Shown: positions 1-44,408 of the stretch, in pieces | How positions within the stretch are numbered: the stretch's first letter is position 1 | Layout: each line of letters starts with the position of its first letter | Origin: Bryobacterales bacterium | GTDB lineage: Bacteria; Acidobacteriota; Terriglobia; Bryobacterales; Bryobacteraceae | Reading direction: 5' to 3' | Assembly (NCBI GenBank): GCA_020847315.1 | Contig: JADLCF010000216.1 | Coordinates: 1 to 44,408, forward strand | DNA: 44,408 nucleotides | Notes under the pieces: generated by a model | What the model was told of the DNA's origin: nothing | The model's database searches: none | Seen by the model: the letters and a program-made list of their open reading frames with translations, nothing else | Position numbers and translations under genes: made by a program

Positions 1-1
1 A

Positions 2-130
2 CAGTGTACTCAGTCCGAGTTCGAGTTTGCATCCCATTGTTCTCGCCGGGTGGTGGCCAATTTCGAAGGGGGCACCCACTCCTCGGATGCGGGCCTTTTG
101 CTGTTGCGCGAGGTGGCTTCGAAGTTGTAG
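2..130 (+). pseudogene. IS1380-family transposase, N-terminal fragment
   Basis: From base 2 the frame reads through TQSEFEF, then RRVVANFEGG and SSDAGLLLLREV, and stops at TAG 128-130. The motif R-K/R-VVA-x-F-x-GG followed by T/S-SDAG-LLLREVD is the well-known N-terminus of IS1380-type DDE transposases, which are about 430-480 residues long. Here the reading frame breaks just after the LLLREV motif, where intact proteins continue with DRRLGL, and nothing recognisable follows in any frame. The gene start lies to the left of the window. It is a dead remnant marking the left side of an accessory region. The family assignment rests on this motif alone. Confidence 0.7.
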
Positions 131-329
131 TGACCTCCAGAGCATTTGATCTCGTCGAAGCAGCGCGCGAGCGGGCGGTGTTTAGGCGCCGCAACCGGGC
201 TGCAACGCGACAGGATAGCACGGCGAACAAGGAGCGAACAAAACTCCCATCGGATGTGATTGATAACCAAAGGCATGTGACTGTTGGAGCTGTGCCGAGT
301 TCGAGCTTCTCTACCCGCTGAGAAGGGCT
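131..329. other. Unassigned gap after the IS fragment
   Basis: This stretch lies between the broken transposase and the end of the Hsp70-like gene. I see no convincing gene. The open frames across it have no homology I recognise and mostly mirror the transposase remnant on the other strand. No strong terminator hairpin was found, although the minus-strand Hsp70-like gene must end its transcript around here. Confidence 0.4.
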
Positions 330-2204
330 CTACACGCCCGTCATCTGAGTTCGCTCTAGCGGCCCAGGCTTAGTGGCAGCACCGGCAAACTCCCGCAACA
401 TGAACCGTTCTTCTAGTACTGGGAGTGCCCCGCCAATCGCAACAGCCAACTGTGGATACTCTCTCTGGAAATCGGCGTCGAACTCCTGGATGGCCTCCGG
501 TACCGTTTCGGCAGGCTTGAATGTAATCGGGCGTCCCCCCAATTCCCAACGCTTATTGACAAGATCCTTCACCATGGGGAGACTAGCCCCACCGCCAGTC
601 AGTACAATCAGAGCCTGATCGGCCTTTCGCCACGTGGGATCGACGGATGCCAGAAATTTCCTGATCGCGTCCTCTATCGTCTGGCCAAACCTCTTCACCC
701 GTTCAAGGCTCAGAAATTCCTCCAGCTCGATAGATACGCTTTGGTCGGCAACAGTGAGATCAAGTCTGCCAGTAACAAAAAGCGTCTCTTTCATCCGCCG
801 TATGCCCAAGTGTCGAATCTCTGTCTCAAAGCGCTTTCGCATCCAATCCGCTAAACTCCCATCGGCTCTATTCAGCAACTCAGCGATGAGAATCTCGTCG
901 AGGATGTCGCCGGCCACCTTGACCGCGTCGCCACACGGCTCGACCGGGTAGGCCTTCCGACCTTTTGGACCCTGGACAGACCAAAACAACGAGAAATCTG
1001 TCGTACCTGCACCGACATCAACGATGAGGACCAGATTTCTGGCGTTGCGGTCGGCCATGATCCGTCCAGACCCTGCGGCGATAGGTTCGAGCAGACCTTT
1101 TGGAAACGTCTCCGAACGAGCGTTGTACCCATCGAGCAAGTAAAGGAGTTCCTTCTCGTGAAGCTCTGCCGCAGCGATCGCCTTCTTTAGCGACGTGGCA
1201 GGTATCCCCTTGGCCCAATGCCCATGAAAAGTGTCCGCGAGCACCTGCGCCCGGATCAAAAGTCTGGCCAGGATAGGTGCAGCCCACGCTCGTTGGGTCT
1301 CCCTCCACGCAGGAATCGTAAATCGCCGACGCAAATACCGGGAGTGGCCGCGGACTTCCAGTTCAGAGACGGCCAAATCCGTTATGTAGCCCAGGTAGAA
1401 GCAGATTGCGTCTTCGTAGCTCAAATCGATCGTCGTGGGGTTGATCTCGGGTTCGAGCTTAAGAATTCGAAGATCCTGCTCGACACTGATCAGCGTCAGT
1501 TGCTGTTTTACGGAATCCAACCGTCTCCTACTCGCATTCCCAACAACGCCCGCTTCCATACTTTTCAGCATGGCCGAAGAGCCCGCATGCATGAGCCCGT
1601 CATCCGAAATCCAGACCGACGATGCTACCGTATAGACTGCACGATCGATGTCATTGTCGCGTCGCCCCAGCGCAATCTCCACCAAGTCGACGTCCTCGAA
1701 TGAGTCACCGTTTACAGACGCCGCGAAGGCCTTCGATTTGGCTGTCCCAAAGTCGAGACAAAGAACGAATTCACCGCCTGGCGGAGAGGACTGGGTCCAG
1801 GCCGTTCCATCGACCTCAAAGGACAAGTCCGACGCAGCATAAATCGACCCGACCGGAGCTTGCAACGACTGCCTCTCTCCCGTTCCGGCAGAGTCGACTG
1901 GCTCATGTACTTCTCCAGCGGGTGCAGGCATCTCAATGATTGGGGTCGGCGAGACCTCGTCAACTTCGAGTTCGCTTTCGGGGGCCGTGCTTATCTGCTC
2001 ATCAAGAAATGCTGAATCGGGGATGGGATCTAAGCTCCGGATAGCTTCCGCTGGCGCCGAGGCGAATTCAACCAGATACCGAAGCGCTTCGCGCTCCGAC
2101 TTCGAGCACACCCCCCTGAATCGTGGGGATTCGAGATTCAAGTCGTCTTCCAATCGCTCCAGGAAGCTGCGTACCAGCAGTCTCGCTAATTCCAGATTCA
2201 TCAT
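330..2204 (-). CDS. Hsp70-like (actin-fold) ATPase without substrate-binding domain
   Basis: A 624-residue protein with the ATPase signatures of the Hsp70/actin superfamily: phosphate-1 at about 148-158 (LCLDFGTAKSK), phosphate-2 at about 394-404 (IVDVGAGTTDF), the adenosine motif at about 533-540 (VLTGGGAS) and a closing AVAIGGA at about 587-593. The nucleotide-binding domain ends about 30 residues before the C-terminus, so the beta-sandwich substrate-binding domain and lid of DnaK are absent. Instead there is an acidic, proline-containing N-terminal extension of about 145 residues. It is therefore not a housekeeping DnaK. It lies 14 bases after the stop of 2219-3676 on the same strand, so the two are probably one operon. 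The partner's GrpE-like C-terminus suggests a matched ATPase/exchange-factor pair. The start at 2204 is the first of two adjacent ATG codons. The client or process is unknown. Confidence 0.85.
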   Translation of the reverse strand: MMNLELARLLVRSFLERLEDDLNLESPRFRGVCSKSEREALRYLVEFASAPAEAIRSLDPIPDSAFLDEQISTAPESELEVDEVSPTPIIEMPAPAGEVHEPVDSAGTGERQSLQAPVGSIYAASDLSFEVDGTAWTQSSPPGGEFVLCLDFGTAKSKAFAASVNGDSFEDVDLVEIALGRRDNDIDRAVYTVASSVWISDDGLMHAGSSAMLKSMEAGVVGNASRRRLDSVKQQLTLISVEQDLRILKLEPEINPTTIDLSYEDAICFYLGYITDLAVSELEVRGHSRYLRRRFTIPAWRETQRAWAAPILARLLIRAQVLADTFHGHWAKGIPATSLKKAIAAAELHEKELLYLLDGYNARSETFPKGLLEPIAAGSGRIMADRNARNLVLIVDVGAGTTDFSLFWSVQGPKGRKAYPVEPCGDAVKVAGDILDEILIAELLNRADGSLADWMRKRFETEIRHLGIRRMKETLFVTGRLDLTVADQSVSIELEEFLSLERVKRFGQTIEDAIRKFLASVDPTWRKADQALIVLTGGGASLPMVKDLVNKRWELGGRPITFKPAETVPEAIQEFDADFQREYPQLAVAIGGALPVLEERFMLREFAGAATKPGPLERTQMTGV

Positions 2205-2218
2205 TCGCTATCCTTCCG

Positions 2219-3676
2219 TTAGTCAGCCGGCTCTACTAATGCCTTTCGGAGAATCCTGCGTCCACCGCTGGCGCCGGGAGCATCGACAGCCGGTCGGATC
2301 AGTCGTACGGTACGAACGCCGGCTATTGAGCCGGCAACCACCTCATGTTCCAGGGGTGTAAACTCCACGATATCGCCGGCCTTGCCTCGAATCGAAAGTT
2401 CCCGGACCTTGGTGATGCCATCAAGGGCGTTAACCATACTGCGGACACCACCCAGTAGGCTCTCCACAGAGAGCGCAGACTGTGGCGACATTACCGTGAT
2501 TTCGGGGAGAGCATCCGATTGAACCCGCTCCGCCATTGCACCGAGCCGCTGCCCACTGATCAGTAGATCCCCGAGCGTCTCATCAAAAGCGAGCATCTGG
2601 CTTTCCGCCGCAAGAGTGCTCTTCTTTCGTGGTTGGATTCCTGAGAGCCATTGAGCCAACTCATCGGGAAGGCCCGGCAGGCGCTGGAGCAACTCTTTAG
2701 TCTGCGCACGCGCCCACCTCTCTCCTCCGGCGGAGACTACCAGCATTGAGAAGAGCTTCTCGTCGGAAACGCCAGCTCGCACTAGCATTTCAAGAGCATC
2801 AGTAAGGTCTCTTGAAACGAGTGATGCGGCGGCAGACTGTTCCGCGAAGGATAACCAATCAACTTCTCGATACCATCCTCTAGCTACCTCCAGTGCGGAG
2901 TAGGTCTCGTGTGCGGTGGCGAGCGGGAATCGCGCTCTAATGAACTGATGGACCATGCCGAGTGACTCTTCAGCGACCTCGTTCAGCAGAGATGAATCAG
3001 TTGGAAGCCCATCATGCACGAAACAGTCGGTTAAGAAGCCCTTGAAGATGCTACCGACATCCTCACCGGGATCCTTCGTCGAGGAAGCATAGACTGTTCG
3101 CAGTCCTTCGAGTATTCGTCGCGCTCTTCGTGCTTTGCTGTCTCCCGGCCTCTCGGTATCAAAGGACAGCCTTCGAAGTGGTGAAGAGAGGTGCTTCAGT
3201 GTCGATGCGAGATCCTCACTGTTGCTGAGGAGCCCTTCGAGGCACTCCAGCCGGACCCGTTCCGATCCTTCCTCATGAATGGCACCCTTCGCCAGGTACT
3301 CTGCCAACCAGGGCGCACCGGCTAGTCGCCAGAGCGATGCGACGTAGTATCTATCATCGGGGTCATTTATCAGTTGGAGATCACCCAGTGGGTTTGTCAA
3401 AGATGAAGTTAGATGAACTGAAACCTTCTTCTGAAGCGGTTTAACCAGAGAGCCAATACGCGAAAGTGCTGCGACCGCGATGAGTCGCGCTTCTGAATTC
3501 GTGGGTTCAGCAGCAGCCCTCGAAAGTGTGGCGAGACCAATTTCAAAATCGGGTTCCTTGGCAGCCTGGTGCAGTTTCCTCAGTTTCATCAGAGAGGACA
3601 GCGCTCTTGACTGTTCTTCTGGACTGGCCCCACGTGCGAAGCTGTCCAACTCGTGTCTCATGCTTGTCTCTGACAT
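2219..3676 (-). CDS. Helical-repeat protein with GrpE-like C-terminal domain, partner of the Hsp70-like protein
   Basis: A 485-residue soluble protein. Residues 1 to about 330 are almost all amphipathic helices with repeated Leu/Ala spacing, resembling HEAT/ARM-type repeats. Residues about 380-485 differ: a helical segment (LLISGQRLGAMAERV) is followed by a beta-rich end with EFTPLEHEVV near 438-447, VRTVRLIRPA, and RRILRKALVEPA near 473-484. This order and spacing match the GrpE head domain (FDPxxHEAV, hydrophobic strands, GRxLRPAxVxV). I infer a nucleotide-exchange factor dedicated to the neighbouring Hsp70-like ATPase. GrpE proteins are normally about 180-200 residues without helical repeats, so the architecture is unusual. 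Codon use is less GC-rich than in the rest of the window. The GrpE match is by eye. A second possible ATG lies five codons downstream of the chosen start. Confidence 0.65.
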   Translation of the reverse strand: MSETSMRHELDSFARGASPEEQSRALSSLMKLRKLHQAAKEPDFEIGLATLSRAAAEPTNSEARLIAVAALSRIGSLVKPLQKKVSVHLTSSLTNPLGDLQLINDPDDRYYVASLWRLAGAPWLAEYLAKGAIHEEGSERVRLECLEGLLSNSEDLASTLKHLSSPLRRLSFDTERPGDSKARRARRILEGLRTVYASSTKDPGEDVGSIFKGFLTDCFVHDGLPTDSSLLNEVAEESLGMVHQFIRARFPLATAHETYSALEVARGWYREVDWLSFAEQSAAASLVSRDLTDALEMLVRAGVSDEKLFSMLVVSAGGERWARAQTKELLQRLPGLPDELAQWLSGIQPRKKSTLAAESQMLAFDETLGDLLISGQRLGAMAERVQSDALPEITVMSPQSALSVESLLGGVRSMVNALDGITKVRELSIRGKAGDIVEFTPLEHEVVAGSIAGVRTVRLIRPAVDAPGASGGRRILRKALVEPAD

Positions 3677-3746
3677 AGATCAGTCCAACCTCTCTCTTGG
3701 CCAACGGCTACCCTCGCGCCAGAGCAGCGACCTCGGAAGTCAAAAT

Positions 3747-3869
3747 CTACTCGACCAACGCCTTGAACACAGCGTCCGCTGCGTCCTTGTAGAACTCAAT
3801 ACTGATGCGGGTCCAGAGGTCGTCGAAATTCGGAAATTCGGGGACAGCACTGGCCGATGAACCGTGGGT
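3747..3869 (-). pseudogene. C-terminal remnant of a truncated gene upstream of the Hsp70-like pair
   Basis: On the minus strand an open stretch of 40 codons ends at stop 3749-3747, about 70 bases before the start of the helical-repeat gene. The last residues (PNFDDLWTRISIEFYKDA, then ADAVFKALVE) have the balanced composition of a real protein end. The frame closes upstream at 3872-3870 and there is no ATG, GTG or TTG start inside it. I read it as the tail of a third gene of the same operon, cut by a rearrangement close to base 3840, where the sequence changes to CGGGGACAGCAC. Family unknown. It could instead be chance coding-like sequence. Confidence 0.4.
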
Positions 3870-3950
3870 TCACCCCCGATCATGAGAATTAGCCGATCAA
3901 CGGTCCACATGAAGAATCAATAGGTTGCGGCTATTTTCAAGAGAGGCCAC

Positions 3951-4061
3951 GAGCCTGTCGGAATAAAGAATTCTCGAACCTAGAATCAATAACTTACGGA
4001 CGATCAGCTCCTCGTAAGTTATTGATTCTTCGTTGCGCCGCGTGTTCATTCCGACAGGCTC
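3951..4061. mobile_element. MITE-like element, 111 bp, 14-bp terminal inverted repeats, 4-bp target duplication
   Basis: The left end GAGCCTGTCGGAAT (3951-3964) is the perfect reverse complement of the right end (4048-4061). CCAC directly flanks both ends (3947-3950 and 4062-4065), as expected for a 4-bp target-site duplication. Inside is a second perfect inverted repeat of 17 bp, AGAATCAATAACTTACG at 3982-3998 against 4013-4029, with a 14-base loop. The element has no coding capacity, so it would need a transposase in trans. The parent family cannot be named from the ends alone. A further direct copy of AGAATCAATA lies outside at 3913-3922. Confidence 0.75.
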
Positions 4062-4065
4062 CCAC

Positions 4066-4928
4066 GCTTTCACTTTATGCTAACACACTGATTCCACATC
4101 GGTTACACTATCACAAGCGGGAATTTCGGCCGCTATCAGCCTCGTCAGGAGCGGCGCCTGGATGGTCCCGAACCGTCTCTCCTTCGCCATCTGAGGACGA
4201 ATTTCTAACCTCGCACCTCAGCCCGACGCCCTGATCTACGCCCAATTCTTGCGACCTTCTGAATCGCGATCACAGCCGGCCCAAAGGAATTTCCATCCTT
4301 CAGGCAATCGCATAACTCCAAAGCCGGCTATTACTTCGATCATCCGGGAAGGACACCCGCGCCACCGCACCGCCGGCACAAAGTCCGAATCCGCCCCTAC
4401 CACCGCTACCATCAAACGGACGCACAAACAGGCCTTGCAGCCCAACAAGAAACAGTCTCGCGCCCGCGAGTCGATCTCGCACAGCGAGTTCCCAGTGCGC
4501 AGCGGGCTCTCCAAGCACCTGCCCGCTTGCAGGTGCGGTCCCCGACGGCCACACCCGTCACACCGCGGAGACCATCGGCCCTTGACCCACAACCCTCGCC
4601 GCCGCACGCCATTTGAACTGCCATCCCGCCCCACCCGCGCGGAACCAAAAAAGCAGAGCGGCAGCGAGACCTTGTCACACTGGCCCCGTTTGGCCGGTGT
4701 GACGCCACCGTGCCGCTCCCGCTACCGAAAAGCCACCCCAAACCGACGCACTCCGCCAAGCCGATCACACGAGTTGCCGAGCGAAATCTCCCCTTCTCCT
4801 CAACCGCTTAGCGCCACACGCCACGAGTTCCGCTTCCACCCCTCCGTACAATCTCTCCGTAGTGCCGTAGTGCGAACCCTGGGCCATCCGGCCCATCGCA
4901 ACAGGCCCATCACGAGGAGACCGCGATC
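4066..4928. other. Gene-poor stretch with hairpins next to the MITE
   Basis: About 860 bases without a gene I can support. Long open frames exist on both strands (for example + 4249-4932 and - 4634-4236), but their translations are Arg/Pro/Ser-rich or Cys-rich low-complexity sequence typical of out-of-frame GC-rich DNA. Two clear hairpins are present: 4515-4522 with 4529-4536 (GCACCTGC, perfect 8-bp stem, 6-base loop) and 4674-4685 with 4692-4703 (12-bp stem with one G-U pair, loop CCGTTT). The end of the stretch carries a good ribosome binding site for the HTH fragment at 4929. I take it as a scar between mobile-element remnants. Confidence 0.4.
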
Positions 4929-5126
4929 ATGAAATCCACCAACCCGGAGCCGATCGAGTTCACGAAGAGATCCAACGAACGCGCCCGCGAGCAACGCCAA
5001 ACCGATTTCCTCCACTTCCTCGCCCAGGGCGAATCCATCGCCGACGCCTGCGCCCTTGTCGGCGTCACCGGCTGGTGCTACGAAAAATGGCGCAACCGCT
5101 CCCAAGGCTTCCGGGACGCCGCCGGG
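4929..5126 (+). pseudogene. Truncated phage/transposon-type helix-turn-helix protein
   Basis: The ATG at 4929 is preceded by GAGGAG nine bases upstream. The first 66 codons read like a real protein: charged helices, then FLAQGESIADACALVGVTG and YEKWRNRSQGFRD, a homeodomain-like HTH of the sort seen at the N-terminus of phage terminase small subunits and some transposase subunits. After about codon 66 the translation turns into Ala/Pro/Ser/Arg-rich nonsense, although the frame happens to stay open to 5771, inside the next gene. I infer that only the 5' end survives; the end coordinate is approximate. Terminase versus transposase cannot be decided. Confidence 0.5.
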
Positions 5127-5463
5127 CGCGTCCCGCTCGCCGCTGCCTCAGCCTCCAGCGAATGCGCTCCCGCCGCGCCGGTTCCATTCCTCTTACACAT
5201 GGCCATAACCCAGACAAACCCGGACAAAACTCCAGACGGCATCCCGCTCTTAAGTCTAGTGGAATCAGTCAGGTACGAGCAAAGCCACCCTGGTCTTGTC
5301 CGGCTTCGTTTTTTGCGCACCCGGACAAAACTCATCGCCGCGCGAGGCAACGGAGTACGCGATGGGCCGCCGGTTGCCAGCCGGCCCCCTTTACGGCTGG
5401 CTTCCCGACAGGCATTCAGTAGAATGAACCTAGATTCATCGCTCTGGCCTAACCGAAGCGCAC
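5127..5463. other. Non-coding scar with a 15-bp direct repeat
   Basis: There is no supportable gene between the HTH fragment and the TPR gene. ACCCGGACAAAACTC occurs twice in direct orientation at 5218-5232 and 5319-5333, and an inverted partial copy (TTGTCCGG, 5296-5303) can pair with the second repeat at 5321-5328. This looks like recombination or mobile-element debris, though it could also hold the promoter of the downstream TPR-ClC genes. No clear -35/-10 pair was recognised. Confidence 0.35.
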
Positions 5464-6711
5464 GTGGACCGGGAACCTCATCCAGACCGCCCTTCTTTGA
5501 AGGATCTGCTCGCCGGCAGCCAGTCCGGGGCCATCTCCGGGCAGGGTGTGCGGCATGCGTGGCAGTCTCTGCGCGCTCGGGTTCATCATCATCTGGTGCT
5601 CCACCCTCTCTTCGGCGAGGTGGGGCAACGGGCGCTGCTGATCTTCGCCGCGCTCTTCATCCTTTCGAGCGCGGCCGGCATTCTCAATGGGCGTTATTGG
5701 GAGGAGCGCGGCATGCTGGCCCGCGGGGAGTTCGAGCGCGCCCGCGGCCTCAATGCGCAAGGCCTGCATGAACAAGCGCTGCGCCACCTGCGCGCCGCCT
5801 TCCATCTTGAGCGCAAGAATCGCGATTACCGGATGGCGTTCACGTTGACCCTCATCCAGTTGGAGCGCTATGGCGAAGCCCGCATTCAACTGGACGAGAT
5901 TCTGCGGGACGACCCCACGAACGCGCCCGCCAACCTCCTGCTGGCCCGCATCGCCGCCGGCGATGGCGCTGCGAACATGGATAGCGCGGTGCAATATTTT
6001 CAGCGGGCCATCTATGGATTGTGGCCCGACAATCCCGCGCGTCACCGGATCGACACCCGCTTTGAACTCGCCCATTTCCTCGCCTCCGAAGATCGCATCG
6101 AAGAACTTCGCGCCGAACTGATCATCCTGGCGTCGGATATCCGGGACGATCCGGACCAGTTGCTCAATACCGGCTATCTGATGCTGTTTGCCCATGCCCC
6201 CGCACAGGCGGAAACCGTGTTCACCCGGGTTCTGGGCCGGTATCCACGCAATTCGGAAGCCCTCGCCGGGCTGGGTAAGGCGCAACTCGAAACCGGCAAT
6301 TTCGCCGCATCGGAGCAGACATTCCTGCGGGCAGCCCGTGCGAATCCGGAGAATCGGGAGGTCCGAAAACAGTTGGCGCTCGTTCAGCAGATTCGCGCGC
6401 TCAACCCCAAGCGCCGCGGCCTGGGTATCTACGTGAGTGCAGACCGCGCCGCTCATCTACTGAAAATCACACTGGACCGTCTAGCCGCGTGCGCGGATCG
6501 GGAATCGCTTCCGCCCGAAGCGCGAGACGATATGGCCGCGGCGGCCACGCATCTCGAAACGCGGCGCCGCGGCGCTCCCACCGCCGAATCCATTGACGCG
6601 CGGATTGAGCTTGCCATTCGTCTGTTTCACGATGGCAGCGATTTTTGCGTGAACCCGGCGGAGCAACCCGCCGTCGAACACCTCACACGGGCGCTGGCGG
6701 TGGAGCAGTAG
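5464..6711 (+). CDS. Membrane-anchored TPR-repeat protein
   Basis: A 415-residue protein. After a polar N-terminus there is one transmembrane helix at about residues 57-73 (ALLIFAALFILSSAAGI). The rest is helical with tetratricopeptide-type pairs, for example ALRHLRAAFHLERKN, APANLLLARIAAGDG and EALAGLGKAQLETGNFAASE followed by TFLRAARANPENREV. TPR domains are protein-protein scaffolds; this one would face the periplasm or stay cytoplasmic depending on topology. The frame opens with GTG at 5464 without an obvious ribosome binding site, so the start is uncertain, but the helix must be included. The ClC gene follows after 18 bases, so co-transcription is likely. Specific role unknown. Confidence 0.8.
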   Translation: MDREPHPDRPSLKDLLAGSQSGAISGQGVRHAWQSLRARVHHHLVLHPLFGEVGQRALLIFAALFILSSAAGILNGRYWEERGMLARGEFERARGLNAQGLHEQALRHLRAAFHLERKNRDYRMAFTLTLIQLERYGEARIQLDEILRDDPTNAPANLLLARIAAGDGAANMDSAVQYFQRAIYGLWPDNPARHRIDTRFELAHFLASEDRIEELRAELIILASDIRDDPDQLLNTGYLMLFAHAPAQAETVFTRVLGRYPRNSEALAGLGKAQLETGNFAASEQTFLRAARANPENREVRKQLALVQQIRALNPKRRGLGIYVSADRAAHLLKITLDRLAACADRESLPPEARDDMAAAATHLETRRRGAPTAESIDARIELAIRLFHDGSDFCVNPAEQPAVEHLTRALAVEQ

Positions 6712-6729
6712 CAGCGGAAGATTGACGTC

Positions 6730-8484
6730 ATGGGTACCATTGCCGAAATCCTGGAGACCAAGCGCAGGCAACTCGCGGATACCCTGGCCAACCGCAACTT
6801 CAACGCAAGCGGCATCCCGCTTCCTCAGTTCGGTTCCGCACAGCGCTTTCTGTTGCTCTCCATCCTCATCGGCGTCTTCTCCGGTCTCCTGGTGGTTTGC
6901 TTCCATTTCCTGATTGAGTTCATCTCGTGGAGCACTCTGGGCGTTCCCGTGGGAGAGAGCTTCGTCTACACGTTGCTTTTCCCTCCTCTTGGCGCGCTGG
7001 TTTCGGTGCTGCTCATTCGCGAAGTGTTTCCGCGCGCCGAAGGCAGCGGCATCAATAACACCAAAGCCGCGATTTACATCTCGGACGGATATATTCCCCT
7101 GCAGTCCGTTTTCGGTAAGTTTGTGGCCTGCTCCATCTCCATCGGTTCCGGCAATTCGCTCGGCCCCGAAGATCCCGCGCTTCAAATGGGCGCCGGCGTC
7201 GCTTCCTACATCGGGCGCAGCTTCCACCTGGCCAGGGAGCACATGCGCCTGATCGCTCCCGTGGGGGCGGCCGCGGGCATCGCCGCGGCATTCAATACGC
7301 CCATCACCGCCGTGCTGTTCGTCATTGAGGAGGTGATCGGCTCCTGGAATGCGGGGGTTCTCGGCTCCATCGTGCTTTCCGCCGTCTCCTCGGTGGTGGT
7401 CACGCGGTCCTTCCTGGGAGATCAGCCGCTCTTCCGCGTGCCGGAGTTCCAGTTCCGCGATCCTCTTGAGCTTTTCGCCTACGCCGTGATGGGCGTGGCG
7501 GGCGGGCTTGTCTCCGTGGCCTTTGTCCGTGCCCTGGTCTTCATTCGCGAGCGTTTCAGCGAACTCGGCTCCTGGCGGCACTACGCGCTACCCGCGATTT
7601 CCGGTTTCCTGGTCGGCTGCATCGGGTTGGGTCTGCCGGGGATTATGGGCGCGGGGTATGAATCCGTGGATAGCGCACTGCATGACGAATTCGGCTGGCA
7701 CATGCTGCTGCTCCTCTGCCTGGCGAAGTTCGTCGCTACGGTGCTGTGCTTTAGCGCCGGTACTCCTGGCGGGATGTTTGCCCCCACCCTGTTCATGGGC
7801 GCCACGCTCGGCGGAGGCGTCGGGCTGCTGATCGGGAACATTCCGCGCATGCCGGAAGTGGCCGGCAGCGCCTATGTGCTGGTGGGGATGGGAACGCTCT
7901 TCGCAGGTATTTTCCGCACGCCGATGACCTCCATTTTCATGGTTTTTGAGGTCAGCGCAAGTTATGTCATCATCCTGCCCGTAATGATCGCCAACACGAT
8001 CGCATACCTGATCTCACGCCGGTTTCTGCCCGAACCGTTCTTCGAACTCATGGCCCGCCACGAGGGGCTTGACCTGCCTTCGAACGAGGAGCAGCGGGAG
8101 CGCGAGTCTCTCCATGTCGAAGACGCCATGTCGCGCACGCGCCGCGCCCTTTCGTGGGACATGAGTGTCGATGCGGTTCTCCACGCGCTAAGGCAATCGG
8201 ACGTCCCCTACGCCCTCGTTTCCACGCGCCGCGCCGTATGGGCTTCCGTATCGCTTGCCGCCGTAGAGCGAGCCAAGGATCAGGGCAAGGGGGACCAACC
8301 CCTTGCCGAAGCCTTCGCACTCACGGACCTGCCGCGGCTCTACATGGATCTTGCCCTGGACGAAGCGCTCAGCAAGTTGAGCAAGGTACCCATTCTGCCG
8401 ATTGTCAGCCGTGCCCGGCCGGATCAATTGCTGGGCTCGATCACCCTGAACGATGTCCACAAGGCCTTCGGCATCAAGCCGTAA
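6730..8484 (+). CDS. ClC-type chloride channel / H+-Cl- antiporter with C-terminal CBS pair
   Basis: A 584-residue membrane protein of the ClC voltage-gated chloride channel family. The anion-path motifs are visible: GSGIN at about 105-109 (usual GSGIP), GPEDP at 145-149 (usual GxEGP, with gating Glu147 kept), AFNTPITAVLFVIEE (the EE matches the proton-glutamate region of the E. coli antiporter) and GTPGGMFAPTLFMGA (GxFxP). Around ten or more hydrophobic segments precede a soluble tail from about residue 450 holding two CBS-like modules (VEDAMSRTRRALSWD and PRLYMDLALDEAL). CBS pairs often bind adenine nucleotides and adjust transport. The kept gating and proton glutamates favour an antiporter, but this is inference. 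It follows the TPR gene by 18 bases. Confidence 0.9.
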   Translation: MGTIAEILETKRRQLADTLANRNFNASGIPLPQFGSAQRFLLLSILIGVFSGLLVVCFHFLIEFISWSTLGVPVGESFVYTLLFPPLGALVSVLLIREVFPRAEGSGINNTKAAIYISDGYIPLQSVFGKFVACSISIGSGNSLGPEDPALQMGAGVASYIGRSFHLAREHMRLIAPVGAAAGIAAAFNTPITAVLFVIEEVIGSWNAGVLGSIVLSAVSSVVVTRSFLGDQPLFRVPEFQFRDPLELFAYAVMGVAGGLVSVAFVRALVFIRERFSELGSWRHYALPAISGFLVGCIGLGLPGIMGAGYESVDSALHDEFGWHMLLLLCLAKFVATVLCFSAGTPGGMFAPTLFMGATLGGGVGLLIGNIPRMPEVAGSAYVLVGMGTLFAGIFRTPMTSIFMVFEVSASYVIILPVMIANTIAYLISRRFLPEPFFELMARHEGLDLPSNEEQRERESLHVEDAMSRTRRALSWDMSVDAVLHALRQSDVPYALVSTRRAVWASVSLAAVERAKDQGKGDQPLAEAFALTDLPRLYMDLALDEALSKLSKVPILPIVSRARPDQLLGSITLNDVHKAFGIKP

Positions 8485-8499
8485 CGGGGAGCACCGCGC

Positions 8500-9360
8500 C
8501 TAGTGCGGCAGGCAGTAGGCGTCGACTCTCTTGCGCAGCGCTTCCGCAGACGCGAAGATTTGCGGTGGAACACCCGCCAGGGACGCCTGGGCCGGCGCCT
8601 CGCCGCCCACTTCAAACACCGGCTGAAACCCGGCCAGGTGAGCCACGCGGTTCGCCGCAGCCACGTTTGCCAGGAGGCTCCGCTCCTCCTCGGGGAACGG
8701 CTCATGATGCCGCAGGCAAACCTCCCGCAGATTTGCCGGTAGCTGCCAGACCAACATCATCGCCGCCCCGGCCGCGCAATGGTCGATCTCAAAGAACTGG
8801 CTCTCCAGAATGCGCATATCCACCTGACGGTCGAAGGATTCCTCGATCAGCGCGGTATACTTGCGCGGGAAGGCGCTCATCAGAGCGATTCGCCCAACAT
8901 CGTGGAGCAGGCCCGCCGTATAAGCAAGGCCCGAATCGGTGTTGTAGTGGATCGATAGATCCGCGCTGAGGTGCGCCGTCGCCAGGCAGTGCTTCCAGCA
9001 ATCCACCAGTCTGGGCTCCCGGAATGCGTGGCGGAATTCCCGAGAGAGAGCGATCGCCAGCACGAGCCCCTTCACCCGCTCCACTCCCACAATCGAAACC
9101 GCGTGCCGGATGTCTTCCACCTCGAAGGGCAAGCCAAGCATGGAGGAATTTGCCGCTTTCAGCACCTCCCAGCTAAACGAGGGGTCGCTCTCAATCACCT
9201 CGGCGAATTCCGAATAGCTCGCATTCGGGTCATTCAACAACTGCAACAGCCGCGATGCCACGGCGGGGAATGCCGGCAAGTGCCGCAGGGCCCAATGGCG
9301 TCGTGGCAGCCCTGCGATTGCAGTTCGCGTGGCGCCGGTCTCGAGTTCGCTCGCCTTCAT
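8500..9360 (-). CDS. HDOD-domain signalling protein
   Basis: An HDOD protein of about 286 residues. The domain starts with RHLPAFPAVASRLLQLLND, continues through IESDPSFSWEVLKAANSS and AVSIVGVERVKGLVLA, and includes GLLHDVGRIALM, EIDHCAAGA and a late RHHEP. HDOD domains are relatives of HD hydrolases found in two-component and second-messenger regulation; they often lack phosphodiesterase activity. No other output domain is attached. I chose the ATG at 9360; a GTG at 9393 in the same frame would add 11 residues. It is clearly paralogous to the protein at 39924-40814 along most of its length. It is convergent with the ClC gene, with 15 bases between the ends. Confidence 0.85.
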   Translation of the reverse strand: MKASELETGATRTAIAGLPRRHWALRHLPAFPAVASRLLQLLNDPNASYSEFAEVIESDPSFSWEVLKAANSSMLGLPFEVEDIRHAVSIVGVERVKGLVLAIALSREFRHAFREPRLVDCWKHCLATAHLSADLSIHYNTDSGLAYTAGLLHDVGRIALMSAFPRKYTALIEESFDRQVDMRILESQFFEIDHCAAGAAMMLVWQLPANLREVCLRHHEPFPEEERSLLANVAAANRVAHLAGFQPVFEVGGEAPAQASLAGVPPQIFASAEALRKRVDAYCLPH

Positions 9361-9439
9361 GGCACGGGTTTCCCCTGTCCTGGGAGTCACCACACCCTTA
9401 TCGGCGAATTCGTTCGAATCTAGAGCTTCGCTATTTTTT

Positions 9440-9471
9440 CCGAAACCGGCCGGCCGTTCCCACGGTTTCGG
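9440..9471 (-). terminator. Hairpin just after the 9475-10419 gene
   Basis: A perfect 9-bp stem (CCGAAACCG at 9440-9448 with CGGTTTCGG at 9463-9471) with a 14-base loop lies three bases beyond the stop of the minus-strand gene ending at 9475. On the minus transcript the stem is followed by A residues, not U, so it is not a classical intrinsic terminator. It may be a processing or stability hairpin, or act with other factors. Confidence 0.4.
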
Positions 9472-9474
9472 CAG

Positions 9475-10419
9475 CTAACGACGGAAATCGACGCGGAAGC
9501 GGCTGTTGCCGGAATTCCCGTAGAGGTCGATCCGGTCGAGCGTGTTGTTGTTGCGGTAGTCCACGCGCGCCACGCCATCGATCGCGCCTTCGCTCGAATC
9601 GTCCAGATCTACTTCAAAGAAGCCGTTGCTGGAACTGGTCACGCGGCCGCGAAACTCCACCGTGCGGTTCTCCGATGTCTCCACCCGGATCTCCGCGCGG
9701 TCGCCGTTCACCCGCACGGCGGCGCGGTTGGCGGTGAGATTCGCGCGGCGATCCCAGGACAGTGTGCCACGGCCACTCGTGTTGAGGCTCGCCGGCGGGC
9801 GCACATTCCCCCAGCCATTCGAAGTCCCCCAGCCGGAACTGCTGCTGGAGCCGCTGCCCCACCCGGAGTTGTTGCTGTTGTTCGTGGAGCCCCAGCCATC
9901 ACCCCGGTTGCCGGAGGATCCGCCACGCCCGCTATTGCCATCGCCGCGGCCGCCCGGACGGTTGCTGGAAATATTCGAAGAACCCGAAATATCCCAGTTG
10001 AGCCGAATATGGTAGCGGCCATCCCCGCCATCCGGGTCCCGCACATTGAAAATAGCGCGGTTGCCGCTGCGGCGGGTAGGCTCTTCCATCAATTCCACGC
10101 GTCCGCGGCCGTCCCGCTTCTCCCAGCGGAAGTTGTTCACATCGCCCACGGGAAGCGGGAAGTTGCACTCGGATCCCTCATCGCGTGAATCCTGGCCCGC
10201 GATGGTGCGGATGTCCACCCGATCACCGCGAATCGCCACTTCGACCTCATTATCGACACGGAACCGGATATCGCACTGCCCTTTCCCCGACGGCACGTCC
10301 GTTCGCGTCATCCGCTTGACCGTGAACGAAGTATCCGCCATGGCGGGCAATGTCCCCAAAGCTCCGAGACAAGCGAGCGCCGCGGCGGCCAGGAACGGCG
10401 AATGCGATGAACGTAACAT
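9475..10419 (-). CDS. Secreted protein with Gly/Ser/Asn/Trp-rich linker, function unknown
   Basis: A 314-residue protein starting with a clear Sec signal peptide (SPFLAAAALACLGALG, cleavage near PAMA-DT). ATG 10419 is preceded by GGAGGA eight bases upstream; an in-frame extension to 10491 would put the signal peptide in the interior, so it is rejected. The mature part has two beta-rich halves (about 30-155 and 235-314, ending in DRIDLYGNSGNSRFRVDFRR) joined by a low-complexity linker of GWGS/SGWG/NNSN repeats (about 160-230). No family is recognised. It may be an envelope or extracellular-matrix protein; the bipartite form with a flexible linker fits that, but there is no direct evidence. It is divergent from the polysaccharide locus. 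Confidence 0.75.
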   Translation of the reverse strand: MLRSSHSPFLAAAALACLGALGTLPAMADTSFTVKRMTRTDVPSGKGQCDIRFRVDNEVEVAIRGDRVDIRTIAGQDSRDEGSECNFPLPVGDVNNFRWEKRDGRGRVELMEEPTRRSGNRAIFNVRDPDGGDGRYHIRLNWDISGSSNISSNRPGGRGDGNSGRGGSSGNRGDGWGSTNNSNNSGWGSGSSSSSGWGTSNGWGNVRPPASLNTSGRGTLSWDRRANLTANRAAVRVNGDRAEIRVETSENRTVEFRGRVTSSSNGFFEVDLDDSSEGAIDGVARVDYRNNNTLDRIDLYGNSGNSRFRVDFRR

Positions 10420-10614
10420 AGTACATTTCCTCCAGGACTGACGGTTGCACCGAAGGGGATGAACCGATGCGGGAATTTCGCCGACCGGCACGAACCCCAG
10501 AGAAGGATATCATGAATAAGATCTGTTCCCATTCATTCTCCGGCGCTACATACGTCAATAGAGGTGGAGTGAATTCGCGGCGTTTCAAAGACTTGAGGGA
10601 ACCATCGAACAACC

Positions 10615-11361
10615 GTGCAAATTTCCGCCACGATCATCGCGCTCAATGAAGAACGGAATATCGCCCGCGCGATTGAGAGCCTGCGCTGCTGCGACGAGAT
10701 CCTGGTGGTCGATAGCGGTTCGGCGGACCGCACCTGCCAGATCGCGGCGCTGCACGGCGCTCGGGTGATCGAAGCGCACTGGCTGGGCTACGCCGCGCAG
10801 AAGAACTACGCAGCCAGCCTCGCCCGATACGATTGGATCCTCTCCATCGACGCGGATGAAGCCCTGAGCGAAGGCCTCGAAGCGGAAATCTGGCGCCTCA
10901 AGAAAGGCAACCCGGAAGCGGATGCCTATGAGTTCGCCCGGCTCGCCCAGTATCTCGGCCGATGGATCTTGCATTCCGGCTGGTACCCGGACCGCAAGGT
11001 GCGCCTCTACCGCCGCGACAAGGCCCAGTGGGTAGGAGAGTTTGTTCACGAAAGCGTGCGCGTGACCGGCAGCACCGGCCGCCTGGAAGGCAATCTGCTC
11101 CACTTCACTTGCGAATCGCTCAGCGAACATGTGAAGACGATGAACAGCTACACGACCCTCGCCGCCCAGGAGATCGCCTCCCGGCGCATCCGGGTCTCCT
11201 GGATGCGGCTGCTCCTCGATCCTCCTGCGACGTTCTTCCGGACCTACATTCTCAAGCGGGGCTTCCAGGACGGCTTGGAAGGCTTCATCATCGCCTATAT
11301 GGCAGCGACTTACACGTTCCTGAAGTACTCCAAAGCCCGCATCATGGGCTCTGGCAGCTAA
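10615..11361 (+). CDS. GT2-family glycosyltransferase (WaaE/KdtX-like)
   Basis: A 248-residue GT-A enzyme. SATIIALNEERNIARAIESL opens the nucleotide-sugar fold, VVDSGSADRT is the family 2 motif and SIDADEALS (D79, D81) is the metal/nucleotide-binding DxD region. The following WYPDRKVRLYRRDKAQW and HES are typical of the lipopolysaccharide core beta-1,4-glucosyltransferase group (WaaE/KdtX), usually about 250-260 residues, so length fits. It should act at the cytoplasmic membrane face on a lipid-linked or core acceptor. The start is GTG 10615 because MQISATIIALNEE begins the domain directly. It is the first gene of the polysaccharide locus; the GT4 gene follows after 13 bases. The donor and acceptor cannot be read from sequence. 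Confidence 0.88.
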   Translation: MQISATIIALNEERNIARAIESLRCCDEILVVDSGSADRTCQIAALHGARVIEAHWLGYAAQKNYAASLARYDWILSIDADEALSEGLEAEIWRLKKGNPEADAYEFARLAQYLGRWILHSGWYPDRKVRLYRRDKAQWVGEFVHESVRVTGSTGRLEGNLLHFTCESLSEHVKTMNSYTTLAAQEIASRRIRVSWMRLLLDPPATFFRTYILKRGFQDGLEGFIIAYMAATYTFLKYSKARIMGSGS

Positions 11362-11374
11362 CCGGCAGGGGCTT

Positions 11375-12310
11375 ATGAGTGGAACTCCGCACGCTCATCC
11401 GAAACCAGGCAAGTCCGCCCTCCCGAGGATCGTCCACCTCGATTCCGGCAGAGAGATGCGCGGCGGTCAGTGGCAGGCGCTGGGCTTGCACGAGGGGTTG
11501 CTTGCCCTGGGAGTGGATAGCCTCCTGCTGGCGCCGCGCGGTTCGCCGCTAGAATGGGCGGCGCGGGAGCGCTCTATGCCCGTGGCCACGCTATGTCTGC
11601 GCCGGGTGTGGCTCGAAAGCAGGCGAAACACGATCCTGCACGCCCATGATGCCGCTTCCCACACGATGGCTGCGTTGTCCGGGGCGCGAAGGCTCGTGGT
11701 GTCGCGGAGGGTCGTCTTCCCGCCGAAGCAAGGGCTGCTTTCGCGCTGGAAGTATGCGCGCGCCACCCTCTTCCTGGCGGTTTCGGCAGTAGTTCGAGAG
11801 GAACTGGTTCGCGCGGGCATCCCTCCTGAACGCATCCGCGTCGTTTACGATGGCGTCGAGCCGCTGCCCCCACCCCTGGAGCACTGCGATATCGTCGCCC
11901 TCGAAAGTGGCGACCCCGGCAAGTGCAACGCTCTCGCGCGCGCCGCGGCGGCGATGGGCGGATTTCCCGTGAGCTTCAGCCGGGATCTGCCCAAGGCCTT
12001 TCGAGCGGCTAAGCTCTTCCTCTACCTCAGCCGCGCCGAAGGGCTGGGATCGGCAGCGCTGCTGGCGATGTCGGCGGGCATTCCCGTGGTGGTGAGCCGG
12101 ATCCCCGCCCTCGCCGAAGTGGTGGAGGATGGAAAGACGGGCCTCCTGGTGGATAATGAGGCTTCGGCCGTGGCCGCGGCAGTGAACCTGCTGTTGCGCG
12201 ATGGCGCCCTCGCCGGAAGGCTGGGGCAAGCGGGGCGCGCTTCGGTGGAGGCCCACTTCCGCATGGATCGCATGGTAGAGAACACGCTGGCGGCGTATCA
12301 ATCGTTATGA
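11375..12310 (+). CDS. GT4-like glycosyltransferase, short and with altered EX7E motif
   Basis: A 311-residue GT-B protein. The N-terminal half has IVHLDSGREMRGGQWQALGL and ILHAHDAASHT; the C-terminal half has the GT4 nucleotide-binding pattern SRAEGLGSAALLAM, AGIPVVVSRIPALAEVV and DGKTGLLV. In the EX7E pair the second glutamate is replaced by leucine, and the protein is about 60-80 residues shorter than usual GT4 enzymes, with loss in the middle. It may be active with changed chemistry, or act as a degenerate or regulatory subunit. Its TGA overlaps the ATG of the prepilin peptidase gene (ATGATG at the junction), so the two are coupled. Confidence 0.8.
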   Translation: MSGTPHAHPKPGKSALPRIVHLDSGREMRGGQWQALGLHEGLLALGVDSLLLAPRGSPLEWAARERSMPVATLCLRRVWLESRRNTILHAHDAASHTMAALSGARRLVVSRRVVFPPKQGLLSRWKYARATLFLAVSAVVREELVRAGIPPERIRVVYDGVEPLPPPLEHCDIVALESGDPGKCNALARAAAAMGGFPVSFSRDLPKAFRAAKLFLYLSRAEGLGSAALLAMSAGIPVVVSRIPALAEVVEDGKTGLLVDNEASAVAAAVNLLLRDGALAGRLGQAGRASVEAHFRMDRMVENTLAAYQSL

Positions 12311-13122
12311 TGCCTTTCGAACCCTGGCTCGCCTTTCTGTTCGGCCTGATCATAGGCAGCTTCCTGAATGTGTGCATTCACCGGCTTCCCCGGGAAATGG
12401 CGGTCTGGGACCCGGCGCGGTCGTTTTGCCCTCACTGCGGCCAGACGCTCTCCTGGTATGACAATATCCCGGTGCTGAGTTACCTGCTGTTGCGCGGCAA
12501 GTGCCGGCACTGCGGAACCGCGATTTCGTGGCGTTATCCCTCGGTGGAACTGTTCACCGCCATTCTCTTTGCGTTCATCGCCGCGCAAGGCTTCCCGCTC
12601 CTTTACACGGTGAAGTTCATGATCTTCGCCGCCATCATGGTGACGCTTATCTTCTCGGATTTCGAAGAGCGGTTTCTGCCCGATGCCTTCACGCTCGGCG
12701 GCGCCGTGGTGGGCGTGATCTTCGCCTATATTGCGCCGGTCAAATTCGGGGCGCTTGTCTTCATTCTGCAAGGCACGTATGGCCTTCCGCTCGCCAGCGC
12801 CATCGAGTCCCTCTTCGCGGCCGTGGCGCTGAGCGGGATTCTCTGGATCCTCGGCGAAATTTACTATCGCATCCGCCACAAGGAGGGCCTGGGCCTCGGG
12901 GACGTGAAGATGCTGGCCACTCTGGGCGCTTTCCTCGGCCTGCAAGGCGCCATGCTCTCCCTGATGGCCGCATCCGTGGCGGGAACAGTCGCCGGAGTGA
13001 TTTACATGCTGGTAGCGCGAAAGGACTTCGCCACCTATGAATTGCCGCTCGGCAGCTTCCTGGGCATCGCCGGGCTCGGGATCGGCTATTGGCTGCTCGG
13101 GTCTCTGGTTCCCATGCCATAG
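12307..13122 (+). CDS. pilD: Type IV prepilin peptidase / N-methyltransferase
   Basis: A 271-residue polytopic membrane protein of the PilD/GspO family (aspartic A24 peptidases). It has the full N-terminal cytoplasmic module with two CxxC pairs (C41PHC44 and C66RHC69, zinc site needed for methylation), the first catalytic aspartate in IFSDFEERFLPD (D118) and the second in GLGLGDVKML (D199). The start LAFLFGLIIGSFLNVCIHRLP is the usual PilD opening. It cleaves and N-methylates prepilins or pseudopilins at the inner membrane. It overlaps the preceding glycosyltransferase by four bases, an odd partner, since no pilin or pilus assembly gene is in the window. It could be named gspO. Confidence 0.93.
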   Translation: MMPFEPWLAFLFGLIIGSFLNVCIHRLPREMAVWDPARSFCPHCGQTLSWYDNIPVLSYLLLRGKCRHCGTAISWRYPSVELFTAILFAFIAAQGFPLLYTVKFMIFAAIMVTLIFSDFEERFLPDAFTLGGAVVGVIFAYIAPVKFGALVFILQGTYGLPLASAIESLFAAVALSGILWILGEIYYRIRHKEGLGLGDVKMLATLGAFLGLQGAMLSLMAASVAGTVAGVIYMLVARKDFATYELPLGSFLGIAGLGIGYWLLGSLVPMP

Positions 13123-13147
13123 CCTTCGATACCACCGGGAGGGCCGC

Positions 13148-14080
13148 CTACGTTTCGAGCAGTTTTTCCACTTCCGCGCGGCTGGGGACGGAAGGCTGCG
13201 CGCCGTGCCGCGTGACGGAGAGCGCCGCCGCCGCGTTCGCGAACCTTACCGCTTCGGGCATTTCCATGCCTTCCGCGATCGCCGCGCCCAGCGCCCCATT
13301 GAAGGTGTCGCCGGCGGCGGTGGTGTCGATGGCCTTCACCGCTATGCCGGGAACGTGAAACTCCTGCAGCCGGTTGACGAACACCGCGCCATTCACCCCG
13401 AGCGTCACAATCACGGCACGCGGACCGAGTTCAAGCAGCCGCTTCCCGATGGCGAGGGCATCCGCGACGCGGAGCGCCCCCGGCTTTTCACCGAGTAGCA
13501 AGGCGGCTTCCGTCTCATTCGGCGTCAACAGATCGACAGCCCGCAATACTTCGGGGGGGAGCGCTTGGGCGGGCGCGGGATCAAGGATCGTGATCACCCG
13601 CCGCAACCGGCCGAGTTCGAGAGAGGTTTGCACCGTTTCAAGCGGTGTTTCCAACTGATGCAGAGCGACGCGCGTCTTCCAGAAAAGAGGTTCCTGCGCG
13701 CGGATGTCGTCCGGGCTCAGGCGCGCATTGGCGCCCGGGATGACGACAATAGAATTCTCGCCGGAATCCGCCACCCAGATGAGGGCGGAACCGGTGGGCG
13801 CATCCCCCAGCCGCCGTACTTCGCCATCCTCGACCCCCGCGCCGCGCAGACTTTCTACGAGCATCGCGCCCGCCGCGTCTTCTCCCACGCAACCGAGCAT
13901 GCGCACTTCGAGGCTCGCATCCGCCATGCGCCCGGCGGCCACGGCCTGGTTCGCGCCCTTACCGCCCGGGTGAATCTGCAAATCGCTGCCCGTGAGCGTC
14001 TCACCGTGCCCGGGCATTCGCGGCACGCGGGCGACGTAATCGCAATTCAGGCTGCCGACGACAAGAATTCCACCGGACAT
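13148..14080 (-). CDS. rbsK: Ribokinase (PfkB family sugar kinase)
   Basis: A 310-residue PfkB-family kinase. The N-terminus ILVVGSLNCDYVARVPRMPGHGETL is typical of ribokinase; GGKGANQAVAAGRM (39-52) is the PfkB signature 1 and the substrate-binding GG; DTTAAGDTFNGALG near 250 holds the anion hole and catalytic base aspartate. It phosphorylates ribose at O5 using ATP, feeding nucleotide or pentose phosphate metabolism. No ribose transporter is nearby, so the physiological substrate could be another sugar or a nucleoside. It is convergent with pilD (25-base gap), downstream of DUF507 on the same strand with a gap of about 80 bases. Confidence 0.88.
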   Translation of the reverse strand: MSGGILVVGSLNCDYVARVPRMPGHGETLTGSDLQIHPGGKGANQAVAAGRMADASLEVRMLGCVGEDAAGAMLVESLRGAGVEDGEVRRLGDAPTGSALIWVADSGENSIVVIPGANARLSPDDIRAQEPLFWKTRVALHQLETPLETVQTSLELGRLRRVITILDPAPAQALPPEVLRAVDLLTPNETEAALLLGEKPGALRVADALAIGKRLLELGPRAVIVTLGVNGAVFVNRLQEFHVPGIAVKAIDTTAAGDTFNGALGAAIAEGMEMPEAVRFANAAAALSVTRHGAQPSVPSRAEVEKLLET

Positions 14081-14159
14081 ACGGATGCGCTAACCCTCCC
14101 AAGGTCTTGAGCGTAGCAGATGGGGCGGCAGGAATTGAACGAAGGGGCGGTACGCGCGG

Positions 14160-14747
14160 CTATTTCGCCAGATCGATGCCGTAGCGCTTCAGTTCTTCGG
14201 CATAGTAGCGGCGGTGCAGAATGTCCCATTCGTCGGAACCTTCGAGCACCTCTCGCTTCAGGGTGCGGATCTTGGCGCGAGCGGCGCTTTCCGCGCGGTC
14301 TTCGAGTTGCAGAATCTCGGTAATCTGCTTCACGATTTCCAGCCGGACGTCGTTGGGGTCGCGGCGGACGCGAATATCGCGGCTTCGCCGCAGTTCCGAG
14401 ATCGCTTTGTGCGACAGATCGAGAATCTTATCGCGGGAGAGCCGCATTTTGTCGCCGGAATCCCGACCGGAAGCTGTGACGATCCTGCGTTCGAGGATCA
14501 GCTTGCGCTTGATCTTCTTGAACATTTCCATGTAGCTGACGCCGTCGCGCCGCATGGTTTCTTCGTACTGTTCCAGGATGTCGCGCACGTCCTCATTGAG
14601 GTCGTCTTCCGTGCGCAGGTCCTCTTCGATGACACGGGCAACCTGAGCGGCGGCTGCGTCCAGATTTCCGCACTCCAACCACACGGGGTGCAGCTTCCGG
14701 ATCAGTTGATGGCTTAGATAGTTGATGAATTCGGGCGCTAATAGCAT
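14160..14747 (-). CDS. DUF507 family protein
   Basis: A 195-residue, highly charged, almost all-helical cytoplasmic protein. MLLAPEFINYLSHQLIRKL at the start, then EEDLRTEDDLNEDVRDILEQ and MFKKIKRKLILERRIV, and a second related half (DKILDLSHKAISELR, VRLEIVKQITEILQLE) match DUF507, a family of unknown function seen mainly in Acidobacteriota, Aquificota and relatives, often as two tandem copies as here. ATG 14747 was chosen because it begins the conserved part; the same frame continues upstream but gives unrelated Arg/Pro-rich sequence over the divergent flippase gene. The ribosome binding site is weak. Confidence 0.8.
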   Translation of the reverse strand: MLLAPEFINYLSHQLIRKLHPVWLECGNLDAAAAQVARVIEEDLRTEDDLNEDVRDILEQYEETMRRDGVSYMEMFKKIKRKLILERRIVTASGRDSGDKMRLSRDKILDLSHKAISELRRSRDIRVRRDPNDVRLEIVKQITEILQLEDRAESAARAKIRTLKREVLEGSDEWDILHRRYYAEELKRYGIDLAK

Positions 14748-14824
14748 CCAGATTTGCTCGTAACCACGCGAAATCGAAACGGAAATCGCTCTTTCAGTGT
14801 AGTGTTGGCGAAAATAGAGTGTCA

Positions 14825-16099
14825 ATGGAAGGACGCATTCCACAGACCGCCGCTCCTCCGATGCCTGCCCCCGCAAGCTCCTCGCTTCGCGGCGATTTCG
14901 CGTGGACCTTCGCGGGCAACGCGGTCTACGCGGCGGGCCAATGGGCGGTGCTGAGTTTGTTTGCGAAGCTGGGAAGCGCGCAGATGCTGGGCCAGTACGC
15001 CCTCGCCCTGGCGGTGGCGGCCCCCGTTGCAATGCTCGCCCACTTGAACCTGCGCTCCGTGTTGGCCACCGACACGGGCGGCAAGCATCCGTTCGGGGAC
15101 TACCTTGCCCTACGGCTGACGGTGACCGCTCTTGGGCTGGGCACGATTGCCACGCTCGCGTTTCTCTCCGCGGAGGGCTGGGCCATGCGGGCCACCATCC
15201 TAATCGTGGGGTTGGGCCTCGCCTCCGAAGCAGTCAGCGATCTCTGTTACGGCGCATTGCAACGCCGGGACTGCATGCGGCAAGTGGCTATTTCAATGAT
15301 GGGGCGTTCGGCCCTTTCCGTCGCGGCATTGGCGTTGGCGTTGTGGTTGAGCGGCAGTCTTTGGGGGGCCGTGAGCGCCCTGGCGGCCGGCCGAATCGCC
15401 GTGCTGCTGGCTTATGACTTGCCCATGGGCGCTCAGGGCGAATCGTTGCGGCGGTCCGGAAGCCGAGCGGGGAAGGACATTTTTGTCACCGCCTTGCCGC
15501 TGGGGCTCGTGCTGATGTTCATTTCCCTCAACACCAACCTTCCGCGTTATTCGATCGAACAATGGATGGGAAGCGCGGAACTGGGCGCGTTTGCGGCAGT
15601 GATCTCATTCATCACCGTGGGGAGCACGATGGCGAACGCCCTGGGGCAGAGCGCTACCGCGAGACTGGCCCGGCATTTTCATCAGCGCCGGTTTGCCGAG
15701 TTTCGCCGGATCACCTGGAGGATGGCGGGTTTCGTGGCCGGGCTCGGCTTGGCCGGAGCCGTTGTGGCGGAATTGATCGGCGGTTTCGTGTTGCGCTGGC
15801 TCTACCGTCCGGAATTTGCCGCCTATCAGCCGCTGCTTGTCGCGGCGATGGGTGCGGGAGCGTTGAGCTATCTGGCCATCGCGCTGGGCTATGCCGTCAC
15901 GAGCGCGCGCATTTTCCGCGCGCAGTTGCCTCTGTTCGCGGCCTCCGCGGCGGGCTGCGGCGTGGCGAGCTGGCTTTTGGTTCCACGATATGGGCTCTAT
16001 GGAGGGGTGCTGGCGCTGGCGCTCGCTGCCCTGCTGCAGATCGTGGGGCAGTGCTGGATTCTGAGGGGTGCGCTGCGGCGCGCGGAGGTCTCGCCATGA
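14825..16099 (+). CDS. Polysaccharide/lipid-linked oligosaccharide flippase (Wzx-like)
   Basis: A 424-residue integral membrane protein with about 12 hydrophobic segments, starting FAWTFAGNAVYAAGQWAVLS, and having the paired-helix pattern and small-residue content of the MOP-superfamily Wzx exporters. TNLPRYSIEQWMG near residue 240 resembles the conserved start of the second half in Wzx proteins. It would flip undecaprenyl-linked glycan across the inner membrane. ATG 14825 is preferred; GTG 14819 is an in-frame alternative. Its TGA overlaps the ATG of the O-antigen ligase gene. It is divergent from DUF507 across about 77 bases that should hold both promoters. Confidence 0.82.
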   Translation: MEGRIPQTAAPPMPAPASSSLRGDFAWTFAGNAVYAAGQWAVLSLFAKLGSAQMLGQYALALAVAAPVAMLAHLNLRSVLATDTGGKHPFGDYLALRLTVTALGLGTIATLAFLSAEGWAMRATILIVGLGLASEAVSDLCYGALQRRDCMRQVAISMMGRSALSVAALALALWLSGSLWGAVSALAAGRIAVLLAYDLPMGAQGESLRRSGSRAGKDIFVTALPLGLVLMFISLNTNLPRYSIEQWMGSAELGAFAAVISFITVGSTMANALGQSATARLARHFHQRRFAEFRRITWRMAGFVAGLGLAGAVVAELIGGFVLRWLYRPEFAAYQPLLVAAMGAGALSYLAIALGYAVTSARIFRAQLPLFAASAAGCGVASWLLVPRYGLYGGVLALALAALLQIVGQCWILRGALRRAEVSP

Positions 16100-17319
16100 G
16101 CGCTGAGGCGCGCCCCGCATCGTCTGAAATTTCCGCATCCCTCGTCGAACGGGCGGCTTGGCTGCTGCTCTGCGCCCTGGTCTTCACGATGCCCTGGGAA
16201 AAAGCCGTCATCCTGCCAGGTCTGGGCAGCATTTCCCGTGCAGCCGGTCTGGCGGCGTTCTGCATGGCGGCCATTGCCGTTTGGCGGCGCGGGACGCTAC
16301 GCCCACCTAATCTGGTGCTGGCGTTGGGCGCCCTGTTCGTCTGCTGGAGTTCCGCGAGTTGGGTCTGGAGCCTCGATCGCGCGGCCACGTTAACGAGAGC
16401 GGCCACCCTCGCCCAGGCTTGGGCCATGCTGTGGCTGATTTGGGAATTCGCCCGCAGCGCGGCGCGCCAGCGACATCTGATGGCCGTCTATCTGGCGGGA
16501 GCGGTGGCGGGGGCCTCCATCGGGTTCGCCCGCTATGCGATGCATCTCGAAACCTACTACCGCCGCTACGCCGCTACAGGTTTTGACCCGAACGATTTCG
16601 GCCTGCTATTGGCGCTCTCGCTGCCGATGGCCTTCTATCTCGGCCTTGGCGCGAGCGGATGGCGGCGTTGGCTCTGCTATGCCGCTGCCGCGATGGTGAT
16701 CGCGGCGATTCTGCTGACCGCATCGCGAACGGCGCTCATCGCCAGCTTCGCTTCCTTTGCATTCGTGGCGGGGACGTGGCGCGGCAGCGCGGCTTTCCAG
16801 CGCATCGCCTCACTGGCGCTCCTGGCGTATCTGCTATTGAATCTTTTCGCGTTCGCTCCAGCCCCCTCGCGGGACCGCCTGGCAACCATTCCCATGGAGG
16901 TAGCCCAAGGCAGCATCAACTCCCGCAAGCAGATCTGGAAGAGCGGCGCGAGGGTGTGGCTGCGCCACCCGGTGCTGGGCGTGGGGACAGGGGCGTATCC
17001 GGAGGCGGTGCGCCCGCAACTGGGGACGCCCACCGTGTCAGGCGCGCGCTATGTGGCGCACAACACGTATCTTTCCGTGCTGGTGGAAGGCGGCGTGATT
17101 GGCTTCGCGGTCTGGATGGCGCTGCTAGGCTGCCTGGTTGCGTTTCTCTCAATGATGCCCGTGCCGGAGAGGGCGCTCTGCGCAACGCTGCTGGCCGTCT
17201 GGGCGATCGGCATTTCCACGCTCACCTGGGAACACTATAAGGGCACGTGGCTCGTGTTCGGCCTCATCATGGCAGCGTGGCCGCGAGCCTGGTTCGGACG
17301 GAAGGCGGTATGCGGGTGA
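16096..17319 (+). CDS. O-antigen ligase / polymerase (WaaL/Wzy-type) membrane protein
   Basis: A 407-residue protein with about 10-12 transmembrane helices and the Wzy_C (O-antigen ligase) signature: RYAATGFDPNDFGLLLA, LLTASRTALIA, then a large periplasmic loop with WKSGARVWLRHPVLGVGTGA and VAHNTYLSVLVEGGVIG. The H-N-x-Y-L motif and the preceding G-x-G are typical of ligases and polymerases that use undecaprenyl-linked glycans in the periplasm. Ligase and polymerase cannot be separated by sequence. The start ATG 16096 overlaps the flippase stop (ATGA); the end overlaps the next glycosyltransferase by 10 bases. The same frame is open upstream to 15562, but that part lies inside the flippase gene. 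Confidence 0.87.
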   Translation: MSAEARPASSEISASLVERAAWLLLCALVFTMPWEKAVILPGLGSISRAAGLAAFCMAAIAVWRRGTLRPPNLVLALGALFVCWSSASWVWSLDRAATLTRAATLAQAWAMLWLIWEFARSAARQRHLMAVYLAGAVAGASIGFARYAMHLETYYRRYAATGFDPNDFGLLLALSLPMAFYLGLGASGWRRWLCYAAAAMVIAAILLTASRTALIASFASFAFVAGTWRGSAAFQRIASLALLAYLLLNLFAFAPAPSRDRLATIPMEVAQGSINSRKQIWKSGARVWLRHPVLGVGTGAYPEAVRPQLGTPTVSGARYVAHNTYLSVLVEGGVIGFAVWMALLGCLVAFLSMMPVPERALCATLLAVWAIGISTLTWEHYKGTWLVFGLIMAAWPRAWFGRKAVCG

Positions 17320-18422
17320 AAGTGCTCGAAGTGCTGGCCACGTTGAAGCGGGCCGGAGCGGAGCGAATGGCGGTCTCGCTCGCCACTCATCTGGACCCCG
17401 TCCGCTTCGAAACGCGCGTCGTCTCTCTCTATGACGCCTTCCCCGGCGGATTCGAGCCCGTGCTCGAAGAGCGCCACATCCCCACCCGGCATCTCGGGAA
17501 GCGCCGCGGCTTTGACCCGCGCATGGTTCCGCGCCTCTACCGGGAACTTCGTGAGTTCCGGCCCGATATCCTGCACAGCCACTCCTACGTGATGCGGTAT
17601 ACATTTCCCGCGGGGCTGGCCGCCGGCTGCCCGGCCATGGTGCACACGGTACACAATATTGCACGGAATGAGACGGATTGGATCGGACGCTGCGTTCACC
17701 GGGTAGCGTACCGGAAGGGCGTGGCGGCGGTGGCGGTGGGCGAGGAAGTGGCGCGCTCGTTCGAGGCTTACTACGGCTTCCCGCCCCGGGCCACCATTCC
17801 GAATGGTATTGATCTAAGTCCCTATCGCGCGGCGGCTCCCCCCGACGCTTGGCGGCTGGCGCATGGCTTCCGGGACACGGACCGGCTGGCGGTTTCCGTG
17901 GCCCGCCTGGAGCCGCAGAAGAACCCGGTGGGCCTCCTGGAAGCGTTCGCGCAGGCGTTGGGCGCGCATCCGGAATGGCGCCTGTTGCTGGCGGGAGACG
18001 GCAGTCTGCGGGACGAGACAAAGCAGACTGCCGAGCGGCTCGGGCTAGGGGAGCGGGTACGCCTTCTGGGCGTGGAGGGCAATGTCGTGGAGCTGCTGCG
18101 GGCGGCGGACCTGTTCGTTCTGGGTTCGCGCTGGGAGGGGACGCCACTCGCGGTGATGGAGGCCATGGCCGCGGGGTTGCCTGTGGTGGCGACGGCGGTG
18201 GGCGGCGTGCCTGGCCTCGTCGAGCACGGGGTGACCGGGTTGCTGGTTCCGGCGGGGGTGCCGGAGAAACTCGCTGGAGCGATCTCGACGCTCGCGCTCG
18301 ATCCCGCGCGCCGCAAGGCGTTCGGGGATGCCGCCAGAACGCAGGCGGAACGGTTCGGTGTGGAAGCGATGGTGAACGCCTACGCCGCACTGTTCGAAGA
18401 ACTCGCGGGAGGCAGGCGATGA
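17310..18422 (+). CDS. GT4-family glycosyltransferase
   Basis: A 370-residue retaining GT-B enzyme. N-terminal part: VLEVLATLKRAGAERMAVSL (acceptor side, GAER as in many EPS transferases), ILHSHSYVMRY, and ATIPNGIDLSPYR. C-terminal part: SVARLEPQKNPVGLLEAF, LLLAGDGSLRDE, and GSRWEGTPLAVMEAMAAGLP with an intact EX7E motif, then GGVPGLVEHGVTGLLVP. It transfers a sugar from a nucleotide or lipid donor to the growing glycan in the cytoplasm. ATG 17310 is used because it begins the Rossmann fold; it overlaps the ligase gene by 10 bases. Its stop overlaps the next start (ATGA). Sugar specificity unknown. Confidence 0.9.
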   Translation: MRVKVLEVLATLKRAGAERMAVSLATHLDPVRFETRVVSLYDAFPGGFEPVLEERHIPTRHLGKRRGFDPRMVPRLYRELREFRPDILHSHSYVMRYTFPAGLAAGCPAMVHTVHNIARNETDWIGRCVHRVAYRKGVAAVAVGEEVARSFEAYYGFPPRATIPNGIDLSPYRAAAPPDAWRLAHGFRDTDRLAVSVARLEPQKNPVGLLEAFAQALGAHPEWRLLLAGDGSLRDETKQTAERLGLGERVRLLGVEGNVVELLRAADLFVLGSRWEGTPLAVMEAMAAGLPVVATAVGGVPGLVEHGVTGLLVPAGVPEKLAGAISTLALDPARRKAFGDAARTQAERFGVEAMVNAYAALFEELAGGRR

Positions 18423-19567
18423 GCGCCACCGCTGAACCCTTGCGCGTGATGATGCTGATCACCGGTCTCGCCCGTGGAGGCGCGGAAGCGCAGTTGGCGG
18501 GGCTTGCCTTGGAGTTGCGCGGGCGCGGGTGCGAGGTGAGCGTGGTTTCCATGCTGCCACCGGTAGCGTTCGCCGAAGAACTGCGGAGCGGTGGGGTGGA
18601 CGTCCACTCCCTCGGCATGAAGCCTGGTAAGCCCGGGCCGCGGGGGCTGTGGCGCTTCGTGATGCTCCTGCGCGAAGCCCGGCCCCATGTGCTGCACGCC
18701 CATCTGTTCCACGCGAATTTGCTCGCGCGGCTCACGAGGTTGCTCTGCCCCGTGCCAGTGCTGCTTTCGACCATCCACAGCCTGGCGGAGAGCGGGCGGG
18801 ATTCGTCGAAGGTCCGCTTGCGCGATGGGCTCTACCGCTGCACGGATTGGCTGAGCGACCGCACGGTGAGCGTCAGCGAGGCTGTCTCCGCGCGCCACTT
18901 GGAGAGCCGGGCCGTCACTCCCCGTAGTGCGCTGGTGATTCCCAACGGCGTCGCTCCGGAACCGTTTGCGAATGGCGAGGAAACGCGCGCCCGAGTCCGC
19001 CGGGAACTAGAACTGGGCGACGAGTTCGCGTGGCTCGCGGCGGGCCGGCTGATGTGGAAGAAGGACCATGCTACGATGCTCTCGGCCATGGCGCAGCAGC
19101 CCGCTGGCATCCTGCTTATCGCCGGGGAAGGCCCACTTGAGAAGGAGTTGCGGAAGCAGGCGGAGGCGCTCGAGGCCAGGGTCCGGTTTCTCGGGCTGCG
19201 GGAAGATATCCCGTATCTGATGAGCGCCTGCGATGGCTTCGTGATGTCCTCCGTCGTGGAAGGGTTGCCCATGGCGCTCATCGAAGCGGCGATGGCGGGG
19301 CTGCCTGCCGTGGCCACGGATGCAGGGGGCGTTCGCGAGGTGATTCGCGACGGCGAAACCGGCTTCGTCGTTCCCGCGCGGGATGCGGCGGCCTTGGGAG
19401 AGGCCATGCGGCGCCTGGCCGGGATGCCGGCGGAAGCGCGCGGTGAAATGGGCGAGGCGGCGCGCCGGAACGCCGTCGAGCGCTTCAGCCTTTCCGAAAC
19501 CGCCGCGCGCTGGGAAGCCCTTTACCGGGAGTGTCTCCGCGAGGCGGAGAACGAATTACTACCATGA
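18419..19567 (+). CDS. GT4-family glycosyltransferase
   Basis: A 382-residue GT-B enzyme closely similar in layout to its upstream neighbour. MMLITGLARGGAEAQLAGLA is the GT4 opening, VLHAHLFHANLLARL follows, and the second domain has AAGRLMWKKDHATML, LLIAGEGPLEKELR and SSVVEGLPMALIEAAMAGLP (EX7E intact), then GGVREVIRDGETGFVVP. The start ATG 18419 overlaps the previous stop by four bases; the same frame is open much further upstream but only inside the previous gene. The end overlaps the methyltransferase start (ATGA). The two tandem GT4 genes probably add successive sugars of one repeat unit; this is inference from position. Confidence 0.9.
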   Translation: MSATAEPLRVMMLITGLARGGAEAQLAGLALELRGRGCEVSVVSMLPPVAFAEELRSGGVDVHSLGMKPGKPGPRGLWRFVMLLREARPHVLHAHLFHANLLARLTRLLCPVPVLLSTIHSLAESGRDSSKVRLRDGLYRCTDWLSDRTVSVSEAVSARHLESRAVTPRSALVIPNGVAPEPFANGEETRARVRRELELGDEFAWLAAGRLMWKKDHATMLSAMAQQPAGILLIAGEGPLEKELRKQAEALEARVRFLGLREDIPYLMSACDGFVMSSVVEGLPMALIEAAMAGLPAVATDAGGVREVIRDGETGFVVPARDAAALGEAMRRLAGMPAEARGEMGEAARRNAVERFSLSETAARWEALYRECLREAENELLP

Positions 19568-20352
19568 CTCCTCCCGCGCCCATGGATGTGACGAATCGAT
19601 TCGTCCTGGATTTTGCCCGCCGCTTCGAGCAATCGCGCCCGGGCGCGCGCATTCTCGATTACGGCTGCGGCGCGGGGCGTCTGGTGCAGGCCGGGCGGGC
19701 GGTGGGGCTCGCCATGGAGGGGGTTGACGTTTTCTACGCGGGTTCGAGCGCGCGCGAGGAAGCGGCGAGGACGGGATTATTGGGCAGCGCCATTCACGAG
19801 ATGATGGAAGGGCGCATGCCCTACGACGCGAACCGCTTCGACCTCATCGTCAATAATCAGGTGATGGAGCATGTGGAAGATCTCGATGCCGTCCTCGGGG
19901 AGATTCACCGCGTGCTCAAACCCGGTGGAACCGTGCTCAGCCTCTTCCCGGCGGTGGATGTCTTCCGCGAAGGGCACATCGGCATCCCGTTTTCACACTG
20001 GATGAGGAAGGGATCGCGGGGGCGCTTCTACTATGCCTGGGCGCTCCGCTCACTCGGGCTGGGCACGTGGAAAGAGCAAGCGCCCACATGCCGCCAGTGG
20101 GCGCTCGACAAACTGGATTGGATCGATCGCTTCACCGTTTACCGAAGCCGCCGTGAGATTTTTTCCACCTATGGCCGTTACTTCGCGAGTACGCTGGTGG
20201 AAGAAGAGTACATCCGCTACCGGCTGCTCGACCGCCCTGGGCGCGAATGGATCGTGAACCTGCTGCGGCTGCCGTTCCTGATGCCGCTCGCGAAGGCGGT
20301 GCTCCGCAAACTGGCGTTTCTTGTGATTCTCTCCCAAAAGGAGAGCCAGTGA
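19564..20352 (+). CDS. SAM-dependent class I methyltransferase
   Basis: A 262-residue protein with the class I methyltransferase fold: motif I ILDYGCGAGRLVQAG, acidic motif II GVDVFYAG, and FDLIVNNQVMEHVEDLDAVL followed by EIHRVLKPGGTVLSLFP (Methyltransf_11 pattern). The C-terminal half (FYYAWALRSLGLG, DWIDRFTVYRSRREI) is specific and probably binds the acceptor. In polysaccharide loci such enzymes O-methylate sugars or cap chains; that role is inferred from its place between glycosyltransferases. ATG 19564 overlaps the previous stop by four bases; its own TGA overlaps a GTG start. An in-frame ATG at 19531 lies inside the previous gene. Confidence 0.85.
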   Translation: MTPPAPMDVTNRFVLDFARRFEQSRPGARILDYGCGAGRLVQAGRAVGLAMEGVDVFYAGSSAREEAARTGLLGSAIHEMMEGRMPYDANRFDLIVNNQVMEHVEDLDAVLGEIHRVLKPGGTVLSLFPAVDVFREGHIGIPFSHWMRKGSRGRFYYAWALRSLGLGTWKEQAPTCRQWALDKLDWIDRFTVYRSRREIFSTYGRYFASTLVEEEYIRYRLLDRPGREWIVNLLRLPFLMPLAKAVLRKLAFLVILSQKESQ

Positions 20353-22172
20353 AACTGGTGTATGTCGTCACCCGCGCCGATGCCGTCGGCGGGGCGAGTA
20401 TCCATGTGCGGGATCTGGCGCGCGAGATGATCTCCCGCGGCCACGACGTCACCGTGCTGCTCGGCGGCTCCGGGCCGGTTACGGAGCGGCTGGCCGCCGC
20501 GAACATCCCGTTCCAGAGCCTGCGCTACCTGGGCCGGAGCATTCGCCCGCTTCGGGATTTGCTCGCAACCCGGGAACTCACCGCGGCGCTGCGCGCCCTG
20601 CGGCCGGATCTGGTCTCCACACACACGGCGAAGGCGGGCCTCGTGGGGAGGCTGGCCTGCCGGAAACTGAACCTTCCCTGCATTTATACGCCGCACGGCT
20701 TCGCGATCGGCAACCGCATCTCGCCGCTCCTGGGGCCGGTGTTCGCCTTCCTGGAGCGAACGGCGGCGCGGTGGTGCGCGGCCATTGTCTGTGTCTGCGA
20801 ATCGGAACGGCGGCTGGCGCTGGAGAAAGGAATCGGGCCGGCGCCCCGCCTGCATGTGATCTATAACGGCATGCCCGATGCCGCCGATGCGGATCTCGCG
20901 AAGCCGGGGGAGGAGCCAGTCCGCATCTGTTCGGTCGCGCGCCTTGAATCACCCAAGGACCATGAAACGCTGTTCGAGGCGCTCGCCGCGCTACCGCATC
21001 GGCGCTGGAGCCTCGAACTCGTGGGGGATGGACCACTCGAAGAACACCTCCGCGCCCTGGCGAAATCGCTCAATCTCGAAGAACGGATCGTCTGGAGCGG
21101 CTATTTGCCGGACCCTTCGGCAGCGCTCGCGCGCGCTCACGTGTTCGTTCTGGCGACCCACTCGGAGGCATTCCCCCGCAGCATTCTGGAGGCCATGCGG
21201 GCCGGACTGCCGGTAGCCGCTTCCGATGTAGGGGGGGTCCCGGAAGCGGTATCGGACGGGCGGACGGGCTTCCTCGCGCCGGTGGGGGACCCCGAGGCTT
21301 TGAGCGCGGCGATTGCCGAGTTGATCGAAAATGCGCCTCTGCGGCAACGAATGGGCGGCGCCGGGCATCAGACCTTTAACGAGCGCTTCCGCTTCGAACG
21401 GATGGCCGAAGAGACCCTGGCGCTGTACCGCTTGGTTGTGCGCGCCCCAAGGCAGGGGGATGAAATGGGAAATGGAACTACAAGCCTGAATCTCACCGGG
21501 AATGAGGCTCTGCTTGCAACCGCGCCCGTGGCTGCGCGTCAAGGCGGTCTGCTGGGTGGCGCCGGACCGGTGATCAAGCGTTTCGCCGACGTTGTTTTCG
21601 CGCTCGTGCTCATCCTGATCGCGCTGCCATTTGCCATTTTGATTGCGCTTGCGATTCTGCTCGAAACGCGGGGACCCATTCTCTTCAAGCAAAGCCGCAT
21701 CGGCCAGAACAACCGGCGCTTCGCGCTGTGGAAGTTCCGCTCCATGGCCGCCGACAGCGAACGGCTGCTTGAAAGCTATCTCGCCGAGCATCCCGATTTG
21801 CGCGAGGAATGGAACGCGACCCATAAGCTGAAGGACGACCCCAGGGTGACGCGCGTGGGCCGCTTCCTGCGGCGGCGCAGCCTGGATGAATTGCCGCAGC
21901 TTTGGAACGTGCTTCGAGGGGATATGAGCCTCATCGGGCCGAGGCCGATCGTCGATGCGGAGATTCCCAAATTCGGCCGCGCGTTTGCGCTCTACCTTAA
22001 AGTGAAGCCCGGCCTCACCGGGCTGTGGCAGGTCTCCGGGCGCAGCGACACGAGTTACCGCCGGCGGGTGGAACTCGATTCCCAATACATCCGCGGCTGG
22101 TCTTTGTGGCTCGATCTGAAGATCATCTGGAAGACCGTGGGCGTCGTCCTGCGGGCACACGGGGCCTACTGA
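20349..22172 (+). CDS. Bifunctional fusion: GT4 glycosyltransferase + polyprenyl-phosphate sugar phosphotransferase
   Basis: A 607-residue protein in one uninterrupted frame. Residues 1 to about 365 are a complete GT4 enzyme (TRADAVGGASIHVRDLA, NGMPD, SVARLESPKDHETLFEAL, THSEAFPRSILEAMRAGLP with intact EX7E). Residues about 410-607 are a complete bacterial sugar transferase domain of the WbaP/PglC type: one membrane helix (413-438), FKQSRIGQNNRRFALWKFRS, RRRSLDELPQLWNVLRGDMS (catalytic Asp-Glu at 513-514) and IGPRP. This part starts glycan assembly by moving a sugar phosphate onto undecaprenyl phosphate. The start is GTG 20349, overlapping the methyltransferase stop. An in-frame ATG at 21465 with AGGGGG just upstream sits in the linker, so the second domain might also be made separately. 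Confidence 0.88.
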   Translation: MKLVYVVTRADAVGGASIHVRDLAREMISRGHDVTVLLGGSGPVTERLAAANIPFQSLRYLGRSIRPLRDLLATRELTAALRALRPDLVSTHTAKAGLVGRLACRKLNLPCIYTPHGFAIGNRISPLLGPVFAFLERTAARWCAAIVCVCESERRLALEKGIGPAPRLHVIYNGMPDAADADLAKPGEEPVRICSVARLESPKDHETLFEALAALPHRRWSLELVGDGPLEEHLRALAKSLNLEERIVWSGYLPDPSAALARAHVFVLATHSEAFPRSILEAMRAGLPVAASDVGGVPEAVSDGRTGFLAPVGDPEALSAAIAELIENAPLRQRMGGAGHQTFNERFRFERMAEETLALYRLVVRAPRQGDEMGNGTTSLNLTGNEALLATAPVAARQGGLLGGAGPVIKRFADVVFALVLILIALPFAILIALAILLETRGPILFKQSRIGQNNRRFALWKFRSMAADSERLLESYLAEHPDLREEWNATHKLKDDPRVTRVGRFLRRRSLDELPQLWNVLRGDMSLIGPRPIVDAEIPKFGRAFALYLKVKPGLTGLWQVSGRSDTSYRRRVELDSQYIRGWSLWLDLKIIWKTVGVVLRAHGAY

Positions 22173-22229
22173 CACGAAACCGGCGGGAACCCGGTGCGCC
22201 GGCGAATCCTCTCCTGATACGCTCGGGAA

Positions 22230-22931
22230 ATGCGAACCCGCAAATTCGTCTTGATTCTGGCGGTATCCCTAGCCCTCGCGCTCCCCATGCCGTCGCAGGA
22301 AGCCTGTAACCCCGCCTGGGTGGACCTGTTGAAACCCGGCCTCGAAGGCTGGCAGAAGCTCGGCGAGGGGAAGTGGAACCTCGATGCGAACGGCGTGGTG
22401 ACCGGCTATCGCGACGAAGATTTCAACCGTCTCAAGGCACTCGCGCCTTTTGATTTCCAGATGGTCCGCGGCTGGGTTCTCGCCCAGGGCTGGCTCTACA
22501 CGGCGCGGGAGTACGAAGAGTTCGATCTCTCCCTCGAATACTGGGTGCGCGCCCCCGGCAACAGCGGAATCTCCATCCGGGATCAGACGCGCGCCGCCTG
22601 CGGCATCAAGATTCCGCCCGATTTTGCCTGTACCCCTTCGAAGACCGGCTATGAAATCCAGATCAACAGCGATTGGCCGGATAAGTGGGTATCGGGCAGC
22701 ATCTACACGCTGGCGAACGCGAAGGATGGCGTCCAGAAGCGGCTCGATTGGAATCGGATGGAGATTGAAAGCCGCAAGGATGCGATCCGGGTGAAGATCA
22801 ACGGGGAACTGGTGGCGGAACATCCCGGCGCGGCGGGCCGGCCGCTCAAGGGGCCCATCGGCTTGCAGTTGCACGATCTCACCAGCTACTCGCGCTTCCG
22901 CAATATCCGGGTGAAAGAGATCTGCCGGTAG
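22230..22931 (+). CDS. Exported DUF1080 (3-keto-disaccharide hydrolase-type) protein
   Basis: A 233-residue protein with a Sec signal peptide (FVLILAVSLALALPMPSQEA). The mature part is a concanavalin-like beta-sandwich of the DUF1080 family: WVDLLKPGLEGWQKLG at the start, EFDLSLEYWVRAPGNSGISI, then GYEIQINSDWP, WNRMEIESRKDAIRVKING and GPIGLQLHD near the end. DUF1080 members bind or cleave carbohydrates, some acting on 3-keto-glycosides; the function here is not proven. It starts about 57 bases after the fusion gene and may be its last transcribed neighbour. A strong hairpin follows the stop. Confidence 0.87.
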   Translation: MRTRKFVLILAVSLALALPMPSQEACNPAWVDLLKPGLEGWQKLGEGKWNLDANGVVTGYRDEDFNRLKALAPFDFQMVRGWVLAQGWLYTAREYEEFDLSLEYWVRAPGNSGISIRDQTRAACGIKIPPDFACTPSKTGYEIQINSDWPDKWVSGSIYTLANAKDGVQKRLDWNRMEIESRKDAIRVKINGELVAEHPGAAGRPLKGPIGLQLHDLTSYSRFRNIRVKEICR

Positions 22932-22965
22932 ACGGTTCGCGAACACTCTCGAACCTGCGAAATCG

Positions 22966-23007
22966 AACGCGCCGGGAACTCATCCATTGGGTGAATCCCG
23001 GCGCGTT
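22966..23007. terminator. Bidirectional terminator-like hairpin
   Basis: A perfect 12-bp stem, AACGCGCCGGGA (22966-22977) with TCCCGGCGCGTT (22996-23007), and an 18-base loop, lies between the convergent DUF1080 gene and the small minus-strand exported protein. On the plus strand it is followed by TGTTTCG, giving a short, imperfect U-rich tail. Position and strength fit transcription termination from both sides. Confidence 0.65.
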
Positions 23008-23034
23008 TGTTTCGCGAATTGCGGCTGCTTCGCC

Positions 23035-23370
23035 TTAGCGACTCGCGGCTTCGATCCGGTCCACCTTGAGGATGCCGGTCTTTTCGAAGAGCGTTCCGGT
23101 CACTTTCACCTGCTTGGCGGCAAAGGCTTCCGGCGCCTTCTGGTCACTGAGCACGTACATCTTCTTGCCATCCCAAAGGGCGTATTTGAACTTGCCCTTG
23201 GATGTCCGGACGCACTCGACGACGCACTTCGCGTCCGGGCTTACGCCCATGTGGGTGTGATCCTTGCCGCACATCGTGTCCGTGATGACGCCGGTGAACG
23301 TCTGTGGCTTCGTCTGCGCTCCCAGGAGAGCGGCGAAGGCGAGCGTGAGGATGAGGATTGCATGTTTCAT
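23035..23370 (-). CDS. Small exported protein, acidobacterial DUF5818-like
   Basis: A 111-residue protein with a signal peptide (ILILTLAFAALLGAQT). The mature part starts TFTGVITDTMCGKDHTHMG, then KCVVECVRTSKGKFKYALWDG and ends with a beta-rich AKQVKVTGTLFEKTGILKVDRIE. The pattern 'G-x-I-x-D-x-MCG..H' with later Cys pairs and an OB-like beta fold is common in small secreted proteins of Acidobacteriota (DUF5818 type, assignment from memory). Three Cys plus His and Met residues could bind metal, which would suit its place 52 bases after the metal-efflux operon; that link is inference. ATG 23370 is used; the region before it is intergenic. Confidence 0.75.
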   Translation of the reverse strand: MKHAILILTLAFAALLGAQTKPQTFTGVITDTMCGKDHTHMGVSPDAKCVVECVRTSKGKFKYALWDGKKMYVLSDQKAPEAFAAKQVKVTGTLFEKTGILKVDRIEAASR

Positions 23371-23422
23371 GGCTTGTGTCCTTTTCGATTGGTTTTCCTT
23401 TTCGATTGATTGAGTTACAAAC

Positions 23423-24178
23423 TTATTGGATGCCCCGGAACCGGAGGCGGGTACCGTGAGCGTGTTCGATGCGGCGCCAAAGCGCCTGGTAGTTCTCCAC
23501 GCTGAGCGGTTGCTTGAGTTGGAACGCGAAAGAGCGATAGCCTCCCTGGTCGGAGACGGCTCGCTCCGGCGCGGTGATGTTCAGCGAGAGTGGCCCGGTC
23601 TGCGCGATGGTGTCAATCACCGCTACCGGCCAGATCCGGCTCTCACCGGCCCGCGAGGCGTCGAACAGCAGTTCGTCGCCCGTGAAGATGAGGACGCCTT
23701 CGACGCCCCGCACCAGCCCGAGGCGTTTGGCGGGAATCCGCCACTGGACGGCCTTGCGCTCCACGATGGAGGGATCCGCGTGGAGAGCCACCACCGCGCG
23801 TTCGCCGAGATGCGCCCGCAAGATCGATGCTGCCGTCACCAAACTGCCGTCCGGCGTCGATAGTCGGAAGCGGAAGATGCGGTCCCGCCCAATCTGCCAC
23901 GTGACATCGTGATAAGTGACAATCTCCAGCCGCCGCTCGGCAAGCGTCGCCTGCTGGATATCGTCCCAGCGAAGCAGCATCGGTCGTTCTTCCTCCGGCT
24001 TCTTTTCGGCGCGGGTAAACACGAACCCTTCGGGAGAAAGCGCGAGCGAACCCTGAGCATCCGGCCAAAGGGCGCGCTCGTGCGTGACGGTCCACTGCAT
24101 GCCACTCCATTGCGCGTTGGGGTCCTGCCCCGCGAGCGTAGCCGTCAGCATCAAGCAGAGAACGAATAGGCATCTCAT
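23423..24178 (-). CDS. Exported protein of unknown function coupled to the CusA-type pump
   Basis: A 251-residue protein with a Sec signal peptide (LFVLCLMLTATLAGQDP). The mature part is mostly beta: WTVTHERALWPDAQGSLALS, a short acidic/basic stretch, LRWDDIQQATLAERRLEIVTY, IFRFRLSTPDGSLVTAASIL, then a second similar half with LIFTGDELLFDA and YRSFAFQLKQPLSVENYQAL. Two GRAM/PH-like beta modules are possible, but no family is recognised. ATG 24178 overlaps the stop of the RND pump gene by four bases, so it is made together with the pump. Its place suggests a periplasmic accessory of metal export. The same frame stays open upstream inside the pump gene. Confidence 0.75.
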   Translation of the reverse strand: MRCLFVLCLMLTATLAGQDPNAQWSGMQWTVTHERALWPDAQGSLALSPEGFVFTRAEKKPEEERPMLLRWDDIQQATLAERRLEIVTYHDVTWQIGRDRIFRFRLSTPDGSLVTAASILRAHLGERAVVALHADPSIVERKAVQWRIPAKRLGLVRGVEGVLIFTGDELLFDASRAGESRIWPVAVIDTIAQTGPLSLNITAPERAVSDQGGYRSFAFQLKQPLSVENYQALWRRIEHAHGTRLRFRGIQ

Positions 24179-27100
24179 GCGGAAATCTCCTTCTTCACTT
24201 CGGAATGCCATTTCCAGATTTCGTAAATCACGGGGTAGATCAGCAGTTCGAGCAGAAACGAAGTAGCCACGCCCCCGATCAATGGCGCGGCGATCCGCTT
24301 CATCACATCGGACCCCGTGCCGGTGGACCACATGATCGGCAACAATCCGACGAACATCGTGGCCACGGTCATGAACTTCGGCCTCACCCGCTTCACCGCC
24401 CCGTGGACAACCACTTCCCGCAGGTCTTCTTCCGAGCGGATCAGCCCCTTCTGCCTCGCGTCCTTGTACGAGAGGTCCAGGTAAAGCAGCATGAAGACCG
24501 CAGTCTCCGCATCCACGCCGAGCAGCGCGATCAGCCCCACCCAGACCCCGATCGACAGGTTATAGCCGAGCGCCCAAAGCAGCCACACCGCACCGATCGC
24601 GGAGAAGGGCACGGCAAGCAGAATGATCATCGTTTCCGCAAGGGATTTAGTGTTGAAGTAGAGCAGCAGAAAGATCAGGAAAAGCGTGACGGGTAGGATC
24701 ACGACGAGCTTTTCCTTCACCCGCTCCATCGCTTCATACTGGCCGCTCCAGGAGATCGTGTAGCCGGGCGGAACCGGCAGCTTTTCCCGAAGCAGTTGCT
24801 GCGCTTCCGCGAGGTAGCTTCCGGCATCCCGGTCCGCGACGTCCACGAAGACATAGCCCGTGAGCAGGCCGTTCTCATTGCGGAGCATCGAGGGGCCCGT
24901 GGCCACGCGGATGTCGGCCAACTGCCGCAGAGGCACCTGCGCGCCGCCCTCCCCCACCGGGATCAGCACGCGCTCCATGGCGGGAATCGCGGAGCGGAAA
25001 TCGCGCCCGTAGCGGACGCTGATGGGGTAGCGTTCCCGGCCCTCAATCGTCGTTGAGATATTCTCTCCCCCGATGGCGTTGGTGATCGCCATTTGCGCAT
25101 CCGCCATGCTGATGCCGTACCGGGCGAGTTCCTCGCGCTTCCAGGCGAAATCGAGGAAGTAGCCCCCGGCCGTGCGTTCCGCAAAGACGCTGCGCGTCCC
25201 GGGAACCGTGGGCAGCAGACGTTCCGCCTCCGAACCGAGACGGTCAATCTCCGCGATATCCGCGCCGGAAATTTTGAGCCCCACCGGCGTGCGGATTCCC
25301 GTGCTGAGCATGTCGATGCGCCCGCGGATCGGCATTGTCCAGGAGTTGGAAAGCCCCGGCAACTGGAGCGCGGCATTCATCTCCCGGATCAAATCCTCCT
25401 GGCTGATGTGCGCCGGGGTGATGTGGCCCAGCGTGGGCCGTAGCCATTCCGGAGCCCAACTGTCATACCAGGTGGCCTTCGTCCGCCACTCGCTCTCCGG
25501 CTTCAGCACTACCACCGTCTCGAACATGGAGAGCGGCGCCGGGTCCGTAGACGATTCCGCGCGGCCCGCCTTGCCCAGCACGGATTCCACCTCTGGAAAC
25601 CGCTTCAATATCCGGTCCGTTACCTGCAGCAGCCGCGTGGCTTCGTCGGTCGAGATGCCCGGCAGCGTCGTGGGCATGTAGAGCAGCGTGCCTTCGTTCA
25701 GGGGCGGCATGAACTCCGAACCGAGCTTGTGATAAATGGGAATTGTGGCGAGCATCGCAGCCAGCGTGACGCCGATCGAGACCCACTTCCAGCGCAGCGC
25801 CGCGCGGGCCGCGGGTTCGTAAAGGTGAATCAGGATGCGGCTGATCGGGTGCTTCTCTTCCGAGTGAATCTTCCCGATCAATACCGCGTTCGTGGCGCGC
25901 GCGAGCCAGCGCGGGCGGAACGAGAAGTTACGCACGTGCTGGAAGGTGAGGCGCATCGCCGGGTCGAGCGTGATGGCGAGAAACGCCGCCACGATCATCG
26001 CCAGCGTCTTCGTGTAGGCGAGCGGCTTGAAGAGGCGCCCTTCCTGGTCTTCGAGCACCAGAACGGGCAGGAAGGAAACGGCGATCACAAGTAGCGCGAA
26101 GAAGCTCGCGCCGCCCACCTCCTTGATGGCGGAGACGACCACGTCGCGGTAGGGTCCGGGCCGCCCTTGGTGTTCCCACTCCTCGAGTTTCTTGTGCGTC
26201 TGCTCCACCACCACGATCGCGGCATCCACCATCGCGCCAATAGCGATCGCGATACCGCCGAGCGACATGATGTTCGCGCTCACCCCGAGCAGGTGCATCG
26301 GGATGAAGCTGATCAGGATAGCCGCGGGAATCGTCAGCACCGGGATCAGCGCACTCGGCACGTGCCAGAGGAAGATCAGGATCACCAGAGAGACGACGAT
26401 CAACTCTTCGACGATGGTCCGGTTGAGCGTGTCGATCGAGCGCTCAATCAACGCCGAGCGGTCATAGCCCACGGCGATCTCTACCCCCTCGGGAAGGCCG
26501 GGCTTCAACTCTTCGATCTTCGCTTTCACGCTATCGATCACATCGAGCGCGTTCGCGCCCTGGCGCATGACGACGATGCCCGAAACCACCTCGCCCTCGC
26601 CGTTCCATTCCGCCACGCCCCTCCGCATATCCGGCCCAAGCGTGACGTGCGCGACATCCCCCACCGTCACGGCGGTTCCGCTCGCGTTCGCCCGCAGGGA
26701 GATCGAGCGAATATCGTCGAGGGACTCGATATAACCCAGGCCCCGCACCATGTACTCCGCGCCGGAGCTCTCCACCAGCCGGCCGCCCACGTCTTCGTTC
26801 GACTGGCGCACCCGCTCAAGAAGGAGTTGCAGCGGAATGCCGAACGCCTGCAGCCGGTTAGGGTCGATCTGAATCTGGTATTGCCGGACGAACCCGCCCA
26901 CCGGGGCCACTTGCGCCACACCGGGCAGGGCCTCCAACTGGTAGCGCAGATACCAATCCTGGATGCTGCGCAGCTCGGCCAAATTGCGTTTGCCGCTCCG
27001 GTCAAGCAGAGCATACTGGTAGACCCAGCCAACGCCTGTGGCATCCGGCCCAATCTCCGTTTTCACGCCCGCGGGCAGACGCGGCTGCACGCCGGAAAGA

Positions 27101-27435
27101 TATTCGAGCGTGCGGGAGCGCGCCCAGTAAAGATCCGTGCCCTCCTCGAAAATCACGTAGACATAGGAGTAGCCGAAATCGGAGATACCGCGCACGGTCT
27201 TGACGTGCGGCGCGCTCAGCATCGCGGCCACGATAGGGTAGGTCACCTGATCCTCGACGATATCCGGGGAGCGCTCCCACCGCGTGAGCACGATCACCTG
27301 CGTATCGGAAAGATCCGGAATGGCGTCGAGCGGAATCTGGTGCATGCTCCACCAGCCCATCAGCATCGCCGCCACCATCGTGGCGAAGATGAGGAAGCGG
27401 TTGTTGGCGGAGAAATCAATGATGCGGTTGATCAT
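24175..27435 (-). CDS. cusA: CusA/CzcA-type heavy-metal RND efflux pump
   Basis: A 1086-residue RND transporter with the usual 12 transmembrane helices and two large periplasmic loops. It matches the Cu(I)/Ag(I) subgroup: the three relay methionines of E. coli CusA (M573, M623, M672) are kept in LLYMPTTLPGIS, APLSMFETVVVL and GRIDMLSTGIRTPVG. The proton-relay residues are also kept: Asp in GAMVDAAIVVVEQ, Glu in GVDAETAVFMLLYLD and Lys in RVRPKFMTVATMFVGLLP. It uses proton influx to move metal ions from cytoplasm/periplasm out through the adaptor and outer-membrane channel. It overlaps cusB by 20 bases and the next gene by four. Cu/Ag is the best guess for substrate. Confidence 0.95.
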   Translation of the reverse strand: MINRIIDFSANNRFLIFATMVAAMLMGWWSMHQIPLDAIPDLSDTQVIVLTRWERSPDIVEDQVTYPIVAAMLSAPHVKTVRGISDFGYSYVYVIFEEGTDLYWARSRTLEYLSGVQPRLPAGVKTEIGPDATGVGWVYQYALLDRSGKRNLAELRSIQDWYLRYQLEALPGVAQVAPVGGFVRQYQIQIDPNRLQAFGIPLQLLLERVRQSNEDVGGRLVESSGAEYMVRGLGYIESLDDIRSISLRANASGTAVTVGDVAHVTLGPDMRRGVAEWNGEGEVVSGIVVMRQGANALDVIDSVKAKIEELKPGLPEGVEIAVGYDRSALIERSIDTLNRTIVEELIVVSLVILIFLWHVPSALIPVLTIPAAILISFIPMHLLGVSANIMSLGGIAIAIGAMVDAAIVVVEQTHKKLEEWEHQGRPGPYRDVVVSAIKEVGGASFFALLVIAVSFLPVLVLEDQEGRLFKPLAYTKTLAMIVAAFLAITLDPAMRLTFQHVRNFSFRPRWLARATNAVLIGKIHSEEKHPISRILIHLYEPAARAALRWKWVSIGVTLAAMLATIPIYHKLGSEFMPPLNEGTLLYMPTTLPGISTDEATRLLQVTDRILKRFPEVESVLGKAGRAESSTDPAPLSMFETVVVLKPESEWRTKATWYDSWAPEWLRPTLGHITPAHISQEDLIREMNAALQLPGLSNSWTMPIRGRIDMLSTGIRTPVGLKISGADIAEIDRLGSEAERLLPTVPGTRSVFAERTAGGYFLDFAWKREELARYGISMADAQMAITNAIGGENISTTIEGRERYPISVRYGRDFRSAIPAMERVLIPVGEGGAQVPLRQLADIRVATGPSMLRNENGLLTGYVFVDVADRDAGSYLAEAQQLLREKLPVPPGYTISWSGQYEAMERVKEKLVVILPVTLFLIFLLLYFNTKSLAETMIILLAVPFSAIGAVWLLWALGYNLSIGVWVGLIALLGVDAETAVFMLLYLDLSYKDARQKGLIRSEEDLREVVVHGAVKRVRPKFMTVATMFVGLLPIMWSTGTGSDVMKRIAAPLIGGVATSFLLELLIYPVIYEIWKWHSEVKKEISA

Positions 27436-28843
27436 TGGTTTTCCTTTCCGCCTGAGGTCCAGGCGCGCTGCCTTCCCCGCGAAGCTGGCTTTCCGAATCG
27501 ATCAGGAAATTACCGGAGACGACGATCTGGTCGTTCTCCGTGAGCCCTTCGAGAATCTGTATCTGGTCTCCAAAACGGCGGCCGATGCGCACCTCGCGCG
27601 GCTCCATGTAGCCGTCGCCCCGATGGATAAAGACGAGCTGGCGGCGCCCCGTATCGAGGACCGCGGTCGCAGGAACGGAGAGCATGCGCGGACTGCGCTG
27701 CTCAAAGAGCACATCCAGGTACATGTCCGGCTTCAGTTGCAAGCCGGGGTTGGGAGTCTCGATGCGTACCTGCAGGGTGCGCGTGGAGGCATCGAGGCCG
27801 GGCTGAATGTAGGCGACGCGGCCGTGAATCGCGCGCTCCGGCGCGTAGGGGAAGGAGAGTGTCACCGCCTGGCCGGGCCGGATGTTGGGCGCTTCATATT
27901 CGAACACTTCCGCCACCACCCACACGCGGCTCAGATCGGCTAGCGTGTAGAGGGATTGGTCCGGAGACGTGCGTTGGTTCGGGAAGGCATTGCGCTCCAT
28001 CACGTAGCCCGAGGACGGCGCGTAGACCGTCACGGACTTTACCGGTTGCCGAGTCCGTTCGAGTTCGGAGATCTGTTCCGGCGTAAGGTCGAGCAGCTCC
28101 AGGCGGCGGCGGGCCGCTTCGAGCATTGTCCGTTGATGAGCCTGGGTATCCGTCAGCGAACTCTTCGCCATGGTTTCCGCGGCGCGCATCGCAAGCAGAT
28201 ACTCGCGCTGGCTGGCCAGCAGATCCGGGCTGTAGATGGTGACAAGGGGCTGCCCCTTCTTCACCAGATCCCCCATGAAATCCGCGTAGACTTTCTCGAT
28301 CCATCCGTTGATCTTGGGCGTCACGCGGGAGACGCGGCGTTCGTCGAGCGTTACCTTCCCCGCCGCGCGCACCGTCTCATGCTCCTCGGCATACGCGGGC
28401 TTCCCGAAGACAACCCCAATCAACTGCTGTTTCTCCGCGCTGATGTGGACCGTGCCAGGCGCCATGGCGGCGGCGCTGTGCTCATAGACCGGCACGAGGT
28501 CGTTGCCCGTCTCCGGGTTCAATCCGGGCGCGTCCGCTTTGTAGTTCGCGTCCGCCGGGTCTGTGTAGTAGAGCACCTTGCCGTGGTTGGCCGGGACCGG
28601 CGCATTCTGTTCGTCCTCGAATACAGGGTCCAGGTCCATGTTGCAGATGGGGCATTTCCCCGGATGGTCGCTCCGGATCCAGGGGTGCATGCCGTCCTGC
28701 CAGTAGAGGACCTTCCGCCCGTTGATCGTCTGCCCGCTCTTCTCTTCAGCGCCCTTCGGGCCGTACCAGCGTCCGTAACCATAGCCGCCCACGAAGCCCA
28801 GCCCCAGCACGATCACGATGAGTACGATCTTCGATGCCTTCAT
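27416..28843 (-). CDS. cusB: CusB-type periplasmic adaptor with heavy-metal-binding modules
   Basis: A 475-residue membrane-fusion protein. An N-terminal membrane anchor (IVLIVIVLGLGFVGGYGYG) is followed by a heavy-metal-binding domain at about 45-75 (YWQDGMHPWIRSD, CPICNMDLDP) and a second, degenerate copy at about 90-121 (YYTDPADANYKADAPGLNP) that has lost its cysteines. Then come the barrel-sandwich/hairpin core (AAGKVTLDERRVSRVTPKI, GWIEKVYADFMGDLVKKGQP, SPDLLASQREYLLA) and the beta-barrel (FPYAPERAIHGRVAYIQPG). It bridges pump and outer-membrane channel and may hand over metal. Start ATGA overlaps the stop of the outer-membrane factor gene. The C-terminal tail is Gln/Asn/His-rich. Confidence 0.92.
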   Translation of the reverse strand: MKASKIVLIVIVLGLGFVGGYGYGRWYGPKGAEEKSGQTINGRKVLYWQDGMHPWIRSDHPGKCPICNMDLDPVFEDEQNAPVPANHGKVLYYTDPADANYKADAPGLNPETGNDLVPVYEHSAAAMAPGTVHISAEKQQLIGVVFGKPAYAEEHETVRAAGKVTLDERRVSRVTPKINGWIEKVYADFMGDLVKKGQPLVTIYSPDLLASQREYLLAMRAAETMAKSSLTDTQAHQRTMLEAARRRLELLDLTPEQISELERTRQPVKSVTVYAPSSGYVMERNAFPNQRTSPDQSLYTLADLSRVWVVAEVFEYEAPNIRPGQAVTLSFPYAPERAIHGRVAYIQPGLDASTRTLQVRIETPNPGLQLKPDMYLDVLFEQRSPRMLSVPATAVLDTGRRQLVFIHRGDGYMEPREVRIGRRFGDQIQILEGLTENDQIVVSGNFLIDSESQLRGEGSAPGPQAERKTNDQPHH

Positions 28844-30090
28844 GGCAGCAATTCCTTTCCAGTGAGTTCGCCGATCCGGCTGACTGCCAGTTCGAGGTTG
28901 CGCCGCTCGTCGAGCTGCGCCATCCGGTAATCCACCAGCGTCACAAAGCCGCTGAGCACATTCAGAAAATCCGCCTTGCCCGTCTCGTAGCCCTCCATGG
29001 AGGATTCGAGGGCGAGCCGCGCCTGCGGAATCACCGTGTCGTCATAAATTTCCATCAGCCGTCCGGCCGTGCGCGCCGCCTCGTACTGTTCGCGGACCTG
29101 GAAGCCCAAATCCTGAAGAGTGGCCTCATACTCACGGCGCGCGGCGGCCAGTTCGAAGGTGCGCTCCGCCACTTCCGGCCGCTGCTTGCTGCGGAACCAC
29201 GCGGGGACGCTGAACTCCAGCGACAGCTCCCACATGGGCGCATACCCCCCGCGGTTCATGTACGTGCCGGAGACTTTCGTTTCCGGCTGGTAGCTCTTCC
29301 GGGCGAGAGCCACGCCCAGACCCCGCGCCTCGATTTGCTTCGCGGCGCGCTCCAGCAAGGGGGAAGTATCGGGCAGCCCTTCAATGAGCGCCGTGATCTC
29401 AGCGGGCGGCGCCGCCGGAGACGGGATGGCAGGAGGCGGAAGGGAATGGAACGGTTCGCGGCCCAGGAGCGCGTTCACCTTTGCCTCTGCCACCCGCTTG
29501 CCCTGTTCCAGCCGTTCGCGGCGCGTGGCCAGCAGGCTGAGTTGCGTCTGCGCCTGCAGCAAATCGCGCTGGCTGCCTTCGCCCACCGCGTACCGTGCTT
29601 CGGACGCGCGCAGAACCTCACCGAACAGCCGTTGATTCTCGTCGAGCAGCGTCAGCGCGTCGAAGGCGTAACGGTACTCCACCCACGCCCGCTGTAGCTC
29701 TCCCACCAGCGTGTTCCACACCTGCTCATAAGTGCCGCGCTCGGCTTGCGCCTCCGTTTGCGCGATCTGGTAACGGAGTTTACGCGTGCCTCGCGCGGGG
29801 AACTGCTGGGAGACCATCAGCCCGGCCGTGATCATTGGGTCGCTGCCGAGCCCCTGAAAAGGCAATGGGCTGGGCATGCTTAGGGAACGGATGCCCACCA
29901 TGGGATCGGGCAAGCTTCCCGCCTGCGGCGCCCGCTGCCGCATCGCTTCCAGCGTCTTCTGCGCCGCCTCAAGCGAAGGGTTGCGCGCTTCGAGTTCGGC
30001 AAGCAGATCCCGCCAGTGCAGGCGTTCCTGGGCGTGGACTCCATCCGCCACCATCAATAGCAGCAGTAAGAAGGAAGCAATTCTTCCCAT
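28840..30090 (-). CDS. TolC/CusC-type outer-membrane efflux protein
   Basis: A 416-residue outer-membrane factor with a signal peptide (SFLLLLLMVADGVHAQ). It shows the two-fold repeated TolC pattern: first half LLAELEARNPSLEAAQKTLE, SLPDPMVGI, LMVSQQFPARGTRKLRYQIA and ARYAVGEGSQRDLLQAQTQL; second half LLERAAKQIEARGLGVALAR, YQPETKVSGTYMNRGG and YETGKADFLNVLSGFVTLVD. No lipobox cysteine follows the signal peptide, unlike E. coli CusC, so it is probably not a lipoprotein. It forms the trimeric outer-membrane channel of the efflux complex. Its stop overlaps the cusB start by four bases. Confidence 0.9.
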   Translation of the reverse strand: MGRIASFLLLLLMVADGVHAQERLHWRDLLAELEARNPSLEAAQKTLEAMRQRAPQAGSLPDPMVGIRSLSMPSPLPFQGLGSDPMITAGLMVSQQFPARGTRKLRYQIAQTEAQAERGTYEQVWNTLVGELQRAWVEYRYAFDALTLLDENQRLFGEVLRASEARYAVGEGSQRDLLQAQTQLSLLATRRERLEQGKRVAEAKVNALLGREPFHSLPPPAIPSPAAPPAEITALIEGLPDTSPLLERAAKQIEARGLGVALARKSYQPETKVSGTYMNRGGYAPMWELSLEFSVPAWFRSKQRPEVAERTFELAAARREYEATLQDLGFQVREQYEAARTAGRLMEIYDDTVIPQARLALESSMEGYETGKADFLNVLSGFVTLVDYRMAQLDERRNLELAVSRIGELTGKELLP

Positions 30091-30113
30091 GACAAATCCT
30101 CATTCCGGGTGAA

Positions 30114-30130
30114 GCCCGCGTAGCGCGGGC
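30114..30130. other. GC-rich hairpin upstream of the efflux operon
   Basis: A perfect 7-bp stem GCCCGCG / CGCGGGC with a three-base loop lies 24 bases before the ATG of the outer-membrane factor gene, within a 172-base gap that contains no gene. It may be a leader hairpin or an attenuator/terminator remnant for the His/Cys-rich gene upstream. Confidence 0.3.
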
Positions 30131-30262
30131 AAAAGGTGCAAGGTCGCGCAGCCCGTGGGTCCAGGGCGGAGACCGGCGTTGCGTGCGCGCTCGTGGAATG
30201 GCGCCGGCGCAAAGGCGCGGGCACGCGAACACGGCGGCGCGCTTAGCCGCGAGGGGGAGAGA

Positions 30263-30670
30263 CTAGATCCGAATGGGTAGCGCCATCAGGGGCGGAGGAG
30301 AGGGGTTGATGGCGGCTTGCCACTCAACCGCGCCGCCCATCGGAGCCAACTCCGCGAGGAGCACAACCGGGGGAAGCACCGCGGCCGCAATGTCCAGCAC
30401 CACGGCGTTGTCTGGGGATGCCGCTTCCAGCATCAGGCTGGCAGTTTCGTGGGAGCAGCGCTCTGCAGGCGGGTGCGAACCGGATTCCGGAGCCGGATTC
30501 GTGCCGCTCTCCACGGGCTGCGTATGCTCGCAGCAGGCATGCCCACTAGCGGGCGTGCTCGCGACCTGGGCAGCGGAATCCGCGAGATGGGCGCGATCAC
30601 ACGCCGGGCACACTCCCAACACACTGGTGAGGAGGAGCATCATCGACGCGAAGATGGATCGCAAACGCAT
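30263..30670 (-). CDS. Small exported His/Cys-rich protein at the head of the efflux operon
   Basis: A 135-residue protein. The N-terminus RLRSIFASMMLLLTSVLGV is a signal peptide, followed by CPACDRAH and by a Pro/Ser/His/Cys-rich stretch with HACCEHTQ, HPPAERCSHE; the C-terminal half is hydrophobic (NAVVLDIAAAVLPPVVLLA). ATG 30670 starts the signal peptide; the frame is open further upstream but without sense. The Cys/His clusters suggest metal binding, perhaps a periplasmic metal buffer or sensor for the CusCBA system 172 bases downstream on the same strand. No family recognised; small proteins like this often precede cus operons in related bacteria, an impression not checked here. Confidence 0.55.
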   Translation of the reverse strand: MRLRSIFASMMLLLTSVLGVCPACDRAHLADSAAQVASTPASGHACCEHTQPVESGTNPAPESGSHPPAERCSHETASLMLEAASPDNAVVLDIAAAVLPPVVLLAELAPMGGAVEWQAAINPSPPPLMALPIRI

Positions 30671-30834
30671 CCCTATCCCTAGATGATAGACGCAATTGGA
30701 TGGATTCGGGTAGCTCAAATTAAAATCGCTCGCCCAAGGGAACCGTCCGGAGCCAGCCGGAAACTCCGTCAACAATCCATTTTGCGTGAGAATTTTCCCT
30801 GCGCCGGGCTACTTATTCTTTGGGAGGAGTCCGC

Positions 30835-33246
30835 ATGCGGTTCCCAGTTTGCTTCTGGAAGTATGTGCTTACGGTAGCCCTAATATCGACGTTGGTGGCG
30901 CCGGCGCGCGCTGCCGCTTCCGATCCCGGTTCCAATGTCACTCAATTGTTGGACGAAGCGCCACTCAAGGGAATCCGCTACACGCTGCCGGATGCTTCCT
31001 GGCCCAACACGCTCCCACCCTTGTGCGCTCTGGCTCGCGATCTGCCCTTGTTGAAAGCAAGCGGCGGAACGGCGGTCTTCACCGTGGGCGCTCCTCCCCA
31101 GGAAGGCGATCACATCTTTCTGAGCCTGCTCGCCTCCACGCAACTCTCCTGGGTGGCCACCTATCCCCTGCCACAGGACGTGGACCCTGCGCGCTCCCTG
31201 CTTGAACAGCGGGACGCCCTCCTCGTCCGGTTCACCGCATTCGCCACCCGCTTCCAAGGCAACCCGAGCCTGCGCGGTGTCGTGCTCGATTTCGGCAGTC
31301 AGCATGCCATCGAATCCGCCCTGCTCGCGCCCGCGCTTGCTGCGATTCTTACCGCTCATTTCCCGGAGAATCCCCCGATGCTGGGGCACGCCGCCTATAC
31401 GCCGGAATCGCTCTATAACGCGCCCGCGGGCATCGACTTTTGGCTCTACCGCTTCACCGGAAGCGCGCCCAGCGACCTCGACCGCACATTGCTCTCCCAG
31501 CGCGCGGGGATCCCGGTGGTCTTTGACCTGAGCGGCGTCGCCGCCCAGTTCGTCTCAAGCGCGCCGGGAAGCTGGCGGAGCTTTCTGACGGCCTTCACCG
31601 CGGGTGCGCCGCAGACCCATCTGATTGCCGCCAACCTCATCGGAGCCCGCGAGTCGGGGTCCTCCGTGACAGCCTCCGGCGATGGCGGCGGCGATACAAC
31701 CACGACCGTGATCCGCTACCGCGAGGATGCGCTCTTTCGCGCTGAACGGGACAGCAACAGCTTTGAAAACCTCCGGCCCACCCGATTCCAGGAGGCGCTT
31801 TCCTCCTGGTGGGACGCACCTCCCGTGGCCGATGACCCGGTAGCCCCTGCGTTGAGCGCGGTCTTGAATGCCGCCACCGGTACGGCGTATCTCTCCCCCG
31901 GCGCCCGGGGCGTCCTACGCGGCACGTTCCTAGGTGGCAAGTGGAATGCCCCCTCGGCCCCAGAGTGGCCGCTTCACGCTGGCCCGAACTGCCTCTGCGT
32001 GGCGGATCGGCCCGTTGCCATGGGCAGCCAGACGGAAGCGGAAGCCGCCGCCCAATTGCCCTGGCTCCTCCCCACGGGCCTCATCCGCGCGCGCTTTGTC
32101 CGCGAAGGCGTCGCCTCCGCGCCGTATGTGTTGGAGATGCTTGAAGCCTCGCCCGGTATCTTCCCGCTGCAAATTGAACGCAGCGAATCGGGCTGCCGCA
32201 TGGACGAATCCGATGGCGTGCGTCCCGGCGAGATCCTCGAATTGAATGTCACCGGCGCGGGGCCGCTCAATGGCGACTTCACGGGAATCTCCGTCCTCTT
32301 GAACGATACCCCGGTCGAAGTGCTGAGCGGGGGGCTATCGTCAGAATCAATCGGAATCACCAGCCTTCGCGTGAAGCTGCCCCCGGCGGTCAAGCAGACG
32401 GAACGCAAGGGGCTCTTTCTCCGCAAAGGCGAGCGCGCCAGCAATCTCATTCCCATGGACTTCGTGGGAAATGCCCGGCCCACCGTCTCGCTTGTGGCCG
32501 AGCGCCCCCGAGTTCTGCTGCAGCCGGGCGGCCTGAGCGCTCCCTTGCGGATCGACACGCGCGGACAGAACGGATTCTGCGGCCGCATTGAGTTCAGCGT
32601 GGAAGGCTTACCCAAGGGCGTCACCGCGCTCATCTCGAAAGTGGACGCGGGCAAACCGGCCACGCTGCAACTGAAGGCGGACTCTATGACGGAAGCTGCC
32701 GAGGCCCGCCCCTTCTATCTCTACGCGCTCCCAACGCCGGGCGATTTGGCGACGCTCGCGCTCGAACTGCGCGTGATGCCGCAAGTGGGGGCGATGGCCG
32801 TGAAGCTCGAATCACGAGGGTTCGCCGCCGGAGCCTCCGCCTCTATCTCCTGGAACGGGGAACTCCTGCCGCCCACCGGACCCAAGGCGGCCCGGGGGCT
32901 CTATCTCCAGGTGATTGACCCGCGCACCGGCATCTTCCTCCCCATCGAACGCTACGATCTCTGGGAGAGCAGGGAAGAAAGCACCCGGATGGAAGTGCGC
33001 CTCAACACGCTGCGCGCCGGCGTCATTGTGGGGATGGCCGTGGCCGATGAAGCCACCCTGCACATGCAGCCCTCCCTAAAGAACTGGATCCGGACGAAGC
33101 TCGGCAGCGCCGCCATCGCCACGCTTGGCTACCAGCATTCCTGGGCCATTCTCGCGAAGGTGGGCGGAACGGCGCCGCTCGCGGAAAGTGCAAGCGAATC
33201 CGGGCCTGCGGTGGCCGAAGCCACCTTCTCGCTGCCGGAGCAATGA
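30835..33246 (+). CDS. Large secreted protein with a TIGR03437-like (Solibacter-type) domain
   Basis: An 803-residue protein with a signal peptide (YVLTVALISTLVAPARAAAS) and GGGAGGAG-like ribosome binding site five bases before ATG 30835. Residues about 30-330 form an unknown domain with alternating helices and strands (VVLDFGSQHAIESALLAP, GIDFWLYRFTGSAPSD), possibly a TIM-barrel-like fold. Around 340-550 is a region like the Solibacter uncharacterised domain (AVLNAATGTAYLSPGARG, RGTFLGG, APYVLEMLEASPGIFPLQ, GVRPGEILELNVTGAGPLNG). The rest is beta-rich, Ig-like. Proteins with this domain are abundant in Solibacter-type acidobacteria and thought to be extracellular; the activity is unknown. 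It is divergent from the efflux operon. Confidence 0.75.
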   Translation: MRFPVCFWKYVLTVALISTLVAPARAAASDPGSNVTQLLDEAPLKGIRYTLPDASWPNTLPPLCALARDLPLLKASGGTAVFTVGAPPQEGDHIFLSLLASTQLSWVATYPLPQDVDPARSLLEQRDALLVRFTAFATRFQGNPSLRGVVLDFGSQHAIESALLAPALAAILTAHFPENPPMLGHAAYTPESLYNAPAGIDFWLYRFTGSAPSDLDRTLLSQRAGIPVVFDLSGVAAQFVSSAPGSWRSFLTAFTAGAPQTHLIAANLIGARESGSSVTASGDGGGDTTTTVIRYREDALFRAERDSNSFENLRPTRFQEALSSWWDAPPVADDPVAPALSAVLNAATGTAYLSPGARGVLRGTFLGGKWNAPSAPEWPLHAGPNCLCVADRPVAMGSQTEAEAAAQLPWLLPTGLIRARFVREGVASAPYVLEMLEASPGIFPLQIERSESGCRMDESDGVRPGEILELNVTGAGPLNGDFTGISVLLNDTPVEVLSGGLSSESIGITSLRVKLPPAVKQTERKGLFLRKGERASNLIPMDFVGNARPTVSLVAERPRVLLQPGGLSAPLRIDTRGQNGFCGRIEFSVEGLPKGVTALISKVDAGKPATLQLKADSMTEAAEARPFYLYALPTPGDLATLALELRVMPQVGAMAVKLESRGFAAGASASISWNGELLPPTGPKAARGLYLQVIDPRTGIFLPIERYDLWESREESTRMEVRLNTLRAGVIVGMAVADEATLHMQPSLKNWIRTKLGSAAIATLGYQHSWAILAKVGGTAPLAESASESGPAVAEATFSLPEQ

Positions 33247-33284
33247 GTGCCGCCTGAAGAACAGGAGAGCAAAGATCGGCAAGG

Positions 33285-34508
33285 CTAAGCGGCGCGCTTC
33301 AGTACCTTATCAAGCACCTTCACAGCCCGGTCTACGTCCTTCTTACGGATGATGAAGGGTGGAAGAAAACGCAGCACGGTGTTGTTCGTGCAATTGATCA
33401 GGAGTCCCTCGTTCATCGCATCGGTAACCAGGTCTTTCCCTGGGCGATCGAGTTCCATGCCGAGCATCAGCCCGGTGCCCCGCACGTCCTTCACCATCCG
33501 GTGGCGCGATGCCAATTTGCGTAGCTGTTCCTTGAAGTAAGCGCCCATTTCCCGGATGGAGGGCAGCAGTTCCTCGAGCAGATCGAGGGATTCAATCCCC
33601 ACGCGGCAGGCGAGCGGTCCGCCACCGAACGTGGTCCCGTGCATGCCCGCGCCGATGGTCACCGATGCCTTCTCGTTCGAGCAAATGACGCCGAGCGGCA
33701 ATCCGGAGCCAATCGGCTTCGCGGTCACCATGACGTCCGGCATCACCGCCGGGTCATACATCTGGTAGGCGAAGTACTTGCCCACGCGCCCCACGCCGCA
33801 CTGGATCTCGTCGAAAACCAGCAGCGCGTTGAATTTGTCCGCAAGGGAACGCGCCTTGCGGAGAAACGCCTCGTCGATCAGGTAGATGCCTCCCTCGCCC
33901 TGCACCACTTCGAGGACGATGCCCGCCGTGTTCTCATTCACGGCCGCTTCCAGTGCGGCGATGTCCTGCTTTGGCACATACTTCACACCCGGCAGGAGCG
34001 GCTCAAAATCCTTCCGGTACTTGGGCTGGCCTGTAAGCGTCAGCGCGCCGGTGGATCTGCCATGAAACGAGTTCTCGAGCGAGACAATCTCGTGCTTGGC
34101 CGGAGAAATCGCGCGGCCGTGCGAACGCATCATCTTGATCGCGCCTTCCATGGCCTCCGTGCCGGTATTGGCAAAGAAGGTGCGCTGCAAACCGCTGATA
34201 CTCGCCAGGCGTTTGGCGAGAATTCCCTGGTACGGGTTGTAGTACAGGTTAGAGCAGTGAATCATCAACGCCGCCTGCTCCTGAATCACCTTCACGATCC
34301 GGGGATGCGCGTGGCCGAAGCCGTTCACGCCGATTCCCGCAATGAAATCGAGATATTGCCGCCCCCGGTCGTCCCACACATACGCGCCTTCCCCGCGCAG
34401 CAGCAGCAGCGGGTAGCGGCCATAGTTTTGCAAGACGTAGGCCTTCTCCAGATCCATGACCTGTTCCAGCCGGAACTGAGGTGTCTTGCGTCCTGAAAAA
34501 ATACCCAT
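33285..34508 (-). CDS. argD: Acetylornithine/ornithine-type aminotransferase (class III, PLP-dependent)
   Basis: A 407-residue class III aminotransferase. GNTGTEAMEGAIKMM-like (ANTGTEAMEGAIKMM, phosphate cup), LENSFHGRSTGALTLTG, the EVVQGEGG loop, FDEIQCGVGRVGKYFAY (D233 and E234) and VTAKPIGSGLPLG with the PLP lysine K264 are all present. The best match is ArgD, converting N-acetylglutamate semialdehyde and glutamate to acetylornithine and 2-oxoglutarate in arginine synthesis. Related enzymes (ornithine, 4-aminobutyrate aminotransferases) share these motifs, and no other arg gene is nearby, so the substrate is uncertain. It is convergent with the large secreted protein (38-base gap). Confidence 0.82.
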   Translation of the reverse strand: MGIFSGRKTPQFRLEQVMDLEKAYVLQNYGRYPLLLLRGEGAYVWDDRGRQYLDFIAGIGVNGFGHAHPRIVKVIQEQAALMIHCSNLYYNPYQGILAKRLASISGLQRTFFANTGTEAMEGAIKMMRSHGRAISPAKHEIVSLENSFHGRSTGALTLTGQPKYRKDFEPLLPGVKYVPKQDIAALEAAVNENTAGIVLEVVQGEGGIYLIDEAFLRKARSLADKFNALLVFDEIQCGVGRVGKYFAYQMYDPAVMPDVMVTAKPIGSGLPLGVICSNEKASVTIGAGMHGTTFGGGPLACRVGIESLDLLEELLPSIREMGAYFKEQLRKLASRHRMVKDVRGTGLMLGMELDRPGKDLVTDAMNEGLLINCTNNTVLRFLPPFIIRKKDVDRAVKVLDKVLKRAA

Positions 34509-34706
34509 ACGTTTCTATAGTATTTCATCGCGTTACCGGGGCATTAGGGGGAATCCGGCTGGAAAGCGGTGAACCGGCCGGAGGGAAGGCTATCCTTGGA
34601 GGACAAGGTTTCGTGACCGGGATCTCACCGTAAGGGGATTGTCCGAGGCCGGCCGTTGAAGCAAACCCGCGTGGCAAGCGCTCCGATGGCATCGGGAGGA
34701 GGATCA

Positions 34707-35387
34707 ATGGGAAATCGAATGCAGCCACGATGGGCTCTTGTTTGCCTGCTTGCGATTGCGCCCTCATTTGCCCTGGCGGAATCGGGCCAAACCGCGGGGA
34801 ATGCGAGCGCTCCTCTTCCGGCTGCCCACTCGCCCGCCAGATCCATTCGAGACTACGTTCCCATCACTGGAAATGAGCGCCTCCAATGGTATTTGCGCAG
34901 TACGGGTTCCGCGGCCGTGAGTAGTTCGATCCTGAGTGCGGCGTGGTCCACCGCCTGGCGCTCTCCGTGCGAGTATCCGGAGACCTGGGGCGGGTTCGGG
35001 AAGCGCTACGGCTTGGCGATCTCGGGCGTCGCCATGGGCAACGGCATCGAGGTGGGTTTGGGCGCGATGTGGGGCGAGGATCCACGTTATCACCGCGTCG
35101 GCGGCCCGCTTCGCGGCAACCTCAAAGCGCGTGTGGGGCACGTGCTGCTTTCGAGCGTCACCGCCACCAACCGCCAAGGAGAACGCATGCCGGCCTACTC
35201 GCGCTTTATCGCCATTCCTTCCAGCAATTTCATGCAAAACGCCTGGCGAGTGGGAAGCCAATCCTCCGTGAACGATGCCCTCCTCCGGACGCTCTACGGG
35301 TTCCTCGGCCGCATGGGCGGGAACGCGTTCAACGAGTTCTGGCCGGACTTCCGCCGCCGGAACGCGCATCCACCTTCCACACCTTAA
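34707..35387 (+). CDS. Exported protein of unknown function
   Basis: A 226-residue protein. ATG 34707 follows GGGAGGAGG at a good distance and starts a signal peptide ([18 protein letters not shown]). The mature part has [55 protein letters not shown] and [12 protein letters not shown], then [20 protein letters not shown]. Small residues and alternating aromatic positions suggest a membrane-associated or outer-membrane protein, but no named family is recognised; similar 'EDPRY' proteins occur widely in acidobacteria (impression, not checked). It sits about 130 bases before gmd on the same strand. Confidence 0.7.
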
Positions 35388-35483
35388 CCAATTTCCCTCG
35401 CAAACCGGCTAATGGTTTGTGTCTGAGCGCCGATATACCCGAAAAAGAGCGCGGACAGCCGTGGATCCGGTGTCTATACCCCA

Positions 35484-35504
35484 CCCGGAGGCGCCCGCTC
35501 CGGG
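35484..35504 (+). promoter_or_regulatory. Hairpin overlapping the gmd ribosome binding region
   Basis: CCCGGA (35484-35489) can pair with TCCGGG (35499-35504), and the second arm touches the GGGAGGGA ribosome binding site (35502-35509) just before the gmd start. It could modulate translation of gmd. Only a 6-bp stem, so weak evidence. Confidence 0.3.
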
Positions 35505-35518
35505 AGGGAGTGCGATCA

Positions 35519-36529
35519 ATGCGGCGTGCGCTGATTACGGGAGTCACCGGACAAGACGGCAGCTATCTGGCCGAGCTCCTGCTCGCGAAGGGCTATGAGG
35601 TGCATGGCATCAAGCGGCGCTCTTCCACCTTCAACACAGAGCGCGTGGACCCGATTTATGAAGATCCTCACGAGCAGCCGAACTTCTATCTGCACTTCGC
35701 GGACCTGAGCGATGCCAGCAGCCTCTGGAAACTGCTCTACGATATTCATCCGGATGAAGTGTACAACCTTGCCGCGCAGAGCCACGTGCGGGTGAGTTTC
35801 GATATCCCCGAGTACACGGCCGACATCACGGCAACGGGGGCTCTCCGGCTGCTCGAAGCCATGCGCAGTACGGGAGTGAAGGCCCGCTTCTATCAGGCCA
35901 GTTCGAGCGAGATGTTCGGCGCAACCGCTCCTCCCCAGAACGAATCCGCCGTCTTTCACCCCCGCAGCCCGTACGCCTGCGCGAAGCTCTTTGCGCACTC
36001 CATTACGGTGAACTACCGCGAGGGCTATGGGATGCATGCTTCGAGCGGCATCCTTTTCAACCACGAATCTCCCCGGCGCGGGGAAACCTTCGTCACCCGC
36101 AAGATTGCCCGCGCCGCGGCGCAGATTGCGCGCGGCCTACAGGATAAGCTCTTTCTCGGCAACCTCGATGCCAAACGCGATTGGGGCTACGCGCCTGAGT
36201 ACGTTGAGGCGATGTGGCTGATGATGCAGCGGGAGGAACCCGGTGACTTTGTCATTGGCACGGGGGAAACGCACTCCGTCCGGGAGTTCGTGGAGGAGTG
36301 TTTCGCCCTGGTGAATCGGGATTGGCGGGATCATGTCGTCATCGATCCGCGCTATTTCCGGCCTTCCGAGGTAGATGCGCTGCAGGCAGACGCCTCGAAA
36401 GCGCACCGTATTCTCGGGTGGGAACCACGCACGTCCTTCCGGGATCTCGTTCGGATCATGGTGGATGCGGAGCGGGAGGCCCTCGATCGGCGCGCCTCCG
36501 GCGTGCTTCCCCACACAGTCTGCCTGTGA
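35519..36529 (+). CDS. gmd: GDP-mannose 4,6-dehydratase
   Basis: A 336-residue short-chain dehydrogenase of the extended type. [19 protein letters not shown] is the NAD(P)-binding GxxGxx[58 protein letters not shown] and the catalytic Y152-x3-K156 in [11 protein letters not shown] follow, then [20 protein letters not shown], diagnostic for GMD. It converts GDP-mannose to GDP-4-keto-6-deoxymannose, the precursor of GDP-fucose, GDP-rhamnose and related sugars in the cytoplasm. It is slightly shorter than the usual 340-370 residues. ATG 35519 is set by GGGAGGGA upstream; the frame is open far upstream inside the preceding gene. It may supply the polysaccharide locus 13 kb away. Confidence 0.93.
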
Positions 36530-36896
36530 TAGCCGTTCAAGTCTGGCGCGATGCTACCGGGAGGGTCCGCGCGGCGATGCGAAGCGCAACGGTAGCCGGT
36601 ACGACCTCGGCGCGAAGGGCTTCCGTCCCCCTCGAGGCGAGGAAATCTTCCAATTTGCACCGCATAGTACTACGGAACGGAAGTGATTGTGTCACAATCA
36701 CTTCGGACGTAACAGTAAACCAAAGGCCTATCGGTTTTCCTGGAAAGTGGCATGGCTTTCTTTTATCTTCGCCTACCTTTCCCCGGCCTACATAGGCAAA
36801 GTGGAATTGTCGCCAGCCAGATCGCGATCACGGCGCCGCCTCCGTCGGAAGTCTTTCCAAACCGGATGCGGCCAACAACAAACGAGTGGGGTCGGA
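36530..36896. other. Intergenic region upstream of the GTPase gene
   Basis: A 367-base stretch without a supportable gene. It contains the 25-bp palindrome at 36680-36704 (listed separately) and is followed by a less GC-rich part (about 36710-36800). It presumably holds the promoter of the GTPase/Roadblock pair; no confident -35/-10 boxes were recognised. The same-strand open frame that crosses it (from 36687) encodes nothing familiar before the GTPase start. Confidence 0.5.
36680..36704. promoter_or_regulatory. 25-bp perfect palindrome, operator-like
   Basis: Left arm GAAGTGATTGTG (36680-36691), centre T, right arm CACAATCACTTC (36693-36704): a perfect 12+1+12 inverted repeat. It lies about 190 bases upstream of the GTPase start. 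Such perfect, A/T-containing dyads in a GC-rich genome are typical binding sites for dimeric regulators of the TetR/GntR/CRP kinds. The bound protein is unknown. The arms could also form a stem in RNA, but the single-base loop makes that less likely. Confidence 0.6.
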
Positions 36897-37451
36897 ATGC
36901 AAGATTACATCGCGAAAATTCTCGTCGCCGGTCCGGTTGGTTCCGGAAAGTCGACCTTCGTCCGCACGTTATCCGATACGCCGTATGTCGATACGGATGT
37001 CCTCGCCAGTGAGGATATCGGCAAGATGGGTACCACCGTCGGTATCGATTTCGGCACGATGGATGTGGACGATGTGCGGATCTTGCTTTTCGGCGTTCCC
37101 GGTCAGGAGCGATTTGACTTCCTATGGGAGGTCACCTGCAACGGCGCGCATGCTCTGGTTCTTCTCGTAGCGGCGGACCGCCCCGCTTGCTTCATCGAAG
37201 CCAAGAAGACATTAAAGTTTCTACAGAAATTTATCGAAGTACCAACCGTCGTGGGACTGACACGGACAGACCTAGGTGAAGATTGGCCGCCCGAAGAGGT
37301 CGGAAGTTATCTCGGAGTTCCTTCGGATTGCATTGTAAATGTGGATGCTAGGAGCCGTGAGAGCGCGATGGAGACATTGCGAGTGCTCTTCGAGTACGTG
37401 GCTCCAAAGTCGAGTTCATTGAGAACGGAAGGATCACTTAGCCTCGTTTAG
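36897..37451 (+). CDS. MglA/COG2229-type small GTPase
   Basis: A 184-residue Ras-like GTPase. Walker A is GPVGSGKST (G12-T20, K18), a switch-I-like KMGTTVGIDFG follows (T46/T47), the switch-II motif is FGVPGQERF (66-73; the usual DxxG aspartate is Gly, as commonly seen in the COG2229 group) and the G4 motif is TRTD (122-125, variant of NKxD). The C-terminus has SRESAMETLRVLFEYV. These GTPases act in polarity and signalling with Roadblock-domain partners that serve as GAPs; such a partner is encoded 15 bases downstream. ATG 36897 was chosen because the fold begins there, after GTCGGA. Confidence 0.87.
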   Translation: MQDYIAKILVAGPVGSGKSTFVRTLSDTPYVDTDVLASEDIGKMGTTVGIDFGTMDVDDVRILLFGVPGQERFDFLWEVTCNGAHALVLLVAADRPACFIEAKKTLKFLQKFIEVPTVVGLTRTDLGEDWPPEEVGSYLGVPSDCIVNVDARSRESAMETLRVLFEYVAPKSSSLRTEGSLSLV

Positions 37452-37466
37452 GAGTACAATTCTGCC

Positions 37467-38027
37467 ATGGACCAGCAAACCTTGAGACAAATCGAAATCC
37501 CTTTGGAGGAACTCGCAGCCTCCACGCGTGGCATTCGTGGCTGTTTGCTGGCCACGGCGGACGGCGTTGCCGTGATGCATCGCAATCTGAACGACCAGGC
37601 CGAGGCGCTGGCCGCGCTTAGTGCGTCCTCCCTAGGCATCGGTCGGAGGGTGGCGGAGGTGGGCGGTTGCGGCGCGCTCCAGGAGGTCTGCTTCAAAGGC
37701 TTCGAAGGCTGGGTAAGCGTGGTCGCCGTGGGCAATCGAGCGGTGCTCGCCGCGGTGGCGCACGAGGGCTGCAGCATTGGGATGGTGATGTACTATTCCC
37801 GCAAGTATGCCGATGAGATTCTGGGGATCATCGATCCGGAGCAGGCCCGCGCGCTCGAAGAACGGGAAGATCTTCGGGATGAAGAAGATCAGGTGAGCAT
37901 GCGCAGCGCGCTGCAAGCCTTGGCGTCGCTCGACGAGTACAACACGCCTCCCGCGGACGATGACGACCCGCTTTATCGTGAGGCGGATAAATACCGTTCG
38001 ATGCAGGAAACCGTGCGCGAAGGTTAA
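37467..38027 (+). CDS. Roadblock/LC7-domain protein (MglB-like GTPase partner)
   Basis: A 186-residue protein. Residues 1-115 form a Roadblock/LC7 domain: QIEIPLEELAASTRGIRGCL, LATADGVAVMHRNL, AALSASSLGIGRRVAEVGG, GFEGWVSVVAVGNRAVLAAV, then MVMYYSRKYADEILGII. The tail (about 125-186) is strongly acidic and helical, ending DDDDPLYREADKYRS. Roadblock dimers bind and regulate small GTPases of the MglA type, so it probably works on the product of the gene 15 bases upstream. In MglA/MglB systems this controls motility or polarity; the actual pathway here is unknown. Confidence 0.87.
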   Translation: MDQQTLRQIEIPLEELAASTRGIRGCLLATADGVAVMHRNLNDQAEALAALSASSLGIGRRVAEVGGCGALQEVCFKGFEGWVSVVAVGNRAVLAAVAHEGCSIGMVMYYSRKYADEILGIIDPEQARALEEREDLRDEEDQVSMRSALQALASLDEYNTPPADDDDPLYREADKYRSMQETVREG

Positions 38028-38077
38028 TTGTCACAGGAATTTCGGTGGTCCCGGTTTCCAGGCCCAACCCCCATGCG

Positions 38078-38107
38078 GCGGGAGCGGCCCGCCGAGACCG
38101 CTCCCGC
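38078..38107. terminator. Hairpin between convergent Roadblock and fumC genes
   Basis: Perfect 10-bp stem GCGGGAGCGG (38078-38087) with CCGCTCCCGC (38098-38107), 10-base loop, in the 124-base gap between two convergent genes. No U-run follows, so a rho-independent role is uncertain. A second smaller dyad, GTATCG/CGATAC, lies at 38120-38135. Confidence 0.5.
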
Positions 38108-38151
38108 TCCTGGTCCGCCGTATCGAATACGATACTGCTCGGTCGCGACGC

Positions 38152-39561
38152 TCAGGCGTCCGCTACGCCGCCCTCCGTCAGCTTGCGAGGGTCGAGAATC
38201 TCAGCCAGATGCTCTTCCGTGAGATCGGTCTGCTCAGCGGCCACATCTTTCACCCGCCGTCCTTCCTTGGCTGCAATCTTCGCCACGGCCGCGCCCTTCT
38301 CATAGCCGATGATCGGGTTGAGCGCCGTGACAAGAATGGGGTTCATCTCGACGAGCGAAGCGATCTTCGCCTCATTCACCGTGAAGCCGGCAATGGCTTT
38401 GTCCGCCAGCATGCGGCTTGCCGTAGCCAAAATGTGGATGCTTTGCAGCAGGTTGTAGGCCGCCACGGGCAACATCACGTTGAGCTGGAAGTTGCCGCTC
38501 TGAGCCGCGATCGTGATCGTCGCGTCGTTGCCGATCACCTGCGCGCAGACCATCGCGGCGGATTCGGGCGCCACAGGATTCACCTTCGCCGGCATGATGC
38601 TGGAGCCCGGTTGCAGGGAGGGCAGCGCGATCTCCGCAATGCCGTGTACCGGACCGCTGTTCATCCACCGGAGGTCGTTCGCGATCTTCATCAACGCAAC
38701 GGCGTAGGTCTTCAACTGGCCGCTTAGCTCCGCCACCGCGTCGAGGCTCGAAAGGCTCACGAAGTAGTTTGCGCTCGTTACGAACGGCAATCCGGTCTTG
38801 GCGGCCAGAGCTTCGGCGACCTTCCTGCCGAAATCGGGGTGGGCGTTGATGCCCGTACCGATGGCGGTGCCGCCGAGCGCAAGCGCTCCGATCCGCGGAT
38901 ACGTCGCCTTCAGCCGCGCCGCGCAATCCTTGATCTGCCCGCTCCAACCGCTGAGTTCCTGGCTAAGGCGAATCGGCATGGCGTCCATTAAGTGAGTACG
39001 CCCGGTGGTGACGACGTGGTCCACTTCCGCCGCCTTCCGGTCGATCACGCCCACAATGTGCTCCATTGCGGGGATGAGCGCGCCCGCCGTCTCAATGAGC
39101 GCGCTGACGTGGATGGCGGTGGGGATCACGTCGTTCGAGCTTTGGCTGCAATTCACGTGATCGTTCGGGTGGACCTTGCCGCCCAGCTTCCGGCTGGCCA
39201 GTGTGGCGATCACCTCATTGGTGTTCATGTTCGTGGAAGTGCCGGAACCGGTCTGGAAGATGTCCAGCGGAAACTGGGCATCGTGCGCGCCCTCCTCCAC
39301 CTCGGCGGCGGCGGAGACGATGGCGCCCGCCACGGCGGCATCCAACAACCCCAGCGCCTGGTTCACCTCCGCGGCGGTTCCCTTCACCAGCCCCAGGGCG
39401 CGGATGAAGGGGCGCGGGAACGGGATGCCGCTAATAGGGAAATTCTCCACCGCGCGCTGGGTTTGAGCCGCATACAGCGCCCCTACGGGCACGCGCACTT
39501 CTCCCATCGAATCCTTTTCGATGCGAAACTCTTGTTCACTGGCAGGGTTCTGGCCGCTCAT
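38152..39561 (-). CDS. fumC: Fumarate hydratase, class II
   Basis: A 469-residue enzyme of the fumarase/aspartase superfamily. IEKDSMGEVRVPVGALYAAQ, FQTGSGTSTNMNTNEVIA (105-119), HVNCSQSSNDVIPTAIHV, TTGRTHLMDAMPIRLSQE with the catalytic region His190, and the signature GSSIMPAKVNP (319-329) are intact. It hydrates fumarate to malate in the TCA cycle, cytoplasmic homotetramer. Length is as usual (about 465). ATG 39561 with AGGAG ten bases upstream is preferred; the frame stays open further upstream without homologous sequence. Aspartase is possible but the motif set reads as fumarase. Confidence 0.95.
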   Translation of the reverse strand: MSGQNPASEQEFRIEKDSMGEVRVPVGALYAAQTQRAVENFPISGIPFPRPFIRALGLVKGTAAEVNQALGLLDAAVAGAIVSAAAEVEEGAHDAQFPLDIFQTGSGTSTNMNTNEVIATLASRKLGGKVHPNDHVNCSQSSNDVIPTAIHVSALIETAGALIPAMEHIVGVIDRKAAEVDHVVTTGRTHLMDAMPIRLSQELSGWSGQIKDCAARLKATYPRIGALALGGTAIGTGINAHPDFGRKVAEALAAKTGLPFVTSANYFVSLSSLDAVAELSGQLKTYAVALMKIANDLRWMNSGPVHGIAEIALPSLQPGSSIMPAKVNPVAPESAAMVCAQVIGNDATITIAAQSGNFQLNVMLPVAAYNLLQSIHILATASRMLADKAIAGFTVNEAKIASLVEMNPILVTALNPIIGYEKGAAVAKIAAKEGRRVKDVAAEQTDLTEEHLAEILDPRKLTEGGVADA

Positions 39562-39923
39562 GGAAGTTCTGCTCCTGTCTATCGGGGAATTTTGAAACGG
39601 CGCTGCGATCAAAGGCAGTATCCGTGGGATGAGGGCAAAGAATCGAAAGCGCGACGCCGGCGTCCTTCGCATTCGAAGGTCCACCGGAAAAGCGCCGTGG
39701 TGGCCCTAAACCGCACACGCCCTTCCTCAAATCTCTATGTTCTCACGAGTGAGAGACCACCCGCGTGAGCTCGGCTTGCCACTGGATGGCGCCACTCCCG
39801 GACGCAACGCATGCCGTTCCAAATCTCCCGAGGAATCTACGGAATTCCCATAAACCTTTTGCCTGAGAGGCCGATAAAGCGAATGAGGAGAGGGCAAGGC
39901 TGAGGCACTCGCCGCATGAACCC
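39562..39923. other. Divergent intergenic region fumC / HDOD
   Basis: A 362-base gap without a gene. It should contain the divergent promoters of fumC and the HDOD gene. A 16-base dyad CCTTCG-CATT-CGAAGG lies at 39664-39679. Near 39858-39899, TTGCC and GGCAA bracket a segment that could form a leader hairpin in front of the HDOD gene. No known riboswitch was recognised. Confidence 0.4.
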
Positions 39924-40814
39924 ATGACAAACCGGCAAGAAACAGGCATGAATGAACGCATGGAGAAGTTGAACTCGATTCCCAAGTACCCGTGGGCGCT
40001 GCGGCAACTGCCACCGTTTCCGCCGGTAGCCAACCGTCTCCTCGGTCTGCTGCAAGACCAGAATGTCTCCAATGCGCAGCTTTCCGAAGTCATCCGCATC
40101 GATCCCACGTTCTCCTTTGAGCTGTTGCGCCTGGCCAATTCCTCGCTGTTCGGTTTCGCGCAGCAGGTGAGCGACATTGGCCACGCGATCTCGATTGTGG
40201 GTCTTGAGCGGGTGAAGGCGCTGGTGATGATGGTGGCGCTGAACGCGCAGATCAAGTCCGCGCTCCGCTACCAGAGGCTCCTCGACTGCTGGATCCATTG
40301 CCTCGCTTGCGCGGTGCTTACCGAATCGGTGGCGCACGGCTGCGGCATTCCCGCGGAGCGGGCCTACATGGCGGGGTTGCTGCACGATGTGGGCCGGCTC
40401 GGCATGATGACGGCATACCCGCAGGAGTACGCGCGTCTGCTCGATGTCGCCACGGAAGAAGGTTTGCCGCTCATTCAGGCCGAGCTCGATGTCTTCGATA
40501 TCGATCACTGCATGGCTGGAGCATGGCTGGCCGCGGAATGGAACCTGCCTCCGGAAGTTCGCTTCGTCGCCCAGACGCATCATGAACCGCCTGAGACGGG
40601 AGACCGGGAACTGGGAAATCTCCTACGGATCACCAACCGGCTCACGAATCTCATCGGTTTCTCCGTGATGCCGGAGCCCGACATCTACTCGTTCGAAGAT
40701 CTTGTGGACATGCTTCCACAGCCCGCCCGCCGCCGCATTGAACCGAACCAGAGCGCCCTAAAGCAGGAGATCCTGGAGAAAGTCTCCGTTTTCGCTGCTC
40801 CTAGAGCCGCCTGA
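39924..40814 (+). CDS. HDOD-domain signalling protein (paralogue of 8500-9360)
   Basis: A 296-residue single-domain HDOD protein: LRQLPPFPPVANRLLGLLQD, IRIDPTFSFELLRLANSS, AISIVGLERVKALVMMVAL, LLDCWIHCLACAVL, GLLHDVGRLGMM, DIDHCMAGAW and TQTHHEP-like (AQTHHEP). It keeps an HD pair and several HD-type histidines. HDOD proteins act in chemotaxis-, motility- or stress-related signalling; no partner is visible next to it. It and the minus-strand protein at 8500-9360 share nearly every motif and clearly arose by duplication. Other in-frame ATGs at 39948 and 39960 are possible starts; the conserved part begins after them. Confidence 0.87.
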   Translation: MTNRQETGMNERMEKLNSIPKYPWALRQLPPFPPVANRLLGLLQDQNVSNAQLSEVIRIDPTFSFELLRLANSSLFGFAQQVSDIGHAISIVGLERVKALVMMVALNAQIKSALRYQRLLDCWIHCLACAVLTESVAHGCGIPAERAYMAGLLHDVGRLGMMTAYPQEYARLLDVATEEGLPLIQAELDVFDIDHCMAGAWLAAEWNLPPEVRFVAQTHHEPPETGDRELGNLLRITNRLTNLIGFSVMPEPDIYSFEDLVDMLPQPARRRIEPNQSALKQEILEKVSVFAAPRAA

Positions 40815-40880
40815 CCACGCTGCGGGCGGGGATTGCCGTCCTTCGCCGAACCCGGCCGGGATTGCATCATCTGCGCGCTC

Positions 40881-41873
40881 TCAGACTGTCGCTATGTGGC
40901 GATCCGCGCCATCGCGATACTCGTCGCCGAGCGGAACGGGCGTGTGCCGCGCACCTACCGCCGGCTTCTTATAGCGCTCGACTCCCACGCCGGTTTCGCT
41001 CCGCCGAGTACGGGAAAGCAAGGCGTCCTGTTCTTCCTTGGTCATGGGGCGGAAGTCCTTGACGATACCGGCATTCTGCTCAAGCTGGGCGATCGTCTCC
41101 ACGCCGGAAACCAACGTGTCCGGCTCTTGTGAAAGCGTGAACCTGACGCACTCTTCGATTGTTGCAATCCCCTTCTGACGGATCGTTCCCATCGCGTTCG
41201 ATTTCATTGCAATCACGCCCATCTCCCGGCGGCGTGCCTCCGGGAGAACGCTCTCCAGGAAGCTCAAGTAATGCGGATCCACCAGATTGATGGGCATTTG
41301 CACAGTTTCCCACTGGTCCGTCTCCCGCATCATGCGAAGGTGTACAGCGGGATCGCGATGCCCCGTGAAGCCGATATGGCGCACCTTCCCTTGCTGCTTG
41401 GCTCTTCGGAATGCCCGCGCGGCGCCGCCGGAAGCGAAGATCGCGTCTACCTCCTCCATGCTGCCGACTTCATGGCATGCCCACAAATCAAGGTAATCGG
41501 TTTTCATATCGCGAAGCGTCTCTTCAAGTTCCGCCATCGCGCTGGCCTCATCGCGTTTGTTGCTCTTCGACATCAGGATGACCCGCTGGCGAAGACCTCC
41601 CGCAAGCGCTCTTCCGTAAGTGGCGTCGCTATCCCCTCCGTGATACCCTCGGGCGCTATCGAAATGCGTTACTCCCAGATCGATCGCGCGGTGAATGATG
41701 CCGATCCCCGATTGCGCGCCGCCCACGCGCATGTGGTAACCGCCCAGGGTGAACCGGCTCACTTCCACGCCTGTCTTCCCAAGAGTGCGGGTAGGCATTT
41801 CGCTCGCGGCCGATAGCGTCGGCGCCATCGCGGCGGTCGCGGACGACGCCTGGAGAAACATGCGCCTATTCAT
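40881..41873 (-). CDS. Tat-exported aldo/keto reductase
   Basis: A 330-residue aldo/keto reductase. The N-terminus NRRMFLQASSATAAMAP carries a twin-arginine motif (RRxFL) and hydrophobic stretch, so export or membrane anchoring via Tat is likely. The TIM-barrel part has TRTLGKTGVEVSRFTLGGY, the catalytic Asp and Tyr in THFDSARGYHGG, Lys in VILMSKSNK, His in LDLWACHEVG, and the late NADPH-binding VSGVETIAQLEQN. The substrate is unknown; Tat-signal AKRs are frequent in acidobacteria and planctomycetes. It ends 66 bases after the convergent HDOD gene. Confidence 0.87.
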   Translation of the reverse strand: MNRRMFLQASSATAAMAPTLSAASEMPTRTLGKTGVEVSRFTLGGYHMRVGGAQSGIGIIHRAIDLGVTHFDSARGYHGGDSDATYGRALAGGLRQRVILMSKSNKRDEASAMAELEETLRDMKTDYLDLWACHEVGSMEEVDAIFASGGAARAFRRAKQQGKVRHIGFTGHRDPAVHLRMMRETDQWETVQMPINLVDPHYLSFLESVLPEARRREMGVIAMKSNAMGTIRQKGIATIEECVRFTLSQEPDTLVSGVETIAQLEQNAGIVKDFRPMTKEEQDALLSRTRRSETGVGVERYKKPAVGARHTPVPLGDEYRDGADRHIATV

Positions 41874-41911
41874 TCGAAAGCCGCCTCCTCACCGGATCTT
41901 CCACGTGGGGC

Positions 41912-41969
41912 GCGATGCCCCTGCGATGCCCCTGCGATGCACCGGGCGATGCACCGGGCGATGCACCGT
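41912..41969. repeat. Short tandem repeat, 11-12 bp units
   Basis: Five consecutive units begin with GCGATG: two copies of GCGATGCCCCT (from 41912 and 41923), then GCGATGCACCGG (41934, 41946) and GCGATGCACCGT (41958). Another GCGATG occurs at 41975. The change from 11 to 12 bp within the array points to slippage. It lies between the divergent aldo/keto reductase and PH-domain genes, in the likely promoter or leader region, so copy number could affect expression. Confidence 0.8.
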
Positions 41970-42068
41970 GCGCGGCGATGCCGCCGTCATAGGCCGAGAG
42001 CTACGCCCCATAAAGTGCGTGGGTATAGTTTACTGGATGATGAGGACCTCCAATCGGGATTTTTTGTG

Positions 42069-42581
42069 ATGGAACCGCAATCGATGCGCGACCCAGCCGG
42101 GCCTTACCCCACCCGGGTGGATCACTGGCTTGGCGCCATCGCCGCCGGATACATCCTTGTTGCGATCGGTTTGCCGGCCTGGCACATTGGATCCGCAGTG
42201 GGCTCTTCGCAGCCCGTGGATCCTGGCCTTGTGGCGCTTCCGCTGGGAGTCTTGGCGGCGATGTGGGCGATTGCTTACCCGTGCGAATACTTGTTCGAAG
42301 CGAGCGATCTCGTGGTCCGCAGCGGCTTGCTCCGCATCCGGATTCCGCTGCTGTCCATTTCGACCGTGAAACCGTCGCGCAGCCTAGTCAGCGCGCCCGC
42401 ATGGAGCTTCGACCGGCTCGAAATTCGTTATGGCCGCAAGCAGCGCGTGCTCATCAGTCCGCGTGAGAAGGCGGCTTTCCTCGCGGAACTGGCAAAGCGG
42501 GCGCCTCAGCTTATTCGAGACGGAGAAGCGCTGGTTGTGGCCCAGAGTTGGAAAACCCCGGAAGAAAACGGAGCGGCCTAA
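42069..42581 (+). CDS. Membrane protein with bacterial PH domain (bPH_6/DUF1200-like)
   Basis: A 170-residue protein with two membrane helices (about 26-45, LGAIAAGYILVAIGLPAWHI, and about 58-78, LVALPLGVLAAMWAIAYP) followed by a small PH-like domain: YLFEASDLVVRSGLLRIRIP, ISTVKPSRSLVSAPAW, FDRLEIRYGRKQRVLISPRE, AAFLAELAKRAPQL. This layout matches short bacterial PH-domain proteins of the DUF1200/bPH_6 type, function unknown. ATG 42069 is used; the same frame runs upstream through the tandem repeat, where it only yields MHRA repeats. The stop overlaps that of the convergent zinc-ribbon gene. Confidence 0.75.
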   Translation: MEPQSMRDPAGPYPTRVDHWLGAIAAGYILVAIGLPAWHIGSAVGSSQPVDPGLVALPLGVLAAMWAIAYPCEYLFEASDLVVRSGLLRIRIPLLSISTVKPSRSLVSAPAWSFDRLEIRYGRKQRVLISPREKAAFLAELAKRAPQLIRDGEALVVAQSWKTPEENGAA

Positions 42582-43231
42582 CGCCAACCGCCGCCGGGCC
42601 CCGTGGGGTCGGAGCGTTTCCCACGTGGACTGCGCGAACCTTGCTGGTCGTTCCACTGTGAAGGCGAAGGAGCGGGCGGCTGGTGGCCGCGCCGATTCTG
42701 CTGATTGCCGCGGCCGCCCCCGGACTTGCCGGTCTGTTGCCCGCTTCCCTGGCCGTGTTGCCGTTGCCCGCGGCCGCCTTGCGGATCGGAGTTTCCGTAG
42801 TTGCTCCGATTGCCGAAGTTGTCCCGTCTACCTTGCCCCCCGCCTTGCGCACGGTTACCCGCATCTTCACGGCGAGCGCCACCACGCGCCGCATGGCGGT
42901 TGCCACCATCACGCCGGCCATGACTGCCGAAATCGATCTCTTCCAGTTGTTCCGGTGTAACAAAAGCCATCGTCTTGATGCCCGAAACCTCGAAGCGGCG
43001 ACGGCATCCGGGCTCCATGCAAGTGGCATGGTCATCAAGCAGAACCATGTAGCTTTGGGCCTTCTCGAACTTCGCGCGGTCCCGTTCATCCAACTGCGAC
43101 AAATTGATATTGGTTCGCTTCTTCCGGACCATCCACGCCAAGCCGTAATCGTTCACGCTCCTGCAGAACGGGCAATTGAGCGTAGCCGGCCTTTCCGCGC
43201 GGGCCTCAATAAAGAAATCGCGTTCATCCAT
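42578..43231 (-). CDS. Zinc-ribbon protein with RG/G/N/Q-rich disordered tail
   Basis: A 217-residue protein. Residues 1-100 form a small domain with two cysteine pairs, C20PFC23 and C71MEPGC76, suggesting one zinc site, then AFVTPEQLEEIDF. Residues about 104-217 are low complexity: Arg-Gly, Asn, Gln and Gly repeats (NRSNYGNSDPQGGRG, GQGSGQQTGKSGGGRGNQQN) and a Ser/Pro/Arg end. RG-rich tails are typical of proteins that bind RNA or form condensates in other organisms. No named family is recognised. Its stop overlaps that of the convergent PH-domain gene by three bases. Confidence 0.75.
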   Translation of the reverse strand: MDERDFFIEARAERPATLNCPFCRSVNDYGLAWMVRKKRTNINLSQLDERDRAKFEKAQSYMVLLDDHATCMEPGCRRRFEVSGIKTMAFVTPEQLEEIDFGSHGRRDGGNRHAARGGARREDAGNRAQGGGQGRRDNFGNRSNYGNSDPQGGRGQRQHGQGSGQQTGKSGGGRGNQQNRRGHQPPAPSPSQWNDQQGSRSPRGKRSDPTGPGGGWR

Positions 43232-43422
43232 AAGGCGTCTGTCTACCTAAGGATAACCCCATTCCCCAGCAGCCCACCTCCTCAAACGGAAACGTGCGGC
43301 TAACCTTTCAATTGCCTGCAAGTCCGGCGCCGGTGAGTTCTCCACGTTCGATGTCATTCAACCGTATCCGTCAGAGCAACTGCATTCTTGAAGCCGCCGG
43401 GGAGGCGTGTTGCTCTGGGGGA

Positions 43423-43788
43423 ATGAAGGATTCGAACTTTTCCCTGGATTATGGCGAGCAACTGGTGATGCGTTATCGGACGAGCGGGATGACGCGGAAG
43501 GACCTCGCCGCCCGTTCCGGCGTCTCCGTTTCCACACTCAATTACTACGTACGCCGGGAACGCAAAGCCTCCCTGCCAGACGCTTTCGCGCCGGGCCGTC
43601 TTCTTCCGGTTGAGTTCGCGGCGCCCGAAGGGGCAACTCGCCAGGCGAGTGAGCCTGCCGCCTCCGCCGGGATTCGCATTTGCTTGGCCAGCGGCCGTGC
43701 GCTGGAAGTCGAGCGCGGCTTCGATGCCGGGTTGCTTTTCGAGGTGCTGGCCGCGCTCGGAGGGAACACGCAGGGGGAGCGCGCGTAG
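43423..43788 (+). CDS. tnpA: IS66 accessory protein TnpA
   Basis: A 121-residue protein. DYGEQLVMRYRTSGMTRKDL and ARSGVSVSTLNYYVRRERK form the N-terminal HTH typical of IS66 TnpA (OrfA); the C-terminal half ends IRICLASGRALEVERGFDAG, LLFEVLAALGG, as in the family. ATG 43423 is preceded by TGGGGGA. TnpA stops at 43786-43788 and tnpB starts at the next base, the standard IS66 order. The gene looks intact while the rest of the element is broken. IS66 accessory proteins are needed for transposition but not catalytic. Confidence 0.82.
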   Translation: MKDSNFSLDYGEQLVMRYRTSGMTRKDLAARSGVSVSTLNYYVRRERKASLPDAFAPGRLLPVEFAAPEGATRQASEPAASAGIRICLASGRALEVERGFDAGLLFEVLAALGGNTQGERA

Positions 43789-43990
43789 ATGCTGGGGCTG
43801 GGGCCGGCGACGAAGGTCTATGTGGCGACGGGCGCGACCGATATGCGCAAGGGCTTCGAGGGGCTCGACGGCCTGGTGCGCGATGAGCGTGAAGCTGCGG
43901 AGCGAGGAGTTGGCGATGCTCGTGGGCGGCATCGACCTCAAGCGGACGCAACCGCGGCGGGGCTCGTACCGGCTGGAGCGGGCGGGCTGA
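43789..43990 (+). pseudogene. tnpB: IS66 accessory protein TnpB, internally deleted
   Basis: ATG 43789 begins GPATKVYVATGATDMRKGFE, GLDGLVRD, a textbook TnpB (OrfB) N-terminus of about 32 residues. At about 43880-43886 this frame leaves the family; a second frame then gives the TnpB C-terminus SVKLRSEELAMLVGGIDLKR, ending at TGA 43990. About 50 residues of the usual roughly 115 are missing and the two parts are out of frame, so the gene is inactivated by a deletion. No tnpC transposase follows, so the element cannot move by itself. Confidence 0.85.
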
Positions 43991-44262
43991 GGGACGGATC
44001 GGATAGCTCGGATTCGCACTATGAAGGGATTGCACGGAAGGGGGAATGGGGATTCGGGTTGGAGCCAGATTGAGCCTCCTTGCCCCATCCCAGTAATGAC
44101 TTCCGGCTCGCCTTTTTGCATCGTTGTTTCCTGCGAGTTTCACTGCTCGCATGGCGATTCCGCTGCCGCTCAGGGCATCTTCCTGGCCGTCTTGGCGGCA
44201 CGCGTGCGGCGCATCGCTTCTCCGTTCAGTTCGATGCGCCGAGCTAGGCGGCTGGGCCGATG
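43991..44262. other. Unassigned gap after the IS66 remnant
   Basis: A 272-base stretch between the tnpB remnant and the end of the partial gene at the right edge. Small open frames on the minus strand (for example from an ATG at 44152) give Arg/Pro-rich sequence without resemblance to a known protein. Probably element debris plus a 3' flank. Confidence 0.35.
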
Positions 44263-44408
44263 TTACATCCGTGCTTCCAGAATGAGGTTGAAGGGCGTCT
44301 CTGTGGCTCGCCGGAAGCGGGTGAACGCGGCTTCGGTGAACACCTTCCGCAATCGGGCTTCGCCCGCTTGCGCGCCCAGGCCGAGGCCGACCTCCTGCGA
44401 GAGTGAAT
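44263..44408 (-). CDS. C-terminus of a probable class I SAM-dependent methyltransferase (partial)
   Basis: The minus strand frame entering at the right edge reads SLSQEVGLGLGAQAGEARLR, then KVFTEAAFTRFRRATETPFN and LILEARM, and stops at TAA 44265-44263. The end 'AGF-x-R-FRRATETPFN-x-x-LE-x-R' is characteristic of a group of class I methyltransferases with an N-terminal winged-helix segment. Only the last 47 codons are in the window; the catalytic SAM-binding part lies outside. Assignment is from memory of this C-terminal pattern. Confidence 0.6.
   Translation of the reverse strand, partial: SLSQEVGLGLGAQAGEARLRKVFTEAAFTRFRRATETPFNLILEARM

Follow-up and report, generated by a model that had tools for sequence, protein, structure and literature searches.

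The window, a stretch of 44,408 nt from a Bryobacterales bacterium (Acidobacteriota), carries a gene that joins a GT4 glycosyltransferase to a monotopic phosphoglycosyl transferase (PGT) in one polypeptide. The GT4::PGT gene (20349..22172, + strand) extends over 607 codons from a GTG start to a TGA stop. As the original prediction had it, the frame is uninterrupted and comprises two intact enzymes, and the same single frame is present in two other genomes, G101 and G007. The encoded protein is very probably a bifunctional monoPGT of a Wzy-type surface-polysaccharide operon, which most likely originated by the loss of a single stop codon between two genes and might still allow some PGT to be made in free form.

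The GTG start codon of the fused gene is preceded by AAGGAGA and overlaps the stop codon of the upstream methyltransferase gene by 4 nt (GTGA). All features described in the following are located on the + strand. The GT4 domain comprises residues 1-360 (20349..21428; the border might be drawn at about residue 365) and is assigned by Pfam, by a fold match and by a model with pLDDT mostly >85. In Pfam, GT4 domains are found at residues 13-339 (PF13579/PF13439 and PF00534/PF13692, E 4e-39 and 1e-30). In NCBIfam, several GT4 models matched the GT half, none of them reaching its specific cut-off. Among solved structures, the domain is best matched by GT4 enzymes, among them BshA, HepE and PglA of Campylobacter. 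It contains the EX7E motif E273-E281 (21165..21191), which is invariant in all three fused proteins, as well as R198 and K203, the R/K nucleotide-diphosphate contacts of GT4 enzymes (GT-B, retaining). A linker (residues 361-407; 21429..21569), recognized as fast-evolving by conservation, pLDDT and dN/dS, leads to the PGT core at residues 408-607 (21570..22169), which is of the WbaP type according to Pfam, NCBIfam and PDB. PF02397 covers residues 410-601 (E 1.4e-67, profile positions 1-178 of 179). The monoPGT core is complete: It has D414 and P427 of the DX12P motif (21588..21629), which belongs to the predicted re-entrant membrane helix (406-439 in the model), and the catalytic dyad Asp513-Glu514 (21885..21890). 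The latter had been predicted at exactly these residues, and it is present in the sequence and in agreement with the WbaP comparison. This PGT core shares its chain with a complete second enzyme, a GT4, in one frame in three genomes.

The PGT part had been designated 'WbaP/PglC-type'. Its closest PDB matches are WbaP chains (E 6e-62), with which it aligns almost gap-free up to the last residue, whereas PglC is more distant (E 2e-31). In NCBIfam, the PGT half matches the C-terminal halves of TIGR03022 (WbaP) and TIGR03025 (exopolysaccharide PGTs). WbaP is a large monoPGT, a UDP-Gal:undecaprenyl-phosphate Gal-1-P transferase, and its C-terminal ~200 residues are collinear with the fused protein, including the segment ~469-497 and the final GAY. 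By contrast, the fusion has a GT4 domain in place of the N-terminal four-helix bundle and PF13727 of WbaP. A Pfam search of the fused protein yielded no match to PF13727, and its score of 329 bits is below the cut-off of 403 bits for the full-length WbaP model. This means, the designation holds for a WbaP-type core but not for the membrane bundle and the DUF of WbaP. The core-only architecture of PglC is not found in the fused protein either, and only a hypothetical product starting at Met373 would fit it. Filing the protein as WbaP or PglC proper was ruled out, since the defining features of each are absent.

The fused frame is real, neither an assembly error nor a chance open frame. The fused state is found in three of the five sampled genomes of the genus, i.e. 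in the window and in two independently assembled relatives, where the frame is 89% (G101, a Bryobacterales MAG) and 83% (G007, an Acidobacteria MAG) identical. The G007 assembly consists of 30 contigs and is 99% complete. A missed stop codon or frameshift between two genes might be suspected because the MAG of the window is split into 404 contigs, a run of five Gs is located at the junction and a TGA is found near the junction in sister species. However, the two other assemblies contain the same open frame. Furthermore, the junction sequence differs among the three fused genes, and that of G007 has three extra codons, so that a shared error cannot explain three fused frames. An artefact is therefore extremely improbable. 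Slippage at the G run or programmed frameshifting at AGGGGG, where insertion of a single base would put a TGA in frame, was considered as well, but is unnecessary: In G007, the run differs and the frame is likewise open. Among the fused genes, dN/dS amounts to 0.13-0.16 in the GT part, 0.38-0.60 in the linker and 0.02-0.04 in the PGT part. The low values of the GT and PGT parts indicate that both enzymes are maintained by purifying selection in the fused state.

The fused gene belongs to an operon with the order Wzy_C-type polymerase or ligase, GT4a, GT4b, methyltransferase and GT4::PGT. At the operon head, a Wzy/O-antigen ligase-type membrane protein is encoded (15562..17319, +; PF04932 Wzy_C, E 3e-20; synteny). 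The GT4a gene (17247..18422, +), assigned by Pfam and synteny, may alternatively start at ATG 17310, which overlaps the Wzy stop codon. It is followed by the GT4b gene (18419..19567, +), for which Pfam GT4 domains, start and synteny agree, and by the methyltransferase gene (19531..20352, +; Pfam Methyltransf_23/11), which is located upstream of GT4 in all five genomes of the genus. The operon order is common to G007 and G102 and is found in G101 and G079 as far as their contigs reach. The PF02397 domain of the fused gene is the only one on the contig of the window. Directly after the fused gene, a gene of the 3-keto-disaccharide hydrolase family (PF06439; 22230-22931, +) is located. Behind the fused genes of G007 and G101 it is conserved, but the 7 kb that follow the unfused pair in G079 contain no match to it (the G102 contig ends there).

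The DX12P motif has been described, and a re-entrant helix both inserts into and exits from the membrane at its cytoplasmic face (PMC12802240). A soluble N-terminal GT is thus topologically acceptable. From the domain content we infer two enzymatic activities. The C-terminal WbaP-type core would be placed on the cytoplasmic leaflet, held by its re-entrant helix, and would transfer a sugar-1-phosphate from a presumed UDP-sugar to undecaprenyl phosphate, thereby starting a Wzy-dependent glycan. The N-terminal GT4, tethered by a flexible linker of ~34 residues, would extend the growing lipid-linked glycan by a sugar, which in the simplest case is its second. This order of action is proposed by analogy with EpsL/EpsD and PglC/PglA. 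PglA of Campylobacter is the second-step enzyme after PglC. Similarly, EpsL and EpsD of B. subtilis, a small PGT and a GT4, act as steps one and two (PMC10653937). The small monoPGTs PglC and EpsL and their separate GT4 partners perform the same two reaction types (PMC10653937), but they are two proteins there and one polypeptide here, and the PglC core is more distant from that of the fusion than the WbaP core is. The fusion partner of a PGT need not be the second-acting enzyme: The PGT of an independent fusion in G146 has a GT4b relative as its partner, which weakens the proposal that the fused GT4 acts second.

The probable origin of the fused gene can be read from a comparison of the five genomes of the genus. 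In G079 and G102, the operon order is unchanged and one in-frame TGA separates the GT4 and PGT genes. The junctions read GGG TGA ACT GGG AAT ATG in G079 and GGG TGA GCT GGG ACA ATG in G102. In both of them, the ATG of the separate PGT is in the GT frame, nine bases past the TGA (three codons, then ATG). In 14 further genomes of the family, a separate small PGT gene of the same orientation comes directly after the GT4 gene. In many of these pairs, the genes overlap or are a few bases apart, and the PGT is not in the GT frame. The adjacent pairs of the family (L008-L014, L016, L018, L037, L043-L047, L049) have orthologous domains in the same order and on the same strand as the fusion, but comprise two genes, which are fused here. 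In the separate domain trees, the fused genes form one clade (GT tree 100/100, PGT tree 100/99), i.e. the fusion has a single origin within the sampled genomes. Most likely, it arose once by stop loss between adjacent genes that were already in phase: The stop codon between the two genes would have been lost a single time, yielding the fused gene. Such a constellation, with an in-phase one-stop arrangement and the fused form in one genus and an otherwise unchanged operon, is rarely seen for the origin of fused PGTs, which as such have been recognized in sequence networks. In addition, the natural split and fused pairs provide material for asking whether joining two steps speeds or directs glycan assembly.

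Elsewhere in the family, the locus is more variable. In five other members (L020, L021, L022, L050, L053), the GT4 orthologue is followed by a gene whose product is not the ~240-aa core, but a large PGT in its full length (~480-520 aa). This suggests that the membrane bundle and the DUF were lost or gained at the GT4-PGT locus. Four family genomes (L015, L017, L019, L048) contain a close GT4 homologue (55-57% identical) and no PGT within the ~1.5 kb examined. Therefore, the pairing of GT4 and PGT is common, but not obligatory.

The stop loss might have been a neutral accident that did no harm, as both enzymes can work when connected by a flexible linker, and that brought no gain from their proximity. 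A disordered and fast-evolving linker, genes that are still separate in sister species and a single origin confined to one genus would be in agreement with this view. On the other hand, the fused state has been kept over a dS of about 1 (G007 vs. window), and GT-PGT fusions arose repeatedly. Such an accident is a real possibility, if not quite a probable one. For the bifunctional monoPGT favoured here, a benefit from the proximity of the two enzymes is presumed.

The start codon of the formerly separate PGT has most likely survived inside the fused gene together with a sequence resembling a ribosome-binding site, so that some free PGT may be made. An in-frame ATG with AGGGGG upstream, pointed out in the original prediction, is indeed present: The ATG (21465..21467) encodes Met373, and the Shine-Dalgarno-like AGGGGG (21454..21459) precedes it with a 5-nt spacer. 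AGGGGG is able to base-pair with the anti-Shine-Dalgarno sequence if a single G·U pair is allowed. In G079 and G102, the separate PGT gene begins with the codon that corresponds to this ATG. Counted back from the Lys that comes first in the PGT core, Met373 precedes it by 37 residues and the separate PGT start in G079 by 39, which makes Met373 most likely the old PGT start. Moreover, GGG GAT and ATG GGA AAT are codon-identical in all three fused genes, and the intervening codon specifies E, S or V. This conserved context of the ATG is embedded in the linker, the least conserved and fastest-changing stretch of the protein. Since no differences are found in the ATG, the two codons after it or the GGGGAT before it, although they are situated in such a stretch, internal initiation at ATG 21465 is plausible, and the sequence evidence for it is suggestive. 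For the ATG site, which had been named beforehand, five of six identical codons correspond to p about 0.004, given the overall conservation of the linker in three sequences; for any such 6-codon window within the linker of the same three sequences, p is about 0.11.

It is conceivable that the gene has two products by design, namely the tethered full-length enzyme and, from the preserved ancestral start ATG 21465, PGT in free form, and that their ratio matters. If this were true, the cell would set how often chains are initiated relative to the addition of a second sugar; free PGT would, for instance, keep initiation faster than the second step. The position of Met373 relative to the native PGT start, the codon identity amid a poorly conserved linker and the low p value at the site named beforehand speak in favour of it. 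However, only three sequences are compared, the window scan across the linker is less convincing, Met has just one codon, and recent divergence could leave an unused relict unchanged. A dual-product gene of this kind is rather unlikely.

An AlphaFold model, computed from aligned proteins of the window and the loci, has a mean pLDDT of 84.9 and a pTM of 0.63, with a confident GT-B domain and PGT core. The PGT core opens with a long helix (406-439) containing P427. Between the two domains, ~34 residues (370-403) are predicted to be disordered (pLDDT <50). Among the fused proteins, 45% of the linker residues are invariant, compared to 76% in the GT and 92% in the PGT part. A fixed domain interface is not supported, given that the pTM is moderate and the linker disordered. 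Consequently, channelling of the lipid-linked sugar in the strict sense, as originally proposed for the fusion, is unsupported, and the same applies to a rigid substrate tunnel. Instead, the model suggests that the linker tethers the GT4 at the membrane rather than forming a tunnel.

O'Toole, Imperiali and Allen reportedly count glycosyltransferases among the common fusion partners of PGTs. Bifunctional monoPGTs (Bi-PGTs), in which domains are fused N- or C-terminally, constitute one of three groups in the classification of these authors (O'Toole, Imperiali and Allen, 2021, doi 10.1073/pnas.2018289118, as presented in PMC10942596 and PMC10653937). The fused protein resembles Bi-PGTs in that a monoPGT core is joined to another functional domain and the Lg-PGT membrane bundle is absent. 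It differs from them in that its core is nearest to WbaP in sequence, and in that its own genus also shows unfused in-frame sister genes and, apparently, a retained internal start.

The original prediction had regarded the two enzymes as usually separate proteins and recommended a database search for the domain order. An order-wide search in 257 genomes, in which the five best places per genome were scored and fusions that involve other types of GT may have been overlooked, revealed that the fusion is not unprecedented: Independent GT4-PGT and GT2-PGT fusions were found. Since Bi-PGTs have been described and independent GT-PGT fusions exist, the fusion belongs to an already known class. What goes beyond routine is the in-frame unfused state visible within one genus along with the probable preservation of the old start. 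In eleven distant candidates for two-domain fusions (L056-L059, L061, L073, L075, L102, L107, L109, L114), the two domains turned out to be encoded by adjacent separate genes. The genome of the window itself (G000) encodes an unrelated GT2-PGT protein (PF02397) in one frame of ~616 aa on contig C213 (L004, 1432-3279, -), with relatives in the genus in G101 (L042) and G007 (G007:C1:35127). Outside the family's phylum, single-frame fusions were detected in a Planctomycetota MAG (GT4-PGT; L064, 1468-3333, +) and in a Chloroflexi MAG (GT2-PGT; L121, 2414-4411, +). In the same family as the window, G146 contains an independent GT4-PGT fusion adjoining a Wzy-type gene (L122, 2351-4255, +, G146:C263). 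Here, a GT4b relative, 47% identical to GT4b of the window, is joined to a shorter PGT, i.e. it is a convergent fusion in a similar cluster.

Follow-up and report, generated by a model that had tools for sequence, protein, structure and literature searches.

A single-copy palindrome conserved in three sister species is a candidate operator of a small GTPase/Roadblock gene pair in Bryobacterales

In a window of 44,408 nucleotides, the whole stretch of DNA that was analyzed, a perfect 25-bp palindrome lies upstream of a small GTPase gene and its Roadblock/LC7 partner. We consider it probable (roughly 0.7) that this palindrome is a lineage-restricted DNA operator, at which a dimeric, sequence-specific regulator encoded elsewhere would act on the GTPase/Roadblock promoter. 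We observed that the site is symmetric, that its half-sites are selectively conserved with exact spacing, and that it occurs as a single copy at this promoter only. Five genomes of the genus were compared, namely that of the window (own, G000) and the congeners G004, G002, G003 and G001, whose GTPase is 98, 91, 74 and 73% identical to the own protein, respectively. The site and the genes around it are the following:

36680–36704, no strand assigned: 25-bp perfect dyad (12+1+12) with its axis at 36692, candidate operator
36681–36688, no strand assigned: left conserved half-site AAGTGATT, 8/8 in G004 and 8/8 in G002
36696–36703, no strand assigned: right conserved half-site AATCACTT, 8/8 in G004 and 8/8 in G002
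35555–36529, plus strand: GDP-mannose 4,6-dehydratase-like gene (part matched, start not fixed), upstream of the dyad
36897–37451, plus strand: small GTPase gene, 184 aa, with Pfam ATP_bind_1, Arf and Ras matches, putative target
37467–38027, plus strand: Roadblock/LC7 protein gene, 186 aa, with a Robl_LC7 match, GTPase partner

The dyad, GAAGTGATTGTG-T-CACAATCACTTC, occupies exactly 36680–36704, as an earlier sequence-only reading had described it. That reading was equally accurate in calling the surroundings GC-rich (62% GC in the 44-kb window as against 40% in the site, or 10/25 bases counted by eye) and in placing the dyad about 190 bases before the GTPase gene, the gap between the end of the dyad and the likely start at 36897 being 192 bases. 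On the other side, 150 bp separate the dyad from the stop of the dehydratase-like gene. The window contains no longer perfect dyad, and the next two have 9-bp arms. Among 200 windows simulated with a first-order Markov model, arms of at least 12 bases with a loop of 0–1 base arose in 4 and with a loop of 0–7 bases in 10, so that the dyad by itself is just mildly improbable. Symmetry taken alone is little proof, and the convincing, stronger evidence is the conservation across species.

Half-sites and 7-bp spacing are retained in two of the four orthologous promoters of the same genus. The arms AAGTGATT-N7-AATCACTT are identical at 16/16 positions in G004 and G002 with the N7 spacing exact, G004 carrying a 23-bp perfect dyad of the same sequence as the own site and G002 the version AAGTGATT-CTTGTAT-AATCACTT. 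Since the block boundaries were set after the alignment had been viewed, the arms being limited to the 8+8 bases that G002 retains (it does not retain the 12-base own arms in full), the following contrasts between blocks are descriptive. Between own and G002, 2/7 bases of the center (36689–36695) are identical, and the flanks of the arms are near random (2/8 and 2/11). Overall, 217/367 positions are identical, and 56/134 in the 5′ portion of the intergenic DNA; the remaining stretches comprise gaps with 2/12 and 3/9 identical bases and a rest with 48/79. By our own arithmetic, the chance of 16/16 identical arm positions is ∼2 × 10^–4 at the overall rate and ∼9 × 10^–7 at the rate of the 5′ part. 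Fully identical 8-N7-8 frames were found at 15 of 344 placements, one being the dyad and the other 14 overlapping one another in a single downstream block. Not one indel separates the two sequences from ∼36630 to ∼36876, whereas several occur nearer the dehydratase gene, which ties the dyad to the GTPase promoter.

The site is limited to three of the five species examined, of which two are closely related (98% GTPase identity), and a search allowing up to 2 mismatches did not find it in the corresponding G001 and G003 promoters. It was recovered in three separate assemblies, each time away from contig ends, and an assembly artifact is therefore not likely. At –214 to –199 upstream of the GTPase gene of G001 (L042), near the corresponding place, there is a shorter, different dyad with 6-bp arms, CTTGTTTACAACAAG, which may be a diverged operator or due to chance.

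The simulated windows with as long a dyad, and the perfect pairing through the center in own and G004 but not in G002, would also fit a palindrome that arose by chance, or a quasi-palindrome perfected by template switching, that has no function in the promoter. However, both arms are selectively conserved at exact spacing in otherwise randomized DNA, and we regard this explanation as very unlikely.

With pairs numbered from the axis outward, own, G004, and G002 are identical at pairs 2 and 4–11. G002 lacks pairs 1 and 3 and is alone in forming pair 13, and pairs 12 and 14 are formed in both own and G002 by different bases, G004 having A-C and T-G there. The nine paired positions kept in the three species show no base change at all, which points to recognition of the sequence beyond pairing alone. 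Because pairs 1, 3, and 12–14 vary between species, the recognized core is probably 8-7-8 and not the full 25 bp, an anatomy that would suit a protein reading two 8-bp half-sites.

A weaker rival to the operator is a hairpin of RNA (or single-stranded DNA), which would lie either within an extended GTPase mRNA leader or in the trailing part of the dehydratase mRNA and might, for instance, serve in processing or stability. The fold is predicted to be stable (z = –4.1 in own and –4.5 in G002), and an 11-bp stem is available in both, with loops of 3 and 7 nt. Moreover, both bases of pairs 12 and 14 in G002 differ from those of own with pairing retained, and these two outer pair changes are the sole hint of pairing as such. 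At such divergence, however, a hairpin stem should tolerate compensatory changes, and the core shows none, its nine pairs being kept while adjacent bases are randomized, which favors recognition of the sequence. The outer pairs do not form in G004, whose fold is only weakly stable (z = –1.5). The 241-nt leader as a whole does not exceed its shuffles in stability (z = –0.59), neither strand has a T run after the dyad, and no Rfam match was obtained. In addition, a possible core-promoter block downstream of the dyad would leave the dyad outside the GTPase transcript. Taken together, we judge the hairpin to be unlikely.

Intrinsic terminators (GC-rich stem and T run) numbered 0 in 36500–36920 and in its G002 counterpart on both strands. 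Likewise, known structured RNAs or riboswitches were rejected as candidates, with 0 Rfam matches at gathering score in the window and the four orthologous stretches; the best weak hit (E = 1.5) did not overlap the dyad, and no known RNA of the Rfam type was found near a paralogous GTPase gene considered below.

Under the operator reading, a dimeric transcription factor would bind the two 8-bp half-sites (AAGTGATT and AATCACTT) 7 bp apart. The regulator would be encoded elsewhere and be dedicated to the GTPase promoter, and the expression of the GTPase/Roadblock pair would probably be tuned via the site, by repression or by distal activation. Binding by a protein, the regulator, the position of the transcription start, and the direction of the effect are what we infer from the sequence. 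As expected of an operator, the site has a symmetric pair of half-sites whose spacing is fixed and which are under selection (16/16 arm positions, N7, three species). Further sites of a regulon, which are usual but not required, were not found.

A genome-wide search for more copies and their targets, which the sequence-only reading had proposed, yielded none in the own genome (assembly 87% complete) for either the 25-mer or the 23-mer with up to 3 mismatches, and the operator idea is thus left without regulon support. Across 237 genomes of the family, the exact arms occur in 3, at one place each and always in the GTPase promoter. When up to 2 mismatches are allowed, four further places appear among the five congeners (two in own, one in G003, and one in G001), none of them in an orthologous promoter. 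These look like chance matches, a rough estimate being one per genome, and at least two lie in likely coding sequence (L062 and L063). The place in G003 (L060) is ∼50 bp before a lipoprotein-like gene. The earlier proposal of a site for a dimeric regulator, which had been staked on conservation in orthologous promoters and on further copies, therefore stands in part: half-sites and spacing are kept in 2/4 promoters with their neighbors randomized in G002, but the 73–74% identical orthologues are without the site within 2 mismatches, and the own genome has no second copy at up to 3 mismatches.

Palindromes are frequent in REP- or MITE-like, phage, or plasmid elements, and the dyad could in principle be a remnant of a repeat or mobile element or a site derived from a phage or plasmid. 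However, it occurs just once in the own genome and once in every one of the 3/237 family genomes that bear the arms, no plasmid or phage match was obtained, and it is vertically conserved at one place. Together, these observations make this origin extremely improbable.

About five sharply conserved blocks, the dyad among them, precede the GTPase/Roadblock pair with their spacing fixed, and the operator would thus form part of a compact region of about five conserved modules. Three of these blocks are dyads. The other blocks are the following:

36664–36672, no strand assigned: box ATAGTACTA, which includes the 8-bp palindrome TAGTACTA, 9/9 between own and G002
36716–36737, no strand assigned: block TAAACCAAAGGCCTATCGGTTT, 21/22 between own and G002, with the imperfect dyad AAACC-N11-GGTTT
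36750–36788, plus strand: block with TTATCTTCGCCTA (the TTCGCCTA block, which holds the 14 overlapping frames), 37/39 between own and G002 and kept in 5/5 congeners, possible core promoter
36798–36817, plus strand: block AAAGTGGAATTGTCGCCAGC (AAAGTGG block), 19/20 between own and G002, its core AAAGTGGA in 5/5 congeners

The imperfect dyad at 36716–36737, TAAACCAAAGGCCTAYCGGTTT, lies ∼35 bp downstream of the palindrome axis. In G002 (L040), a dyad with 9-bp arms, CTTTCCCCGGCAATCTCGGGGAAAG, was noted downstream of the TTCGCCTA block at –119 to –94 from the GTPase start; it is absent from the own sequence. A scan of the GTPase upstream region for promoters of the sigma-70 type found none.

G002 and G004 also possess a paralogous GTPase gene whose product is ∼40% identical to the GTPase. 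Upstream elements common to the paralogue and the GTPase promoter are AGTACTA, CCTATSGGTT, and the bipartite GTACTS-N13-TTAYCTTCGCC, and the AGTAC core of the 36664–36672 box also occurs in G001, in G003, and in two paralogous GTPase promoters. Elements shared by orthologues and paralogues were located at 36664–36817 of the window, at ∼4500–4800 of L057, and at ∼4450–4750 of L058. The bipartite element is exact in the G002 paralogue and the G003 orthologue, has one mismatch in the G002 orthologue, and has three in the own and G004 orthologues, being degenerate in the own genome. When the five congeners were scanned for it with up to 3 mismatches, the totals were near those of a reversed-pattern control; at least two matches were exact, and the two among the matches listed lie in GTPase promoters. 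No long dyad occurs in either paralogue promoter. The shared AGTACTA box and bipartite element suggest a common control of the two GTPase switches.

The GTPase gene adjoins a Robl_LC7 gene in 5/5 congeners, as in an MglA/MglB-like pair, and G004 and G002 retain the genes for dehydratase, GTPase, Roadblock, fumarase, and HDOD protein in this order. In G001 and G003, GTPase and Roadblock genes are found together, with no dehydratase match in the stretches covered, one contig being 4.3 kb long and the other ending just behind the Roadblock gene. A GTPase search of 61 genomes (own and 60 relatives) gave some match in 46 and a close orthologue only in the five of the genus. A scan of a collection of 84,980 species returned the same four relatives (Bryobacterales or Acidobacteria MAGs) and, in addition, ten remote relatives with 34–45% identity. 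No relative was found in viral contigs, and among solved structures only remote Arf/Rab matches were obtained. A frame is open from 36687, but the GTPase is unlikely to extend N-terminally across the dyad because the open frames of the congeners differ in length and a one-base gap precedes the start between own and G002. None of the 25 window proteins compared with Pfam, a selection of the window ORFs without, for instance, those at ∼24–30 kb, matched a DNA-binding family, which is consistent with the earlier claim that the regulator is not encoded nearby. The window also encodes two HDOD-domain proteins (8503–9393 on the minus strand and 39924–40814 on the plus strand) and an 808-aa protein at 30820–33246 with a C-terminal ILEI domain match (PF15711), here in a bacterium.

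Dimeric regulators bind dyads such as the 11-1-11 operators of the NsrR/Rrf2 type or those of the Zur type. Like these operators, the dyad is an inverted repeat of ∼23–25 bp that has a central base and precedes a gene, and its half-sites are conserved while its center is variable. It differs from them in that its sequence fits none that we can name, that it is a single copy, and that no regulator gene was found beside it, and the likeness to Rrf2/NsrR- or Fur/Zur-type sites is one of geometry only. A site of the CRP/FNR type, with the consensus TGTGA-N6-TCACA and an even axis, was rejected, as the dyad has an odd axis with a central base and by inspection lacks this motif. Literature searches with the half-palindrome and with both arms gave no relevant bacterial operator among the matches listed, and none of the listed papers concerned the GTPase promoter. 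A table of Fur sites appears in an excerpt of PMC545781. According to passages of PMC4316618 (Wuichet and Sogaard-Andersen 2014), the genes for MglA-family small GTPases in most cases lie close to a Roadblock (MglB) gene, and the actinobacterial version of GTPase-Roadblock systems is the conservon. The locus at 36897–38027 resembles both in that a Ras-like small GTPase gene adjoins a Roadblock/LC7 gene. Unlike in conservons, no gene for a histidine kinase (CvnA) or for CvnC was found among the window proteins scanned, and the neighbors are instead a dehydratase, a fumarase-like gene, and an HDOD protein.

As judged from the sequence comparisons, the site is real, selected, single-copy, and operator-like, and the kind of feature is an ordinary one. 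A tentative extension, which we hold to be possible but doubtful, is that a group of sister species within the genus gained a single-target operator together with a dedicated regulator, as a new input to a multi-module control region of the GTPase/Roadblock pair and with co-control of the paralogous switch. Through the elements shared with the paralogous GTPase gene, one novel, dedicated factor might then govern both switches. Bacterial Ras-like GTPase/Roadblock switches have been studied mostly at the protein level, and the compact conserved control region provides a handle, in the form of a 23-bp bait, on the control of such a switch in uncultured Acidobacteriota.
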